Part shown: piece by piece, positions 1 through 61,358 of the stretch
Numbering within the stretch: position 1 is the stretch's first letter
Layout: each line of letters begins with the position of its first letter
Source: Candidatus Neomarinimicrobiota bacterium
GTDB taxonomy: Bacteria > Fidelibacterota > Marinisomatia > Marinisomatales > S15-B10
Direction: 5' to 3'
Assembly (NCBI GenBank): GCA_036476315.1
Contig: JAZGBI010000074.1
Location: 1 to 61,358 of the forward strand
DNA: 61,358 nt
The notes under the pieces: generated by a model
What the model was told of the DNA's origin: nothing
Seen by the model: only the letters and a program-made list of their open reading frames with translations
Database searches by the model: none
Translations under genes and position numbers: made by a program

Positions 1-126
1 GATGGAAGCGAGTTCTGGGACTTAAGGACAAAGGAAGGGAGGGATGTTGCCTATGGACTTTATATCTATCATATCGAAGCGCCGGGAATTGGTGAAACTA
101 TTGGAAAGTTTGCGCTGATTAAATGA
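1..126 (+). CDS. 3' end of a secreted-type protein (partial)
   Basis: The first frame is open from the window edge to TGA at 124-126 and encodes 41 residues ending KFALIK. The tail reads like the last strands of a beta-rich domain, with the motifs DGSEFWDL and AYGLYIYHIEAPG. Tails of this kind are common at the C-terminus of large secreted proteins in FCB-group genomes; that is an inference from style. The stop overlaps the ATG of the next gene (ATGA), so the two are probably cotranscribed. No function can be given from this fragment. Confidence 0.6.
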   Translation, partial: DGSEFWDLRTKEGRDVAYGLYIYHIEAPGIGETIGKFALIK

Positions 127-1220
127 CCTTTATAGAACAAATTCTTCATAAAACAATACCATATCGGTTCCCTGAAAAAAGTTGTAATCTTTCCGGGGTC
201 AAATGGTTAATACTCTATTTTTCAATACTAACTCTATCAAATCCTGCCTTTAGTCAGTTCGCAATTAATGTTTCAAAGGTAGGGACAACCTCTGCGCCGT
301 TTCTGGAAATTGGCGTCGGGTCCAGAGCCATAGGGATGGGAAGTGCGTTTGTTGCCGTTGCCGATGATGCCACGGCATTATACTGGAATGTTGCAGGATT
401 ATCGCGCTTGACACGGAATGAAATGATTTTAATTCACTCCGAATGGATAGCGGACATCAGTTATGATTTCGTGGGAGGCGCTTTTCCTTTGAGTGGTTTT
501 GGAACCATAGGCATCAGCATTACATCTCTGAGCACTGATGAAATGAAAGTAAGGACGGTTGATAAACCTGAAGGGACAGGAGAAAAATTTAGTGTGGGGG
601 ATCTGGCGATGGGTGTTGCCTATGCCAAGAATCTTACCGACAGATTCTCAATTGGCCTGAACGTGAAATATATTCGACAGAAAATCTGGCACATGAGTGC
701 TACAGGATTTGCTGCTGACATTGGAACTTTGTTCACTACTCAATTTGCTGGCATGAAAATCGGAATGAGCATATCCAATTTCGGCGGCAAGATGCGGATG
801 CTTGGAAAGGATACATTTGTTAATTATGATTTGGCTCCGACTCAGGAAGGGAGTAATGACCGAATACCTGCCAACTTAAGAACAGACGAATTCCCACTAC
901 CCCTCCTTTTCCGTGTTGGATTGGCAATGGATGTTCTTAAATCCAGATCCAATCATTTGACAATTGCGATAGATGCTGCTCACCCCAATGATAATACAGA
1001 GTACGTGAACCTGGGGTTGGAATATGCCTTGAATAATTGGTTGTTCTTGAGAGCTGGTTATAAAAATCTTTTTATGCTCGATAACGAAGAAGGCTTAGCT
1101 CTGGGAGCAGGATTAAAATACAAAATTAACAGAGCCGTATCGATGAAATTTGACTACGGCTATCAGGACTTTGGAAGGTTGATCAATGCCCAGAGATTAT
1201 CATTAGCCTTAGAATTCTAA
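123..1220 (+). CDS. PorV/PorQ-like outer-membrane protein
   Basis: This 365-residue protein has a hydrophobic segment at about 27-43 followed by a likely signal-peptidase site near AFSQ. The mature start has the motif GSRAIGMGSAFVAVADD and then WNVAGLSRL, which is typical of the PorV/PorQ (UPF0164) family of FadL-like barrels. These sit in the outer membrane and, in type IX secretion systems, help release or attach cargo. Alternating hydrophobic strands run to a C-terminal phenylalanine (LSLALEF). The n-region is long (about 26 residues), but no later in-frame ATG precedes the signal, so the ATG overlapping the upstream stop is kept. The family is clear; a secretion role is inferred. Confidence 0.8.
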   Translation: MTFIEQILHKTIPYRFPEKSCNLSGVKWLILYFSILTLSNPAFSQFAINVSKVGTTSAPFLEIGVGSRAIGMGSAFVAVADDATALYWNVAGLSRLTRNEMILIHSEWIADISYDFVGGAFPLSGFGTIGISITSLSTDEMKVRTVDKPEGTGEKFSVGDLAMGVAYAKNLTDRFSIGLNVKYIRQKIWHMSATGFAADIGTLFTTQFAGMKIGMSISNFGGKMRMLGKDTFVNYDLAPTQEGSNDRIPANLRTDEFPLPLLFRVGLAMDVLKSRSNHLTIAIDAAHPNDNTEYVNLGLEYALNNWLFLRAGYKNLFMLDNEEGLALGAGLKYKINRAVSMKFDYGYQDFGRLINAQRLSLALEF

Positions 1221-1285
1221 GGGTTACACGGATTCTTCACACTTTCTTCGATTATCTTTTGCTTTTGTTCACCGTTTTTCTATAA

Positions 1286-1579
1286 ACTACGTTTGATGGT
1301 ACAACCTGCAAAATCGCAGGTACTGGTCAGGGGACTTCTGCAGGGAGATCCTTCGGCACTCATTCATTTCCTTCAATAAATATAAAGCAAGCAGCTCAAT
1401 TGAGCGAGATTCCAGCCAGACGATCATGGACCTATCCAAATGTTCAGCCATTTCAAGAGCTTAAGAAAAAAGGTGAGCGATTCCGTCTTATGAAAGGCTA
1501 TTTCATAAAGATGCGAGAATTATCAATAGAGGATTTGTCTGGCGAAGAAGAGGAAAAGCGGACCTGGGATGAATATTGA
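1286..1579 (+). pseudogene. 3' remnant of an unidentified gene, coupled to the symporter gene
   Basis: A frame open from just after a TAA at 1283 to TGA at 1577-1579 encodes about 97 residues. Its composition is protein-like: QAAQLSEIPARRSW, then FQELKKKGERFRLMKGYF, ending KRTWDEY. It has no good start; the first ATG is at 1490. Its stop overlaps the symporter ATG (1569) by 11 bases, the usual arrangement inside an operon. I read this as the C-terminal part of a gene whose front was lost at a breakpoint near 1285. I do not recognise the family. The rest of 1221-1568 holds nothing else I can identify. Confidence 0.45.
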
Positions 1580-3152
1580 TCTGTTGATGGTGCTTCTCTA
1601 TTTCGTAGGGATCTTTATTTTCGGAGTGTATAAGAGTGCCAGGCAGAAAAAAGATGCTGAGGCCTACTTCCTCAGCGGCAGAAAGCTGCGCTGGCCCTCC
1701 ATTGCCATGTCCACAATCGCAACCAATATTCAAGCCGGCCACTTTATCGGCATGGGGGGGGCTGCCTACGCCTACGGTTTGGCACAGGCAAATTTTGAAA
1801 TTGGCGCCGTCTTCGGTATCCTTTTGGCCGCCTTCTTTTTCGTTCCCCTTTATTTGCGGTTAAAAGTATTCACCCTCGCACAATTCTTTCAGGATAGATT
1901 CGGTAGCTTCCTCGCTCTCAGCTATGCAATATTTTCCATTGTTCTGTTTGGAATAATATATCTGGGAGGTGCTCTCTACTGGGGAAGCTTCGCCATCAAC
2001 GGAATTTTTGGAGAACAATTGAATATACTCCATCCAGATCCCGTAATGAGGCTCTACATCCTTGTGGTTCTTATGGGGCTGTTTTCAGCAGGGTACGTCT
2101 ATTTCGGTGGACTTGCGGCAGTGGTTCGCACCGACGTGATTCAAATGATTACTTTGCTGGGGGGTTCCTCCATCGTCTTAGTGTTGGCCATAAAAACGCT
2201 TGGTGGCCTACCCGAACTGTATAACGTAGACTTATACAGCGGTATTCAGACAGGCAAGGATCACTTGATGCATCTGTTTTTGCCCCTGGATCACGAGAAA
2301 ATTCCGTGGACGGCGGTGTTTTTTGGGATGCTGTTAATGCATATCCAATACTGGGGAGCAAACCAGGTAATTCTGCAAAGGGCCCTTGCCGCACGCTCTC
2401 TCAAGGATGCTCAACTGGGACTGGTCGTTGGTGGTTTCTTGAAGTACTTTGTGGCAGCTCTGATTATTATTCCACCGATTGCCTTGGTCGGTTTTCATGA
2501 ATCGCTGGAGGATCCCGATCGGGCATACATTGTGTTGGTAAACACATTGCTGGCACCGGGTATCCGTGGTTTTGTTCTCATGGGACTCTTCGCTTCATTG
2601 ATGAGTACCGTTGATTCCATTATCAATTCGGTAGGCACCATGATTTCCATTGATGTGTATAAACGACTGATTAACAAAAAGGCAACGGACAAACAATTGA
2701 TCCGAATAGGGAAGAACTCCACCTGGCTGTCTACCATTGCGGGGATTTTGTTCGCATTTGCGCTCATTCATATCAAGCATGGTGGGCTTGATTTTCCCCT
2801 CTCTCATCTAACAAACGAGATATCCTACCATATCAAAGCCGGCTTCACAATTTTGATTCTGGCGGCGGTGTTCTGCAGCCACACGCCCAAGAAAATTGTT
2901 ACAACTGTTTTTATAGCCAGTGCAGGCGTATCGCTTGCTTTCAGATATCTCATATTCCCCGATATGAATTACTTGAACCGAACAGGGTGGGTTATCGTAT
3001 TGTGTTATGGAATTCTTGCGGCAGTGTCTCATTTCTCACCCGGACAAAAGATAAGGTGGAAGGAACTGATCACTGTTGACTCAAGGATGGTAGGATACTT
3101 CGGCATAGTTCTTGCTCTTAGTTTGATTGGACTAAACATAGTTTTTCGCTAG
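1569..3152 (+). CDS. sodium:solute symporter (SSS family)
   Basis: This 527-residue, very hydrophobic protein has about 13-14 predicted membrane segments. The N-terminal region has a GVYKSARQKKDAEAYFLSGR stretch, a form of the SSS signature around TM1-2, followed by MSTIATNIQAGHFIGMGGAA. SSS proteins import sugars, polyols, organic acids or amino acids with sodium. The substrate is not visible; the neighbours (sugar kinase, inositol-type dehydrogenase fragment) suggest a sugar or polyol. The start overlaps the upstream remnant, and the hydrolase gene follows after 16 bases, so this is operonic. Confidence 0.88.
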   Translation: MNIDLLMVLLYFVGIFIFGVYKSARQKKDAEAYFLSGRKLRWPSIAMSTIATNIQAGHFIGMGGAAYAYGLAQANFEIGAVFGILLAAFFFVPLYLRLKVFTLAQFFQDRFGSFLALSYAIFSIVLFGIIYLGGALYWGSFAINGIFGEQLNILHPDPVMRLYILVVLMGLFSAGYVYFGGLAAVVRTDVIQMITLLGGSSIVLVLAIKTLGGLPELYNVDLYSGIQTGKDHLMHLFLPLDHEKIPWTAVFFGMLLMHIQYWGANQVILQRALAARSLKDAQLGLVVGGFLKYFVAALIIIPPIALVGFHESLEDPDRAYIVLVNTLLAPGIRGFVLMGLFASLMSTVDSIINSVGTMISIDVYKRLINKKATDKQLIRIGKNSTWLSTIAGILFAFALIHIKHGGLDFPLSHLTNEISYHIKAGFTILILAAVFCSHTPKKIVTTVFIASAGVSLAFRYLIFPDMNYLNRTGWVIVLCYGILAAVSHFSPGQKIRWKELITVDSRMVGYFGIVLALSLIGLNIVFR

Positions 3153-3168
3153 ATGGAGAAACGGAACC

Positions 3169-3921
3169 ATGAAGATAAAATTCACTGGAACAGGAGATGG
3201 GCGTGGGATACCTGTCATTGGTTGTCAGTGCCGGCTCTGCACGATAGCGAGGAAAGAGGACGGGAGAAATCGCCGCCGGAGAGTATCGGTTATCATATCG
3301 GATGAATCGGATAAAATTCTGTTTGATACACCCCCTACCATTGGAGAAGTGTTAAACGAAGAGAAGGTATTCCAACTATCGGCCGTGTTTCTTTCTCACA
3401 AACATTATGATCATGTCGGAGGAATCACTGAATTTGAATACTGGCCAGAAAGAATTCCTGTTTATGGAAATATATCGGTCCTTGGGAATTTTGAAATAAC
3501 AGACAAATTGTATGAAAACTGTGAATTTAATATCCTGCATGAGAAGAAATCCGTCAGAGTCAAAAGTATTAGAATTACCCCTTTCTCCGTTTCCCATAAG
3601 GTCCCCACCTTTGGATTGATGTTTAAAGAAGATGAAAAACGGATTGTTCATTTCAATGATAAGGGAGATACACTAAACGACTACGAAAAAAAGCTTGTGA
3701 AAGAGTCGGATGTTGTCGTGTTTCATACCGTAGCTTTTGATGGCGGTACGGACCACCTTGATGTCGTAAGAGTGATGAATATTGCAGAAACGCATCCTTC
3801 CACCCGCATTGTTATCACTCATATCGGCCATAATAATTTGGCCCATGAAGAACTGGTGGAAAAACTTGCCGCATGTGAGAATATGATTGTCGCCTATGAT
3901 GGGCTGGAAATTGAAGTTTAG
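3169..3921 (+). CDS. PhnP-like metallo-beta-lactamase-fold hydrolase
   Basis: This 250-residue protein has the metal-binding motif SHKHYDHVGG (His77, His79, Asp81, His82), later His residues at SVSHK, and ITHIGH near the C-terminus. The N-terminal cysteines in GCQCRLC (19, 21, 24) resemble the extra zinc site of the PhnP branch, which hydrolyses cyclic phosphodiesters in phosphonate use. No other phosphonate gene is present, so the true substrate is open. In this operon it lies between a symporter and a sugar kinase and may open a cyclic sugar-derived intermediate; that is inference only. The protein ends with LEIEV. Confidence 0.8.
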   Translation: MKIKFTGTGDGRGIPVIGCQCRLCTIARKEDGRNRRRRVSVIISDESDKILFDTPPTIGEVLNEEKVFQLSAVFLSHKHYDHVGGITEFEYWPERIPVYGNISVLGNFEITDKLYENCEFNILHEKKSVRVKSIRITPFSVSHKVPTFGLMFKEDEKRIVHFNDKGDTLNDYEKKLVKESDVVVFHTVAFDGGTDHLDVVRVMNIAETHPSTRIVITHIGHNNLAHEELVEKLAACENMIVAYDGLEIEV

Positions 3922-3995
3922 CGTACAAAAGAATAACCGCTTATTCAATTGTCTCGCCATAGAGTCCCTTCCCTGAGAACTCCGGAGTCGTTATA

Positions 3996-4922
3996 ATGAC
4001 TCAACCGGTAAATTTTGATATAATTATACTGGGGCATTTTGCGAAAGATAAATTGGTTATCGATGGTGTGAAAAAAAATGCTCTGGGTGGAGCCGTTTAT
4101 TACGGTTCTATGGCTTTATCGAAAATGAATATTTCCACCGGAATTATCACCCTCCTTTCCAGAGAAGACTTTTGCTATCTTGACATTCTTGAAAAGAACG
4201 GTGTAAAAGTTTTTGCCCATGAAGCCGATATGACGAGTGGCATTGAAAACATATACCGTTCAGAGAACCTTGATAAGAGGATTTGCAAGCCTCTAGGATT
4301 TGCAGGAGAATTCAGGAAGAAACATATACCTGATGTGACAACGAAGGTTTTTCATATCGGACCGATTATGGCGGGCGAAGTTTCCCTCGACCTGATTGAC
4401 TGGTTAACCTCAAAGTTCGATAAGGTCTCTCTCGACCTTCAGGGAGTCCTACGGGTTAGAGAGGGCAATCAGCTTACCTTTAGCGATTGGTCCGAAAAGG
4501 AACGAGGGTTGAAGCGAATCCATACCATAAAAGCGGACTCGGTAGAATCCAAAGTTATTACAGGGGAGAAAGACATTGCCAAAGCGGCCAAGATTATCGC
4601 CGGTTGGGGACCGCGGGAAGTGGCCATCACACACAAAGATGGTCTATTGGTTTATGGTGAGGGTGAAATATTCGAAGCTCCTTTTACCCCTCGTGTCTTG
4701 AAAGGCCGCACAGGTCGGGGGGATACCTGCATTTCTGCCTATCTGGCGAGGCGGTTAAAAGCATCACCTGAGGAGTCGTGCAGGTTCGCCGCTGCCGTAA
4801 CTTCCCTAAAATTGGAAAAAGAAGGACCCTTTGATCGAACGGTTGAAGATATCGTGGAGAAGCTAACCGGGCAGGGCAACTGTGAGAACATAATTCCGCA
4901 ACTACAAGAAAAAAGAGATTAA
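3996..4922 (+). CDS. PfkB-family sugar kinase
   Basis: This 308-residue protein has the usual PfkB layout. Near the N-terminus it has the glycine pair in LGGAVYYGSMALSKM, and near the C-terminus the signature GRTGRGDTCISAYLARR with the predicted catalytic base Asp243. PfkB kinases phosphorylate sugars, sugar acids or nucleosides with ATP. The substrate cannot be read from the sequence. It lies 74 bases after the PhnP-like gene and 3 bases before the dehydrogenase fragment, so it belongs to the same operon. The length is normal for the family and no key residue is missing. Confidence 0.85.
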   Translation: MTQPVNFDIIILGHFAKDKLVIDGVKKNALGGAVYYGSMALSKMNISTGIITLLSREDFCYLDILEKNGVKVFAHEADMTSGIENIYRSENLDKRICKPLGFAGEFRKKHIPDVTTKVFHIGPIMAGEVSLDLIDWLTSKFDKVSLDLQGVLRVREGNQLTFSDWSEKERGLKRIHTIKADSVESKVITGEKDIAKAAKIIAGWGPREVAITHKDGLLVYGEGEIFEAPFTPRVLKGRTGRGDTCISAYLARRLKASPEESCRFAAAVTSLKLEKEGPFDRTVEDIVEKLTGQGNCENIIPQLQEKRD

Positions 4923-4925
4923 ACA

Positions 4926-5237
4926 GTGTCAACGATGAAAACAGTAACGTTATTTGCTGATTGGGATTCCAAGCCGGATTTTGAGCTGGGATCAAAAGAT
5001 ATTGAGGGGGAACTGACCTATCTTGGCGGCAAGGTGTGGCGAAATCCTGTTATTAAGGTTGTTGAAAAGGAAATTCCCCAAGTGGGACCTACGGAAGTGT
5101 TAATCAAAGTGAAGGCTTGCGGCATTTGTGGTAGCGATGTTCACATGTTTCAAACCGATGAAGATGGATACATCTTCTACCCAGGGCTTACAGCATTCCC
5201 GGGTGGGGTCATCTTGCTTCCTTTCTATCCTCTGTAA
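4926..5237 (+). pseudogene. truncated zinc alcohol/polyol dehydrogenase
   Basis: About 92 residues match the start of a medium-chain zinc dehydrogenase: KACGICGSDVHMFQ carries the catalytic-zinc Cys and His, followed by GYIFYPGLTAFP. The family would then continue into the GHE motif. Instead the frame runs into an unrelated tail, GGVILLPFYPL, and stops, so about 250-300 residues are missing. The break lies near 5202. The start is GTG at 4926 or ATG at 4935. The segment LTYLGGKVW recalls the inosose-dehydrogenase (IolM-type) branch of Thermotoga; that is recollection and needs a search. The neighbours favour a sugar or polyol route. Confidence 0.7.
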
Positions 5238-5404
5238 TTTACCCAAAAGTATCACCTTAGCTTTTACAGTAAATCTGTCCGGCTGATTAAAACACTACAC
5301 ATCGCTCAGCTAGGCAAAGCGTGCGACAGTTTCCCGGTCCTCGGCAAATGTGACTGAGACAAAAAGGTAACTGAGAATCAGGAAGAAATAACGGAAGAAC
5401 ATTG

Positions 5405-7969
5405 TCACCTCAACAGCACCGCCCTTCTGGTCTGAACGAATTGGCGGGTGTGATCATTGGTAGTCTTACCCGTGAAGGATCTGGCAAACATGCGGATAAA
5501 GTAGGTTCCACTACTCACTGGCTTGCCGCCATCATCGGTGCCATCCCACATGATTTTCTTGAAACCTGGTTCTTCAATTCCGTTCATCAGAATTTTCACA
5601 CGCCTCCCCAGAATGTCGTACACGGCCAGCTGCACGTGCGCCGTCCTGGGTAATTCATACGTTATTTCCGTGCCGGGATTGAACGGATTTGGATAATTCT
5701 GATACAATACGTAACGATCCGGCAGAAGAACAGGTTCTTTAGCAATGTCAATCGTAGAAACTTGGGCAAGCTGAAGATCGTCAAAATACAACTCCCCGAA
5801 TAGAGAACTGCCTGGGCTGTACGTAAGCTGGATGCTGTCGATTCTCAGAGTTCCGTCCAGATTCCCATCACCGATCCAGGTACCCGTTCCGTCATTCGTC
5901 ATATCCCACGAAACCAATCGCCACCCGATCCAGTCTATGGTGTACCAGGGACTCACCTCATGATTGGCCGCGGCGGAATTGGGCACATGGTCATCCACAC
6001 TGAAACGGAACTGGTTCCCGCTTCCGTCACCAAATACGTAAATCTGCAGGAGGTAACTGCTGTCAAAATTGACATTCCTGGGCGAACCACCGCTCAGATA
6101 TGTACGAATCAGCCAGGACGTTGAATGAATATCCCAACCATAATCGATCTTCAGAGACAGGGTGCTGCCGGTCAGTAAATTCACCATATCCCCGCTGACG
6201 CTCCTGCCGGTACTATCCGTAATGATTCCGGTTGTGCTTCCACTTTGCTGGGGGACCCACCAGTTGCTCGTCGTCCCCGATTCAAAATCGTCAATACTCC
6301 GGCTCGAAAAGGTATTCTCTGACGTTCGAAAACTGTAGGCCTCATAGGAAAATGATTCATTACCTGCCAGATCCCGGAGACCGGGATAGACTCGAGTTAT
6401 GTAGATTTCATCGGGATGAAGCGGTTCTGCCGGGAAAAAAGAGAGAACACTCTGGCTCCCCACAACGTAGTGCTCAAGAATTCCTGATACTGCCGATCGG
6501 TCGGAAAATCTCTCCAGTTTGAAGATATCATCGGAAATGGACGATTCATCAAGTTCTTCATCGTAGGTTACACTGACGATGAGATTCAATTCCACGTTTG
6601 ACGCGTTCAAGGATGGATGGACCGTCAAGATATCCGGAGGATACATGTCCGGGGGACCCGTCCTGAAACTCAATGTGAAATCGTCTCCTCCGGTTCCGTC
6701 CCCATTTCCATCGAGGGGATGTCCATAAACATCGAGAGACTTCCCTGAAACCGTGACGGCATAATGTTCCTCGAATTCAAGAGTGTCGGGCTGAAATCGC
6801 ATCTTTTCACCATCGTCCGACCACAAGAAAGTTCCTTCGGAATGGGGTACGATCGCGAGTGTTGTTTCCACACTGGCATGCTTCATTTCCCGGCTGAATT
6901 CAATCACTATGGGATCCCACGCGGGGACGTTGGTGTCCCCTTCGGCGGGCTCGGTTGAAACCACGTGTGGGGGTACCTTCGAGATGAGCTTTGGATCTGC
7001 AAAGGTGAAGAACGTGTCCACCACCACCACCTGGACCGTATCGCCGTAAAAGCCGTCCGCCTTCACTGTCAATTCCAGTGTGTCGTCCGGTAGATTCTCC
7101 AAAAAGTAAAATCCATTGTGAAGCAGGCCAGGGTCGTTTGCATACTTGTGGAACAGTGATTCAAAGGAGTCTGTGGTGTCTGTCTGACCGTTCAGAGTCA
7201 CCACCGCTCCATTGACTGGCACACCCGTTTCCAGATCGGAAATGATTCCTGCGCATGTGCCAACGAAAGGCCGGTCAGTTTCATGATACTTCAGTATGGA
7301 CCAGAAAAAGGTGAGTGCCTCCAGTTCTTTCCATTGCGCATTCATGTTCCGCTGATTTTGCCTGGGACTGGTGTGAAATCCTGCCTCGCTCAGTTCCGAG
7401 GGCATGACACTGTTCCTGTTCACGTGAAGATAGGGACCGCCGGACTGTTGACACCAATCGGACCACGTGTAGAAGCTGCAGTCCCCAATCGACCCCCGGG
7501 TGGTCGTTCTCATTCCTCTCGTGAGGAGATCCACCATAATATCGCTCATCGCCTGCCCACCTTTGGGCTCCTTTTCATTGCCGTTGTCGTACTGGCCCCA
7601 GAGAAGTAACGTACTGTTAGACTGGGGAGAGCCCGCATCGCTGTGAATGGAATGAAACCAGGCGGCAGGCTGGGCTTGGCCAAAGGCGTTATTCGCGTGA
7701 TCCGTTCTTTGAGAAAGTGATACCTGCTGCTGGTCGTTGGTGCGGGATCTGAATACCGTGTCAATATCCGTCATTGTCGTGAGCAGATTTCGCAGTGCCG
7801 AGGCAACTCTCAAATTCTTCTCCGCCTCAGAGTAGCCGTAGATTCCCATGTTCTCCTTCATGCTATGACCCGGATCGAGATAGATATTCCATCCCGACAG
7901 ACCGGTGACCTGCGCACACAAATAGTGGAACGAAAAAAGCCAGAAAGAAAGTAAGACAACTCTTTTCAT
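5405..7969 (-). CDS. secreted N-acetylmuramoyl-L-alanine amidase with Ig-like domains and sorting tail
   Basis: The start is set at ATG 7969 because it opens a clear signal peptide (MKRVVLLSFWLFSFHYLCAQ); the reading frame itself extends further upstream. The 854-residue protein begins with an amidase_3-like domain: YLDPGH holds the first zinc His (35), an EAEKN helix gives the Glu, and a second His lies in WFHSIHSDAG. It then has a carboxypeptidase-regulatory-like segment, two SbsA/Big_5-type Ig domains (STEPAEGDTNVP and VHPSLNASNVEL), a jelly-roll-like region, and a C-terminal domain with LYQNYPNPFNPGTEITYELP and GTYFIRM. The last is the FlgD-like/type-IX-style sorting tail. It likely remodels peptidoglycan at or outside the cell surface. 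Its ATG overlaps the upstream TAA by one base. Confidence 0.82.
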   Translation of the reverse strand: MKRVVLLSFWLFSFHYLCAQVTGLSGWNIYLDPGHSMKENMGIYGYSEAEKNLRVASALRNLLTTMTDIDTVFRSRTNDQQQVSLSQRTDHANNAFGQAQPAAWFHSIHSDAGSPQSNSTLLLWGQYDNGNEKEPKGGQAMSDIMVDLLTRGMRTTTRGSIGDCSFYTWSDWCQQSGGPYLHVNRNSVMPSELSEAGFHTSPRQNQRNMNAQWKELEALTFFWSILKYHETDRPFVGTCAGIISDLETGVPVNGAVVTLNGQTDTTDSFESLFHKYANDPGLLHNGFYFLENLPDDTLELTVKADGFYGDTVQVVVVDTFFTFADPKLISKVPPHVVSTEPAEGDTNVPAWDPIVIEFSREMKHASVETTLAIVPHSEGTFLWSDDGEKMRFQPDTLEFEEHYAVTVSGKSLDVYGHPLDGNGDGTGGDDFTLSFRTGPPDMYPPDILTVHPSLNASNVELNLIVSVTYDEELDESSISDDIFKLERFSDRSAVSGILEHYVVGSQSVLSFFPAEPLHPDEIYITRVYPGLRDLAGNESFSYEAYSFRTSENTFSSRSIDDFESGTTSNWWVPQQSGSTTGIITDSTGRSVSGDMVNLLTGSTLSLKIDYGWDIHSTSWLIRTYLSGGSPRNVNFDSSYLLQIYVFGDGSGNQFRFSVDDHVPNSAAANHEVSPWYTIDWIGWRLVSWDMTNDGTGTWIGDGNLDGTLRIDSIQLTYSPGSSLFGELYFDDLQLAQVSTIDIAKEPVLLPDRYVLYQNYPNPFNPGTEITYELPRTAHVQLAVYDILGRRVKILMNGIEEPGFKKIMWDGTDDGGKPVSSGTYFIRMFARSFTGKTTNDHTRQFVQTRRAVLLR

Positions 7970-8913
7970 TAACGAACTTCCTGAACAAGTATCTTTCCCT
8001 CGTTCAGGGTATGATAGGCGATCCATTTTCCATCTGGAGACCAGGTGGGGCTCATCTCCAGTTGCTTCTCGGTTTTGGTGATATTGACCTTCCCTGAGCC
8101 ATCAGCATTGACCGCATAAATGTCTGAAGAAAGGTATTGATGCCCATCATCCGATGTGATCATGTAGGTAATTCTATCACTACCGGGGGACCAGGAAGGT
8201 CGATAACCAATTCCAAGATCGACGGCATTTTTCCCGTCGATGCCGGTCACCCACAGATGCCCTCCCATGATTTCAAACGCAACGCTTTTTCCATCTGGAG
8301 AAACCGTCAGGTTCAGTTTTCCTCCCTTCACCGCCTCAAATGCCATTCTCCTCTTTTCCGGGAGTTCATAGATGATGATCTCCTCTTTGTGGGAAGTCAC
8401 GATTGTCTCGGAAGAGGGAGAAGAAGGATCAGTCGTTTTCTCCTTTCGCTCTGAATCGAACAGGAGAATATCTTTGGAGCCCGCCAAGAAGATCTGTTTC
8501 CCATCTCTTGACCAAGAGGGTGCCCCGGTTGGATCCGTTTGAAAGTCAGTCAGAAGGTGTTTCCTTCCGGAATTAACATCAAAGACTGCGACAGCATTGT
8601 ACCGGCGTCTGTTCTCATACCGGGAGACAATGGAGAGGATCCTGTCACCTGCCGGAGACCATCGGATGGCCAGTCCTGCCGCCGGTTCCTCTGAAATTGG
8701 AGTGACATCACCTTCCGGGAACGAAAGGAGATAAATGCCACGGTAGTTCCGCCCCGTAACTGCAAGGGTTGCCCCGTCCGGAGACCACCTGGGAGCGATG
8801 AAATAGGTCTCTTCACCTGTCAGTTCCAAGGGAGGACCCTCCACTTCAACCGCGAGTGAACCAGAGAATAACCGGGAAAGCGACAGGAGAAGGATAGGAA
8901 ATGTGAACTTCAT
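7969..8913 (-). CDS. secreted TolB-like beta-propeller protein
   Basis: ATG 8913 is chosen because it opens a signal peptide (MKFTFPILLLSLSRLFSGSL); the open frame runs upstream to 8961 without a better start. The 314-residue protein has at least five PD40/WD40-like blades of the form APRWSPDGATLAVTG, IRWSPAGDRIL, PSWSRDGKQIFL, LTVSPDGKSVAFE and PTWSPDGKWIAYHT. Such propellers, related to TolB, bind proteins in the periplasm. There is no enzyme domain. It is translationally coupled to the amidase gene downstream, so it may help localise or regulate that amidase; this is inferred from the overlap alone. Confidence 0.8.
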   Translation of the reverse strand: MKFTFPILLLSLSRLFSGSLAVEVEGPPLELTGEETYFIAPRWSPDGATLAVTGRNYRGIYLLSFPEGDVTPISEEPAAGLAIRWSPAGDRILSIVSRYENRRRYNAVAVFDVNSGRKHLLTDFQTDPTGAPSWSRDGKQIFLAGSKDILLFDSERKEKTTDPSSPSSETIVTSHKEEIIIYELPEKRRMAFEAVKGGKLNLTVSPDGKSVAFEIMGGHLWVTGIDGKNAVDLGIGYRPSWSPGSDRITYMITSDDGHQYLSSDIYAVNADGSGKVNITKTEKQLEMSPTWSPDGKWIAYHTLNEGKILVQEVR

Positions 8914-9099
8914 AGGTGGTTCCACAAATTTACGTATAATGAAGACCATTCTCCACGCCAACCAGACACTGGGCAGTGAGGCAGAATATCTTTTATGCGA
9001 AAAGCAAAATAGGAAAAAAAGTCGGCCTTAAGATCGTCCCGCCAGTATTCGTGGAGGCGGAGACGCGGATCAGTCCCGACTCGTCGGGATTCAGCCGGA

Positions 9100-9144
9100 G
9101 TTCTTTTGCTACTTTTCTTGCGACCAAGAAAAGTAGCGAAGAAC
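9100..9144. repeat. perfect hairpin 1 of the intergenic family
   Basis: GCTACTTTTCTTG (9108-9120) pairs perfectly with CAAGAAAAGTAGC (9125-9137) around the loop CGAC. GTTCTT (9100-9105) can extend the stem with AAGAAC (9139-9144). There is no T-run after it, so it is not a standard terminator. Confidence 0.75.
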
Positions 9145-9221
9145 CAACGTTATCACCATAGCTCCCACCATCGGCGGTTAAGCTCATACTCCTTTTCCGA
9201 AAGATTGAACCATTTTTTCCT

Positions 9222-9247
9222 GTCCTTTTCTTACGCAAGAAAAGGAC
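9222..9247. repeat. perfect hairpin 2 of the intergenic family
   Basis: GTCCTTTTCTT pairs with AAGAAAAGGAC around the loop ACGC. The core TTTTCTT/AAGAAAA is shared with hairpins 1 and 3, while the outer bases differ and stay paired. Confidence 0.75.
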
Positions 9248-9722
9248 GAAAAGAACCGTCGCTGATGAAATATTCAGTTCGGCTTCAAGAGCGCTTGAGG
9301 GGGTCGTTTTAACTCTCCCCGCATTCTGCTGGGATCAAACAGAAAACAACCCTCACCCTCAAGCTCCTTTCAGCCATACATGACTGAATATTTCAAATGC
9401 GACAGGAAAACAAGAATACAGCAGGTTTCTTTCTCGGCCTGATTTCTCCGGGCGAAATAGAACCGGAGGCGGTTTCTGTTAAGAAAGAAACCTTGTCTGA
9501 GTCCCACCTCGGCTCGAAGGCTGAATATTTCATGTGCGACAAAGAATAGACAAAGAATAAGAGAAATGGCCTTAAAATCGTCCCGCCGGTTTTGGTGGAG
9601 GCGGAGTCACGGATCAGAATCCATGACTGTCTGAGACCCGCAGAATGCGGGACGAGTTTCATGAATTCCCGTGGCTCCAGCCGACAAGGGCGGGAGGATT
9701 TTTGAGCCAGAGTTCTTTTGCA

Positions 9723-9750
9723 GTACTTTTCTTGCGATCAAGAAAAGTAC
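9723..9750. repeat. perfect hairpin 3 of the intergenic family
   Basis: GTACTTTTCTTG (9723-9734) pairs with CAAGAAAAGTAC (9739-9750) around the loop CGAT. It ends the third repeat unit as hairpin 1 ends the first. Confidence 0.75.
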
Positions 9751-9921
9751 GATACAAGGGCACGCTCTAGCTAATCCCGTGACCAGAATATGAGGAGCAA
9801 TAGACCGAAGTTGCGACAGCAGTGTTCACATTGGATAGTCACCACAACATTTTAAACGCATCGGAACATTGGAAAACATGAGACTGCTGCTTAAACTCCT
9901 ATTCACCGTCCCTGAAGCCAC

Positions 9922-9938
9922 CCGCGCAGAACGCGGAG
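9922..9938 (+). promoter_or_regulatory. hairpin overlapping the thrC ribosome binding site
   Basis: CCGCG (9922-9926) pairs with CGCGG (9932-9936) around the loop CAGAA, and the last bases of the stem are the first bases of the GGAG ribosome site. Folding could limit thrC translation. It may equally be one of the many short palindromes in this intergenic region. Confidence 0.3.
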
Positions 9939-9944
9939 TCCACA

Positions 9945-11309
9945 GTGACCGATCTAATTCAATATCATAGCACCAATCGAGAGTTGGATTCCACAGAAAA
10001 GTACCGGGAAGTGTCTTTCATGGAAGCCCTTTTCATGGGACTTGCGCCCGATGGGGGTCTGTTCATGCCAACACGGATTCCCTTTCTGAATATGGATGAT
10101 CTCAACCGGCTCCGGGGAGAGCCTTACTGGAAAATCGCCCATAAGGCTATTTATCCATTTCTTCGAGGTGAGGTTGATGATCACCTCCTCAGGAAGATGA
10201 TCGAAGAGATTTACAACTTCGAAGTCCCCTTAGAGCGCATCGATCATAATACCCTGCTGTTGAGACTGGATCGGGGACCCAGCGCATCATTCAAAGATTT
10301 CGCTGCCCGGTTTATGGCACGGATCATGTCTCACCTCAGGTCAAGTGGCCGGGAAATCACGGTACTCGTGGCCACGTCAGGAGATACAGGCAGCGCTATC
10401 GGTGAGGCGTTCCGGGGGCTTGAAGGTTTTACGGTCTATATCCTTTTTCCGGAACGTGAAGTGAGTCACGTTCAAGCAGTTCAGCTGGAATCAATAGGTA
10501 AGAATGTTAAGGCAATATCGATCGCAGGAAAATTCGATGATTGCCAGTCACTCGTGAAGATGGCTTTCGGTGATTCCGATCTGACGCCATTGAACCTCAC
10601 ATCCGCCAACTCAATCAATGTGGGCAGAGTCCTTCCACAAATTGCCTACTACGTCTACGCCTGCGTCAACGCGTCTTCGGATCTTCAGCCCGTCGTTTTC
10701 TCGATACCATCCGGAAATTTTGGAAACTCCCTCGGGTGCGAGTTCGCCAGAAGGATGGGACTTCCCATTGAGAGGATTATCATCGGTGTTAACGAAAACG
10801 ACGAGTTTCCCAGATTTCTCGAATCCGGTAACTACGAAAAGATTGATCCCTCCCGGGTCTGTTTGTCCAACTCCATGAATGTGGGAAATCCCAGCAACCT
10901 GGCGCGATACTTCGACCTTTACGGAGGAATTCTCACGAAAGAAGGAAAAGTGGAGCGCCCACCCGACCTGGTAGAAATGAGAAAACACCTCTTTTCCACC
11001 TCTGTCAATGACGCCGAAACCGTTGCACTCATCAAACAGATGTATGAAGATAAGGGCATGTTAATAGAACCGCACGGCGCCGTCGGACTGGCCGCCCTGA
11101 ATCGCTACAGGGAAACAAGAGAATCCAGCCTCGCCATCTGTGTTGAGACGGCTCATCCCGGCAAGTTTCCGGAAACTCTGGAGGATTTGCTGCAGATGGT
11201 CATCCAGCTTCCCGTTGCTTTGAAAAGGCTTGAGAAACGGGAGAGGGAGGTGGAACATCTGGATAATGATTTCCGACAATTGAAGACGTTTCTTATGGAG
11301 AAGGCATAA
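9945..11309 (+). CDS. thrC: threonine synthase
   Basis: This 454-residue PLP enzyme converts O-phosphohomoserine to threonine and phosphate. It has the N-terminal domain of the long form (YREVSFMEALFMGLAPDGGL), the PLP-lysine motif PSASFKDFAARFM, ATSGDTGSAIGEAF for cofactor phosphate, SANSINVGRVLPQ, and PHGAVGLAAL. The length fits the enterobacterial-type class. The start is GTG 9945, with GGAG at 9935-9938 giving proper spacing; the next ATG (10020) would remove conserved sequence. It lies one base from thrB, so the last two threonine steps are cotranscribed. A small hairpin (9922-9936) overlaps the ribosome site. Confidence 0.95.
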   Translation: MTDLIQYHSTNRELDSTEKYREVSFMEALFMGLAPDGGLFMPTRIPFLNMDDLNRLRGEPYWKIAHKAIYPFLRGEVDDHLLRKMIEEIYNFEVPLERIDHNTLLLRLDRGPSASFKDFAARFMARIMSHLRSSGREITVLVATSGDTGSAIGEAFRGLEGFTVYILFPEREVSHVQAVQLESIGKNVKAISIAGKFDDCQSLVKMAFGDSDLTPLNLTSANSINVGRVLPQIAYYVYACVNASSDLQPVVFSIPSGNFGNSLGCEFARRMGLPIERIIIGVNENDEFPRFLESGNYEKIDPSRVCLSNSMNVGNPSNLARYFDLYGGILTKEGKVERPPDLVEMRKHLFSTSVNDAETVALIKQMYEDKGMLIEPHGAVGLAALNRYRETRESSLAICVETAHPGKFPETLEDLLQMVIQLPVALKRLEKREREVEHLDNDFRQLKTFLMEKA

Positions 11310-11310
11310 C

Positions 11311-12231
11311 GTGGAATGGATAGAAATCTTTGCCCCCGCCACAATTGCAAACCTGGGACCCGGCTTCGACGTCCTCGGCATGGCCGTCAGAGGATGGGGA
11401 GACACAGTGGTCGCCAGAAAAATTGATTCAGGCATAGTCATCAGCCATATTGAGCCGGATCTGGACCTGACTTCCGATCCTGATGAAAACACGGCCGGTA
11501 TCGCGGCTCGTGAAGTTCTGACATTACTCAAGGATCCGGGGGGACTCGAATTCCACATCAAAAAGGGTCTCCCTCTCGGTTCGGGACTCGGTTCAAGTGC
11601 CGCTTCCGCCGCGGCAGGGGCGTTTGCGGCGAACTTCCTGTATGGCAACACGCTTACAAAGGAGGAACTGATACTGCCTGCCACGAAAGCGGAAGAAAAG
11701 GTATCAGGATTTCATGCAGACAATACTGCCCCTTCCCTTCTGGGAGGGGCAGTACTCATCCGGTCCACCAGACCTCTGGACGTTTCACATATCGGGACCA
11801 TTGAGAATCTCAAGATCATTCTGGTTACTCCGGACGTTGTCATCCTGACACGACATGCCAGGGAAATTCTTCCCCACGACGTACCTCTGGAGCTCTTCGT
11901 GAGAAACGCTGCCAACGCCGCCGCGGTGACCGCGGCATTCGCCAGAAATGATTACGAGCTTCTGGTACGGGGATTAAAGGATCTGGTTGTGGAACCGGTG
12001 AGATGCCAGCTCATACGGGGATTTGATGACGTGAAAGCAAAGGCCTTTGCGGCGGGGGCGGATGCCGTCTGTATATCCGGGTCAGGCCCCACCCTTTTTG
12101 CCGTAACCAATCAATCCGGGAAGAGACCTGAAAAGATTCGCCAAGCCATGGCGAGGGCATTCGGAAAAATCGATATTCGGTCGAAAAGTATTGTTACGGA
12201 GATGGATCTCGAAGGAACACGACTCATTTAG
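11311..12231 (+). CDS. thrB: homoserine kinase
   Basis: This 306-residue GHMP-family kinase phosphorylates homoserine with ATP, the step before threonine synthase. It shows the N-terminal APATIANLGPGFDVLGMA, the ATP-binding loop LPLGSGLGSSAASAAAGA, and the C-terminal AVCISGSGPTLFAV (motif 3). The start is GTG at 11311, immediately after the thrC stop. The length and all motifs are normal. The pair thrC-thrB without a neighbouring homoserine dehydrogenase implies that the first pathway genes are elsewhere. Confidence 0.95.
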   Translation: MEWIEIFAPATIANLGPGFDVLGMAVRGWGDTVVARKIDSGIVISHIEPDLDLTSDPDENTAGIAAREVLTLLKDPGGLEFHIKKGLPLGSGLGSSAASAAAGAFAANFLYGNTLTKEELILPATKAEEKVSGFHADNTAPSLLGGAVLIRSTRPLDVSHIGTIENLKIILVTPDVVILTRHAREILPHDVPLELFVRNAANAAAVTAAFARNDYELLVRGLKDLVVEPVRCQLIRGFDDVKAKAFAAGADAVCISGSGPTLFAVTNQSGKRPEKIRQAMARAFGKIDIRSKSIVTEMDLEGTRLI

Positions 12232-12573
12232 CCTGACCTGTCAGCCACAAAGGCTCTCCGCAGGATCCAGTGGAAAAGACACCAAGTATCTATATAGTAA
12301 AGGACTGTGTAAATGGAGACTCTCAAAACTTGTCCACCAAAGATCCCCACGGGTCGGGACCAGTAAGTTATTAATACCAAAAATTTTGTGCCTTTGTGTC
12401 TTCGCGGCAATCATTTCACGTTAAAACGAGAGGTTTACAGAATAGACAGAAATTCATTCCAATCCGCGACTCAGTCAACCCCTTTTCGCCAGATTATTTT
12501 AGGCCGTTTTGTTGTCTCTGTAAAGAAGAGGTGTGAAGAAGCAGAAAAGACGAGTGGATGATGAACGCCTGTA
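12232..12573. other. intergenic region, no gene seen
   Basis: I see no gene in these 342 bases between convergent thrB and the macrodomain gene. The stretch at 12386-12412 (TTTTGTGCCTTTGTGTCTTCG and on) looks like a decayed member of a dispersed repeat that also appears near 27390 and 38746. No convincing terminator hairpin with a T-run is visible. Confidence 0.5.
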
Positions 12574-13101
12574 TCAAGGAAAGAGATCGCGAAGAACTCG
12601 CCTGTAGGTACGGTAAGCCTCATCCAGAAAACAGACAAAAGTGATCTTTTCCATCCATGCGTGTTCGTCGAGAGACTTCACTGTTTCCGTCACGGCTATT
12701 TCTGCCGCCTCGTCCATGGGGAAGCGGTAGGCCCCGGTACTGATGGCTGGAAAGGCCATCGTCCTGACCCCGAATTCTTCCGAAAGCTTGAAACAGGATC
12801 GATAGCAGCTCGCCAGCAGATCCGGTTCACCCCGTTTGCCGCCATGCCAGATTGGACCCACCGTGTGGATGACCCATTTCGCAGGAAGGTTGTATCCTCT
12901 CGTAATCTTCGCCTCACCAGTTCGACACCCTCCTAAAGTCTTGCACTCTTCCAGAAGTTCAGGACCTGCTGCCCGGTGAATGGCACCGTCCACTCCCCCT
13001 CCGCCCAGCAGAGTCTGGTTTGCCGCATTAATGATAGCGTCGACTTCGACTTTCGTAATATCCCCCTGCATGACTTCAATTCTGTTAATCTTTTCACCCA
13101 T
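12574..13101 (-). CDS. macrodomain protein (ADP-ribose/O-acetyl-ADP-ribose hydrolase type)
   Basis: This 175-residue single macrodomain has VDAIINAANQTLLGGGGVDG (Asn and glycine-rich loop for ADP-ribose), AIHRAAGPELLEEC, the GYNLPAKWVIHTVGP strand, and the second loop AISTGAYRFP. Proteins of this MacroD-like class remove ADP-ribose from proteins or deacetylate O-acetyl-ADP-ribose. ATG 13101 is preferred over a TTG at 13113 because it lies 4 bases after the cold-shock stop with the upstream AAGG. It is the last gene of a three-gene minus-strand operon. Confidence 0.9.
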   Translation of the reverse strand: MGEKINRIEVMQGDITKVEVDAIINAANQTLLGGGGVDGAIHRAAGPELLEECKTLGGCRTGEAKITRGYNLPAKWVIHTVGPIWHGGKRGEPDLLASCYRSCFKLSEEFGVRTMAFPAISTGAYRFPMDEAAEIAVTETVKSLDEHAWMEKITFVCFLDEAYRTYRRVLRDLFP

Positions 13102-13105
13102 CGTC

Positions 13106-13309
13106 CTATTCAAGCCTTACATTTACGGCACTGTCTCCCTTTACGTCAAACATGACGTCAAACTTCACGCGTTGCCCCCTCCGCAGTCCCCTGTTTCGGA
13201 GGTTCGCCCCCAATCCATTCACATGGACAAAGTAGTCCTCGTCGTCATTTCCTGTGATAAATCCATACCCCTTGTCGCGATCGTATTCTTTGACCGTTCC
13301 CCGTTTCAT
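13106..13309 (-). CDS. cold-shock-domain protein
   Basis: This 67-residue OB-fold protein starts MKRGTVKEYDRDKGYGFIT, with RNP1-like KGYGFI, and then DYFVHVNGL as the RNP2-like strand. Cold-shock proteins bind single-stranded RNA or DNA and melt RNA structure. A strong ribosome site, GGAGGTG, precedes the ATG. The C-terminal half (RGLRRGQRVKFDVMFDVKG) has the standard charged pattern. It lies 13 bases after the HAD gene and 4 before the macrodomain gene. Confidence 0.9.
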   Translation of the reverse strand: MKRGTVKEYDRDKGYGFITGNDDEDYFVHVNGLGANLRNRGLRRGQRVKFDVMFDVKGDSAVNVRLE

Positions 13310-13322
13310 CCTGACACCTCCG

Positions 13323-13979
13323 TCAAACTTCGCCAGTCAAGAATCCCACAACGTCAGGCAGCAAGTCAAGCACCGGAACACCGCAGGTCTCCAGTTTTTC
13401 CCTATTATGATGTCCTGCTGGGATCAGTACACAATCTGCACCGATAGCCTCTGCCACTTCGTGATCGTGGACTGTATCTCCCACGAGAAGCACCTCATGA
13501 GCTCCGCAGTGCATCTCATTTATCCACCGCTTGCCGCTCTCAGTCTTGCCGTGGGCATAGTGGTTGTCCTGTCCAATCACCTTCAAGAAAAACTGACGCA
13601 CGCCAAGATCTTGCGTAAGTTCGTCCAGGGTCTCCTGCTTGTATGCTGACAGAAGAGACTGGGTGATACCAAGTTCAGCCACCGCTGCCAGAGTTCTTTT
13701 CGCGTCAAGCCGCAGTCTCGCTTCATGTCTCCGCTTCTCGTACCCCACAATGAACTCGGTTCCAGAGACTTCGAAGGATTCCCTGGCAAAGTCAAATCCG
13801 AGCCGTCTGTAGTACTCCTTGACAGGAAAGTCGAACACTTCCCGATACTTCTCAGAGGTTAAAAGAGGCATCTCTCTGCGGCCCAGGACTGCATTCATGA
13901 CTTCCACGCAAAGCCAGGCGTCGTCCAGAAGAGTTCCGTTCCAGTCCCAGATAATGTGCTGATACTTTTTAGCTGCCAC
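13323..13979 (-). CDS. HAD-superfamily hydrolase (phosphoglycolate-phosphatase-like)
   Basis: This 218-residue protein has HAD motif I as DWNGTLLDD (nucleophile Asp12), a helical cap, LLSAYKQETL as motif II, and VLLVGDTVHDHEVAEAIGADC as motif IV with its acidic pair. The second Asp of motif I is Asn (DxN), a known variant in DWNGT-type members. It probably hydrolyses a small phosphorylated metabolite; the substrate is unknown. The start codon is GTG at 13979. The transposon lies 54 bases upstream, in what was the divergent promoter region shared with the amidohydrolase gene. Confidence 0.85.
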   Translation of the reverse strand: MAAKKYQHIIWDWNGTLLDDAWLCVEVMNAVLGRREMPLLTSEKYREVFDFPVKEYYRRLGFDFARESFEVSGTEFIVGYEKRRHEARLRLDAKRTLAAVAELGITQSLLSAYKQETLDELTQDLGVRQFFLKVIGQDNHYAHGKTESGKRWINEMHCGAHEVLLVGDTVHDHEVAEAIGADCVLIPAGHHNREKLETCGVPVLDLLPDVVGFLTGEV

Positions 13980-14025
13980 GGATTACCCATTGAGTTTAAT
14001 AATGTGTATTCACCCTTCACAGTCT

Positions 14026-14033
14026 AAATTCCA
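14026..14033. repeat. target-site duplication, left copy
   Basis: AAATTCCA abuts the left inverted repeat and is repeated exactly after the right one. A following G is shared by both sides, so 9 bases is also possible. Confidence 0.88.
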
Positions 14034-14048
14034 GGTAGTGGGCTAATT
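14034..14048. repeat. left terminal inverted repeat
   Basis: GGTAGTGGGCTAATT is the perfect inverse of 17123-17137. The inner extension TGGATTT matches AGGTTTA at four of seven positions. Confidence 0.9.
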
Positions 14049-14067
14049 TGGATTTTGAAGATACTTC

Positions 14068-14096
14068 TTGACTCGGGAAAAGACAAGTGATACATT
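14068..14096 (+). promoter_or_regulatory. promoter of the Ntn-hydrolase gene with candidate operator
   Basis: TTGACT (14068-14073) and TACATT (14091-14096) are spaced by exactly 17 bases, a good sigma-70-type promoter. The 12-mer AAGTGATACATT (14085-14096) covers the -10 box and recurs, inverted, at the HTH gene promoter. Transcription would begin near 14103. That would exclude the GTG at 14087 as a start and favour a downstream start (14111 or 14171). Confidence 0.6.
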
Positions 14097-14959
14097 CTCA
14101 CTTAGAAGGGGTGTTATTCCGGGGGTTTGAATCAACAGCTCCTAATTCTTTAAAAAACAAGAAAACTCCATTGACACAGCTTGTTGCGGCAATATGTGAT
14201 GACGGGCAAAAGGTCATTACTGTATCTGATCGTATGGTTAGCTCGGGTGACATGACCTTAACATTTGAACACTCAGATCGCAAGGCACAAGCAATTACAA
14301 GTCATTCTGCCATACTTATTGCTGGAACAATGCATGAGCCAGATTTAATACGCGACCTCAGACTAAAAGCAAAAGGGAAAGACCGAATACGAGATATTGC
14401 AGATACTTGTGTAGGTCTATACCAAGAATTAAGAGTAAATCACATCCAGGACGAAATACTGCGACGTAATGGACTGTCTTCCTTTGAGGAGTACCAAAGA
14501 AAACAGAAGATTCTACACGATTCTATGATACTTGAGATAAATGATGCTGTAAAGAAATACGATCTGGGACTTACTCTGATGCTTGTCGGTGTTGATAACG
14601 AAGCTCACATTTTACATATTGGAAATCCCGGAGCGTGGCGGAGTTTCGACAATTTAGGCTATTGCACAGTAGGAATGGGAGAGAGGCACGCTGACAATGT
14701 TTTCGCTTGGTACAGATATTCTCGCAACATGCCATTAAGACAAGCTTTACATATTGCGTTTGAGGCAAAAAAGAAAGCAGAAGTAGCGGGTGGGGTTGGA
14801 CAAGCGAGTGACATCATGATTATTGCCAAACAAGGCCTGAGAATAGTTAAAGAGGGAACAGTTAAACAACTGGAGGATATATATAATAGCTATGAAGCGA
14901 AAGACCCAAGAAGAGAACTCCGTGAGCGAATTACAGGACTTAAAGTACAATACGAATAA
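14087..14959 (+). CDS. HslV/proteasome-like Ntn hydrolase (transposon cargo)
   Basis: Counted from GTG 14087 this is 290 residues. The core starts with TQLVAAICDDGQKVITVSDR, which matches the N-terminal strand pair of HslV and proteasome beta subunits. Thr30 aligns with the catalytic Thr1, Asp48 with Asp17 and Lys66 (DRKAQAI) with Lys33, followed by the AILIAGTMHEPD strand. In the family the Thr must be N-terminal. A TTG codon at 14171 sits directly before Thr30, so starting there would expose it after Met removal; otherwise the first 29 residues would be a propeptide. The promoter at 14068-14096 argues against GTG 14087. About 100 residues follow the core, ending in charged helices. No ATPase partner is in the element. 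Fold and triad are likely; activity is inferred. Confidence 0.72.
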   Translation: MIHSHLEGVLFRGFESTAPNSLKNKKTPLTQLVAAICDDGQKVITVSDRMVSSGDMTLTFEHSDRKAQAITSHSAILIAGTMHEPDLIRDLRLKAKGKDRIRDIADTCVGLYQELRVNHIQDEILRRNGLSSFEEYQRKQKILHDSMILEINDAVKKYDLGLTLMLVGVDNEAHILHIGNPGAWRSFDNLGYCTVGMGERHADNVFAWYRYSRNMPLRQALHIAFEAKKKAEVAGGVGQASDIMIIAKQGLRIVKEGTVKQLEDIYNSYEAKDPRRELRERITGLKVQYE

Positions 14960-15080
14960 TTGGGATCATCATCCTCTTAAGTGGAAACTGCTTCGGAACA
15001 AGTATAGACTGCTACAAGAAGCTCTTAGAATTCGTCAACTGAAGGAAGACTCTGAACTCACCACAGAAGAAAGTTCTTGA
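14892..15080 (+). CDS. possible small helical protein (transposon cargo)
   Basis: This 62-codon frame begins at ATG 14892 inside the end of the Ntn-hydrolase gene in another frame and continues 120 bases past it to TGA at 15078-15080. The product is charged and probably helical, with LKWKLLRNKYRLLQEAL and RIRQLKEDSEL. It has no recognised domain. The unique part fills the gap before the HTH gene, which supports a real gene. The 68-base overlap and lack of a clear ribosome site count against it. Confidence 0.35.
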   Translation: MKRKTQEENSVSELQDLKYNTNNWDHHPLKWKLLRNKYRLLQEALRIRQLKEDSELTTEESS

Positions 15081-15085
15081 TATAT

Positions 15086-15101
15086 TATAATGTATCACTT
15101 A
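15086..15101 (+). promoter_or_regulatory. -10 box and operator copy before the HTH gene
   Basis: TATAAT (15086-15091) overlaps AATGTATCACTT (15090-15101), the exact reverse complement of the 12-mer at the Ntn-hydrolase promoter. No convincing -35 box lies 16-18 bases upstream, so the promoter may need an activator. Confidence 0.5.
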
Positions 15102-15111
15102 AATTACGTTC

Positions 15112-15312
15112 ATGAGTAAGACAAGAATCTTAAATGAAGCTGACGAGGATACGTTTTTCTCGGTGTCTGAAGCATCAAGCTTTCTTAGTGTGAAAGAAAG
15201 TGCAATTCGCAACTATCTTTATGAGAGAAAGCTAACCACATACAAATTCAAAGGGCTCACACTTTTGAGTAAAAGAGAAATAGAAGGGTGGAAAGGCCGA
15301 AAGAGGCAATAG
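15112..15312 (+). CDS. excisionase/MerR-like helix-turn-helix protein
   Basis: This 66-residue protein has a winged-helix/HTH_17-like core: FFSVSEASSFLSVKESAIRN, then YLYERKLTTYKFKGLTLLSK and a final basic tail REIEGWKGRKRQ. Small proteins of this kind act as excisionases or as repressors of mobile elements. The shared motif AAGTGATACATT before this gene and the hydrolase gene, with variants before the transposase, makes it a candidate regulator of the element. The gene ends inside a terminator hairpin. Confidence 0.7.
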   Translation: MSKTRILNEADEDTFFSVSEASSFLSVKESAIRNYLYERKLTTYKFKGLTLLSKREIEGWKGRKRQ

Positions 15313-15323
15313 CCTCTTTTTTT
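15302..15323 (+). terminator. Rho-independent terminator after the HTH gene
   Basis: AGAGGC (15302-15307) pairs with GCCTCT (15312-15317) around the loop AATA, followed by seven T. The stop codon of the HTH gene lies within it, so transcription of the first three genes should end here. Confidence 0.85.
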
Positions 15324-15331
15324 AGCCATTA

Positions 15332-15356
15332 AAGTGATAAAGTATCATGTATCACG
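15332..15356 (+). promoter_or_regulatory. variant operator cluster before the transposase gene
   Basis: AAGTGATAAAG and CATGTATCACG lie in opposite orientation within 25 bases. Each differs by one or two bases from the 12-mer found before the Ntn-hydrolase and HTH genes. Together they form an imperfect palindrome that a dimer could bind. Confidence 0.45.
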
Positions 15357-15510
15357 TGGCATCGTTGAAATGAGACTTAGAAGCCCACCTTAAAACAACT
15401 CCGTCGATAGCGTTAACTACCGACGGAGCATTAACCTCACACGGAGACGGCCCGCGTGAGATCGAAAGAGAATTTAGGGCTCTCTGTGTGGCAAATCAAG
15501 GGGAGCCCAA
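15357..15510 (+). other. structured leader before the transposase gene
   Basis: The leader holds CTCCGTCG pairing with CGACGGAG (about 15401-15430), and further on GGGCTC pairing with GAGCCC, the second arm lying over the ribosome site GGGGAG before ATG 15511. Such structures often limit transposase translation. Pairing was read by eye and no energies were computed. Confidence 0.4.
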
Positions 15511-16338
15511 ATGAACTGTCTAAAAGATGAAAAGAAACTTGCTGTGTTAGCTGGTCTTGTTGAAGGGAATAGCGTGTTAAGCGTAAGTCGAATGACAGGT
15601 GTTCACAAGACAACAATCCTTAGTTTTCTTGGGCGAATTGGTAAGGGTTGTGAACAATTACTGGACGAGCGAATGACAAATCTTGAATGTCAGTCACTTC
15701 AGGTAGATGAAATTTGGTGTTTTGTGGGAAAGAAACAATCCCACTTAACCAAAGAAGAGAAACGAAATCGTAGAGACCTGGGAGATCAATACGTCTTTGT
15801 GGCGTTGGATGCTGAAACAAAGCTTGTTCCTCTATTTGAGATAGGCAAACGTGACAAGGAAACAACACTTAGATTCATGTTCAACCTTGAAAAGCGTTTG
15901 ACTAATCATGTCCAATTAACAACTGACGCTTTCACCCCTTACCCTGAGGCTATAGATGAAGCGTTTGGGCGCGATATAGACTATGCTCAATTACATAAAA
16001 GCTTCGCAGGAAACGGGGAGAGACGCTACAGTCCACCAAGCATAGTGGCTGTCTTCCATCTTGTTATGCAGGGGAATCCTCAGCGAAAGTATATTTCAAC
16101 CTCTCATGTGGAGAGGCAGAATCTTACAATGAGGATGCAAATGAGAAGATTTACGCGACTGACAAACGGATTCAGCAAGAAATTGGATAATCTAAAATAT
16201 GCTGTCGCACTTCACTTTGCTTACTACAACTTCTGTCGCATACATAAGACTTTGAGATGTACTCCAGCCATGAGTGCTGGCGTTACGCGAAGACTGTGGG
16301 TCTTAGAGGATTTGCTTGCGTGGGAGGAGCAGTATTAA
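15511..16338 (+). CDS. IS1-family transposase
   Basis: This 275-residue single-frame transposase has an N-terminal HTH (SVLSVSRMTGVHKTTILSFL) and then the catalytic DDE domain: Asp66 in QVDEIWCFVGKK, Asp139 in TTDAFTPY, and Glu201 in HVERQNLTMRM followed by RRFTRLTNGFSKK. The order and spacing match the one-ORF branch of the IS1 family, with no frameshift needed. It is intact and has a good ribosome site (GGGGAG). Its ends are not beside the gene but at 14034 and 17137, so it probably mobilises the cargo as well. Confidence 0.92.
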   Translation: MNCLKDEKKLAVLAGLVEGNSVLSVSRMTGVHKTTILSFLGRIGKGCEQLLDERMTNLECQSLQVDEIWCFVGKKQSHLTKEEKRNRRDLGDQYVFVALDAETKLVPLFEIGKRDKETTLRFMFNLEKRLTNHVQLTTDAFTPYPEAIDEAFGRDIDYAQLHKSFAGNGERRYSPPSIVAVFHLVMQGNPQRKYISTSHVERQNLTMRMQMRRFTRLTNGFSKKLDNLKYAVALHFAYYNFCRIHKTLRCTPAMSAGVTRRLWVLEDLLAWEEQY

Positions 16339-16416
16339 ACTTGGCAGAAAGAGTCAAAGAACATGTGAATCGAGAAAAACTACCTTAACTTTTGTTAGAC
16401 AAAAAGGAGTTCAAAA

Positions 16417-16989
16417 ATGGATATACAACAAAATGCCCCCCTTGTCTATGTTTCGTTTTCAGCAGAAATCTCGCCAGCTACTACAGAAAGCTTAATAAAT
16501 GTAATGTCAAGATTAGCAAATTTGGAAGTTAGAGAGGTCTATCTTTTACTTTCTACTCCTGGCGGGTCAGTTATGAATGGCATGAACTTATATAATGTTC
16601 TAGAGGGGATGCCCTTTGAACTCAGCATTCATAATGTGGGTAATGTTGATTCTATTGGAAACGCAATATTCTTAGCTGGTCAAAAACGCTATGCGACACC
16701 GAATGCAACATTTATATTTCATGGTGTTGGGTTTAATTCTCCAGAAAACCAGAGATTAGAAGAAAAATACTTCAGAGAAAAATTGGGCGGTCTTTTAAGC
16801 GATCAAAAACGAATCGGTGACATCATCACTGGTCATACTGATATTACTAAGCAAGAGATCGAAGAACTCTTCAGGGAAACCCAAACTAAGGACGCTACCT
16901 TTGCCCTCGACAAAGGACTCATTCATGAAATCCGAAGTGTCGAAATAGTTCCGGGCACTCCCATAGTCCCCTTGGTATTCAAACGCTAA
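16417..16989 (+). CDS. ClpP-like serine protease (transposon cargo)
   Basis: This 190-residue protein has the ClpP/crotonase fold pattern: LLLSTPGGSVMNGMNLYNVL (the SPGGSV oxyanion strand), NVDSIGNAIFLAG with the predicted nucleophile Ser79, and NATFIFHGVGF with His102. The C-terminal TKDATFALDKGLIHEI supplies a candidate Asp159. The length equals ClpP, but the sequence around the serine (DSIG) differs from housekeeping ClpP (ASMG). A strong ribosome site, AAGGAG, precedes the ATG. It lies next to the transposase and inside the terminal repeats. No ClpX/ClpA-type unfoldase is in the element, so it would have to borrow a host partner or act alone. Confidence 0.82.
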   Translation: MDIQQNAPLVYVSFSAEISPATTESLINVMSRLANLEVREVYLLLSTPGGSVMNGMNLYNVLEGMPFELSIHNVGNVDSIGNAIFLAGQKRYATPNATFIFHGVGFNSPENQRLEEKYFREKLGGLLSDQKRIGDIITGHTDITKQEIEELFRETQTKDATFALDKGLIHEIRSVEIVPGTPIVPLVFKR

Positions 16990-17055
16990 TGCGTCTAACT
17001 GAAATTCAGGTATTCCTTCCTTCATGGTTCCTCCCCTAGTTATATAATATACACT

Positions 17056-17076
17056 AATTCATACAATTTATGAATT
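17056..17076. repeat. subterminal palindrome near the right transposon end
   Basis: AATTCATA pairs with TATGAATT around CAATT, 47 bases inside the right terminal repeat. It could be a transposase or host-factor site. There is no T-run, so it is not a clear terminator. Confidence 0.45.
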
Positions 17077-17122
17077 TGTTCCCAAGTTTTTTGTATTTCG
17101 CAATTTTCCCGTCTATAAACCT

Positions 17123-17137
17123 AATTAGCCCACTACC
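17123..17137. repeat. right terminal inverted repeat
   Basis: AATTAGCCCACTACC is the exact reverse complement of the left end. It lies 46 bases before the amidohydrolase ATG. Confidence 0.9.
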
Positions 17138-17145
17138 AAATTCCA
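17138..17145. repeat. target-site duplication, right copy
   Basis: AAATTCCA follows the right inverted repeat directly and matches the left copy exactly. Confidence 0.88.
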
Positions 17146-17183
17146 GACAAAATGGTCAACCATTCTGTAAAAGGGAAGCAAAC

Positions 17184-20100
17184 ATGAATGAGAAGGTGTG
17201 GCTAAGTGTCGGTTTCTTGATCCTTGCAACACTGGTGTTTGCCCAATCCGACTCATCAAACGCCGAAGAAGAAAAATGGGACGTCACTGTCGCCCACGGT
17301 ACCACGTCTGAACTGGAGTTCACGACGGATGAAGGAACCTGGATAAGTTGTGACGTTTCACCCGATGGGAAGGAGATTGTCTTCGACCTTCTGGGTGATA
17401 TCTATGTCATTCCCCTAACGGGCGGAGTGGCAAAGGCTCTCACCTCAGGGCCCGCGTGGGATGTTCAGCCCGCCTTCAGTCCCCATGGCGACAAAATCGC
17501 ATTCACATCTGATCGAGGAGGAGGAGACAACATATGGAGCATGAACCGGGATGGTTCCGATCCCAAGGAGGTTACGAAAGAAGATTTCCGTCTTTTGAAC
17601 AATCCCGTCTTCATGCCAGACGGTCGATACATTGTAGCGCGAAAACATTTTGTAAAAACCCGCTCCCTTGGCGCTGGTGAAATGTGGATGTACCATATTT
17701 CCGGAGGTGATGGGGTACAGCTGACTGAAAAAAGGGATTGGCAGCACGATGCCGGCGAGCCGGATGTGAGTCCTGACGGACGCTTTCTCTATTTTTCACA
17801 GGATGCGAGTCCCGGAGAGAGGTTTGAATACAACCGGAATCCCTATGAAGGGATCTACGCCATCGAAAGGGTAGATTTGATCACGGGTGAACGAAAGCAA
17901 ATCGTGGGCGGTCCCGGCGGTGCAGCGACGCCCCAGATTTCGCCTGACGGCAAAACGGTTGCATTTGTGCGGCGCGTCGGTTTGAAGACCGTCCTTTTTG
18001 TCAAAGATCTTACCACCGGGAATGAAAGAAAGGTCTTTGACAAACTTAACAGAGATGCCCAGGAAACGTGGGCGATCTTTGGCGTCCATCCAGGTTACAG
18101 CTGGACGCCTGATGGCCGACACATCGTCATTTCTGCGAAAGGACGTTTGTGGAAGGTGGAAGTGGAGACGGGGAGTGCTCAACAGATTCCGTTCACCGTG
18201 AATGTGAAGCAGACGATAACCGAAGCGATTCGATTCCCAGTCAGCGTGGGTGATCCGGATTTCCAGGTCCGCGTTATTAGGCATCTCAGAGTAAGTCCCG
18301 ATGGGGAAAAAGTGGTGTTTCAGGCCCTGGGTCGACTCTACGTGGCAAATAAGGATGGGTCAGACCGGAAGTTGTTAACGTCGTCTGAGGATATCTTTGA
18401 ATTTCAACCGGCTTGGTCCCCCAGCGGAAAAGAGGTGGCTTTTACAACATGGAAAGATGGGGGCGCGGGCGGCATTTCCGTTGTTAGTAGCAAAGGGGGG
18501 AAAGCAGCCAAACTTGATATTTCTCCCGGCCACTATTTTGATCCCTCTTGGTCTCCGGATGGCAAGTTCCTGGTCTACAGACGGGGTACCGGAAACTGGC
18601 TTCGGGGGTTTGAGAATACCATGAAACCCGGAATTCACATGGTCCCCAGAAGCGGGAGAAGGGCACGGTTTGTAACGGACGAGGGGACCCATCCCCGGTT
18701 CAGCAGAGATGGAAAGCGTATCACGCTGCACGCTCGTGAAGGAGAGGATCAGGCCCTCGTCAGTGTGGATCTGAATGGCAAGGACCGCAGAGTGCTGGCC
18801 GCATCGCAACATGCCCACTCCTGGGCCGTCTCACCCGATGAAGAATGGATCGCATTCATTGAGCGGTTCCACATCTATGTCGCCCAGTTTCCTCATACCG
18901 GAAAACAGATCAAGCTGTCTCCCAAAACAACCTCGCTACCCATCGCGAAAGTGACGCGGGATTCGGGATTCGGTGTACACTGGTCAAATGACAGTAAGTC
19001 CGTTTACTGGACACTTGGGGCTGAACTGTTTTCACGCCCACTCAGAGAAATGTTTACTTTTGTTGAGGGGGCACCGGACTCCCTTCCTGAACCCGATTCC
19101 GCTGGCATCCAGCTTGGATGGAAGGAAAAGGGTGACATTCCCGACGGGAGAATAGCCTTGATGGGCGCCCGGATCATCACCATGGGAGAACCCGGAATCA
19201 TCGAGAACGGAATCATAGTGATTGAAGGGAACCGTATTGAAAAGATCGGCTCCGCTTCGGAGATAAAGGTGCCCCGATTCACAAAAAAGATTGATGTTTC
19301 GGGAAAGACAGTCATCCCGGGTTTCGTGGATGTCCATTCTCACATGAGCCTCAACTGGGATGGCCTGTCGAGCCAGCAGAACTGGCATTATCTGGCGAAC
19401 CTCGCTTTTGGCGTTACCACCACTCACGATCCGTCCAACGATACGGAAATCGTCTTCGCCAACTCTGAGTTGCAGAAGGCGGGAGAAATCCTGGCCCCAC
19501 GGGTTTATTCCACGGGAATGATTCTCTATGGAGCGGAAACTGGATTTACGGCGGAAGTAAATTCACTTGAGGACGCAAAATCCCATCTCAGAAGGCTGCG
19601 AGCGTTTGGTGCGTTCAGCGCGAAGTCCTACAATCAACCCCGGCGGGCTCAACGTCAGCAGGTTCTGAAAGCGGCGCGTGAAATCGGAATGATGGTTCTA
19701 CCCGAGGGAGGTTCCACATTTCAACACAATATGAACATGATTGTGGATGGTCACACAGGCATCGAACACTCTATCCCAGTTTCGCCTCTGTACAAGGACG
19801 TGTTGACACTCTATGGCACGAGCGGCGTAGGATACACTCCCACCCTTATTGTGAGTTACGGGGGACTCTGGGGAGAGAACTACTGGTACCAGCACCAAAA
19901 GGTTTTCGAACATGAACGCCTTCTGACCTACATGCCAGAGGAATTGCTTGACGAGGTGGGTCGGCGCAGAATGATGGTGGAGGATAACGACTATAATTAC
20001 ATCGAGAATGCCAAAGCAGCCAAAGCACTCGCAGACTACGGCGTAAGAGTCAATAACGGCGCCCATGGTCAGCTCGTGGGACTGGGGGTCCACTGGGAAA

Positions 20101-20384
20101 TGTGGATGCTGGCTCAGGGCGGAATGACGCCTCTTGAAGCCTTGAGAGCATCCACGTTGAACGGAGCGGCCTACATCGGATTGGACCTGGACCTGGGAAG
20201 CTTGGAGGAAGGGAAACTGGCAGACCTGGTGGTCCTCGGGAAGAATCCCCTGGAGAATATCAGGAATTCTGATTCTGTTGAAATGGTCATGCTCAATGGC
20301 CGGCTGTTCAATGCCTCTACCATGAACGAAATTGCGCCGGAAACCCGGCAGCGGAGAGCGTTCTGGTGGGAATTACGAGAATAG
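17184..20384 (+). CDS. secreted beta-propeller/amidohydrolase fusion
   Basis: ATG 17184 opens a signal peptide (VWLSVGFLILATLVFAQ) and follows AAGGGAAG. The open frame runs back to 17070, but that part crosses the transposon end and is unlikely to be native. The 1,066-residue protein has a long N-terminal TolB/DPP-like propeller (SCDVSPDGKEIVFDLLGD, PAFSPHGDKIAFTSD, PAWSPSGKEVAFTTW, PSWSPDGKFLVYRRG). An amidohydrolase domain follows: VIPGFVDVHSHMSLNW holds the HxH metal pair, with GIEHSI and NNGAHGQ later and the end LGKNPLENIR. Homologous fusions are seen in many environmental genomes as presumed periplasmic peptidases or amidohydrolases; the substrate is unknown. It now lies 46 bases from the insertion. 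Confidence 0.85.
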   Translation: MNEKVWLSVGFLILATLVFAQSDSSNAEEEKWDVTVAHGTTSELEFTTDEGTWISCDVSPDGKEIVFDLLGDIYVIPLTGGVAKALTSGPAWDVQPAFSPHGDKIAFTSDRGGGDNIWSMNRDGSDPKEVTKEDFRLLNNPVFMPDGRYIVARKHFVKTRSLGAGEMWMYHISGGDGVQLTEKRDWQHDAGEPDVSPDGRFLYFSQDASPGERFEYNRNPYEGIYAIERVDLITGERKQIVGGPGGAATPQISPDGKTVAFVRRVGLKTVLFVKDLTTGNERKVFDKLNRDAQETWAIFGVHPGYSWTPDGRHIVISAKGRLWKVEVETGSAQQIPFTVNVKQTITEAIRFPVSVGDPDFQVRVIRHLRVSPDGEKVVFQALGRLYVANKDGSDRKLLTSSEDIFEFQPAWSPSGKEVAFTTWKDGGAGGISVVSSKGGKAAKLDISPGHYFDPSWSPDGKFLVYRRGTGNWLRGFENTMKPGIHMVPRSGRRARFVTDEGTHPRFSRDGKRITLHAREGEDQALVSVDLNGKDRRVLAASQHAHSWAVSPDEEWIAFIERFHIYVAQFPHTGKQIKLSPKTTSLPIAKVTRDSGFGVHWSNDSKSVYWTLGAELFSRPLREMFTFVEGAPDSLPEPDSAGIQLGWKEKGDIPDGRIALMGARIITMGEPGIIENGIIVIEGNRIEKIGSASEIKVPRFTKKIDVSGKTVIPGFVDVHSHMSLNWDGLSSQQNWHYLANLAFGVTTTHDPSNDTEIVFANSELQKAGEILAPRVYSTGMILYGAETGFTAEVNSLEDAKSHLRRLRAFGAFSAKSYNQPRRAQRQQVLKAAREIGMMVLPEGGSTFQHNMNMIVDGHTGIEHSIPVSPLYKDVLTLYGTSGVGYTPTLIVSYGGLWGENYWYQHQKVFEHERLLTYMPEELLDEVGRRRMMVEDNDYNYIENAKAAKALADYGVRVNNGAHGQLVGLGVHWEMWMLAQGGMTPLEALRASTLNGAAYIGLDLDLGSLEEGKLADLVVLGKNPLENIRNSDSVEMVMLNGRLFNASTMNEIAPETRQRRAFWWELRE

Positions 20385-21320
20385 CGGGAAAAGGTTTCGC
20401 ACCAGAAAGAATATATTTGCCGGTCGTTCAGCAAGGCGTCGCATGTACCATGGAAACCAGGCGGACCCGTAACTTATGAGCACGCGAACTCCGTATCCTT
20501 GCCGGACTAACCGAGCCTGCTCCTCACTCTTGATCCCGTATAACATCTGAAATTCCAGAAGTTCTCCTGGAATTCCCCTGAAACTTGCCTCCTCACAAAT
20601 GCGCCGAATCAGCTTGAGGTCGTGGGTTGCAAACGCGGCTCCTAAGCCGCCCTCCCGAACCCCCTGAAGCATTGACGTGGCGAGAACCAGGAAGTTTTCA
20701 TCCACTTCTTTCTTGCGAGGATAGGCGACATCTGGCGGCTCGGCATAGGCACCCTTGACCAGACGAATAGCCGACTCCAAGGAGCGGAGGCTCCCAAAAT
20801 CGTTTGACGTGCGAAAGAGATAAGACTGAAGACAGACTCCAACGCTGGAATAATGCGACTTCACGCGTCGATGCATGGTTAGAGTTGCATCCACGTAGCA
20901 ACTCTCTTCCATATCTATCCAGACAAAATTGTCCAGATCGGCGGCTTGCTCCACCAGAGACATGAGATTGGATAAACAGAACTCCCTGTCGAAAACGAGT
21001 CCTAGCTGAGTGAGCTTGACCGAAATATGGCAATCGAGATGATGCTTGCTGATCCTGTCCAGAACTTCATGGTAGTGATCCGTCACCCTCCTGGCCTCAG
21101 TCAGCTCGCTGACGTCTTCTCCCAAGTATGTGAGTACTGTTGAAATATTGCTTTCTCGGAGTACGGCTGCCTCTTTCAAGGCGTCGGCGAGTTTCTCTCC
21201 CGGCATAAAACGAGTGACAGCTCTGCGAACAGAAGGATATCGAGGAAATGTGTGGGCAATGGTCGGATTCTCAGATGCCCGGAGGAGCAGACTCCTCATC
21301 AACCCCATCGATTCCCACAC
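20373..21320 (-). CDS. proline dehydrogenase
   Basis: This 315-residue protein is a monofunctional PRODH, an FAD enzyme that oxidises proline to pyrroline-5-carboxylate. It has the TIM-barrel motifs HISVKLTQLGL, FVWIDMEESCYVDATL, VCLQSYLFRT, IRLVKGAYAEP, AFATHDLKLI and FQMLYGIK, and ends with the FAD/substrate region WFPWYMRRLAERPANIFF. The start is GTG 21320, two bases after the rsmA stop, or ATG 21308. It overlaps the end of the convergent amidohydrolase gene by 12 bases. No pyrroline-5-carboxylate dehydrogenase is nearby. Confidence 0.92.
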   Translation of the reverse strand: MWESMGLMRSLLLRASENPTIAHTFPRYPSVRRAVTRFMPGEKLADALKEAAVLRESNISTVLTYLGEDVSELTEARRVTDHYHEVLDRISKHHLDCHISVKLTQLGLVFDREFCLSNLMSLVEQAADLDNFVWIDMEESCYVDATLTMHRRVKSHYSSVGVCLQSYLFRTSNDFGSLRSLESAIRLVKGAYAEPPDVAYPRKKEVDENFLVLATSMLQGVREGGLGAAFATHDLKLIRRICEEASFRGIPGELLEFQMLYGIKSEEQARLVRQGYGVRVLISYGSAWFPWYMRRLAERPANIFFLVRNLFPLFS

Positions 21321-21322
21321 AC

Positions 21323-22117
21323 CTACTGCATATTCTGAAGTCGAGCCTCGGAAAAACGTCGGGCGAGATCGATGAAATCACCCACGGTCAGCATTTCCGG
21401 TCTCATGGAAAGATCCAGGTCAACATCCCCTTTTAAATCAGATAAGATTTCTCGTAACGAATTCTTGAGCATTTTGCGTCTTTGCGAAAATGCCTTTCTG
21501 ACGGTTTCTTCGAGTACACTGGCGGTGTGATCATCGAGGTCAAATCGTTTATGACTCTTCAAGGCAACAACTGCGGATCGTACCCTGGGTTTCGGAATGA
21601 ATACTTCAGGGGGGACGTTGAGGACCTGACGAACGTTCATGTAGGCCTGGACCATCACGGTGAGACGACCGTACACCTTCCCACCGGGAGTAGCGGTTAA
21701 CCGGTCGGCCACCTCCTTCTGGACCATCAGGTGGATGTCCCACCATCGCGACGGTTCTTCGAGAAGTCTGAAGATGACCGGCGACGTAATGTTATAAGGA
21801 ATGTTTCCCACTACTCGTAATCTATCTCCGGTCAATGACAGTGAGGAGAGATCAATCTCAAGGAAATCGCGATTCAAGAATGTACACCGCGCGAAGGCTG
21901 GGTTAGACTCGAGGGTGTCGAACAAGTTTCCATCGATTTCCACTCCTATCAGCTCTTTTACTTTTGGCACCAGGAGCTGAGTCAAAGCGCCTTCTCCCGG
22001 ACCGATCTCAATAATGGAATCGCCCGGTTCGGGATCGATGATCCGCACAAGTTTCAAGAGGAGATTTCTGTCGGAGAGGAAATGCTGACCCCACCGTTTC
22101 CGCGAATAAGGGTTCAC
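21323..22117 (-). CDS. rsmA: 16S rRNA dimethyladenosine transferase
   Basis: This 264-residue S-adenosylmethionine methyltransferase (KsgA) dimethylates two adjacent adenines near the 3' end of 16S rRNA. It begins KRWGQHFLSDRNLL, then IIEIGPGEGALTQLL for AdoMet, VGNIPYNITSPVIFRLLE as the NxxY catalytic motif, MVQKEVADRL, and FIPKPRVRSAVV. The C-terminal helical domain is complete. Its ATG overlaps the tatD stop by four bases. Confidence 0.95.
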   Translation of the reverse strand: MNPYSRKRWGQHFLSDRNLLLKLVRIIDPEPGDSIIEIGPGEGALTQLLVPKVKELIGVEIDGNLFDTLESNPAFARCTFLNRDFLEIDLSSLSLTGDRLRVVGNIPYNITSPVIFRLLEEPSRWWDIHLMVQKEVADRLTATPGGKVYGRLTVMVQAYMNVRQVLNVPPEVFIPKPRVRSAVVALKSHKRFDLDDHTASVLEETVRKAFSQRRKMLKNSLREILSDLKGDVDLDLSMRPEMLTVGDFIDLARRFSEARLQNMQ

Positions 22118-22875
22118 CCGGGCAAGTCAAAGAAACGTGAAGCCGTCTCTCGTGTCGCATGGGCAACCGTTTCCAGTGACTCCCCCTTGATTTCTGCGAT
22201 TCTCGACGCCACATACGGAACATGAGCGGGTTCGTTACGCCTTCGTCTCACTGGAACAGGTGATAGAAAGGGTGAGTCTGTTTCAATCATCATCGATTCC
22301 AGAGGGACTCCTCTCACGACGGATTCAATTGTTTCATTGCCGTATGTGATGATTCCGGTGAAGGAAATCTTGAAGCCAAGTACGAGAGATTTTTCCGCCA
22401 TCTCGAAGGTACCTGTGAAACAGTGCATCACCCCTTTTCTCTGCCCAACCGATTCTATGGTCCTGAGCAGTGCTTCGTCTGCATCTCGATTGTGGACAAT
22501 CACCGGCAGATCCAGTTCATCGGCCAGTTCCAACTGGCCTCGGAAGATCTCCACCTGGATCTCAGGGGGAGATAGATTCCGATAGAAATCGAGGCCGGTT
22601 TCTCCGATACCCACGACGCCATCGTGAGCGGCAAGATCGCGAATCTCATCCAGGTAGGCTCCGGGAGCCTCTTTGGCGTCATGGGGATGAATTCCCACGG
22701 TGGCAAATATGCCCGGGTACCGCTCGGAAAAGGTTATCGATTTCCTGGATGTTTCCAGATCCGTCCCCACGCACACAATTTTTTCCACCCCGGCTTTCTC
22801 AGCCCTTTCCATGACAGCGTCGAGCTCTTTTTCAAGTCCACCGTGGTAAAGATGCGCGTGAGTGTCGGTATACAA
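22114..22875 (-). CDS. tatD: TatD-family metal-dependent deoxyribonuclease
   Basis: This 253-residue TIM-barrel hydrolase has DTHAHL (metal His pair), GIHPHDAKE, GIGETGLDFYR (Glu ligand), PVIVHNRDADEAL, HCFTGT and IETDSPFLSPVP (Asp ligand). TatD enzymes cut DNA ends and act in DNA repair and turnover. The only start before the first motif is TTG at 22875, with no clear ribosome site. The 180 bases upstream are filled by repeat-like sequence, so the native start region may have been disturbed. Confidence 0.92.
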   Translation of the reverse strand: MYTDTHAHLYHGGLEKELDAVMERAEKAGVEKIVCVGTDLETSRKSITFSERYPGIFATVGIHPHDAKEAPGAYLDEIRDLAAHDGVVGIGETGLDFYRNLSPPEIQVEIFRGQLELADELDLPVIVHNRDADEALLRTIESVGQRKGVMHCFTGTFEMAEKSLVLGFKISFTGIITYGNETIESVVRGVPLESMMIETDSPFLSPVPVRRRRNEPAHVPYVASRIAEIKGESLETVAHATRETASRFFDLPG

Positions 22876-23056
22876 TTGACTATTTTCTATTGACTATTTT
22901 TTATTGAAGACCGAAGTAGCGAAACCTGTAATAAATTATTCTCAATATTCAATTGTCAATGTTCGACATCTCTCCATTTCTCCTCCAAAGGAGTTCCTAC
23001 GGAACAATTCTCTATCGTCAATATTCAATTGTCCATAGTCCATCGTCAATTGTCAA
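22876..23056. repeat. repeat-like filler between metG and tatD
   Basis: The stretch is rich in variants of CAATATTCAATTGTCAAT and holds CTCCAAAGGAG followed by TTCCTACGGAA (22983-23012), two small palindromes. The latter 30-base block recurs at 50873-50902 with three differences. It interrupts an otherwise tight operon. Confidence 0.6.
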
Positions 23057-24955
23057 TTACGAAATCCTGGCTCCTGATCCTATGTCGGGATCGTCCACGG
23101 TTAGCAGAATAATGGAATTTTCACCGCTCGCCGCAAGAAGCATCCCCTTCGACTCCTCGCCCCGGATTACCGCGGATTTGAGGTTTGTAAGTACAACGAT
23201 CATCTTTCCCACCAACTTTTCCGGGGAATAATGTTCCGCGATACCCGCCACGATCTGGCGTTCGTCCTCACCGATCCTGATTTGAAGTTTGACGAGTTTG
23301 TCTGTTCCACTCACCGCTTCAGCCGCCACAACTTCAGCCGTTCTCAGATCGAGCTTCGCGAAGTCTTCAATAGCAATCTCCTCTCGTGTCATCCCTTCCT
23401 CCTCTATCTTCACTGATTTCTTCTCTAATTCTATTCTTGGGAATGGGACCTCGAATGATCCCAAAGGTGCCCCACGTTCCAACTTTCCCCATTCATGATC
23501 CATGAAGTCCGGCTCGCTCACCCCTATCATCTCAAGCATCTTCTCCGTTCTCGCTGGCATGATCGGGTGGAGCTGCTGAAGTACGATCCTCAACGACTCC
23601 GCGGCGAAATAGAGCACCGTCCCGGCTCTCTCTTTGTCTGATCTCACAAGCTTCCACGGTTCCCTTCTTTCCATGTAGCGGTTGATCACCCGGACGAATT
23701 GAAGAACCTCCTCCACTGCCGCGCTGATCCGCATCCTTTCAACCTGATCATGGGCCACTGACGCCACCCGTTCCCCATGACGACGCAACGTGACTTCCTC
23801 CTCACCCAGATCTCCCGAAGGGGGAATTTCCCCAGCGAAGTGACTCCTTATGAGTGCACAGATGCGACCCACAAGATTCCCAAGATCGTTCGCCAGATCG
23901 CTATTATACCGCCGAACGAAGGCCTCAAGTGAGAAATTGGCGTCCTGACCCAACACCATGTCACGCATCAGAAAATACCTCACCGGATCCACACCGAACT
24001 CTTCTATGAGATCCAGCGGTCGAACAACATTTCCCATGGACTTGGACATCTTGAAATCCTCGCTGAGCCACCATCCATGAGCGAAGATTGTCTCCGGCTG
24101 AGCAATATCAGCCGCGAATAACATGGTGGGCCAGTAGACGGCATGGGTGGTCAGGATGTCCTTGCCAATGAGATGATAGTTTGCTGGCCACCACTTCCTG
24201 AACAGTGAATCGTTTTCCGTTACACCGATGGCACTGACGTAGTTTATCAGGGCGTCAAACCAGACATAAGTGACGTAGTCGCTGTCAAAAGGGAGTTCAA
24301 TTCCCCACGAAAGGCGTGATTTCGGACGCGAAATGCAGAGGTCGCCCAAAGGTTGCTTTAGAAAGCCCAGGACCTCATTTCGACGGAAGTCGGGTAGGAT
24401 GAACTGGGGGTGGTCGCCGATATGGTCAATCAGGCGTTGTCGGTAATTGCTCATCTTGAAGAAATAGTTTTCTTCTGAGATGACCTTCAGCTCAGTCCGG
24501 TGGATCGGACATTCTGCAGGGACGTCCGATGACGGCCCCTGCAGCTCCTTCTCCGTGTAGAAACGCTCACATTCGATACAGTAGTATCCACTGTACTCAT
24601 CAAAATAGATGTCTCCCTTATCGTAGATGGTTTGCAGGATCTGCTTGACCACTTTTTCGTGTTCCGGGTCCGTGGTACGGATGAAGTGAGTGTAGTTAAT
24701 ATTGAGCTTTTCCCACAAATCCTTGAACCGGACCACCGTTTCATCGCAATGCTGCTTTGGTTCCATACCCCGATCCCGGGCAGCTCTGAACACTTTCTGC
24801 CCATGCTCATCGGTCCCCGTGAGGAAAAAAACGTCATCGCCCCTCTCTTTGTAATACCGTGCCAGAACATCTGCGAGGACGGTCGTATAGGCATGACCGA
24901 TATGGGGCTCATCATTCACATAGTAGATTGGAGTTGTCACGAAAAACTTGCCCAT
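23057..24955 (-). CDS. metG: methionyl-tRNA synthetase
   Basis: This 632-residue class I synthetase charges tRNA-Met. It has the HIGH-type motif PHIGHAYTTVLADVLARYY, GTDEHGQKV, a zinc knuckle around YYCIECERF and ECPIHRTEL, and the KMSKS loop FKMSKSMGNVVRPLDL. The C-terminal 100 residues form a tRNA-binding (Trbp111/EMAP-like) domain, FAKLDLRTAEVVAAEAV to SKGMLLAAS. The full two-part form is present. It starts one base after the holB stop. Confidence 0.96.
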   Translation of the reverse strand: MGKFFVTTPIYYVNDEPHIGHAYTTVLADVLARYYKERGDDVFFLTGTDEHGQKVFRAARDRGMEPKQHCDETVVRFKDLWEKLNINYTHFIRTTDPEHEKVVKQILQTIYDKGDIYFDEYSGYYCIECERFYTEKELQGPSSDVPAECPIHRTELKVISEENYFFKMSNYRQRLIDHIGDHPQFILPDFRRNEVLGFLKQPLGDLCISRPKSRLSWGIELPFDSDYVTYVWFDALINYVSAIGVTENDSLFRKWWPANYHLIGKDILTTHAVYWPTMLFAADIAQPETIFAHGWWLSEDFKMSKSMGNVVRPLDLIEEFGVDPVRYFLMRDMVLGQDANFSLEAFVRRYNSDLANDLGNLVGRICALIRSHFAGEIPPSGDLGEEEVTLRRHGERVASVAHDQVERMRISAAVEEVLQFVRVINRYMERREPWKLVRSDKERAGTVLYFAAESLRIVLQQLHPIMPARTEKMLEMIGVSEPDFMDHEWGKLERGAPLGSFEVPFPRIELEKKSVKIEEEGMTREEIAIEDFAKLDLRTAEVVAAEAVSGTDKLVKLQIRIGEDERQIVAGIAEHYSPEKLVGKMIVVLTNLKSAVIRGEESKGMLLAASGENSIILLTVDDPDIGSGARIS

Positions 24956-24956
24956 A

Positions 24957-26141
24957 CTATTCCACCCCGCCTCCCTTGAGATTCAGTTCAATGTCAAGCA
25001 GCAGATTGGTAAGGACCAGATTTATGTTGCGGTTTCTGGAAAGGGAGTGGGTGCAGGTTTCAACCGATGAAATGATTTCCGGGAAATTCGCATCCGGGTA
25101 TTTCTTCGCAAACTCCCGTATCCGTGCCTCACGTCTTCCCAGGATCAATTCAGCATCTCCATCTCCCTTTTGAAGGTACATGGCATCGCGGAACCAGTAG
25201 CTCAGAAGCTGCAAATGAAAGGAGAACTCGCCGGCATCCGTCCTGTAGACCGAGATTCCATGATGCAGAAAACTCCGCCAGCCTGATCCTGAACCGGACG
25301 TGGTCCAGTCTATCAAAGAGTCCAGAAGAGCGTCCAATTCTTCCAGCTTTTCCCTGGCGAGACTCCGGGCCGTCCTCACGTTACCCTGTGAAAAATGAGC
25401 GATGAGAAGAGCTTCTGATTCCTCCTTTCCCATGGTTTCTGTCAGAAGATGAACGATATCTTTTTCGGGAACAGGTGGGAAGTAGATGCCCTGACACCGG
25501 GAACGGATGGTTTCAGACAGCCTTTCCGGATACTCTGTGGTAAGAACAAATGTTGTATCCGCCGGTGGTTCTTCCAGAATCTTGAGCAGCGCATTGCCCG
25601 ATTCAGCCTGTTGAGTCATCAGTTTGTGAGCATCAAACAGAATAATCATCTTCCGCCCGGATTCAATCGATTTGAGGTAGATTTTTTTCCGGATGTATCG
25701 AATTGAAACCAGGAGGATTGTGTTCGCCCGCGGCAGGTCGATCTTGCAGTATGGATCCGAGCCCTTCTTTGCTGTGAGTTTCTGGAGCGTGGCCAGCGTT
25801 TTGTCGGATAGCGCCCTGGCAGGCGGGTCGTCCTTTTTGATGTCCCTGTCACGGGGCAGGGGTACCACCAGTGTAAGATTCGGATGTTGCAGAGCACCGA
25901 ATTTTGTGCAGGAGGGACACTCACCACACGGATCCTTTCCCGGATTTCTGCAATTCAGAAGGGCTGCAAATTTCAGGGCAAATCCCTCCTTTCCTGTGCC
26001 TGCCGGCCCCTGGAACAGATAGGCACTGGAGATACGGCCATTCCGAAATGCCGCCGTGAGGCGATCCCATACGGCCTGCTGGTCAACCAGTGACCGGAAA
26101 TTCCCTTTGTCCGGCATGTCAGCTAGGACTTCCTCAGCCAT
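24957..26141 (-). CDS. holB: DNA polymerase III subunit delta'
   Basis: This 394-residue clamp-loader subunit has a P-loop in YLFQGPAGTGKEGFALK, a zinc-binding set CGECPSC preceded by another Cys, ILFDAHKLM in the Walker B position, NALLKILEEPP, and the SRC motif in IRSRCQGIYF. In clamp loaders delta' is the stator that passes on ATP hydrolysis from tau/gamma. ATG 26141 overlaps the envC end by 19 bases; ATG 26117 is the alternative. The C-terminal oligomerisation domain is present. Confidence 0.88.
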   Translation of the reverse strand: MAEEVLADMPDKGNFRSLVDQQAVWDRLTAAFRNGRISSAYLFQGPAGTGKEGFALKFAALLNCRNPGKDPCGECPSCTKFGALQHPNLTLVVPLPRDRDIKKDDPPARALSDKTLATLQKLTAKKGSDPYCKIDLPRANTILLVSIRYIRKKIYLKSIESGRKMIILFDAHKLMTQQAESGNALLKILEEPPADTTFVLTTEYPERLSETIRSRCQGIYFPPVPEKDIVHLLTETMGKEESEALLIAHFSQGNVRTARSLAREKLEELDALLDSLIDWTTSGSGSGWRSFLHHGISVYRTDAGEFSFHLQLLSYWFRDAMYLQKGDGDAELILGRREARIREFAKKYPDANFPEIISSVETCTHSLSRNRNINLVLTNLLLDIELNLKGGGVE

Positions 26142-27328
26142 TGTTCAGGATCCAGTTTCTTCCGATTGCCCCAGATTTCGAAATGAAGCTTTGCACCATC
26201 AAAGGACCCGGAATCCCCCACATGGGCAATTACGTCACGGGCTTTTATATAATCGTTCTCCCCCACTTCCACGTCCGTGACATGAGTATATACCGTGTAA
26301 AAGCCGTCTCCATGATCGATGATAACGGTGTTTCCGTAACCCCGGATGTAAGTAACCGTGGTGACAATGCCATCGTATACGGCCCGAACCTGTCTGCCAG
26401 CAGGGCCCTTAATATCGATTCCAGTGTTTTCCGTCACGGTTTTCAATGTCGGGTTTCGGTGGCTCCCGAAGTGCGATACGATCTTCCCTTTCACGGGCCA
26501 TGGCAGTTTCCCTTTCAGCAAGGAGAAGTCGACTCTCCCAACGAGCTGTTCTTCGCGCCTCATCCGTTCGAGCTCAGCCAGGCGTGCCTCCTTCTCCTTA
26601 TCGCGCTCGAGTTCGGTGATGATCGACTCTAATTCCCGGGCTGCTTTCTGCCTCTCATTGATAGCATTGGAAAACTCCTGGCGGTTCCTTTTCAATTGTG
26701 CCAACTCACGGTTTCTCATTCTTCTTCTATTCTCCAGCCACTTCTTGCGAACCGATTTTTCCCGGTCGATTTTCTCCATATCCGTAAGCTCTCTATTAAG
26801 AGAGGCCCTTTTGCCGGAAATATCCTGAAGCGTTTCTCTTATCTCACGGCCCAGGGTTTTATCGTAATCGGAAATGATCTTCAAGTATTTCGACCGGTAG
26901 ATGGCCTGACGCCACGAGTCGGAATCCAGGAGAATCTCAATGTCCGACAAACGACCTTTCTTGTAGACATTGGTCACTCGCCGGGCGTACCGCTTCTTGA
27001 GATCCCCATACTGGCGCTGTTTCTCCTCAATCTCGGATTCCATCTGAACAACAGTCTCCCGCTTCGACTTTTCCTCCTTTTTCAGGCGGTAAAGCAAATT
27101 CCTCACCAGAGAGATCTCTTCGTCGATTTCTTCTAACTTGTCGAGAGTGCTCTTCTCTCTGGCCGATGTCTCCCTGATGCGCCTCTGGAAGTCACGAATT
27201 TCGTTCCTTATCAGATCCAATTCCCGGGAATGAAATTGGATATCTTCGTCGATGTCCTCGATCTGGGGAGTCAATACGGGGGGAACTGCCAGCAACAGGA
27301 AAAGGATGAGTTTCGCGTTTGAATCCAC
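26123..27328 (-). CDS. EnvC-like coiled-coil protein with degenerate M23 domain
   Basis: This 401-residue exported protein has an N-terminal hydrophobic segment (KLILFLLLAVPPVLTP). Long coiled coils follow at about 25-105 and 160-265, then a LytM/M23 domain from about 275 (LPWPVKGKIVSHFGSHRNP). In active M23 peptidases the first metal ligand is His in HxGxD; here the site reads ENTGID, with Asn. The later His residues are present (YTHVTD and LHFEIW). The layout is that of EnvC, which activates cell-division amidases and does not itself cut peptidoglycan. The start codon is GTG. It heads the run envC-holB-metG. Confidence 0.85.
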   Translation of the reverse strand: MDSNAKLILFLLLAVPPVLTPQIEDIDEDIQFHSRELDLIRNEIRDFQRRIRETSAREKSTLDKLEEIDEEISLVRNLLYRLKKEEKSKRETVVQMESEIEEKQRQYGDLKKRYARRVTNVYKKGRLSDIEILLDSDSWRQAIYRSKYLKIISDYDKTLGREIRETLQDISGKRASLNRELTDMEKIDREKSVRKKWLENRRRMRNRELAQLKRNRQEFSNAINERQKAARELESIITELERDKEKEARLAELERMRREEQLVGRVDFSLLKGKLPWPVKGKIVSHFGSHRNPTLKTVTENTGIDIKGPAGRQVRAVYDGIVTTVTYIRGYGNTVIIDHGDGFYTVYTHVTDVEVGENDYIKARDVIAHVGDSGSFDGAKLHFEIWGNRKKLDPEQWLRKS

Positions 27329-27773
27329 AGCGGGAAAATAGATTGTCCCTCAGTGATTATCAATTCTTTTCCCACGAAGCCTCGCCTGTTCAGAGAACCA
27401 CAGAGACCACAGAGTAAATAAACTTGACACCAGAGACCTTTTTGTGGTTATGCTTCCGGTTGTGTTCTTGCAGTCTGTCCTGCGAACATTTCTATCTCAA
27501 AGGTTATGTTCATTGTACTACTCTGTCTCCTCCCCGCCTGCTCCCTCCTGGTAGGGAGGGCGGGCAGGTGTGGTTTTGATGTGGCCCTTCTGTTGTTTTT
27601 AAGCTATTAGTGAAAGCTGTGCCTGTCCCGCCAGCCTGCTCCACGTTCGCGGTGGCTGGCAGGCAGTAAGCGGGGTAATCTGTGGTTTCACCGTCAGTTA
27701 CTACGCCAAACCTCTTGACAAATGAAGGAACCGTGACTATTTTGGATCTCCGGTTATCACATAGGAGGGAAAC
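27329..27773. repeat. intergenic region with hairpins and a dispersed repeat
   Basis: No gene is seen in these 445 bases. ACCACAGAGACCACAGAG lies near 27394-27411, a member of the dispersed repeat also found near 38746. At 27533-27564 CCCGCC and CTCCCT pair with AGGGAG and GGCGGG around CCTGGT, and GCCAGCC/GGCTGGC forms a second hairpin at about 27630-27660. Neither is followed by a T-run. Confidence 0.55.
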
Positions 27774-28280
27774 GTGAAGAGCGCAGTTTGGGAAAATATC
27801 TTCCGGGGCAGATCCGGGAAAGAGAGCAGAGAAGTCCTGGCCATGAAACACGTGCCTATTTTCGAAAATCTCGAGGCAAAAGAACTCCTTGAAATTGAAA
27901 AACTCGTCCACCTGAGAGCATACAAGCCTGACGAATACGTGTTCCGGAAGAACGCTCCCGGCGAAGGACTATACATCATTCTCCAGGGCAAGATCGATAT
28001 CCTTGTTGAGAGTGAAAACGGAGAAGAGAACCTCATGGCCTCCCTGAAAGAAGGCGACTTCTTCGGAGATCTGTCACTGCTTGACAGGGAACCTCGCTCC
28101 GCGAGTGCCATTTCAAGAGATCACTCCGAACTCCTGGGTTTCTTCCGCCCGGACCTGACGGACATATTGAAGCGAAAACCGGACCTGGGAGCCAAAATCC
28201 TGTTCAACGTTGCGAGAATCATCGGTGAGAGACTGAGAAAAACAAACGAACTCCTCGAAGAAGCGCAGTCCAAAGTTTAA
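27774..28280 (+). CDS. cyclic-nucleotide-binding-domain protein without HTH
   Basis: This 168-residue protein consists of one cNMP-binding barrel: FENLEAKELLEIEKLV, then EGLYIILQGKIDILVES, the phosphate-binding loop KEGDFFGDLSLLDREPRSAS, and a C-helix FNVARIIGERLRKTNELL. There is no DNA-binding domain, so it is not a CRP regulator; it may be a stand-alone sensor. The start is GTG with the strong ribosome site AGGAGGG (27764-27770). The permease gene follows after 2 bases, so it may regulate that protein. Confidence 0.85.
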   Translation: MKSAVWENIFRGRSGKESREVLAMKHVPIFENLEAKELLEIEKLVHLRAYKPDEYVFRKNAPGEGLYIILQGKIDILVESENGEENLMASLKEGDFFGDLSLLDREPRSASAISRDHSELLGFFRPDLTDILKRKPDLGAKILFNVARIIGERLRKTNELLEEAQSKV

Positions 28281-28282
28281 TC

Positions 28283-29410
28283 GTGAAGACCTCAGCCAAG
28301 GACCCCATCTTGCGGTTCTACCACCTTCTTCTCATTCTGCTCGCCCTGGGATTTCTCTATATTATCTGGCCTTACATATCCGGAATCGTTTTTCTGCTGG
28401 TTTTTGCGTTCCTCTTCACGACTATCCTGCTTCCCATCGTTGATTGGCTTGAAGGAAGAATGAAAAGCCGTGCCCTGGCTGTTATGTCCACGGTTGTGAC
28501 ACTTCTCGCAGTGATTTCCCTTTTCCTCTTCAGTTTCATTGTCCAACTCTCACAGGAAGCACGAACCATCGCTCTAGATCTTGATCAGGAACAACTCGTT
28601 CAAGGACTTCAACAGCTCAGGGAGGCCGTGGTGGACGCATCACCCACCTTTGTCCAGGGCTTTATTCAGGAATACATGGGAGGAGGAACAGACGGAGGCT
28701 TTGGGGCGGCAGAAATCAGCCGCTACGTCAATACCGTGATTGAAAAGCTCTCCCAACTGACTGGAGCAATCGGTTCGTTCCTCTTCTTTGCCATTATGCT
28801 TCTCCTTTTTACCATCATCATTCTATATGAATACCACAACTTCAAGCGAACCCTCGTGAAGTTTATCCCCAACAAATATCTGGAACTGGGAATCCGGCTC
28901 GTTCGAAATATTGAAAAACAGGTCAGCAGCTACCTCCACGGCCAACTTCTTGCCGCGTCAAGTGTGGCCGCCATGTCTGTCATCGGACTGTTTCTTCTCA
29001 ATCTGCTGGTGGATGCGAATCTTTCGCTCATCGTATTCATAGGCGTCATCGCCGGTCTCGCGAATTTGATTCCACTCGTTGGGCCCTTTGTTGGGATGGT
29101 TCCCGCCGTTCTCATTGCCATCATGAACCATCTGGGAACGGACGGCGGACCAGCAGGGCACCTCCTCGTAGTCATCATCTCCATCGTCGTCATGTTTTTC
29201 ATCGTTCAACAGATTGATAACAATCTTGTTACACCGAAACTTGTGGGTCAAAGTGTGGGTATGCACCCCATTGTGGTCATCATGGCCCTACTCATAGGAG
29301 CGAACCTCATGGGACCATTGGGTATGCTTGTGGCCGTACCGGCGGCGGGAACCATCAAGGTAATCACCAGCGAGATCATGTGGGCGGTGAGGAACGCCCA
29401 TCTTCTCTAG
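28283..29410 (+). CDS. AI-2E-family (PerM) membrane permease
   Basis: This 375-residue membrane protein has two hydrophobic hairpins near the N-terminus (about 13-45 and 60-90), a soluble middle with a coiled region, and five or more C-terminal segments containing ANLIPLVGPFVGMVPAVLIA and the family motif QQIDNNLVTPKLVGQSVGMHP. Members export autoinducer-2 or act as sodium/proton antiporters; the role here is unknown. The start is GTG. It ends 2 bases from the convergent gene. Confidence 0.88.
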   Translation: MKTSAKDPILRFYHLLLILLALGFLYIIWPYISGIVFLLVFAFLFTTILLPIVDWLEGRMKSRALAVMSTVVTLLAVISLFLFSFIVQLSQEARTIALDLDQEQLVQGLQQLREAVVDASPTFVQGFIQEYMGGGTDGGFGAAEISRYVNTVIEKLSQLTGAIGSFLFFAIMLLLFTIIILYEYHNFKRTLVKFIPNKYLELGIRLVRNIEKQVSSYLHGQLLAASSVAAMSVIGLFLLNLLVDANLSLIVFIGVIAGLANLIPLVGPFVGMVPAVLIAIMNHLGTDGGPAGHLLVVIISIVVMFFIVQQIDNNLVTPKLVGQSVGMHPIVVIMALLIGANLMGPLGMLVAVPAAGTIKVITSEIMWAVRNAHLL

Positions 29411-29412
29411 CC

Positions 29413-31299
29413 CTACTCCTCCTCTATCCTGTAGAGAACGTAGTCTTCAAAATAGTAGAATCTCTTTTTCTCTTCCGGCACGTGGTAAATCCACATTTGA
29501 TGATTGTGTTGTCTGTCATCGACCCGCTCGACTACCTCATAGGGATCTCCCAGGATCGCCTGCACCTCGGCAACGAGCATGCCCCGTTGCACTCTGGGAG
29601 CATGACCTCTGGCCCTCTCCTCTCTGGCTTCATCCATCTGCTCCTGAAGAGTATACCTCAAGAGGATCTCATCGAGATGGGAAAGTTGACCTTCCAGCCG
29701 CTCGATGATTCTATCCATCGAAGGATCAGAGGTGCCGAGGATTTCACGGACTGTGTAGAGAGATTGAAGAGCCAATCTCAACGACCCCTCATCTGAGGCC
29801 TTGTTGACGTCTTCAAGCATTTTGGCTGCCACTTCGAGTTCGGCTTCCCGTATATCCTCTCGCAAAGAGGGAGCCAGCTCAAAACCACGGGAGAACTTCC
29901 TGAGTGCCATGGGGTAAAATCCCCGCAGTGCAAGATCTTTGCCCTGCCTGAAAAGGATTCTCCCTTCGAGAAGTCGCAACGATTCCCGTGACCGGTCGGA
30001 AACTGACGCGGCCCTGCGGGCTAATCGCAAGGCATCTTCATCCTTCCGGCTATCGAATAACGTGTTTGCCGCCTCCAGGTAATAATCGGCGACTCCCTCT
30101 ATCTCCACGCGAATCTTCCTCTTCAATGCAGCATCCGAAGTAAGGCTCGCCTTAACAAATTTCTCCAGAGCTCTGTCCATCTTCTCCTTCCCGGCGAGCT
30201 GAATACCTTCAGCGTAGAGCTGCTCTGGAATCCTTCTTTCGCAGAGCTGAACAAGACTCCGGGCCCTCTTAATACGGGTATGATCTGGATACTTGTTCAC
30301 GAAACTTAACAGCTTGCGCCGGGCTGACACGTAGTCTCCTTTCAGGAAATCCTTCTTACCTTCGTCTCCAACAGTGGTACGCCCACCGTAAAAGGCTCCA
30401 AATGTGAAATAGAGACCGATAGTTGGCAAATGAAAACCGGAGATTTTCGTTTCATATTCAGGATCAGGAACGGTGGTCACTTTGTGATAGATGTGCCGTA
30501 ATTCCAGTCCCCATGCATACCGGGCCTCCGTCTCAGATTCGAGAACATACTTAAGCCCCAGTGAGACAGTGGCACTCCTTCCCGTGCCAAAAGGTTTTCT
30601 GTCTATATTGTCATCGCGATAGAACCGCGTACGGTTCAGACCGTATGAATACTTCAGATGAAGGAACCACTTGGGTTTCCACTGCATAATGAGCGATGTG
30701 ACCAGATTGCCTTCCATCACTGTTGGAGAGAATTTCTTTTCCTGATCCCACGATGACGGAACCTCCGGGGGACCTGAAATCGCGAGCAGCTCAATATCGG
30801 GAATACCGTAGATGGATGAATAGCGGAACCCGAGACCCGTCAGGACATCAAGATAACTTTTCTTCAACAGAAGATGTGAGAGGTTGGTCTGGAAAGCATC
30901 CACTTCCAAGAATGACCCCATTCGCCCGGACAGATCTATCTTTTCAATAATTTCTGCGGTACCCGGTTCGTAAGTGATCAAGCTCGAATTGAATTCCACG
31001 GGATTGAATCCCTTCCGGCCGTAGAATCCAATTCCGTATCGTCCTTCAACCGGCATCGTGACGATGGGCTGCTTGAACTCCAGAGGCCGGAAAACTGCCT
31101 CAAACAACCGGCTGTCCCCCCGCTTTATGGATGCAAAGTGTTGGCCGGGAGACAGGAAACTAAACCAGGATTTCCTGTCCTTCTGAGGGTCGTAAACGCC
31201 TGCGTGGGATTCTCCCACCGTGCCCCCGGAAAAGACCGGGACGAGCAGGAAAAGTGCGATCCACACAGACTGGGAGATATGGAACTCCTCTCTTACCAT
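29413..31299 (-). CDS. exported barrel-like/TPR-like protein with SmpA-like tail
   Basis: This 628-residue protein has a signal-like N-terminus (SVWIALFLLVPVFSGGTVG). Residues about 35-290 alternate as beta strands (YGIGFYGRKGFNPVEF, TVSLGLKYVLES, GLYFTFGAFYGG), as in an outer-membrane barrel. Residues about 300-560 are helical repeats (GDYVSARRKLLSFVNKYPDH, DRALEKFVKASL) resembling TPR. The last 60 (RGMLVAEVQAILGDPYEVVE, then MWIYHVPEEKKRFYYFED) look like an SmpA/BamE-type domain. The combination suggests an outer-membrane assembly or envelope role. I do not recognise the whole protein as a named family. Confidence 0.6.
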   Translation of the reverse strand: MVREEFHISQSVWIALFLLVPVFSGGTVGESHAGVYDPQKDRKSWFSFLSPGQHFASIKRGDSRLFEAVFRPLEFKQPIVTMPVEGRYGIGFYGRKGFNPVEFNSSLITYEPGTAEIIEKIDLSGRMGSFLEVDAFQTNLSHLLLKKSYLDVLTGLGFRYSSIYGIPDIELLAISGPPEVPSSWDQEKKFSPTVMEGNLVTSLIMQWKPKWFLHLKYSYGLNRTRFYRDDNIDRKPFGTGRSATVSLGLKYVLESETEARYAWGLELRHIYHKVTTVPDPEYETKISGFHLPTIGLYFTFGAFYGGRTTVGDEGKKDFLKGDYVSARRKLLSFVNKYPDHTRIKRARSLVQLCERRIPEQLYAEGIQLAGKEKMDRALEKFVKASLTSDAALKRKIRVEIEGVADYYLEAANTLFDSRKDEDALRLARRAASVSDRSRESLRLLEGRILFRQGKDLALRGFYPMALRKFSRGFELAPSLREDIREAELEVAAKMLEDVNKASDEGSLRLALQSLYTVREILGTSDPSMDRIIERLEGQLSHLDEILLRYTLQEQMDEAREERARGHAPRVQRGMLVAEVQAILGDPYEVVERVDDRQHNHQMWIYHVPEEKKRFYYFEDYVLYRIEEE

Positions 31300-31472
31300 G
31301 GAAAAACAAAATACCAGAACCCTAATAATTATTCAAGACAATTTGGATTATGAAACTATCTTCCGTCAAGGAGCGTTATCTGAATCGGGGGATAGGCTTT
31401 CTCCCGCGAGTGAGGGCAAGAATTTACCCCATCAAGAGAAAGAGTCTCCTTTGTAACTTTCCGGGTGGAAGC

Positions 31473-32138
31473 ATGAACACGTTCAGGCATGTGTCGTTCG
31501 TCGTAATCATTTCTGTGGCGGTGGGATTGTCTCAGCAGACGGACAACGGACTTACCATTTGCCGCGTGAAGTATCCCGGCGGTGGCGACTGGTACAGCGA
31601 CCCGAGTTCACTGCCCAATCTCCTCAATTTCATTTCAGAGAAAACGAATGTCATTGTGAGTGATAGGGAAGCGAGGGCCACGCTGGAGGATGATGAGATC
31701 TTCAATTATCCATATTTATACTTGACGGGCCACGGCAATGTCAGGTTCTCAGAAAAGGAGATCAGCCGGTTACGGACCTATCTTCTCGGAGGTGGATTCC
31801 TTCACGCCGACGACAATTATGGAATGGATAAATCATTCAGGCGTGAAATGGAACATGTATTCCCGGATAGGGCGTGGGTTGAGCTCCCCTTTGATCATCC
31901 TATCTATCACATTTATTTTGACTTTCCCAATGGTCTTCCTAAGATTCATGAGCACGATGGGAAGCCCCCGTCAGGACTGGGACTCTTCAATGGCAAACGA
32001 CTTATGGTGTTTTATACAAACGAAACGGACCTGGGAGACGGATGGGAAGACCCGGAAGTACACAAGGATCCCCAGGAAAAGAGGATGGCCGCCCTGAGGA
32101 TGGGAGTCAACATATTCCTGTATGCCCTCAGTCAGTAG
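31473..32138 (+). CDS. DUF4159-family exported protein
   Basis: ATG 31473 opens a signal peptide (MNTFRHVSFVVIISVAVGLS) and follows GGGTGGAAG; the frame is open further upstream without cause. The 221-residue product has the DUF4159 core: ICRVKYPGGGDWYSDPSSLP, then YLYLTGHGNVRFSEKEISRL and LLGGGFLHADDNYGMD, a class-I glutamine-amidotransferase-like fold without the catalytic Cys at the elbow, and HPIYHIYFDFP. The function is unknown. It is the first of four overlapping genes conserved as a set in Bacteroidota-like genomes. Confidence 0.82.
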   Translation: MNTFRHVSFVVIISVAVGLSQQTDNGLTICRVKYPGGGDWYSDPSSLPNLLNFISEKTNVIVSDREARATLEDDEIFNYPYLYLTGHGNVRFSEKEISRLRTYLLGGGFLHADDNYGMDKSFRREMEHVFPDRAWVELPFDHPIYHIYFDFPNGLPKIHEHDGKPPSGLGLFNGKRLMVFYTNETDLGDGWEDPEVHKDPQEKRMAALRMGVNIFLYALSQ

Positions 32139-32139
32139 A

Positions 32140-35100
32140 ATGACAGATATCACTCAACGACTTTTTCGATTCCGCCGGAGAAAAATTGGAATCGATATCC
32201 AATCGTTTGCGTTGATCAGTCTTTCTGCATTGCTTGTAACGCTTATCATACTTGTGGGACTGGAAGCAATTTTCTGGTTCTCCATAACGCTGAGGTACGG
32301 CCTGTGGCAAGCCGGTATGATCCTGGTCTTGATCCTCGGCATCGCCGCCAGTCTTGGTGCACTCTTACTCCGGCGCGACAGGATCCCCCGCTACTCCCTG
32401 CCAGTCGTTGCCAGGGAAATCGGCCAGAAAGGATTGGAAAAAGAGGATGAGGTTCTCAATGCACTTCAACTTGAATCAACGGCAACCCAAGATGCTTTTT
32501 CCTCCCGCCAGCTCGCTGACCAGTTTGTGGGGCAGGTATCCACAACACTTGATAATCTGAAACCCACTCAGGTATATGGAAAGCGGGCAGCTCCACGATT
32601 CACAAAAGTCGCGGGGGGTATGACAATCGCTTCTCTCATACTCGTTGCTGCCCTTTACCCATCATTCCGGGTGGCTGCCGGGCACTGGCTCCATCCGAAA
32701 AGAGCCTACCCGGTGCCGCATCCATTTGAACTTGAAAGCACAAGCGGAAATCTGTATCTCATGGGGGGAGATGATGCGTTAATCAGGTTCAAGACTGAAG
32801 GCAAGATTCCCCACTCAATAGAAGTGGAAATCAGAGGACCGGAACGCGTGAGCTATAGAACACTTACACGGGATGACAGCAGCTATTTCACTGACTCTCT
32901 GACCCGCGTGTTCCAAAACCTTCGCTATCGTGGGTTTGTCAAATCAAGGCATTTCTGGGAGCCCTGGGACGAAATCTCCTCTCCCACCTACACGATTCAT
33001 GTGACTGACAGACCTGTCATTGAAGATTTCCGCGTCACACTTTCACCTCCGGCCTATACGGGGATGAGCCCCACTTCCCAGGAAGGCAACGTGGCAGAAA
33101 TCCGGGGATTGCGCGGATCCACCATCCAGATTCAACTTCGATCGGACAAAGCACTTACCCGGGCATACCTCAAATATGAGCCGGATACAGACGATAAAAA
33201 CAAGACCAATGTCAAAATGGAGACAAATCGGAATCGTGCTCAAGGAGAGTTCCTCCTGGTGGAAGACGGAGTATTTGCGACCTACATCTTCGACGAAAGA
33301 AACGTCGGTAATCTTGACCCCATACCCTATCACTTCATAGTGGTAGAGGACATTCCCCCGGTACTCCATGTGCTCGAGCCCGCATCCCCCACGGAACTGG
33401 GGAGTGACTTCACACTACCCTCCCGTCTTCACATTGAAGATGACTTCGGCTTCTCGAATCTTCAGATCGTCTATGAGATAGAACATCCGGATTATGTCTC
33501 TTCTGGATCCGGGACCAGTTCCGCGGAGGAGAGCGATATCGTCAATATCCACGGCATTGATGCCTTTTCACGAAGGAAAACGTCGCAGGACGTTTTCTAT
33601 CTCTGGGATGTGAGCAATCTGAATCTCATGCCGGAAGACGAGCTCCGTTTCCACTTTGAACTGTATGACAATGATGAGATATCCGGACCCAAGAAATCAG
33701 TCTCTCCCACCCTTCTGGCCCGCTTCCCTTCCATGGCCGACCTTTTTGCCCGGACCGTAGAGGAGGAGGAATTGATGGAGGAAAAAGCTGAAGATATGAT
33801 TCAGGATCTGCAGGACCTGGACGACGTCTTAAAAGATGTGGAACTGGAAATGCTGAAAGACGAGAAGGTTAGTTGGGAACAGGAGCAGACGATCAAGCAT
33901 TCCGTCGAAGAAGTAAGGGAAAAGCTTCAGGACATTCAAAGTCTTCGTGAAAGACTTCAAGAAATTGTTGAACAATCGGAGAAACACAATCTCTTCTCCG
34001 CCGACTTGATTGAGAAGTTTAACGATCTCCAGGAACTCCTCCAGAGTATTATGACTCCTGAGCTTGCCGAGTCCATGGAAAAAGTACGTGAGGCTCTCAA
34101 AAACCTACAGCCCCATCAGCTGTTGGATGAGCTTCAGAACTTTCGGCTCAACACGCAAGAGCTGGAAGCGCAGCTTGACCGGTTCATCGACGTATTCAGG
34201 CGAATCCGGGCGGAACAGACCGTTGACGAACTTGTCGTGCGCATGGAAAACCTGGTAAAGAGGCAGGAAACGGTGGTTGGGGAATTGAGCCGGAGTGACA
34301 CCCTTCGGAATCTCCCCCGAGTGGCTGAGGAACAGGAGCGCAACCGTCGTGAGTTCGAAAACATCCGGGAGGTCATGGCAGATGCTTCCCGGAGCATGGA
34401 AACATTTGCGCCAATTCCGGCCGAGGATCTCAGGACCATGGCGCAATCGGATCTTACCCGCCGTACCGCTCGCAACTTGAAATCGGCCTCGAATTCCCTG
34501 AACCGTGGAGATTCTGCCGAAGGATTGGAGTCCGCAGCTGCGGCCAAGGAGAATCTTGAGAATATGCTTGGTCAACTCCGGGAAATCCGCGAGACATTCC
34601 GTGAACAGACTGAGGATGAGATGGTAATGGAGTTCGAAGAGATTCTGAGAAACACACTTTTCATATCAAAGGAGCAGGAACGTCTTCAAATCGAGACCAG
34701 AGATGCTCCAAGAAACAGTCCGAGGCTGGGTGAGATGGCAAACTCTCAGCAACTTCTCCGGGACCAGCTGGGTCAGCTAATCGAATCCCTGATGACGTTA
34801 TCCCATCAAACTTTCGCCGTTACTCCAGCCATGGGAAAGGCTATCGGACGTGCCACGGCCGGAATGAATGAATCGCTGAAAAAACTCGAGGATCGTAACA
34901 GTCAAAGTGCTGCGGAGAATCAGAGGAATACCGTGGCGGCCCTGAACGAGGCTGCCCTTGCGACACTGGCGGCGATTGCCGACATTCGAGAGTCGGGAAT
35001 GGCTTCAGGCTTCCAGCAATTCCTGGAAAGAATGGAGCGGATGGCAGCCCAGCAGCGGGGAATCAATGAGCAATCTCTGAAACTTGCATTTGGACGTCTG

Positions 35101-35580
35101 GCGGCGACAGAGCGAGAGGGACTCATGCGCAGGCTGGCCAGCGACCAGGAACAACTGCGGAAATCGTTGGATCAATTGCGTCGCGAAATGCGTGGCTGGC
35201 AGAAGAGCGGCAGTGATCTCAGAGGTATCCTCGATGAGATGGAAGAGGTTCTCAAAGACTTCGAAGCGCGAAAGGTCGATCGCAGAACGGTGGAACGCCA
35301 GGAGCGAATCCTGACACGCATGCTCGATTCCCAGAAATCGTTGAGGCACCAGGACTTCGAGCAAACGAGAAAGGCTACCACGGCTCGAGATATCGTTCGG
35401 GACGGTCCCTCGGGACTGCCGGAGGATCTGGGTCAACGTCGAAACATGGCCATGGAAGCTCTGAACCTCGCGCTCAAGTCGGGATATCCAAAAGACTATC
35501 AGGATATGATCCGTCGCTACTTCAATGCTCTTATCGAATCCCCCGGGTTGATAGATGAGGAGACAGGTGAAAACAGATAG
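32140..35580 (+). CDS. DUF4175-like membrane coiled-coil protein
   Basis: This is about 1,146 residues from ATG 32140, one base after the previous stop; ATG 32122 overlapping that gene is the alternative. Two membrane segments lie near residues 25-45 and 55-75 (ALISLSALLVTLIILVGLEA), and a third at about 165-180. Extracytoplasmic beta-rich domains follow to about 540. The second half is a long coiled coil from about 545 to 1,100 rich in Glu, Gln and Arg (EELMEEKAEDMIQDLQDLDD, ERMAAQQRGINEQ). This fits the DUF4175 group found beside DUF4159 and DUF58/MoxR genes. The role is probably in the envelope but unknown. Confidence 0.72.
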   Translation: MTDITQRLFRFRRRKIGIDIQSFALISLSALLVTLIILVGLEAIFWFSITLRYGLWQAGMILVLILGIAASLGALLLRRDRIPRYSLPVVAREIGQKGLEKEDEVLNALQLESTATQDAFSSRQLADQFVGQVSTTLDNLKPTQVYGKRAAPRFTKVAGGMTIASLILVAALYPSFRVAAGHWLHPKRAYPVPHPFELESTSGNLYLMGGDDALIRFKTEGKIPHSIEVEIRGPERVSYRTLTRDDSSYFTDSLTRVFQNLRYRGFVKSRHFWEPWDEISSPTYTIHVTDRPVIEDFRVTLSPPAYTGMSPTSQEGNVAEIRGLRGSTIQIQLRSDKALTRAYLKYEPDTDDKNKTNVKMETNRNRAQGEFLLVEDGVFATYIFDERNVGNLDPIPYHFIVVEDIPPVLHVLEPASPTELGSDFTLPSRLHIEDDFGFSNLQIVYEIEHPDYVSSGSGTSSAEESDIVNIHGIDAFSRRKTSQDVFYLWDVSNLNLMPEDELRFHFELYDNDEISGPKKSVSPTLLARFPSMADLFARTVEEEELMEEKAEDMIQDLQDLDDVLKDVELEMLKDEKVSWEQEQTIKHSVEEVREKLQDIQSLRERLQEIVEQSEKHNLFSADLIEKFNDLQELLQSIMTPELAESMEKVREALKNLQPHQLLDELQNFRLNTQELEAQLDRFIDVFRRIRAEQTVDELVVRMENLVKRQETVVGELSRSDTLRNLPRVAEEQERNRREFENIREVMADASRSMETFAPIPAEDLRTMAQSDLTRRTARNLKSASNSLNRGDSAEGLESAAAAKENLENMLGQLREIRETFREQTEDEMVMEFEEILRNTLFISKEQERLQIETRDAPRNSPRLGEMANSQQLLRDQLGQLIESLMTLSHQTFAVTPAMGKAIGRATAGMNESLKKLEDRNSQSAAENQRNTVAALNEAALATLAAIADIRESGMASGFQQFLERMERMAAQQRGINEQSLKLAFGRLAATEREGLMRRLASDQEQLRKSLDQLRREMRGWQKSGSDLRGILDEMEEVLKDFEARKVDRRTVERQERILTRMLDSQKSLRHQDFEQTRKATTARDIVRDGPSGLPEDLGQRRNMAMEALNLALKSGYPKDYQDMIRRYFNALIESPGLIDEETGENR

Positions 35581-37480
35581 TCTCTTACCTGTTTTGGTGT
35601 GGCTGATGGCAGGAACGGCTGTCGCTCAGCAGGTTGTTCCGCCTCTCATCCCTGATGAACGGAGAGCATTCAACAGAGCCATAAGACTGGAAAGACTGAA
35701 GCAATTCCAGGCGGCTGAAGAAATCTACCGTGCACTGCTGGAAAGGAATCCCAGGAATTCCCGGGCATATCTCCAGCTCAAGACCCTCTACAGGAAACTC
35801 GAGAGACACTCGGAATTGGAAAGACTGATCCTGAACCGTCTCAAGGTCCTTCCTCATGATCTTCAGAGCCATGCTGAATTGGGAGAACTCTACTTCGACC
35901 GGGGAGAAAATGAAAAAGCCTCGGAATACTGGGAAGATATCCTGGTCCGGAATCCCCGTTCCCAGGTGGCGTACCGGGTCCTGATGCAAACGTTTCTGCG
36001 CCATCAACTGTATGAAAAGCTCGATGACCTGATTCTCCGGGGCCGGAAGGCTTTCAATGATCCATCCCTGTTCTCGTCCGATCTTGGTCTCATATACAGA
36101 AGGAACCACAACTGGGAGAAATCAGTCCACGAATATGTGACCTTTGCTGTATACCACCCAAAACAGATTCAAACCGTTTCATCACAACTCCTGAGAATGT
36201 CAGACGATGAGGAGAGCATACCGATCATAGAGGCAAAACTCGTGGAACGGATTCCCGAAAGTGAGGATGTCGTTCGGAACCTCTACTGTGACTTTCTTTT
36301 CAAAATGGGAAGATATGGCGACGCTTTTGACCAGCATCTCGCCCTGGGAACGGAGAGGGATAGGGATCTTGACAGGTGGCTTCGCTTTGCCAATAACCTG
36401 AGGAAAGAAAGTCAGTTGTCTCTGGCACTGAATGCCTTCTCCACTGTTCTCAGGAATATTCCGCAAGGAGCTCACCACCGCAAGTTGACCGGCCAGGCTC
36501 TGTACGGACTGGCTCTTACCTACGAGAGCCAGATTCTTCCAACAGAAACGGTTCCTTCCCTCGGAGAATACTTCCCCAACAATTTCTTCTTCGAAAGCGA
36601 CTTTCCTGGCGTTCATACAATCCACGCTCAGCCCCTGGAAGAGACGTTCACCCTCTACGATTCTATCCTGGTCTCGCTCCCATCAAGCACGTTTTCACCA
36701 CAGGCACATTATCGCCTGGGGGAGATCAAATACCGCATTACCGAGGACTACGACGGTGCTCTTGAATCCTTCCGTTCGGCGTACGCGATGTCAAAAGACG
36801 CCGATCTCAAGCGCAGTGCCAGCTTTAGAATCGGAGACGTTCTTATGGCCAAAGGGCAGTTCCCGGAAGCTCTCGACTATGTCCACGGGCAACTGAAAGC
36901 CACCGGCTCCCCCGTTGAGAAGAACAGATACCTTCTTAAGAAATGCCAGGTTCTTTTCCTGTCGGGCGAGCTCGATTCCACCCTGTTTCACCTCAACAGG
37001 TTGATATCACTCCTGGACATCACGGATGATCAGCTTAATGATGCACTGGAGCTTCGAGGCTTCATTGAGGAAAACTACGTCCGGCCCGGAGAAACTGCCA
37101 GGCAGGCCTTTCAGACCTATCTTGCGGGGGAGCGTTTACTGAGGCAGTCCAAAGTCGCTGAAGCGCAGAATGTTTTCAAAGAGATCGAGGAACTCTATCG
37201 CGACGCGCCAATCTCTGATGAAGCCATCTACCGCCATGCCGAGATCGACCTGTTGCTGGGAAACCATGAGAGTGCCGTATCAACCTTTGCCTTCTTGAAG
37301 GGTTCTCCACTTGGTGATCGAGCCACTGTCATGATCGGTGAGATCTATGAACGGTACCTTGAGGATAAAGAGGAGGCGATCAGGTGGTATTACGCCGTCC
37401 TCGAAGAACACCCCGGGAGTATGCTGGCTGAGCCGGTGAGGTACCGGATCCGGGAAATCGAGAAGGCAGCGTTGGATTGA
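35555..37480 (+). CDS. exported TPR-repeat protein
   Basis: This 641-residue protein starts with a signal peptide (LLPVLVWLMAGTAVAQQ) and is built from TPR-like helix pairs: AIRLERLKQFQAAEEIYRAL, SRAYLQLKTLYRKLER, SHAELGELYFDRGENEKASE, then YRLGEIKYRITEDYDGALES and others to the C-terminus. It has no enzyme motif and is probably a periplasmic scaffold. It overlaps the DUF4175-like gene by 26 bases and the next gene by 4, so all four are strongly coupled and probably form one complex. Confidence 0.82.
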   Translation: MRRQVKTDSLLPVLVWLMAGTAVAQQVVPPLIPDERRAFNRAIRLERLKQFQAAEEIYRALLERNPRNSRAYLQLKTLYRKLERHSELERLILNRLKVLPHDLQSHAELGELYFDRGENEKASEYWEDILVRNPRSQVAYRVLMQTFLRHQLYEKLDDLILRGRKAFNDPSLFSSDLGLIYRRNHNWEKSVHEYVTFAVYHPKQIQTVSSQLLRMSDDEESIPIIEAKLVERIPESEDVVRNLYCDFLFKMGRYGDAFDQHLALGTERDRDLDRWLRFANNLRKESQLSLALNAFSTVLRNIPQGAHHRKLTGQALYGLALTYESQILPTETVPSLGEYFPNNFFFESDFPGVHTIHAQPLEETFTLYDSILVSLPSSTFSPQAHYRLGEIKYRITEDYDGALESFRSAYAMSKDADLKRSASFRIGDVLMAKGQFPEALDYVHGQLKATGSPVEKNRYLLKKCQVLFLSGELDSTLFHLNRLISLLDITDDQLNDALELRGFIEENYVRPGETARQAFQTYLAGERLLRQSKVAEAQNVFKEIEELYRDAPISDEAIYRHAEIDLLLGNHESAVSTFAFLKGSPLGDRATVMIGEIYERYLEDKEEAIRWYYAVLEEHPGSMLAEPVRYRIREIEKAALD

Positions 37481-38727
37481 TCCGGTACTTCATCCCAGTC
37501 CTGCTAATACAGATAGTGTTCGCCCAGAAGGTACTCATCCCAATGGATCTCGCTCAAAAGGATCATCTGAAGGCTTACGGTATCGCCTACTGGGTCTTGA
37601 AACAGGACGTGAACGTGGAATGGCTCCTCAACTATAGAGGCGGTTCCTTCCTGCTGGATCATCTTCCATCCATTCTCAGGGAATGCCGAATAAGAGGCGT
37701 CACCACAGAGGAAGTTTCAGGTGAACAGGTGGTCTCCATTTATGGCGAAATCGACGCCAGTAATATGGAAGTTGTCCTGCTTGAGAAAGCTCCCCGGATT
37801 GCCATTTATACGCCTCCCAACAAACAGCCGTGGGACGATGCAGTTACCCTTGCCCTTTCCTATGCCGAAGTGGACTATGAGACTCTATGGGATGAAGAAG
37901 TTCTTCTGGGACGGCTTGAGACTTACGACTGGCTACATTTACACCATGAAGATTTTACCGGCCAGTATGGGAAGTTCTTCCGAAACTTTCACAACGCAAC
38001 ATGGTACATGGAACAGCAGAGACAATTCGAAGCCATGGCGACACAGTTGGGATTTCCCACCGTGCCGGAAGAAAAAAAGGCCGCGGCAAGAAAAATCAAA
38101 GGCTACGTTGCCGGTGGTGGCTTTCTCTTTTCCATGTGCTCCGCCACCGATTCCTATGACATCGCGCTGGCGGCAGAGGGAGTCGATATTGTTGAAACAT
38201 TGATCGACGGTACACCTGCCGACCCTGAGGCGCAGCAGAAGCTCGATTATTCCAAATGCTTGGTGTTTGAGAACTTTGGAATTATTCCCGATCCTTTCGT
38301 GTACGAATTCTCCGATATTGACCTCCCTCCCAGCGACCGTCCCACGTTCAGAGGACCGGAAGCCGACTACTTCACCCTGTTCAGCTTTTCGGCCAAATAC
38401 GATCCGGTGCCCACCATGCTGACTCAAAACCACCTTGACGTCATCAAGGGCTTCATGGGTCAGACCACCGGATTCCGCCGAGATCTTATCAAGAAACACG
38501 TGCTCATCATGGGCGAAGTGGAAGGTGGTGATCAGGTAAAATATGTTCACACAAACTATGGCCGGGGCAGCGTTACGTTTTTTGGGGGTCATGATCCCGA
38601 GGACTATCAACATTTCGTCGGTGATCCCCCCACGGATCTTTCCCTCCACCGAAACTCCCCGGGCTATCGTCTGATATTGAACAATATCCTATTTCCAGCC
38701 GCTCGTAAGAAAGAGCGAAAAACATAA
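37477..38727 (+). CDS. exported GATase-like protein (often labelled asparagine synthetase B)
   Basis: This 416-residue protein has a short signal peptide (YFIPVLLIQIVFAQ) followed by the hallmark KVLIPMDLAQKDHLKAYGIAY and VEWLLNYRGGSFLLD. Databases often call this family asparagine synthetase B, but it lacks the synthetase domains. The part around GYVAGGGFLFSMCSATDSYD resembles the elbow of a class-I glutamine-amidotransferase-like fold, with a Cys present. FFGGHDPEDYQH and HRNSPGYRLILNNILFPAA follow. It lies last in the four-gene overlapping set, and like DUF4159 may be a non-catalytic or unusual exported member of that fold. Confidence 0.7.
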   Translation: MIRYFIPVLLIQIVFAQKVLIPMDLAQKDHLKAYGIAYWVLKQDVNVEWLLNYRGGSFLLDHLPSILRECRIRGVTTEEVSGEQVVSIYGEIDASNMEVVLLEKAPRIAIYTPPNKQPWDDAVTLALSYAEVDYETLWDEEVLLGRLETYDWLHLHHEDFTGQYGKFFRNFHNATWYMEQQRQFEAMATQLGFPTVPEEKKAAARKIKGYVAGGGFLFSMCSATDSYDIALAAEGVDIVETLIDGTPADPEAQQKLDYSKCLVFENFGIIPDPFVYEFSDIDLPPSDRPTFRGPEADYFTLFSFSAKYDPVPTMLTQNHLDVIKGFMGQTTGFRRDLIKKHVLIMGEVEGGDQVKYVHTNYGRGSVTFFGGHDPEDYQHFVGDPPTDLSLHRNSPGYRLILNNILFPAARKKERKT

Positions 38728-38745
38728 CCACCGGCACCTGCATTT

Positions 38746-38825
38746 TAGCCACAGAGATCACAGAGCGTATACATTAATCCTAAGTTTATATTTGTTATGA
38801 TTCTCTGTGTCCTCTGTGGTTCCAT
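38746..38825. repeat. inverted CCACAGAG-type dispersed repeat
   Basis: AGCCACAGAGATCACAGAG at the left (about 38747) faces TCTCTGTGTCCTCTGTGGTT at the right (38802-38821), forming an imperfect inverted repeat of roughly 75 bases. Single-arm relatives lie near 12386 and 27394. It may be a MITE-like element; the family identity is unknown. Confidence 0.6.
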
Positions 38826-38910
38826 GGCAAATAGTGCAAGTTAGATCCTTGTTGACTTGATTCACCTATCCGCGGAACATACTTTTTAACAAGATAACAG
38901 GGTCCTACAA

Positions 38911-39363
38911 ATGCTTTTATCCAAATCGAGTGAATTCGCCATTCAGGCCATGGCCTTCCTTGGGGGGATGGACTCCCCCGATCCGGTTATTATTGGAGAG
39001 ATAGCAAGAGTATACGAAATCCCCAGACAATTCCTGTCAAAGATCACCCTGGTGCTCGTCAAACACGAACTTCTTAAGACCCACAGGGGTTGTAAAGGAG
39101 GAGTCACGCTTGCCAGGCCGGCCGAGGACATATTCCTCTCGGAGATCGTACTCGCCGTCTAATGACCCGCTCCTGAGACGGAGCCGTGCCTCTTTGGATT
39201 TGATGTCTGTACCGAGGAACGCCCGTGTCCCCTCCACCCACACTGGAAAGCGATACGGGACAGAATCAAACAAATGCTGGAAGACGAGAGCCTGGACCAC
39301 TTCGGCAGGGAACTCCTCAGGTCGGGCAAGGGAAGATCCTCCGCGCACCTTTCCTTCTCATAA
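38911..39363 (+). pseudogene. Rrf2-family regulator interrupted by two tandem stop codons
   Basis: The first 83 codons give an Rrf2 winged helix (SKSSEFAIQAMAFL, IPRQFLSKITLVLVKHELL, KGGVTLARPAEDIFLSEIV). TAA TGA (39160-39165) then interrupts the frame. In the same frame, after the stops, comes EPCLFGFDVCTEERPCPLHP and a helix ending at TAA 39361. This aligns without gaps to the intact paralogue at 51135, including the three Fe-S-type cysteines (C-x6-C-x5-C). The total length matches (150 against 149 codons). It is a recent pseudogene, or two sequencing errors, or a short DNA-binding-only protein. The upstream GATAAC-GGTCCT context is shared with the paralogue. Confidence 0.8.
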
Positions 39364-39417
39364 CTCATTTTTGCGTTGCATCTTAGTAAATCCCCGTAGC
39401 TAATTTACAGTCAGAAT

Positions 39418-39569
39418 GCTGTGCGAAATCTCCTACCATCCTGGCCATGGACACTTCGACATGCTGGCGCATGAGCACTTCTTCTACGGAAAACTGGAAG
39501 ATTCGCCATTCATACACCGACGAAATGCTTGAGGAGAATCAGGCCCGACTTGAAGGCCTCCCCGTCTAG
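39418..39569 (+). pseudogene. decayed C-terminal fragment of a TrpB2-type tryptophan synthase beta chain
   Basis: One frame gives HPGHGHFDMLAHEHFFYGKL and EDSPF, then a shifted frame gives YTDEMLEENQARLEGLPV and a stop at 39567. This matches the way TrpB2-type beta chains end (SGHGHFDM, GKLEDY and a short charged helix); the match is from memory. The upstream part of the gene is absent. The remainder of 39364-39764 holds no recognisable gene. Confidence 0.5.
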
Positions 39570-39764
39570 AGCCGTTGCTACATCACCGGTGAAGACCGGA
39601 TTCAACGGGCAATTGGAGGTACTTCGAACGATCATAATGCCTTAATTTCTGCCTGAGCTCTTCGCGATCATTCCGTGATATTTTGAGCCTGTTGTCACCG
39701 TCAAGAATCTGAAAACTGTCTCGGGATTCTCGGGAAAAGACGAAGGACTTAAGGGAGGTTATTC

Positions 39765-40796
39765 ATGTCTCGTGAGATCCACGACGTATTCGTAACTCGG
39801 ACAATCCCTCTTGACGGAATTCGTGTTCTTGAGGATGAATGTGATTACAGGATTTGGTCAGGACCTGAGGACGGAAGTCCGGACCAGGCCACGATCCTGG
39901 AAGAAGTGAGGAATTGCCGGGTACTTCTGTCGCTCCTTACTGAAAAGATCGACCGTCCCATTCTCGAGGCGAATGAAAGTCTCCTGGGTGTGGCAAACTA
40001 CGCTGTCGGTTTCGACAATATCGAAATAGAGACAGCCACATCCCTGGGAATTCCGGTGACGAATACACCGGGAATATTGACCGAGACGACAGCGGATCTT
40101 GCCTGGGTTCTCCTAATGGCGGTTGCCCGTCGAATTCCCGAGGCTCACAACTACACAATGGCAGGAAAATACAATATCTGGAGTCCCAGTCTTCTTCTGG
40201 GCGAGGACATTGGTCCGGGTCCCAGGAACGAACCCAAGACCCTGGGAATTGTAGGCTACGGCAGAATCGGTCGGGGAGTCCACCGTCGGGCAACAGGATT
40301 CAGCATGCGCGTCCTCGCCTATGATCCCTGGGCGAAGGATACCGTCCTTCAGTCAGAAGGGGTAGAATATGCCGACTTTCCCCACCTCCTCGAACAGAGT
40401 GACTTTGTCACGCTCCACTGCAATCTTACCCAGGAAACTCACCATCTGATTGGAAGGAAAGAACTGGAAAGAATGAAGAACACAGCCTACCTGGTCAACA
40501 CGTCCCGTGGACCTGTGATCGATGAGAAAGCGCTGGTCTGGGCCTTGAAAAACAACAAAATTGCCGGGGCGGGCCTGGACGTCTATGAGGAAGAGCCGAA
40601 ATTGGCGGAAGGACTTGCCGAACTCCGGAATGTTGTCTTACTTCCCCATGTGGCGAGTGCAAGCAGAGCCACCAGGGGTGAAATGGCAATCGTGGCTGCT
40701 CGCAATGCCCTCGCACTCTTGCGAAAGGAGCGCGCCCCCAATACTGTGAATCCAGACGTTTACGACACGGAAGCCTTCCGGAAACGGATCGGGTAG
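39765..40796 (+). CDS. D-2-hydroxyacid dehydrogenase (glyoxylate/hydroxypyruvate reductase type)
   Basis: This 343-residue NAD(P)-dependent enzyme has the catalytic-domain start VFVTRTIPLDGIRVLED, the nucleotide-binding GIVGYGRIGRGVHRRA followed by the acidic YDPWAKD (favours NAD), and the catalytic Arg in LVNTSRGPVIDEKAL, Glu in YEEEPKLAEG and His in LLPHVASAS. It interconverts a 2-keto acid and its D-2-hydroxy acid. With the glycerate kinase one base downstream, hydroxypyruvate to glycerate is the likely reaction. The ribosome site GGGAGG precedes ATG. Confidence 0.88.
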   Translation: MSREIHDVFVTRTIPLDGIRVLEDECDYRIWSGPEDGSPDQATILEEVRNCRVLLSLLTEKIDRPILEANESLLGVANYAVGFDNIEIETATSLGIPVTNTPGILTETTADLAWVLLMAVARRIPEAHNYTMAGKYNIWSPSLLLGEDIGPGPRNEPKTLGIVGYGRIGRGVHRRATGFSMRVLAYDPWAKDTVLQSEGVEYADFPHLLEQSDFVTLHCNLTQETHHLIGRKELERMKNTAYLVNTSRGPVIDEKALVWALKNNKIAGAGLDVYEEEPKLAEGLAELRNVVLLPHVASASRATRGEMAIVAARNALALLRKERAPNTVNPDVYDTEAFRKRIG

Positions 40797-40797
40797 G

Positions 40798-42120
40798 GTG
40801 GCGCTGGCCCGTCCAGAAGATCGCAGTCAGCTCGAACTACTTTTTCGAACCGGCGTCGAAGCCGTCGACGCTGGGACCTCCACCGCACGCTTTCTGAAGA
40901 CGGATTCCGGCTTCCTCGAGATCGGTGGATTCAAAATCTCCCGGCCTAACCTCAAAAAGATCTGGATTCTTGGCGGTGGCAAAGCCACCGCGGCCATGGC
41001 AAAAGTGGCGGAAGAATTTTTCCTGGAAGAGATGCCACAGGCCTTTGCCGGGGGAGTAATCGTGGTAAAAGAGGGACACGGCCTTCCTCTTGAGCATGTT
41101 CGCTGCCGGGAGGCAAGCCATCCCGTTCCCAATAGCCAGGGTGAAAAGGGTGCCATTGAGCTTCTCAAACAGGTGGCCGGAACCGAGCCGGATGATCTCA
41201 TTCTCTTTCTCCTGTCTGGAGGAGCCTCCGCCCTGCTACCCTTACCGGCAAAGGGTATCCCCCTTGCCAGTAAGATGTCCATGACCCGCACACTTCTGGA
41301 ATGTGGGGCCGACATCCACGAAATCAATGCCCTGCGAAAACACTGCTCCAGGATCAAAGGGGGGAAACTGGTCCGGGCTGCTCCCGGAGCCGTATGGGTC
41401 ACCCTGGCTATCTCGGACGTACCCGGCGATTCACCGGAAACTATCGGATCGGGTCCCACTGTGGGAGACCCTACGACTCTTAATGACTGTTGGTCCATTG
41501 TCAGAAAATATGGCATTGAACGAAAACTGTCCCCGGAGATACTGGAACATCTGCAGCGGGAAAGTTCGGAAACCCCCAAGCCCGGTGATGAACTGTTTTC
41601 TCGAACGTACTACCAGGTTATGGCCAGAAACAAGGACGCGGTAAACGCTGCAGTAAAGAAAGCAATCGGTCTGAACTACCCGACCGTCCCGGAATCACGC
41701 TTCCTGTCAGATGACATATCTCAGGTCACCGAATTCTGGAAAAAACTGAAAGAGAGATGTGACAGGGAGATGAAAAAGCCCTTCGCAGCGATCGTTGGAG
41801 GAGAACCGACGGTGGAGGTCAAAGGTCCAGGAAAGGGAGGACGGAACATGGAACTGGCCTTGAGACTGGCCGGGATGCTGCCGGGGAAGTTCTCCTTCCT
41901 CTCTGCAGGAACGGACGGGACCGACGGTCCCACGGATGCGGCGGGGGCTTTTGTGGATGAAACGACCATTCCCAGGGCCAGGAAAATGGGAATGGAGTGG
42001 CATGAGTATCTCGAACGAAATGATTCATACCCATTCTTTGAAAAAATAGGAGACCTTTTCGTAACGGGTCCCACCGGGACAAATGTCATGGACCTTCAAA
42101 TGCTCCTGGTACGGCAATAG
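40798..42120 (+). CDS. glycerate 2-kinase (DUF4147/MOFRL type)
   Basis: This 440-residue protein has the DUF4147 fold (KIWILGGGKATAAMAKVAEE, ILFLLSGGASALLPLPAKGI, INALRKHCSRIKGG, VSDVPGDS-like SDVPGDSPETIGSGP) and the MOFRL C-domain (GGEPTVEVKGPGKGGRNMEL, SAGTDGTDGPTDAAGAFVD, GTNVMDLQML). This class phosphorylates D-glycerate to 2-phosphoglycerate; older annotation calls it hydroxypyruvate reductase. The start is GTG immediately after the dehydrogenase gene. The two genes would take hydroxypyruvate into glycolysis. Confidence 0.92.
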   Translation: MALARPEDRSQLELLFRTGVEAVDAGTSTARFLKTDSGFLEIGGFKISRPNLKKIWILGGGKATAAMAKVAEEFFLEEMPQAFAGGVIVVKEGHGLPLEHVRCREASHPVPNSQGEKGAIELLKQVAGTEPDDLILFLLSGGASALLPLPAKGIPLASKMSMTRTLLECGADIHEINALRKHCSRIKGGKLVRAAPGAVWVTLAISDVPGDSPETIGSGPTVGDPTTLNDCWSIVRKYGIERKLSPEILEHLQRESSETPKPGDELFSRTYYQVMARNKDAVNAAVKKAIGLNYPTVPESRFLSDDISQVTEFWKKLKERCDREMKKPFAAIVGGEPTVEVKGPGKGGRNMELALRLAGMLPGKFSFLSAGTDGTDGPTDAAGAFVDETTIPRARKMGMEWHEYLERNDSYPFFEKIGDLFVTGPTGTNVMDLQMLLVRQ

Positions 42121-42257
42121 AACATGGATTCAACCATCCTTCTTCCAGCGGCCGCTTCTATCGGCTTTGTCCATATCATCTCGGATCCCGACCCTTATTT
42201 ACCCTTTTTCACGATGGCCCACGCTCGAAACAGCATTCATCACCATTCGCTTCGATA

Positions 42258-44228
42258 TTACTCCGACGTATCCACTCCCGACGCGCCGCCGCTCTCCTTC
42301 TCCACCCATTCCTTCGTCTCCCGCTTCGCTTCGTCCAGATGCTTGGGATGTTCGTGGGCGTACATATCCTCGGGCATCCGGCCGGTCATCCAGGACGGAT
42401 TCATCGGATAGACGTGAGGATTGAAGACAGTGGACCATAAATGCCATACGAAGACTGCCAGAGTTGCGAGCCAGGCCTCCCAGTAGTGGATGACCAGTGA
42501 GACATCGAGCACCCCTCTTGGCAAGAACTGGACAATGTAATTGTCAAACCACAGAAGCAAACCTGTACCGATCATGACGACCGTGCCCCAGGCCAGGGCC
42601 CAGTATTCAGCTTTTTCAATATAACTGAACCGCTTGAATTGGGGCGTTTTGTCCACGCGGCCAAGATTGTACAGGATTCGTTGCCAGAATTCCCTGAAAT
42701 CGTGTACCCGTGGCCAGATGTCTTTAACAAACCTGCTTCCCCGCGGTGTGAAAAGGTAAAATACGTGCCAGAGAGCGGTAATCATGAAAACTACGGCCGC
42801 GTACCGGTGGACCGTTCCCCGAAATTCAAAACCTCCACTCCAGCCAAAGATAAGCGTGGAAATCCACGATTCACTGAAGCGAAGGGAAAATCCCGAAATG
42901 ATGAGAACAATAAAGCTGATCATGAGCAGCGAGTGCTGCCACACCTCGCCAGGGGTCATTCGCCGGACCTGGGGCTTGGCCATGACCAGGCGAATCTGTC
43001 TGATGAGATCAATAACCCAGTGTATCACCATCAATCCAATGATAACAATAATGGCCGCGATATAGATCTTCTCAACCACGTCCGCAGCTGGAGTTCGAAG
43101 ACCCTCGCCACTGATGCCATGAATGGGCGTAGCGGCTAGCTCGGCAGAAATCCCCGGATGACATTCTCCACACGTGGTACGAAGGTTACTGGGATGAATG
43201 GTTGATGTGGGAGCTGAACTGGGAAGGATCCTGTGAACTCCATGGCAGGAGGCACAGTTGGCAACCCTCACATCCCCAGCTTTACTCTTCAAACCGTGAT
43301 AACTGTCAATAAACGTGACCAGCCGTCCCATGGGTAATCCGTACTTCTCATTCAATCGTGTGGACTCATGACACGGGGAACAGGTCACCTCAGCCACCCG
43401 GGCCCGGGATACCGGGGAACGTGGGTCAGAAGGAGAAATAATTCCGTGCTCCCCGTGGCAATCAGTGCATACCGGTGCATCCGTTTCACCTCTTGCGACC
43501 AGCTTCCCGTGAATGCCTTCCCAGAAGTCACTTTCAATCCCTTTATGGCATTCGCCGCAAGTTTTCGGTATGTTAAAGTGATTTACCGCTGACTCCCGAT
43601 TTCCAGGCGAGAATATCCTGTGGGCGCTCCCTCCAGTTGAGTGACAATCATTACAGGTGGCCGCAACATAGATCCCCCCTCGTGTCGCTTTCCCGTGGAT
43701 ACTGTTTTCATACACCTCAACGGGATGGTCGAGAAGCAGCTCGTATTTCCTTGTCAAATCTAGATCTTCGTGGCAGATGCCGCACGTACCGGGCAGATTC
43801 ACCGGGTGAACTTTCGACAATTTGGCAGTCGAGGGAAGAATGTCGTGGTCGCCATGACAGCTTGCGCATGACGGTATGTCCTCTGTCTCTTCCACTTCCA
43901 GTCTTCCGTGGATTTTGTACTCTTCTGATTCCTTTTCATGACAGCCTCGACACTCCTCATCTCCTACGAGTAACCCCGTATCCTTCCGGTGGGGCATCGT
44001 ATCTTTGTCTCCATGACAGTCGAGGCAACCGATGTCTTCATGCGAAGAGTGAGAAATGTCTTCAGCAATAACAGTCTCGTGGGCTCCCGTCTCATGGCAC
44101 TCAACGCAGGAGCCTTCATCGATGGGTTCATACTCCTCTTCCCCCTGGCCGTGAATGAACCCGCAAGAAAAAAGAATAATTGCAACGGTGCAGACCCATT
44201 GCCTTTGGATCTCTTTACCTGTCACCAT
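42258..44228 (-). CDS. 11-haem cytochrome c fused to a membrane cytochrome b
   Basis: This 656-residue protein has an N-terminal membrane signal (WVCTVAIILFSCGFIHG) and eleven CXXCH haem motifs over about 370 residues (CVECH, CLDCH, CRGCH, CASCH, CGICH, CNDCH, CGECH, CTDCH, CSPCH, CASCH, CGECH). The last 270 residues form a four-or-more-segment cytochrome b561/formate-dehydrogenase-gamma-like domain with membrane His residues (VIHWVIDLI, GTVHRYAAVVFMITALWHVF, WHLWSTVFNPH). It could pass electrons between the quinone pool and periplasmic haems. It is the last gene of the cluster, 6 bases after the NapC-like gene. Confidence 0.88.
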   Translation of the reverse strand: MVTGKEIQRQWVCTVAIILFSCGFIHGQGEEEYEPIDEGSCVECHETGAHETVIAEDISHSSHEDIGCLDCHGDKDTMPHRKDTGLLVGDEECRGCHEKESEEYKIHGRLEVEETEDIPSCASCHGDHDILPSTAKLSKVHPVNLPGTCGICHEDLDLTRKYELLLDHPVEVYENSIHGKATRGGIYVAATCNDCHSTGGSAHRIFSPGNRESAVNHFNIPKTCGECHKGIESDFWEGIHGKLVARGETDAPVCTDCHGEHGIISPSDPRSPVSRARVAEVTCSPCHESTRLNEKYGLPMGRLVTFIDSYHGLKSKAGDVRVANCASCHGVHRILPSSAPTSTIHPSNLRTTCGECHPGISAELAATPIHGISGEGLRTPAADVVEKIYIAAIIVIIGLMVIHWVIDLIRQIRLVMAKPQVRRMTPGEVWQHSLLMISFIVLIISGFSLRFSESWISTLIFGWSGGFEFRGTVHRYAAVVFMITALWHVFYLFTPRGSRFVKDIWPRVHDFREFWQRILYNLGRVDKTPQFKRFSYIEKAEYWALAWGTVVMIGTGLLLWFDNYIVQFLPRGVLDVSLVIHYWEAWLATLAVFVWHLWSTVFNPHVYPMNPSWMTGRMPEDMYAHEHPKHLDEAKRETKEWVEKESGGASGVDTSE

Positions 44229-44234
44229 TTGATT

Positions 44235-46235
44235 CTATTCCGGCAGGTGACCGAGAAACTCTTTGTACGCCAGTAAAGTTTCTTCAATCAGCTGAATGTT
44301 ATGAGCCCCTCCGCTCCTGTCCTTTTCGATTTTCTGGAGGGCCTGACGTACCCTCTCAATCTTTTTTCTGTCGTCGACGCTCAACCGGTCAAAAGGTAAA
44401 CCAGACATTTTCCCTGACACCTCCTCCATCGATCTTGCGGTCGCCTCCTGCCATTCTATGAGAAGTTCCTTGTATTCGGAATCGTGGCAATCGGCACACT
44501 TGTCTGCCCCAACCCTCTCCACCTGCCCTTGGGTCCCCTCATGACACCCACGGCATTCCACTCCTGCTTCGTACATAAAGTCCGGCATTGCCTCGGTGGC
44601 AAAATCGACCGAACCGCTGTAGATCTTGGACTGAATGTTGTGGCATTTCTCGCAGCTCACCTCATCCTGCGAATGGTGACACGAAAGGCACTCATCCCTT
44701 CGAATAACCAGTTCTCCGTGCTGCCTCATATTGGAATGGCACTTTGAACAGAGAAGTCGATTCCTTTCAATATGAATGCTGTGGGAAAAGGTAATACCAA
44801 ACGTTGCAACATCGATTTCTTCCTGACCGTAGTGGCAGTTCTTACACTCGGAAGGAACCAATTCGCTATAAACAGCAATTTCGGGAATGGCTGAGGTGGA
44901 ACCGATGAGATTTAGGGCTTCCGCCAATCTGTCGTGGGCGGCGGACAACAGTTCGTCCGAATAGGCAACATTGTGCACGAAATTCCCTTGCTCCACCAAC
45001 TCAAAATTGAATCTGGCGTCGTTGACCATAACGAGGGCATTCTGTCTCGCCTTTTCCGATACGACGCTGGAACCAATATCTGCCTCCACCGTCGTGAAGG
45101 CAATTCTGAGAAGGTCTACTTTTCTGGCCATCAGGTTTTTCCATTGCTGGAGAATCCTTCCGTAACCCCCTCCGTGGCATTTTTCGCACGACTCCGCCCT
45201 TGCCAATGCTGTTTCCCCCATCTCAGCAAACCCGCTTTCGAGTTGATGGAAAATGTGACATCCCTGACAGTTCAATCCCTCATCGAACATGGGATTGGGG
45301 TGTGGCGGAACATCCTTTCCTCCCATTCCGGAGAATAGATCGAGCTGGGCGGCATGGGATTTCGCGTGACACGATTCACATTCCGGCATAATGCCGACAC
45401 TCCTTGATACGGACTGATGAAGTATGATCTGATGACAATTCTGGCATTCCACCTTGTGATCCGTCACATGATTCCTGTGGATAAACTCTATATCACCGTA
45501 CCGTTGAATCTTGCCAATTTCCGCATGGCAAACACTACACCTCTCCGGGGGAACAGTACCGTTCCCCACCTGCATGGGTCCGTGACACTTCTCACAGGCG
45601 ATGTCGTGTTCAACGACATAGGAATGATCATATTTGACTTCCTTATCGCTGCCCTGCTCAGGCGCCGCGTGGCACAAGGTGCAATTGTCAATGGAGGCAC
45701 CCTCGGGCTGATCCTTGAAGTGACAAAGAAAACAGGTAGACTCAGTTACGGTGATATGCTCGCCCTGAACAATCTGGGAATGACAGCTTGTGCAACGGAG
45801 CTTCTTCCCTCTACGGAGCTTGGTTAGATGGGGCCAGTGGTCAAAGATGATTCCCTCCTTGAACAATACCGTACCTGTGAGGACCCTCTCCTCATGGCAT
45901 CCGGAACGGAGACAACTACTGTCCGTGATTTCCGCCCAGGGCTTACTCTTTTTGTATACCCCCGTAAAATAGTTCACCACCATTGAGATGGCCGTGAACT
46001 TTCCTCGAATGTGGGACTTGAATCCCGGGGGATAATGACAATCGACACAGGTCACCGCCGAATGAGTGGATATTTTCCAAGCCTCCACGTAGGGTCTCAT
46101 GTAATGGCAGGTGGAACAGAAAGAAGGCTGGGATGAATATTCAGCGAACGCGTACAGGATGAGGAGCAGAGTGAACACACTGCCCAGTGCAATCCCAAGG
46201 AACTTCAGAAATTTGTTTTTTGATCTCATGGACAT
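44235..46235 (-). CDS. NapC/NirT-type membrane-anchored 18-haem cytochrome c
   Basis: This 666-residue protein has one N-terminal membrane anchor (FLGIALGSVFTLLLILYAFA) and then a NapC/NirT-like start (FCSTCHYMRPYVEAWKISTH, CVDCHYPPGF). I count seventeen CXXCH motifs plus one CX4CH (CLRSGCH), spread over the whole length with a helical insert at about 355-455. NapC-type proteins oxidise membrane quinol and hand electrons to periplasmic partners. This one is far larger than NapC (4 haems), so it may be quinol oxidase and wire in one. An alternative start is two codons inside. Confidence 0.88.
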   Translation of the reverse strand: MSMRSKNKFLKFLGIALGSVFTLLLILYAFAEYSSQPSFCSTCHYMRPYVEAWKISTHSAVTCVDCHYPPGFKSHIRGKFTAISMVVNYFTGVYKKSKPWAEITDSSCLRSGCHEERVLTGTVLFKEGIIFDHWPHLTKLRRGKKLRCTSCHSQIVQGEHITVTESTCFLCHFKDQPEGASIDNCTLCHAAPEQGSDKEVKYDHSYVVEHDIACEKCHGPMQVGNGTVPPERCSVCHAEIGKIQRYGDIEFIHRNHVTDHKVECQNCHQIILHQSVSRSVGIMPECESCHAKSHAAQLDLFSGMGGKDVPPHPNPMFDEGLNCQGCHIFHQLESGFAEMGETALARAESCEKCHGGGYGRILQQWKNLMARKVDLLRIAFTTVEADIGSSVVSEKARQNALVMVNDARFNFELVEQGNFVHNVAYSDELLSAAHDRLAEALNLIGSTSAIPEIAVYSELVPSECKNCHYGQEEIDVATFGITFSHSIHIERNRLLCSKCHSNMRQHGELVIRRDECLSCHHSQDEVSCEKCHNIQSKIYSGSVDFATEAMPDFMYEAGVECRGCHEGTQGQVERVGADKCADCHDSEYKELLIEWQEATARSMEEVSGKMSGLPFDRLSVDDRKKIERVRQALQKIEKDRSGGAHNIQLIEETLLAYKEFLGHLPE

Positions 46236-46355
46236 GGAAACTGGTGCTGAGAGATCAATCGACGTACATCAATATCCCCAAATACTAAAGAAGAGAAGTA
46301 AGAGGAAATGCGCTATACATAACCTCCTCCTTTCTGGTTCATCCGTCAAATCAAC

Positions 46356-46967
46356 TTATTGCTTCATGTCCGGAGGATATGGGTGAGCAATTTCTTTTCC
46401 CCGGTTTTCGAATTCGAACGGTTTGTACGCAGGACTGTTTTCGTTATGGCATTGCTTGCAGGTTGCTTCGTTGGGGACCAGCAGTCCTACAGACTTACCC
46501 TCAACGGTTCCTCCAAAGATCGCCTTCATGACCTTCATGCTCTTGTACTCGCTTCCCGGGCCGTGACACACTTCGCAGCCCACCGCCTGTAAACCCTTCA
46601 TCCGTTTGACTGCCTTTTTGGCTTCCTTATCGGCCTCCGGCGGATTCCAGAATTCCTCGTCTTTCACTTCGTAACCACCTTTGCCGTATCCGGTGACGTG
46701 GCAGACTATACACTCCGGTGCCTCGTAGGCAGGAAGCTCCAGTCCCCTTTCCGCGGCAATCTTGGCTGCCTCTTCCGTTTTCAGGGAGTCAAAAGCCTTC
46801 GCATGAACCCCATCGGCCCAAACCTTGTACTGCCCTCCTTTCTTACTGCCGGAATGACAGATCTTGCAGCCTTCGGAACCGATGTATTCGAATTCATGTG
46901 CCTTTTCGGTTTCTTGCGCCGCAAGCAGTGAAAATGCACAGGTGGCCAGTACGATTACCTTCTTCAT
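46356..46967 (-). CDS. periplasmic tetrahaem cytochrome c554-like protein
   Basis: This 203-residue protein has a signal peptide (MKKVIVLATCAFSLLAAQ) and four CXXCH motifs: CKICH in IGSEGCKICH, CIVCH in PECIVCHVTGYG, CEVCH in GCEVCHGPGSEYK, and CKQCH in ATCKQCHNE. The spacing and the CHVTGYGKGGY and CHGPGS contexts match the cytochrome c554 family, soluble electron carriers. It is the smallest haem protein of the cluster and a likely shuttle. There is a 9-base gap from the upstream gene and a 120-base gap downstream. Confidence 0.88.
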   Translation of the reverse strand: MKKVIVLATCAFSLLAAQETEKAHEFEYIGSEGCKICHSGSKKGGQYKVWADGVHAKAFDSLKTEEAAKIAAERGLELPAYEAPECIVCHVTGYGKGGYEVKDEEFWNPPEADKEAKKAVKRMKGLQAVGCEVCHGPGSEYKSMKVMKAIFGGTVEGKSVGLLVPNEATCKQCHNENSPAYKPFEFENRGKEIAHPYPPDMKQ

Positions 46968-46976
46968 AACCCCTCC

Positions 46977-47792
46977 CTAGTTGAAATCCCTCTCCCCATT
47001 TACGTGTTTCGTTCTGTCAATAATATCTCCCTCTGAGTTTATGACAGATGCATGGCAGAGCGAACACTGTGCCAGAGTATATTCTCCAAAATGGCCTGTC
47101 GGTGGTATCCCGTGGCAAGATCCGCATACCACGCTCCCGGGTCCGGTCCATACGGGAGTGGAATAATTCCCCGATATGTTGTTGTAGACAAAATTCCCGT
47201 GACAATGGACCGCAGAACAGGTCGCGTCATCCCTGTTCCAGATGGGCTCCACATTGCCACCGCCGGTTGCCGTAGTTCCAAATGTTATTTCTGCGGTATT
47301 ATCCCAACCCAGATGACCTTCATCACGATAATCCACAGGAACCATATGGCATTGATCACATGATACAATGGCAAGGCTCGATTCCATATGTGCTTCATGA
47401 GCCCCTACCGATTTGAGAGTCACGTCGGTGCGGTCGTGGAGATCAACAGGTGGGTACGCATGGCCCGCCTCCCGGTCACCGTGACAGGTTGTACAGGTAC
47501 CAATACCCACACTATGAACATGGCAGGAGCTGCAGCTTAATCGAGAACTTCCGCCGGACAGATCCTCCCCATGACAGAATTGACATCGGTTGAATCCCCA
47601 GCCGTTTGTCTTGAGAACTTGGCCATGGAAATTCCTACTGCCTGGATCTCCCCAGTCATCAGGATGCACGGGGGGTTCAGCGGGATCTGTGCACCTGGTG
47701 GAGAAAAACAGAATAGACGAGACAAGGGCAATACGCAAAATGACTCTTCCGTGATTCGTCAGGCGTGATACGGGATGACGGAGACTCAACAT
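46977..47792 (-). CDS. seven-haem exported cytochrome c, CX4CH/CXXCH type
   Basis: I set the start at ATG 47792, where a signal sequence begins (MLSLRHPVSRLTNHGRVILR then IALVSSILFFSTRC); the open frame extends to 47945, with ATG 47840 as alternative. FFSTRC could be a lipoprotein site. There are six CXXCH motifs and one CX4CH (CSAVHCH) followed by CGSCHGIPPTGHF, the pattern of Geobacter-type CX4CH/CXXCH surface cytochromes. It is probably outer-membrane-attached, beside the barrel protein. Confidence 0.78.
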   Translation of the reverse strand: MLSLRHPVSRLTNHGRVILRIALVSSILFFSTRCTDPAEPPVHPDDWGDPGSRNFHGQVLKTNGWGFNRCQFCHGEDLSGGSSRLSCSSCHVHSVGIGTCTTCHGDREAGHAYPPVDLHDRTDVTLKSVGAHEAHMESSLAIVSCDQCHMVPVDYRDEGHLGWDNTAEITFGTTATGGGNVEPIWNRDDATCSAVHCHGNFVYNNISGNYSTPVWTGPGSVVCGSCHGIPPTGHFGEYTLAQCSLCHASVINSEGDIIDRTKHVNGERDFN

Positions 47793-47829
47793 GCGTCTAG
47801 ATCGCCTCTGAGAATTGTGAATCCATCCG

Positions 47830-48678
47830 TTACTCCCCATGGCACCTGAGACAGGAGTAGTCGGTCCACGGGTTATGGCACGCCTGGCATACCTCAGGGG
47901 CATCGAGGGCGGCCGATGAATGTAGTCCGCCATCCTCGAGGGCAAAGATGGTACCTACCCATCCTGGTAAATTGTGATCCATGGGCATAATCTGGAGATC
48001 CCCATGACATCCCTGACAGTCGGTTTGAACCTGGTGGCAGGATACGCAATCCGATATCCCGGACCGTGCATCAAATCCGTGGGACAGCAAATAGGACACC
48101 GGGTGAACCTTCGGTTCAAACTGCTGAAGTTGATGACAGGCGTCACAGGAGACCTGAGAATGACACACCATGCAATTCTCCTCCGTGACCTGACTTATCT
48201 CCATTCCATGCAGCCGCGTCCAATCCGATGTGTGGGATACAGGCCGCGATTTCTGGTGACAGTCCCGGCAGTCCTGACCCTTCCATAATTTTGGAGGAGC
48301 CAACCCGTCGTCGGAGAAAACGTATTCGTGGCAATCCACGCAATCCGGTCGTTTCGAAAGGTGAAGGATATGGGAGAATGATGGTCCCGGCCTCGGAGGC
48401 AGCTCAGGGTGGGTCTTCGGCTCGTCGGGACGGGTGTGGCACGCGGAACATTCATCCGTAGCCACGTCTCCATCATGACATTCAAGGCAGGAATCCTGCA
48501 GAGGTAAAAGGCGAACGGCAAGAGAACTGGCTTTCTTTATCCCCTCGTGACATGCGTCGCATTCAAGCTCCAGCACTTCCAGGTGAATCCGATGAGGAAA
48601 AATAATATGGTCCCGCTCCTGTCCACTGATGAAGGAGAGGAAAAGGACCATGACCAGATTCAGTCTAAAGTGTCGCAC
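47830..48678 (-). CDS. 11-haem periplasmic cytochrome c
   Basis: This 282-residue protein has a signal peptide (LNLVMVLFLSFISGQ) and eleven CXXCH motifs, about one haem per 25 residues: CDACH, CLECH, CSACH, CVDCH, CRDCH, CMVCH, CDACH, CVSCH, CQGCH, CQACH, CLRCH. Extra His residues (FPHRIHLEV, FSHILHLS) are likely distal ligands. The dense packing suggests a nanowire-like conductor. It overlaps the barrel gene by 14 bases, so the two are made together. The size and coupling resemble the cytochrome of porin-cytochrome conduits, although the sequence family is not one I can name. Confidence 0.88.
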   Translation of the reverse strand: MRHFRLNLVMVLFLSFISGQERDHIIFPHRIHLEVLELECDACHEGIKKASSLAVRLLPLQDSCLECHDGDVATDECSACHTRPDEPKTHPELPPRPGPSFSHILHLSKRPDCVDCHEYVFSDDGLAPPKLWKGQDCRDCHQKSRPVSHTSDWTRLHGMEISQVTEENCMVCHSQVSCDACHQLQQFEPKVHPVSYLLSHGFDARSGISDCVSCHQVQTDCQGCHGDLQIMPMDHNLPGWVGTIFALEDGGLHSSAALDAPEVCQACHNPWTDYSCLRCHGE

Positions 48679-49843
48679 GGATCGTCAACCCGCCTCTTCC
48701 ATCGTTCACATAGTATGGATTCTTGCTAAATACACCATAAAGTCTCACCATCACCATCGATAGGGGTCTGAAGGCAATCCAGCCGTACAGGCTGGTGGCA
48801 CGACTGAGTTCCACAAGATCTTTGTAGCCTGTGGCGTTAACCAGAATGTTCCCCCCGAACCTCAAGGTCCGAGAGAGTGCCCGTGTAGCACCCAATCCAC
48901 TTCCCAGAAGCGTTCTGTCACCCTGAATTCCGGCAAGAAGAGTCACATGATAACTCCGATGAAACAGGATGCTCCTGAAATACCGCACCGACGGATCCCC
49001 CAGGCGGTACACCAGCTGATTCCACCATGACGTCTCACGGGAGAGGGACGAGGTAACGCCCAGAGATGTCGTGGGTGACCCTGTTGTTCTTGTCGTCGCC
49101 CATGGGTACGGACTGGAAACCGCATACCGCTTGTGTCTCGCGCCTAACCTCACAAGATGATTTCCCCATCGGTAAGACATGAGCAATCGACCATGGTATA
49201 ACACGCTATGGGTGAAATCCCAGGCCAAGGAGCCGGAGATCTTCACTTGCGAGAAGATTCTTGCATTCCATGTGGTGCCAGTATAGAAGGCTGTTTCGTT
49301 TGTTTCGCTCCGGGCCCAGGAACTCACCTCCAGGTTCTTCCCCGGTCCTCCTTTTCCCCACGAGAGAAAGAAGAACGATTTTTCCGCGACCTCCGTGTCA
49401 CTGAAGTCCGTTACCGCAGGAACACCACCGAGAAATCTCAGAGAACCGAACCTCTCCGTCCGGAGCTGATATTCCCCGCCGTCTACGCGGGCGTGGATCA
49501 ACCGGTTCCAAAGCGTGATTCTTCCAGCATTCAATGAATGCTTACGGATGGTTACCGTAGCGGATAGATTGTGAACGCGGAACGGATTCTGGAAAATATA
49601 GTTTTCCGATCCGTACTCAAAATGAGACTGGAGTTTCACCAGCCGCCCAAGCGTCTGGTGGTAGCTGGCCCAAAGCCGCCAGTGAGTTTCTTCTTCACCC
49701 CCAACCATATGGAGTCTGGGCGTCAGAAACGTGGAGGTGACTTTTACCTCGGGTTTGGCCGCCGAGACTAGTGAGGAAGCTACGAGGGCCAGGATGAAAC
49801 CGTTGAAACAGGAATTACTTTGACGGGCGAGGTTTCGAATCAT
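48665..49843 (-). CDS. outer-membrane beta-barrel protein of the cytochrome cluster
   Basis: This 392-residue protein has a signal peptide (CFNGFILALVASSLVSA) followed by alternating strands through its length (HWRLWASYHQTLGRLVKLQS, LSATVTIRKHSLNAGRITLW, GRLLMSYRWGNHLVRLG, GWIAFRPLSMVMVRLYGV), with aromatic girdles. It contains no haem motif. It is the first gene of the cluster. By position it could be the porin that sheathes a cytochrome across the outer membrane. I count room for roughly 16-20 strands by eye. It is not a recognised PioB/MtrB sequence, so the role is inferred. Confidence 0.75.
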   Translation of the reverse strand: MIRNLARQSNSCFNGFILALVASSLVSAAKPEVKVTSTFLTPRLHMVGGEEETHWRLWASYHQTLGRLVKLQSHFEYGSENYIFQNPFRVHNLSATVTIRKHSLNAGRITLWNRLIHARVDGGEYQLRTERFGSLRFLGGVPAVTDFSDTEVAEKSFFFLSWGKGGPGKNLEVSSWARSETNETAFYTGTTWNARIFSQVKISGSLAWDFTHSVLYHGRLLMSYRWGNHLVRLGARHKRYAVSSPYPWATTRTTGSPTTSLGVTSSLSRETSWWNQLVYRLGDPSVRYFRSILFHRSYHVTLLAGIQGDRTLLGSGLGATRALSRTLRFGGNILVNATGYKDLVELSRATSLYGWIAFRPLSMVMVRLYGVFSKNPYYVNDGRGGLTIRATL

Positions 49844-50011
49844 GACCTAAGGATTTCAAGAAGGAGACAGAAGGATAGCCCCTCATAGAAATTGAGGAAG
49901 AATCTGAGTAGAAGAAAGAATTATCCGAGCGGACTATCTTCTGCCTCCAGGAAGAAAACCATCCCATCACGAAGCTGTATCGTAATCATACTCCATGCAG
50001 GCACTTTCGCT

Positions 50012-50476
50012 TCAGGCCGAAGGCTTAAGAGACATTTTGTAGAATTCTTTAAAAGATTCCACTTTGGCGGCCGAACGATAGACTCCGCAAATCCGGCAGT
50101 CTTCAGATTTGCATCGTTCCCCTGTTTCTTCAAGATTCCAGCATACCTCTTCGCAGCTTATGTAGGCGGCACAGGCTTCTCTGTCATTCACTCCACAAGG
50201 TTTTATCTCCCAGCACGGTATGAGGGATAGCAGACGCCGAAGTCCGGAAATCGTTAGCTTATTACCCCCAATCTGTCGGCGAATGCAGGCAATCCATTCA
50301 AGATCCACCTGGGAATACAATCGTCGGCGTGTCTCGGTTCGATACGGAATAACAAGCCCCTTTCTCTCGTACAATCGGAGGGTTTGCGGTGATACACTCA
50401 TCTTTCTTGCGATGACTCCGATTGTATAAACGGGGTCGTGGGCTTCAACAACAGCTTTGTCTGGATCAGAATTCAT
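50012..50476 (-). CDS. MerR-family regulator with cysteine-rich two-CW-like sensor domain
   Basis: This 154-residue protein has an HspR/MerR winged helix (YTIGVIARKMSVSPQTLRLY, ERKGLVIPYRTETRRRLYS). Its C-terminal part carries nine cysteines in about 50 residues: CWEIKPCG, EACAAYISCEEVCW, ERCKSEDCRICG. The CW pairs resemble the two-CW domain seen in redox or metal sensing proteins. It lies 168 bases upstream of the cytochrome cluster in the same orientation. It is a reasonable candidate for its redox- or metal-responsive regulator; the link is inferred from position. Confidence 0.78.
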   Translation of the reverse strand: MNSDPDKAVVEAHDPVYTIGVIARKMSVSPQTLRLYERKGLVIPYRTETRRRLYSQVDLEWIACIRRQIGGNKLTISGLRRLLSLIPCWEIKPCGVNDREACAAYISCEEVCWNLEETGERCKSEDCRICGVYRSAAKVESFKEFYKMSLKPSA

Positions 50477-51134
50477 TGAAGAAACCTGTAGTTAGTTCTG
50501 TAGAAAAATTACAACTTTTGAATACACTAAGTCAAGATAACGTGACCGTGTTATCCTTTTTTATATCCGTGAATGGTATCATGTCTCACTACCCAATTTT
50601 CATTTTTCATTCATCAATTCCTTCCAGTTTCCTGATTCCCTGTTCCCCACTCCCTTGGTTCCATAGTTTCCCGATTTTCCAGCACCGTACTCACCGTCAA
50701 CCAGTCATCAGTTTGACGATACCAATTACGTATCACGTCGGAGCGCAGTTGAGCAAAGTTGAGCAAAGTTGAGTAAAGCGAAATCCCGACGCTCTTTCGG
50801 GGCGAAATCCCGCCTGTCCCGATTATTTCGGGGATGCCCTCTCGGGGCGTCACGCATCATGGCCCATCTATCCTCCCAAGGAGGTCCTACGGAACACTTC
50901 TCCAATTCTCCATCCCTCCAATTCTCCACTTCTCCATTTCTCCCTTCTCCCTGTCTCCGGTTCTCAAATGTTCAATAATCAATCATCAATAGTAAATAGT
51001 CAATTCCAGCCCTCCATTTCTCCCCACGGAATCGGACAGTTCTCTACATCACTCATGGTGCATGAAGATGGAGAAAATCCTTGACTCCGCGAACAGACCC
51101 TCTTAATTTGAAGCAGATAACGAGGTCCTGAAGA
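50477..51134. repeat. intergenic region with tandem and dispersed repeats
   Basis: I see no gene. GTTGAGCAAA is repeated three times in tandem (50748-50777, the last with one change). Palindromes of the CCCGAC/TCGGGG type follow, and CTCCCAAGGAGG with TCCTACGGAAC (50873-50902) matches the block at 22983-23012 at 27 of 30 positions. The stretch near 50905-50960 is pyrimidine-rich simple sequence built on CCAATTCTCCA. This is typical filler of this genome. Confidence 0.55.
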
Positions 51135-51584
51135 GTGCTTTTTTCTAAATCAGTTGAATATGGCATTCAGGCTATGATCTACCTGGCCGAGAGGGATTCA
51201 GATGACCCTATTATGATCGGGGAAATCGCTCAGGCTTACAGCATTCCCAGGCAGTTCCTGGCCAAAATTGTCCAAACCCTTGTCAAGTACCGGTTGTTGA
51301 CCGCATTTCGGGGAAGGAACGGAGGAGTGAAACTCGCCCGTCCCTCAAGCGAGATCTATCTCCCAGAAATCATCCATGCCATTGATGGTCCCCCGCCGGA
51401 AGAGGAACCATGCATTTTCGGGTTGGATGAATGCTCTGATGAACAACCGTGTCCCTTTCATCCTCGCTGGGAGGTCATACGGGAGGATATCGACGATATG
51501 CTTGGCCTGGAGAGCCTCGACAAGCTCGCCGAGATGGTAACGGAAAAACATACCGCGATGGAGGAATCTCTCAAGGCAACCTGA
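51135..51584 (+). CDS. Rrf2-family iron-sulfur transcription regulator
   Basis: This 149-residue protein has an intact Rrf2 winged helix (SKSVEYGIQAMIYL, IPRQFLAKIVQTLVKYRLL, GRNGGVKLARP) and the Fe-S cysteines of the family in EEPCIFGLDECSDEQPCPFHP (C-x6-C-x5-C). It probably senses iron-sulfur state, nitric oxide or redox, as IscR/NsrR-type proteins do. The start is GTG with GAGGT upstream. It is the intact paralogue of the interrupted gene at 38911, and the two share upstream sequence around the ribosome site. Confidence 0.9.
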   Translation: MLFSKSVEYGIQAMIYLAERDSDDPIMIGEIAQAYSIPRQFLAKIVQTLVKYRLLTAFRGRNGGVKLARPSSEIYLPEIIHAIDGPPPEEEPCIFGLDECSDEQPCPFHPRWEVIREDIDDMLGLESLDKLAEMVTEKHTAMEESLKAT

Positions 51585-51975
51585 ATGATATTCGTGAGCA
51601 TAACACCAGACATTTTTTTTGGATTAAACAAGATAAGCAGTTCATTTTATCCCGCTGACCATGCAGGATCTTTGTCGCACGGCCAGATGAACACTTCAAG
51701 TCGGTGCCCGAAAGGTGACCCTCCTAACTCACCTGCAAGCACCCCCCAGCATGTACTTGCCAATGCAGTTCCGTCCAGAGATCACAATCTCCGCCTGGAA
51801 CTGCGAACCCACGCGTCACATCGGGCACCGGCTTAACCTCTTTCTCTTCTAGCATAAGTCCTCTCCTTCCTCAGGATCGTTTTCACGACTTGTCGACCTG
51901 AGAGGGGCCAAAACACCTTGATTTCCTCTCCCAGGCGTGTAAATTTGAAGTCCAAAGCTTACCATCGGAGAAACC
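51585..51975. other. intergenic region, nothing recognised
   Basis: These 391 bases hold no credible frame on either strand. No hairpin with a T-run was found beyond the T-tract at 51612-51620. Confidence 0.4.
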
Positions 51976-52422
51976 GTGTCACTGTATGAAAAGCTACGAA
52001 CCTCCATGCAGAACTCCCTGAGGGCCGGGGACAGGGATTCCGTGCGCACCCTCCGTACCCTTTTGGCCAAACTGAAGGAAGGAATGATCGCAAAAGGGAG
52101 CGACCTTTCCGAAGATGAAGAGTCCCGAGTGCTTCAGAAGGCGGCCAGCCAGCGAAGAGAGGCAATCGAACTGTACAGAAACGGTGGACGCGAGGACCTC
52201 GCGACGGCCGAACTGAGTGAGTTGGTTATCATTGAATCCTACCTCCCCGAGCAGTTGACGCCGGATGAACTGGCCACCATCGTGGATGAGGTGATTCAGG
52301 AATCCGGAGCGACTTCCCTGAAAGATATGGCAAAAGTGATGCCCATCCTTATGCGGAAAACAGCGGGACGGACCGACGGAAAAATGGTTCAACAGTTGGT
52401 CAGGGAAAAGCTCACCGAATGA
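51976..52422 (+). CDS. GatB/YqeY-domain protein
   Basis: This 148-residue protein matches the YqeY family: SLYEKLRTSMQNSLRAGDRD, VRTLRTLLAKLKEGMIAKG, RREAIELYRNGGREDLATAE, IIESYLPEQLTPDEL, and the tail KTAGRTDGKMVQQLVREKL. The domain is shared with the amidotransferase GatB, but the stand-alone protein has no settled function; a role with tRNA is assumed. The start is GTG with CGGAG upstream. It overlaps cvpA by 4 bases in a yqeY-cvpA-dnaG operon. Confidence 0.9.
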   Translation: MSLYEKLRTSMQNSLRAGDRDSVRTLRTLLAKLKEGMIAKGSDLSEDEESRVLQKAASQRREAIELYRNGGREDLATAELSELVIIESYLPEQLTPDELATIVDEVIQESGATSLKDMAKVMPILMRKTAGRTDGKMVQQLVREKLTE

Positions 52423-52964
52423 CCCACACGTTCGACGTTCTGACATTGCTCGTCATGGCGGTACTGGCGATCATCGGGTACACTCGCGGATTTCTGGAAG
52501 AGCTCGGAAGGTTTCTGGGGCTCGTAATTTCAAGTCTTGTCGCCATCAGGTTTTTCGCGCCAGTCTCCTCCTGGCTCCAGTCCAGGACTTCCCTTGACGA
52601 CGCCCTCCTGGCCGTGGTTAGCTTTCTGGCCATCTTTCTCCCCGTCCTTGTCCTTTTCAGGCTTCTGTCCGGGACTCTTCAACTGTTCATGCTTTCCCGG
52701 GGAATACGATCTTCCAACAGGGTACTCGGTTTCATGTTTGGCATTCTCAAGGGAGCGTTCGCTCTCATGATTATTATGTTGGTAATGGACATGGCACCCA
52801 ATCCGGAATTCTTCCAGAACCTCAGGGAAAGGTCCATTACCTATCGCTACTTGACTCAGGGCCGCAGGTGGGTGGTTGGCGCGTTCGGCATGGAGGAACA
52901 GGTGGCGAAGGGAAGAACCTGGATGAAGGAAAGCGTGGGGTCCTTTAAAGGAACCGAAGATTGA
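52419..52964 (+). CDS. CvpA-family membrane protein
   Basis: This 181-residue protein has about four membrane segments (LTLLVMAVLAIIGYTRGFLE, FLGLVISSLVAIRFF, VVSFLAIFLPVLVLFRLL, FMFGILKGAFALMIIMLVM) with the GYTRGFLEELGRFLGL motif of CvpA. Family members are linked to colicin V export and envelope integrity. The C-terminal 50 residues are soluble and basic. It lies between yqeY and dnaG, overlapping both. Confidence 0.88.
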   Translation: MTHTFDVLTLLVMAVLAIIGYTRGFLEELGRFLGLVISSLVAIRFFAPVSSWLQSRTSLDDALLAVVSFLAIFLPVLVLFRLLSGTLQLFMLSRGIRSSNRVLGFMFGILKGAFALMIIMLVMDMAPNPEFFQNLRERSITYRYLTQGRRWVVGAFGMEEQVAKGRTWMKESVGSFKGTED

Positions 52965-54739
52965 AAATGGCAGGGATTTCACAGGATACCATCGACCATA
53001 TCCGTGATACGTCGGAAATTCTTGACATCGTTTCCGACTATGTTGAACTGAGAAAGCGCGGTAAGAATTTTTTCGGACTCTGTCCATTTCACTCCGAAAA
53101 GACGCCCTCGTTCAGCGTGGCCCCCGATAAACAGATTTTCCATTGTTTCGGCTGTGGCGTTGGAGGAAATGCGATCACTTTTCTCATGGAATATGAAAAA
53201 ATCAGCTTCGTGGAGGCACTTCAGAAGCTGGCTGAGCGGTACGGTATTGACGTCCAGTTCAGGCAGGATCGGGCCTCCAAGGAATTCTTCACTCATCTGT
53301 ATGACATACATAGCCTCGCGGCAGACCTCTATCGAAAGAATCGCAAATCGGAGGCGGGTGATCGCGTGCGCCGCTATCTGGAGAAGGAAAGGGGTCTGAC
53401 ACCCGAAACTCTGGATCGATTCTCCATCGGCCTTGCCGGAAAGGAATGGGACGCCTTACTATCCGTTGCGAAGAAAAAGGGATTCCCCAAAGATGCCATG
53501 GATCGCTGCGGACTATTTACCAAAACCGACAAGGGTACATTTGACCGGTTTCGAAACAGGCTGATGTTTCCCATCACCAATCTGTCAGGACGAGTAGTGG
53601 CTTTTGGAGGAAGAGATCTGTCGGGCGAAAGCGAGGCGAAATACTTGAACTCTCCGGAAACGCCCATCTACAACAAAAGTGAAATTATCTACGGCCTCGC
53701 CCACACCAAGGAAGCCGTACGGAAAACCGGGGCGATGATCGTAGTGGAAGGATACACAGATTTTCTGCAGCTGTATCAGAAAAATATTCAAAACGTAGCG
53801 GCCACCTCCGGCACGGCTCTCACGGAGAAGCATGTGAATCAAATCCGGAAGTTCACCCACATCACCCAGATAGCATTTGACGGGGATGCAGCCGGAAGAA
53901 AAGCAGCCATAGCTGCAGGGTATCACCTGCTGAGAGGGGGACTAACCGCCGAAATTGTGGAGATACCCGATGGCTCGGATCCTGATGGGTGGGTGAAGGA
54001 GAAAGGACCCAAACCGTTCTTGGCGGCCGTCAAGAAAACGAAAGGATTGATCCAATTTCATCTCGCGAATAGCGGACTCGATCTCTCCAAACCGGCCAAT
54101 CGGTCACGCCTGGCCAGAGAAATCGCCTTTGAAATATCCGGAATCCGCGATGACATCATTAGACAACACACCATCAAAATCCTGGCCGAAGAACTGGCCG
54201 TTGATGAAGAAGTGCTTCTTCGCATCACTACCAGTCGCACCCGGCGACACCGGCGAAAAGAGCCAGAGACACTTGAAGAAGATTCGTCACTTTTTTCGTC
54301 TTATGAAAGAGCCCAGATGGAGCTGGTTAAGCTGCTCGCCACAGGAGATCAAACGACCACACGTTTCCTTAAAGCGCATCTGAACATGGAACTGTTTTCC
54401 CATCCCGTGATGAAATCCCTTGCAACATACCTGCTCCAGACGCCTGATCCGTCCGGTGCTTTGGGTCAATTCGAGGAAAAACCGGACCGGGATCTGGCAA
54501 GCCGGATTCTCTTCGAAACTTCTCAACAGGAGGATTCGTCCCGTGTGGCCGTCGACTGCCTCATTTCCCTTGAAGAATCCCCCCTAAAACGGAAGATCAC
54601 AGAAGAGCGTCTCAAACTCCGGGAGCTGGAAAGAAAAGGAAAGGATTCCTCGCCGGCTCTTCAGAGCGTCATGGACCTCCAGAAAAAGCTGGATGATCTC
54701 GAGACCAAGCGAACAGAACTGTTAGGTCATCTGTCGTGA
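52961..54739 (+). CDS. dnaG: DNA primase
   Basis: This 592-residue protein makes RNA primers for replication. It has the zinc-binding domain (FGLCPFHSEKTPSFSV and IFHCFGCGVGGN), the RNA polymerase core (YLNSPETPIYNKSEIIYG), the TOPRIM Glu and Asp motifs (IVVEGYTDFL, IAFDGDAAGRKAA) and a C-terminal helical helicase-binding region. TTG 52961 has an 8-base spacer from AAAGGA; ATG 52967 two codons later is the other option. It overlaps the cvpA stop. Confidence 0.95.
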   Translation: MKMAGISQDTIDHIRDTSEILDIVSDYVELRKRGKNFFGLCPFHSEKTPSFSVAPDKQIFHCFGCGVGGNAITFLMEYEKISFVEALQKLAERYGIDVQFRQDRASKEFFTHLYDIHSLAADLYRKNRKSEAGDRVRRYLEKERGLTPETLDRFSIGLAGKEWDALLSVAKKKGFPKDAMDRCGLFTKTDKGTFDRFRNRLMFPITNLSGRVVAFGGRDLSGESEAKYLNSPETPIYNKSEIIYGLAHTKEAVRKTGAMIVVEGYTDFLQLYQKNIQNVAATSGTALTEKHVNQIRKFTHITQIAFDGDAAGRKAAIAAGYHLLRGGLTAEIVEIPDGSDPDGWVKEKGPKPFLAAVKKTKGLIQFHLANSGLDLSKPANRSRLAREIAFEISGIRDDIIRQHTIKILAEELAVDEEVLLRITTSRTRRHRRKEPETLEEDSSLFSSYERAQMELVKLLATGDQTTTRFLKAHLNMELFSHPVMKSLATYLLQTPDPSGALGQFEEKPDRDLASRILFETSQQEDSSRVAVDCLISLEESPLKRKITEERLKLRELERKGKDSSPALQSVMDLQKKLDDLETKRTELLGHLS

Positions 54740-54855
54740 ATAACCTGGCCGTGTCATTGAAGTGTTCATGTGTTAAGGTGTTAAAGTGTTCAGGTTTTGA
54801 GCTCCGGTGGGCTTGTCCTTTGTCTTGTTTCTTAAACACATGAACACATGAAAAC

Positions 54856-55794
54856 ATGAACACTCTTATAGTCAGACTGATTCTGTCGCTCCTTTTCGTT
54901 CCCCTTTGGGCCGGAATCCAGGAAGAGGAGAAAGAAACCGTCAAGTACTTCAAGACGAAGCTCCGCAGGCAAGATATCCTGAAAAACGAAATAAGCTCGG
55001 AAGAAGCCAGGCTGGTCAACCATTTCAAATTGATTTACGACCACAAGGGTGAACTCATCAGTGCCGAGTTTATTCCCAACGGTGACAGGAGAAAAGAACG
55101 CGTCGGGAAAAGTGAGCTCTTTCCCAGGCCAAAGCCCCCCTTTCGATACTTTGAATCCTGGAATTACCACATGAGGCTACTTGAGAGCGAGGTGCCGGAA
55201 AACGAAGTTGGCGATACACCTTTCTACAGGGCCGCCTTTCAGGACACAACTCATGTGAAAACCGTCGAATACTTAGTAAGAAGAAATCGACTTCTCTGGA
55301 CATTCTACGTCACCTGGGACGAGCAAATGCAGGATTCCAAGTTATCTCTCGTTTTTTCCACTCACCAGCCTCTTACAGCGTTGGATCCCCATTTATTCCA
55401 TCCCACCGCCAGTGAGATGAGGCCTGGATGGGTTGCCGAGTTTGAGCACAACCGACTGGGGAGACCGGTGCGTGTGACAGTCCGTGACTCCACGGGTAAC
55501 GACTACTACGCCTACAAATTCAAGCATAGTTTTGAGACGGTGACAGATACCACCAGTCCGGTCACCTACCGGCGCCTCCTATCCGAATATTACCGGCCTG
55601 ACGGCACCCTCCTGGGGAGCCACCGGCTCACTTTCACGGAAGCTAACAGCCTGGTAAAGAAGGAGTTTTTCGATTCAGCGGGAAACCTGTCCGAATGGAT
55701 TGAATATATTTACAATCCGAAATTGAACGAAGTCTCGGTGGTCATCCGGGACCCGAAGGGAACGATTCTGCACAGGGAAGTGATCCCACGATAA
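54856..55794 (+). CDS. exported hypothetical protein
   Basis: This 312-residue protein has a signal peptide (LIVRLILSLLFVPLWAG). The mature part contains repeated beta hairpins of the YDHKGEL, YRPDGTLLGS, FDSAGNLSEW and RDPKGTILHR type, like toxin-antigen or RHS-style sequence repeats. It has no catalytic motif and I do not recognise the family. The start codon lies inside a run of CATGAACACATGAAAACATG, so the exact start is uncertain by a few codons. The 116 bases upstream carry an inverted GTGTTCATGTG/CACATGAACAC pair. Confidence 0.6.
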   Translation: MNTLIVRLILSLLFVPLWAGIQEEEKETVKYFKTKLRRQDILKNEISSEEARLVNHFKLIYDHKGELISAEFIPNGDRRKERVGKSELFPRPKPPFRYFESWNYHMRLLESEVPENEVGDTPFYRAAFQDTTHVKTVEYLVRRNRLLWTFYVTWDEQMQDSKLSLVFSTHQPLTALDPHLFHPTASEMRPGWVAEFEHNRLGRPVRVTVRDSTGNDYYAYKFKHSFETVTDTTSPVTYRRLLSEYYRPDGTLLGSHRLTFTEANSLVKKEFFDSAGNLSEWIEYIYNPKLNEVSVVIRDPKGTILHREVIPR

Positions 55795-55863
55795 TCAATC
55801 ACAACCTCTTGGCTTCCTAACAGGCTGTGATTAACTTTGATTTAGAGCCATCGAGAGCCCACT

Positions 55864-55951
55864 ATAACCCCAAATAAAAACCATTACCAGACCAAATAAG
55901 CTTGATTTATGACCATGAATGCCATATTATAACCCTGAATAAAAGCCATAT
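55864..55951 (+). repeat. direct repeat before the DUF4143 ATPase gene
   Basis: ATAACCCCAAATAAAAACCA (from 55864) and ATAACCCTGAATAAAAGCCA (from 55929) are spaced by 65 bases, with a shorter relative ATGACCATGAATGCCATATT between (55909-55928). The second copy ends six bases before the ATG. They could be operator sites or remains of an insertion. Confidence 0.55.
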
Positions 55952-55956
55952 TGTTC

Positions 55957-57276
55957 ATGTATCGAGATAAGATTGAAGCATTAAGAACCTGGAAGAAGTC
56001 TGACCATCGAAAGCCTTTGATGTTGAAAGGTGCACGTCAGGTGGGCAAGACGTGGCTCGTGAGAGAATTCGGAAAAACGTATAGATCTTTCATAGAGATA
56101 AACTTCGAAAGAAATCCCCAATTCTCCTCGGTGTTCAAGGTTGATCTAAACCCGAGGAGGATATTGAACGAAGTCCTGGACGCCACGGGACGGGAATACA
56201 AGCCAAGTGAGACTCTACTCTTCTTCGACGAGGCTCAAGCCTCACCGCTGGCGGTCAAATCACTCCGGTACTTCTACGAAGAACTGCCCGACGTTCACGT
56301 CATATGTGCGGGGTCACTCCTTGAATTCGTCTTGGACCATATACCTACCGGCGTCGGACGTATTACTTACCTAGATCTATGTCCGATGACGTTGGGCGAA
56401 TACCTGGTAGCCATAGGAGAGGAACGGCTAAGGACAAAGATTCAGAAACAGCCGTTGGACGAGGCACTCCCAGAAATTCACCACCACAAGCTTCTGCGAC
56501 TTCTCCATCAGTACATGTTGGTCGGAGGGATGCCCGGAGTGGTGAACGAGTACGTTGCTTCGCAAAGCTTCCGCCGAGCCCATGAAGCTCAGCGGGACCT
56601 GCTTCGCACACTTCAGGATGATTTTGCCAAATATGCCAAGAGCCACCAGATGAAGTATTTGGATCTACTTGTACGGACAATACCTCTCCAGCTCGGCTCG
56701 AAGTTCATATTCTCTCGCCTTGGTGAAAATGTTCGATCACGGGATTTTTCTCCTCCACTGGAACTACTGGAGAAAGCTCGAATCGTCCACAAAGCAATCA
56801 ATTCAAGAGCAGATGGAATTCCCCTTCAGGCGAGGCTCAATCCCAGGCACTTCAAGGTAATCATGCTGGATATCGGATTGACACAAAACCTGATGGGTGT
56901 GGATTTGGAGGAGTGGGTGACAGGTGGGGTTCAAAAACACGTCAGGGGTGGTCCTATTGCCGAGGCATTTGTGGGACAGGAATTGACTGCCTACTTGAAT
57001 GCATCCGTCACCAACCCGTTAATGTATTGGCACCGGGAGTCCTCCGGCAGCACGGCCGAAGTTGATTATCTGGTGCAGCTAGGAAATGAGATCATCCCAC
57101 TGGAAGTCAAAGAAGGGGCATCCGGCAGGATGAGGAGCTTGCACTTATTCTTGAGGGAGAAAAGGGGTGAGCGTGGTGTTCGAATCTCCTCGAAGGGATT
57201 CGGTTTTGACGGAAACATTCAGAATCTTCCCCTATATGCCGTTGAACGGCTGTTTGCCGGAAGACACAATGCCTGA
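55957..57276 (+). CDS. AAA_14/DUF4143 ATP-binding protein
   Basis: This is about 439 residues from ATG 55957; a TTG two codons upstream is possible. It has a P-loop (LMLKGARQVGKTWLVREF), Walker B (TLLFFDEAQA), sensor region VICAGSLLEF, DLCPMTLGEYL, and the DUF4143 domain with MLVGGMPGVVNEYV. It ends in a restriction-endonuclease-like fold (AEVDYLVQLGNEIIPLEVKEG, with the D-ExK pattern). This widespread family is often horizontally transferred and has no firm function. It stands alone, with unusual repeats upstream and a terminator after it. Confidence 0.85.
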   Translation: MYRDKIEALRTWKKSDHRKPLMLKGARQVGKTWLVREFGKTYRSFIEINFERNPQFSSVFKVDLNPRRILNEVLDATGREYKPSETLLFFDEAQASPLAVKSLRYFYEELPDVHVICAGSLLEFVLDHIPTGVGRITYLDLCPMTLGEYLVAIGEERLRTKIQKQPLDEALPEIHHHKLLRLLHQYMLVGGMPGVVNEYVASQSFRRAHEAQRDLLRTLQDDFAKYAKSHQMKYLDLLVRTIPLQLGSKFIFSRLGENVRSRDFSPPLELLEKARIVHKAINSRADGIPLQARLNPRHFKVIMLDIGLTQNLMGVDLEEWVTGGVQKHVRGGPIAEAFVGQELTAYLNASVTNPLMYWHRESSGSTAEVDYLVQLGNEIIPLEVKEGASGRMRSLHLFLREKRGERGVRISSKGFGFDGNIQNLPLYAVERLFAGRHNA

Positions 57277-57350
57277 GAAAAGCGAGCAGTCCAGACCTTT
57301 GTGGGCGAAGTGAGATAGCTCCAACACATGAGGGCACACGGCACAAAAAC

Positions 57351-57379
57351 AAAAAGCCCTCCGATCGGAAGGCTTTTTT
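57351..57379. terminator. bidirectional terminator between convergent genes
   Basis: AAAAAGCC and GGCTTTTTT form a stem closed by CCGATCGG. An A-run on one side and a T-run on the other let it act for both the ATPase gene and the TonB receptor gene. Confidence 0.85.
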
Positions 57380-57403
57380 CTTACGAGGCCTTGTCAGTTC
57401 AGT

Positions 57404-60121
57404 TTAGAATTGAACGGCCAGCCCAGCATTAACGGACCTGGGAATTCCGAGGTACACTTCAGCATCGTCAGCCTTATGATCCTTATCGCCAAATGCGTTG
57501 AAATCGCTGTTATCAACAGCATCCTGGATATACTCGGTATCCAACAGATTGAATACATGAACAAATGCCTGCAATCTGATGCCACCCAATTCGATGGGCA
57601 GATCGTAGGTCCCATGGAAATCCACAAGATTGTAATCCGGTGCTTTCCAGCTTTGGGCCCTATCTCCAGAATCTGTTCGGTCGAAGGGACTCCAGTCGGC
57701 ATAGTGATCTGCGTATACCTTGAGGACCAACTGAGCCGTCAAACCCTTGCTTGGAAACACAGACGCACCCAGGGCAAACTGAGTCTGCGGAGCATCACCA
57801 ACCTTGATGTCTTTAATGTAGAAGTTGTATGCTATGGTTGAGTCAACACCCGCCACTGGACGGTATGTTCCTGATGCATCTTCCGTAGTTTCCCAATTGC
57901 CTAATGATAGTGCGGCATCGAGTCTGAACATTCTCATCGGTTGGAATGCGAGTTCCGCTTCCATCCCGGAATGGTTGGCACTAACACCAGTCAAACTGAT
58001 CAGGCCCTCTTCACCGTCGGCATTTGTGTAATTTCGGGTATATGAACGATCTGACCAGGTTGTGTTGTAATAGTTGGCCGTCACGTTAACAATACCCATG
58101 GTGTAATGAACTCCGCCTTCAATCGACGTGAACTCTTCATTTTTGGGATCGTCGTTCAGAGCTCCAGATCCATCGTCGATCATGTTATCGAAGATCGGTA
58201 CTTTTTGGACCAAACCGAAATTGCCGAACAGACTCACCGCATCAGATAGCCTGTAACTGGCGCCGCCCTTGAACTGGGTACCACCGATGGCGTCCGATTC
58301 GACTGATAATTCCTTTCCACCGCCAATATCGGTAAAATGATCTACGAATGAGTACGTTATTGTAGAATACCCAAACATACCGTAAGCGGTAATTGGACCA
58401 GTCCTATATTCACCCTGACCAAAAAAGCCCATCCAATCCACAGTATTCGTGTTGTGATAGGCAATCTTATCGCCCAGGACTTTCTTTTGGCTTGCGGGAG
58501 TGGTGTCAAAATCGTTGCCGGTGTAGGGATAGTAATCACCACCGAGCAGGTCACGGACTTCCCTCCAGTGGCCTATTTCCGCCGTCCGCCAGTCGACACC
58601 ACCCTGAATTCTCAGCGCACTGCCGAGGTCATAATAGAACTTGGAGATAGCACCGATGGTCCACTGCTGATTAACGCTATTCCGCAAGATCCCTTTGGAC
58701 TCTCCGGCCTCCTTTGGATTATCCTTCCTGTCAAGAGTACCCTCGTTTACAGCAACATTCCCATCCCAATTGGCAATTCTGGATGGGCCGGAATAATCCC
58801 ACAGGAAATCTCCAAACGTTCCTGTTCCACCACCTTTACCGCCGGACCAGTACACGATGGACGACAGACGCATCTGATCACTGAACGTGTGGTACCAGTT
58901 CAGATTCACCTGTGGTTTGTGGAAGTAATTCTCCCGTTCGTTCAGGAAACCCTTGTCGAACCGGTCTTCCTTCTCACGTATGGTGTACATGGACCAATAC
59001 TGCTTCCCATCGTAGCTGGAGCTGACAGTATTATAGTTTTCGTTATACTCCTGTCCAAATTCAGTCTCTTCGAAAGCGTCCAATCCGTCATCATCATAGT
59101 CGTCCAGACCATCAGCGAAGCTACGACTGATCGCTGCGATATTCTGTTTGTACAGGTTTTGGCCGTGTCGCTGGGGCGCACCCACTGCATAGAACTCAAA
59201 CCGGTCGCTATTACTCAGAGCATAGCTGGCTCCAATGTAGTAGGCCCAGGCATCGGTCCAGGTGCCCTGATAATAGCCCTCTCCAGACTTTCGAACCACC
59301 GTCCCTGCCAAGGCATACTTGTCGTTGATCAATCCCGAATTGGCAGTAACGGTGGACTTCAAGAATCCCCAACTGCCCACTTCTTGCTTGAACCTGAAAC
59401 TGCGACCAAAGGCGGCCGGGTCGGTGATGATATTCATGGTACCTCCGATTGAGGGAGTGGCCAGGTTCACCGCACTGAGTCCCCGCTGCATCTGGATAGT
59501 CGCGGTGGCGTCACCGACCCCATCCCAATTGGACCAATAGACCCAAGCGTTCTCCATATCATTAACCGGGACACCATTAATCATGATCGCCACATTTCGC
59601 TGATTGAATCCGCGAACGTTGACCCGGGCGTCACCGGCCCCACCTCCCCCCGCCGTGGCATAAACGCTCGGCGTAGTGTCGAGAATCAGTGGAATATCCC
59701 GAGAGCCGAGGCGAAGTCCCATCTCCTCCTTATTCACGTTGGTGAAGGCTACCGGTGTTTCCCGGGTGGCCCGGTTAGCGAGCACCTCGAGTGCGGACAA
59801 TTCAATTATTAACGACACTAACTGGAAATCCACCGTGACGGATCCAATGGAAGGAACGTTGACGGTTCGGCTCATTTCCTCGTACCCGATCACGGATGCC
59901 GTAACTGTCTGAGTACCTGCCGACACATTCGCAATGTTAAACATACCATTGGCGTCAGCGGCGGCACCCATGGTTGTCCCTTCCACCTGGACATTCGCAC
60001 CCGCCAGCGCCTCGCCTGTAGTTTCGTCTGTCACCGATCCTGTGATGGTCGCCTGACCGAACAAAGAGAACGGAACTACGAGCAGGACAAACACTAACAG
60101 ATACAAGGTTTTCTTGTTCAT
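57404..60121 (-). CDS. TonB-dependent receptor
   Basis: This 905-residue outer-membrane protein has a signal peptide (LYLLVFVLLVVPFSLFGQ), a carboxypeptidase-regulatory-like domain (TGSVTDETTGEALAGANVQV) at about 25-105, and a plug domain (DARVNVRGFNQRNVAIMING, NDMENAWVYWSNWDGVGDAT) to about 230. A 22-strand-type barrel follows and ends in the terminal aromatic residue AVQF. Receptors of this kind import large or scarce substrates with TonB energy. No substrate-binding partner (SusD) is adjacent. The barrel has TonB-receptor turns such as NLLDTEYIQDA. The ribosome site is AGGAGG. Confidence 0.92.
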   Translation of the reverse strand: MNKKTLYLLVFVLLVVPFSLFGQATITGSVTDETTGEALAGANVQVEGTTMGAAADANGMFNIANVSAGTQTVTASVIGYEEMSRTVNVPSIGSVTVDFQLVSLIIELSALEVLANRATRETPVAFTNVNKEEMGLRLGSRDIPLILDTTPSVYATAGGGGAGDARVNVRGFNQRNVAIMINGVPVNDMENAWVYWSNWDGVGDATATIQMQRGLSAVNLATPSIGGTMNIITDPAAFGRSFRFKQEVGSWGFLKSTVTANSGLINDKYALAGTVVRKSGEGYYQGTWTDAWAYYIGASYALSNSDRFEFYAVGAPQRHGQNLYKQNIAAISRSFADGLDDYDDDGLDAFEETEFGQEYNENYNTVSSSYDGKQYWSMYTIREKEDRFDKGFLNERENYFHKPQVNLNWYHTFSDQMRLSSIVYWSGGKGGGTGTFGDFLWDYSGPSRIANWDGNVAVNEGTLDRKDNPKEAGESKGILRNSVNQQWTIGAISKFYYDLGSALRIQGGVDWRTAEIGHWREVRDLLGGDYYPYTGNDFDTTPASQKKVLGDKIAYHNTNTVDWMGFFGQGEYRTGPITAYGMFGYSTITYSFVDHFTDIGGGKELSVESDAIGGTQFKGGASYRLSDAVSLFGNFGLVQKVPIFDNMIDDGSGALNDDPKNEEFTSIEGGVHYTMGIVNVTANYYNTTWSDRSYTRNYTNADGEEGLISLTGVSANHSGMEAELAFQPMRMFRLDAALSLGNWETTEDASGTYRPVAGVDSTIAYNFYIKDIKVGDAPQTQFALGASVFPSKGLTAQLVLKVYADHYADWSPFDRTDSGDRAQSWKAPDYNLVDFHGTYDLPIELGGIRLQAFVHVFNLLDTEYIQDAVDNSDFNAFGDKDHKADDAEVYLGIPRSVNAGLAVQF

Positions 60122-60535
60122 ATCTGCCTCCTGATTAAGGTTTTATTAAATGTAGGATTTTAATTGCTGAAAGCTTCCGAGGTCACGTGCAATCTTGAAG
60201 TCTCCCTCTCCGTTAAATCTCCCACGTCAAGCACCGCAAAGTTGAAATCTTCTCTGCTTTAATGCAACACTTTTTTGGTCCGTTTGGGGCCGGCTCCGGT
60301 CCCCGATGACTATTATTTACCACTTTTTGCCACTTCCCCGAATTTTCGTCAAGGGGAATCGGTAAAGTTTACTATATTTCGCCGGAGCCCTCCGACCAGC
60401 CTGTTCTACGAACAGGGGTCGGCAAGTAGCTCCCGCCCTTTTCGAAGGGTTTGCCCGCCCGCACAGCGTGCGGGGGGCTGGCCGGTAATCCGTTGGTACC
60501 AAAGGCAGAACTGAAGGAAGGCGAATCTTCAGGAA
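60122..60535. other. intergenic region, receptor leader and a palindrome
   Basis: Nothing coding is seen on either strand in these 414 bases. The part nearest 60121 is the receptor 5' leader. CCCGCAC and GTGCGGG form a perfect hairpin (60458-60474) like the short GC palindromes near 9637 and 9922. No clear promoter could be assigned by eye. Confidence 0.4.
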
Positions 60536-60807
60536 ATGCCATGTTTTGTCTATATATTAAGATCCAGAAAGAGGGAATGGTTCTATATCGGAATGAGCGG
60601 GACGTGGAAAAACGATTAGTTCGCCACAATAAAAGATTGGTTCGCGCAACAAAAGCATACAAGCCTTTTGACCTATTATTGACAGAGGAATTCCCAGACC
60701 GAGATTCGGCGAGAATCAGGGAGAAGTTTTACAAAACAGGATTTGGTCGAAAGGTTTGGATGAGAAAAATCAAGGCGGGAAATCGTCGAATGATTCAACA
60801 GAACTGA
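60536..60807 (+). pseudogene. GIY-YIG-domain protein with a one-base frameshift
   Basis: From ATG 60536 the frame reads MPCFVYILRSRKREWFYIGM, the GIY-YIG start (VYIL and FYIG). After SG at 60599-60601 it is lost; in the next frame it continues DVEKRLVRHNKRLVRATKAY, then EEFPDRDSARIREKFYKTGF and a stop at 60805. Adding one G to the GGG run restores one protein of about 90 residues, the usual size of the small YhbQ/UPF0213-type GIY-YIG group. It is either a pseudogene or a draft-sequence error. The long frame that starts at 60451 is not the native start. Confidence 0.75.
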
Positions 60808-60821
60808 CCTAGCTTAGTCAA

Positions 60822-60893
60822 GGGCCCTTAGCTCAATGGTAGAGCACCGGACTCATAATCCGTTGGTTGGGGGTTCGAGTCCCTCAGGGCCCA
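60822..60893 (+). tRNA. tRNA with CAT anticodon (Met or Ile2)
   Basis: GGGCCCT (60822-60828) pairs with AGGGCCC (60886-60892). The D arm is GCTC/GAGC, the anticodon loop is CTCATAA with anticodon CAT, and the T arm is GGGGG-TTCGAGT-CCCTC. The first anticodon-stem pair is a C-T mismatch. The overall sequence is closest to elongator tRNA-Met, but tRNA-Ile2 (lysidine-modified CAT) cannot be excluded by eye. CCA is not encoded. Confidence 0.9.
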
Positions 60894-61036
60894 CGTAACA
60901 TTTTGTCGTCCATCTCGACGAGAAATATACGAAAACGGGGTGACTTTGCTCATCCCTTTTTCTTACATCAAATATGAATAAATAGGCATATTTTGACCCA
61001 AAGTTGTCATACCTGAGACATACCGATTTTTTGAGG

Positions 61037-61060
61037 CCCCCGTTTTGGCGGGGGTTTTTT
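61037..61060 (+). terminator. Rho-independent terminator
   Basis: CCCCCG pairs with CGGGGG around TTTTGG, followed by six T. It lies 144 bases after the tRNA and could end its transcript. Confidence 0.85.
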
Positions 61061-61223
61061 GTTGCGGATAGCTATGTGGGTCATAAATTAACATAGCGGA
61101 AAAGCCACTTGTATTGCTCGTTACTGTGCAAAAAGACGGGTCTTGTTTTTTGACTTATTAGATGATCTGAATCGTATTCAGGTTGTGGCGAAATAGCCGA
61201 AGAATTTCACTGGGGGGTGAAAG

Positions 61224-61358
61224 ATGAAGGTGAACAAAGCAATTGTTCCAGCGATGCTACTCCTTGCTGTATTCCTACATTCTCAACCAAAAACAACAAT
61301 AGCTGTCCTTAATCTTGAAGCCCAAGGAATGAGTACATCAGAAGCGGCTGTCCTTACG
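61224..61358 (+). CDS. start of an exported protein, CsgG-like N-domain (partial)
   Basis: ATG 61224 follows GGGGGGTGAAAG. The 45 visible residues comprise a signal peptide (AIVPAMLLLAVFLHSQ) and then KTTIAVLNLEAQGMSTSEAA, which resembles the start of CsgG/curli-type or LpoB-like domains in secreted proteins of this group. The rest is beyond the window. Confidence 0.6.
   Translation, partial: MKVNKAIVPAMLLLAVFLHSQPKTTIAVLNLEAQGMSTSEAAVLT

Follow-up and report, generated by a model that had tools for sequence, protein, structure and literature searches.

Gene content and organization of the cluster

Six genes lying in the same direction on the minus strand occupy positions 42258-49843 of the window, a 61,358-nucleotide stretch from the genome of an uncultured marine bacterium of the Neomarinimicrobiota. 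They encode a predicted barrel protein (F) and five multihaem cytochromes (E, D, C, B, and A), and two regulator genes are located upstream.

F: 48665..49843, minus strand; 392 aa, 22-stranded outer-membrane beta-barrel (predicted) with an N-terminal signal/hydrophobic segment and no CXXCH
E: 47830..48678, minus strand; 282 aa, 11 CXXCH, periplasmic cytochrome of the c7 type and proposed occupant of the F pore
D: 46977..47792 (ORF extendable to 47945), minus strand; 6 CXXCH and 1 CX4CH, candidate surface cytochrome, proposed to be an outer-membrane lipoprotein
C: 46356..46967, minus strand; 203 aa, 4 haem motifs, c554-like soluble periplasmic cytochrome
B: 44235..46235, minus strand; 666 aa, 17 CXXCH and 1 CX4CH, NapC/NrfH-type membrane-anchored cytochrome, proposed quinol oxidase
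A: 42258..44228, minus strand; 656 aa, 11 CXXCH and a cytochrome b561 domain, CbcL/MtrH/MtoC-like quinol oxidase
MerR-family regulator: 50012..50476, minus strand; cysteine-rich C-terminus, 168 nt upstream of F, PF13411 and PF00376
Rrf2-family regulator: 51135..51584, plus strand; divergent to the MerR gene, probable co-regulator

An earlier note, made from the letters of this DNA, had described six partly overlapping genes in one orientation with about 51 haems. All six open reading frames were present on the minus strand, and the motif count of the five cytochromes was 51 (11, 7, 4, 18, and 11 in E, D, C, B, and A, respectively), comprising 49 CXXCH and 2 CX4CH. The overlap of F with E (14 nt) was clear, but no other clear overlap was found; the apparent overlap of D with E stems from an upstream TTG, the likelier start of D being the ATG at 47792, 37 nt after E. 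The Cytochrome_C7 domain (Pfam, above cut-off) was detected in A, B, C, and E.

A MerR gene with conserved cysteines heads the operon in most relatives having enough upstream DNA. The Rrf2 gene has counterparts of 62-63% identity in the same divergent position in three related loci (L026, L032, and L123) and is, judging by this placement, probably a co-regulator.

The barrel F and its partner cytochrome E

The assignment of F as a barrel, initially a guess from sequence, was backed by an AlphaFold2 model with 22 strands (pLDDT 82.2, pTM 0.70) and by a strand-wise hydrophobic alternation of 2.23, above all of 1000 shuffles (1.23, sd 0.20, maximum 1.95). Loops in the model are mostly 2-6 residues (longest 19), with no plug and no long constriction loop, and the outcome named in the earlier note as refuting a conduit, an unrelated small-substrate porin, was thus not seen. 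The best VIA-align matches were the 22-stranded barrels of TonB receptors (Z up to 20), aligned after their plug. Ranked by E-value, Foldseek against the PDB yielded only generic porins and ushers, with ordinary porins among the first-ranked matches; MtrB was absent among the matches listed in the PDB structure comparison, an absence that excludes nothing. No Pfam or NCBIfam model matched F, barrel models included, its sequence profile found no real match among PDB chains, and neither F nor E matched PHROGs.

Homologues of F were found in 35 of 245 genomes of the phylum, and in every one of the 35 loci examined F and E are adjacent and overlapping, most commonly by 14 or 11 nt, which bears out the proposed coupling of an 11-haem protein to the barrel. 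Two or more classes of the phylum are represented among these loci. Pairwise distances of F and E across 18 loci were correlated (r=0.93; 0.79 after removing C), compared with 0.49 for F and D; these values are descriptive. Within the order, the 11 CXXCH motifs of E are invariant, along with ten non-motif histidines (alignment A1, 18 sequences), and copies in distant relatives contain 10-12 CXXCH. PDB profile matches of E were to c7 and 12-haem cytochromes, and the MtrA/DmsE model TIGR03508 gave no match to E at E<=1. The AlphaFold model of E was poor (pLDDT 49) and does not bear on its fit in the F pore; low-confidence folds are frequent for haem proteins and shallow alignments. Because a 22-stranded barrel is modelled without a plug, the pore of F needs a filler, and we infer that E is the obvious candidate.

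F might instead be a substrate channel admitting a soluble acceptor (selenite, tellurite, a sulfur oxyanion, or an N-oxide) for reduction in the periplasm, with electrons staying in the cell. The ordinary porins among the Foldseek matches are consistent with such a role, as is the precedent of ExtI for selenite and tellurite (PMC5877670). A channel, however, would have no need for its gene to overlap that of one particular cytochrome, as it does at all 35 loci, and the F model lacks a long constriction loop and aligns best with barrels that are plugged. Nor did any protein of the cluster match a terminal reductase family in Pfam or NCBIfam, and this explanation is considered unlikely.

Cytochrome D as a candidate surface component

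D, which matches TIGR01904 and contains a CxxxxCH/CxxCH domain, lies directly after E in relatives, so that F-E-D forms a conserved trio. The number of haem motifs in D ranges from 4 to about 27 across relatives, with little departure from 11 in E, and such a contrast is what a variable surface cytochrome would be expected to show. Most relatives' copies contain a lipobox and are predicted lipoproteins; in the window copy an Arg precedes the lipobox cysteine (-1), making lipidation uncertain here. The earlier description of D went no further than a CX4CH-type protein; the comparison among relatives suggests that D is the missing surface component of a conduit.

Periplasmic and inner-membrane cytochromes

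C matches cytochrome c554 (PF13435, E 3e-16), and copies approximately 50-60% identical follow D in most relatives. B has the NapC/NirT N-terminal haem domain of the NapC/NrfH superfamily at residues 9-96 (PF03264, 38.5 bits against a cut-off of 24.1), further haem domains, and one evident N-terminal hydrophobic anchor; 18-haem copies in relatives are 41-55% identical. A matched PF14522, PF22113, and PF01292 above their cut-offs (PF01292, Ni_hydr_CYTB, 45.7 bits against 30.1), with a TIGR01583 region at residues 427-630, and copies in relatives are up to 66% identical. With the CbcL-like A, the NapC-like B, the c554-like C, E, and F all present, all layers from the quinone pool to the outer membrane are encoded, as had been proposed.

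The resemblance of C to c554-type cytochromes would also suit a periplasmic storage or soluble reductase system with an unrelated barrel as its neighbour. That arrangement is largely refuted by the linkage and overlap of F and E at all 35 loci, while the F-E-D order is kept across the phylum and the 51 haems are spread over membrane-anchored and barrel-linked proteins. Searches of Pfam and NCBIfam linked none of these proteins to a known soluble or terminal reductase family, so the cytochromes did not prove to be a known soluble reductase complex, and we regard the storage or reductase explanation as very improbable.

Related operons in Neomarinimicrobiota

A search for the gene order in related genomes revealed F-E-D-C-(A17)-B-A in many Neomarinimicrobiota. 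TIGR03508 (DmsE/MtrA) matches A17 of a relative. The relatives' operon is headed by two lipoproteins, one a rhodanese and the other a 10-11-haem protein with a conserved in-frame UGA and a covarying hairpin. On sequence grounds the latter is likely a selenocysteine cytochrome, a reading supported by the covarying hairpin and by Cys replacement. Both types scored below the ExtH and ExtKL equivalog cut-offs. In the window, neither the rhodanese lipoprotein nor the selenocytochrome is beside F, and neither type was found in the window's assembly, the rhodanese search alone being weak evidence.

The tRNA-Sec and SelB genes are common in the phylum, which alone lends no support to the selenocytochrome. 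Loss of the selenocysteine machinery from the window genome was considered, given that SelB was detected only at an EF-Tu-like level, and was dropped since tRNA-Sec scored over its cut-off in the same assembly.

Tentatively, the relatives' full operon could be a selenocysteine-dependent outer-membrane conduit, in which a surface multihaem selenocytochrome with a GUGG motif and the rhodanese lipoprotein end the F-E conduit, with sulfur or selenium species as their probable substrates; the window would then hold a stripped form, with the longer lipoprotein cytochrome D as terminus.

A proposed trans-envelope electron conduit

The cluster probably specifies an entire electron conduit across the envelope, of the porin-cytochrome (Pcc) type: a chain of about 51 haems leading from the inner membrane via the outer-membrane barrel to the outside of the cell. 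Electrons would be taken from the quinol pool by A, with its c and b haems, and by the 18-haem NapC-type B, and would cross the periplasm by way of C together with the parts of A and B that lie in the periplasm. E, filling the plug-less 22-stranded F, would carry them through the outer membrane, and D, anchored in that membrane, would pass them to an extracellular acceptor, presumably a metal oxide, another cell, or sulfur/selenium species.

The direction of flow is unreadable from sequence, because Fe(III) reducers and Fe(II) oxidisers alike have homologues of CbcL/MtrH/MtoC (PMC6295460). Their presence in Fe(II) oxidisers is consistent with a conduit run inward, in which an external donor (Fe(II), sulfide/FeS, or another cell) feeds D-E-F and then quinone via A and B. 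We consider this improbable, since proteins of the NapC/NrfH type, to which B belongs, are usually quinol-oxidising, and a pair of inner-membrane modules in parallel is in keeping with outward respiration; outward flow is what we infer for the proposed conduit.

Marinimicrobia abound in seawater low in oxygen, and few of them are known to be in culture. Among the open-access papers searched, none was found that describes an outer-membrane electron conduit in this group. If the proposal is correct, a conserved, operon-encoded conduit would turn extracellular electron transfer into a part of Marinimicrobia metabolism open to testing, and the constant F-E core combined with the variable D offers a natural series on the role of the surface part. 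Should the UGA cytochrome be a true selenoprotein, selenium chemistry would be joined to outer-membrane electron transfer outside the Geobacteraceae.

Comparison with known systems

The MtrCAB, MtoAB, and PioAB systems share with the cluster a barrel, a haem chain within it (as proposed for E in F), and a surface cytochrome (as proposed for D). They differ in having 26 strands rather than the 22 of F and 10 haems rather than the 11 of E, and neither a DmsE/MtrA match for E nor an MtrB/PioB-family match for F was obtained.

CbcL, MtrH, and MtoC consist of an N-terminal multihaem c domain with 3-23 motifs fused to a HydC/FdnI-like cytochrome b (PMC6295460). A has this layout, an N-terminal multihaem part and a C-terminal formate-dehydrogenase-gamma-like cytochrome b, with 11 c-haem motifs compared to the nine c-haems of Geobacter sulfurreducens CbcL (PMC6295460); A was matched by no CbcL model of the libraries used. 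Unlike ImcH, which has three membrane helices and 5-9 CX2CH with CX3CH, B contains 17 CXXCH, one CX4CH, no CX3CH, and one evident anchor.

The Geobacter extHIJKLMNOPQS cluster encodes the barrel ExtI among rhodanese and cytochrome genes; ExtI is needed for normal selenite and tellurite reduction and is a proposed channel (PMC5877670). Similar to Ext, the window's relatives have a rhodanese lipoprotein beside the barrel, a putative selenocysteine multihaem cytochrome, and further multihaem and b-type cytochromes. The window copy, in contrast, has no rhodanese or selenocytochrome, a Rieske protein is lacking, and E has no counterpart in the published Ext description (PMC5877670). Scores for the Ext NCBIfam models seen (ExtH, ExtKL, ExtM, ExtN, ExtO, and ExtS) were far below cut-off; against the cluster, ExtN, ExtO, and ExtS reached at best 13-16 bits against cut-offs of 100-200, and ExtM gave no match.

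The Pcc class (OmbB-OmaB-OmcB of Geobacter and relatives, including other phyla) is described as having porins with 18-22 membrane strands, whose genes always neighbour that of a periplasmic c-cytochrome with 5-14 haem motifs, and usually a very variable outer-membrane multihaem cytochrome in the same cluster; it is already diverse in sequence, its porins being 8-100% identical (PMC4245776). The 22-stranded F falls within this range, its gene lies beside that of E with 11 motifs, and D, multihaem and with a lipobox in most relatives (Arg at -1 in the window), is a candidate for the variable outer-membrane cytochrome. Both also have inner-membrane cytochromes whose b domain resembles that of formate dehydrogenase, and a barrel that co-varies more with its periplasmic partner than with the (here putative) surface cytochrome. 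Differences are the 11-12 haems of E in c7-like units, compared to 8, and the rhodanese lipoprotein and putative selenocysteine cytochrome added in relatives of the window copy. The earlier suggestion that the barrel and its cytochrome do not read as MtrAB or the Geobacter porin-cytochrome families agrees with the absence of matches to Mtr and Ext models, but with regard to the porin-cytochrome kind it is unsupported as worded, the architecture fitting Pcc well. On that architecture and the published description, rather than by alignment with OmbB/OmaB, the cluster is most aptly described as a Pcc-type conduit with distinct sequences.

Gene content and structure of the probable conduit cluster

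The minus-strand cluster at 42258-49843 is real and conserved phylum-wide, and most likely encodes a conduit of the porin-cytochrome type. An earlier note had read the barrel and its cytochrome as neither MtrAB nor the Geobacter porin-cytochrome families, and so as a possible separate conduit; they do form sequence families of their own, but the architecture fits the porin-cytochrome type. Translation of six minus-strand open reading frames reproduced the claimed haem motifs exactly, for a total of 51, and Pfam and NCBIfam searches assigned domains as follows.

Genes of the cluster (42258-49843, minus strand)
F: predicted outer-membrane barrel; zero haem motifs; zero matches in Pfam, NCBIfam and PHROGs
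E: 11 haem motifs; c7-type haem domains
D: 7 haem motifs (six CXXCH, one CX4CH); CxxxxCH/CxxCH domain
C: 4 haem motifs; c7-type and c554 domains
B: 18 haem motifs (17 CXXCH, one CX4CH); NapC/NirT N-terminus, c7-type domains
A: 11 haem motifs; c7-type domains and a cytochrome b561/formate-dehydrogenase-gamma domain
MerR regulator: 50012-50476; multi-cysteine C-terminal domain PCWE..C...C.A...CW...C..C.VY, conserved and found heading such operons

Intergenic gaps in the order MerR-F-E-D-C-B-A were 168, -14, 37, 9, 120 and 6 nt. The partial gene overlap described earlier held for F/E (14 nt). For D/E it is likely an artefact of the open reading frame, since D probably starts at 47792.

The F model (pLDDT 82, pTM 0.70, 16 input sequences) contained 22 strands, turns mostly of 2-6 residues and a longest loop of at most 19 residues, and hydrophobic alternation inside the strands exceeded all 1000 shuffles. 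The best VIA-align rows were mostly 22-strand TonB-dependent receptors (Z 16-20, about 314-335 residues aligned), with the receptors' share of the alignment beginning past their plug. A 22-strand barrel lacking a plug would have a wide opening that something else is expected to fill, and E (model pLDDT 49) is the obvious candidate.

Conservation and distribution

Gene order in relatives, which the note had proposed to check, was kept, with F, E and D in sequence wherever the contig was long enough and unmasked. The F and E reading frames overlapped in 35/35 loci tested, most commonly by 14 or 11 nt. Within the order, E was 39-50% identical to the window copy, and all 11 CXXCH motifs plus ten further histidines were invariant over 18 sequences, so most haems in E are probably ligated by a pair of histidines. 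Pairwise distances correlated at 0.93 for F and E (0.79 without C) and 0.49 for F and D, values that are descriptive only because the loci share ancestry.

D sits directly 3' of E and carries 4 motifs in many copies, otherwise 5, 6, 8, 9, 10, 11, 20, 22 or 27. The giant forms are L074:1103-3565 (27 motifs), L075:9293-11296 (20) and L076:10218-12383 (22, ten of them CX4CH). Most D copies have a typical lipobox, while Arg precedes the cysteine in the window copy and L075. A constant E beside a variable D resembles porin-cytochrome (Pcc) systems, in which the pore partner is constant and the outer-membrane cytochrome changes freely (PMC4245776). One genome also holds a second, very divergent F-E-D set (L121:5353-8174, G109:C43) whose E has 12 haems, adjoining a UGA-less homologue of the lipoprotein X described below and a 9-haem protein.

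The assembly that includes the window, as contig C74, spans 2.6 Mb and is 96% complete. F was present in 21/61 genomes of its order and 35/245 of the phylum. Across 84,980 species scanned, 16/16 confirmed loci encoding a relative of E fell in Candidatus Marinimicrobia/Neomarinimicrobiota or unclassified/FCB-group bins; the scan used one motif only, and more distant homologues in other phyla could escape it.

Operon head and regulation

Most relatives with enough upstream DNA have the order MerR, X (a 10-11-haem lipoprotein), R (a rhodanese lipoprotein), F; searches of the window's own assembly yielded neither of the two lipoproteins. X occurred in 42/245 phylum genomes, nearly all with exactly one internal TGA, which lies past the first haem motif, in a motif that is mostly rich in glycine (GGGUGG, PGUGG or STUGD). 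One copy has cysteine at this position (PGCGG, L106), and a few have neither.

Example loci of the putative selenocysteine X family (one in-frame UGA, GUGG motif)
L029:3252-4688
L026:6268-7710
L041:1303-2694

A stem-loop of six pairs with a GTT loop follows 11 nt after the UGA. Pairing held in 92% of cells versus 75% in shuffles, and fell to 51% when the partner was slid one column; cells altered on both sides numbered 21 versus 6, and the covariation score was reached by 0/500 shuffles. This spacing and stem-loop look like a bacterial selenocysteine insertion element. SelB or tRNA-Sec is generally present in genomes with TGA copies, but likewise in most of the phylum. Among the associated findings, the putative selenocysteine cytochrome in the relatives' full operon stands out as the most unusual.

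A different family of the phylum has X and R but no F next to them, and other cytochromes alongside. There (L117-L120, L122, L126) the MerR-X-rhodanese head adjoins 8-, 6-, 3- and 18-haem cytochromes and, further along, a 540-570 aa protein, possibly a different barrel; this layout is perhaps a second conduit type.

The MerR protein encoded 5' of F, with its conserved, cysteine-rich C-terminus, may sense a metal or Fe-S. A divergent Rrf2 gene accompanies it, and three relatives carry a 62-63% identical copy at the matching position. Together these suggest redox or iron-sulfur control. A second Rrf2-like gene (38911-39403) appears broken, its 83-aa frame stopping early and reading seeming to resume in another frame, which seems a frameshift or assembly error.

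Proposed electron path and comparison with known systems

A has the layout of CbcL/MtrH/MtoC and B a NapC/NrfH-type anchor, which makes each a probable quinol oxidase, with C as a small carrier in the periplasm. Electrons would accordingly pass from quinol to A/B, C, E in F, D and the acceptor. Relatives have a third module, A17 (17 haems plus cytochrome b), which the window copy lacks. Elsewhere in the window's genome, L142 (G000:C76) is, judging from sequence, an Alternative-Complex-III-like operon (5-haem, 838-aa, Fe-S and NrfD-like subunits) adjoining a bc-type complex that includes a 9-haem cytochrome.

NCBIfam Ext models scored below cut-offs on the proteins of the window cluster and relatives. 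The Geobacter ext cluster comprises a rhodanese, a barrel and a selenocysteine cytochrome (PMC5877670), and the relatives' full operon has the same ingredients: rhodanese, barrel and putative selenocysteine cytochrome.
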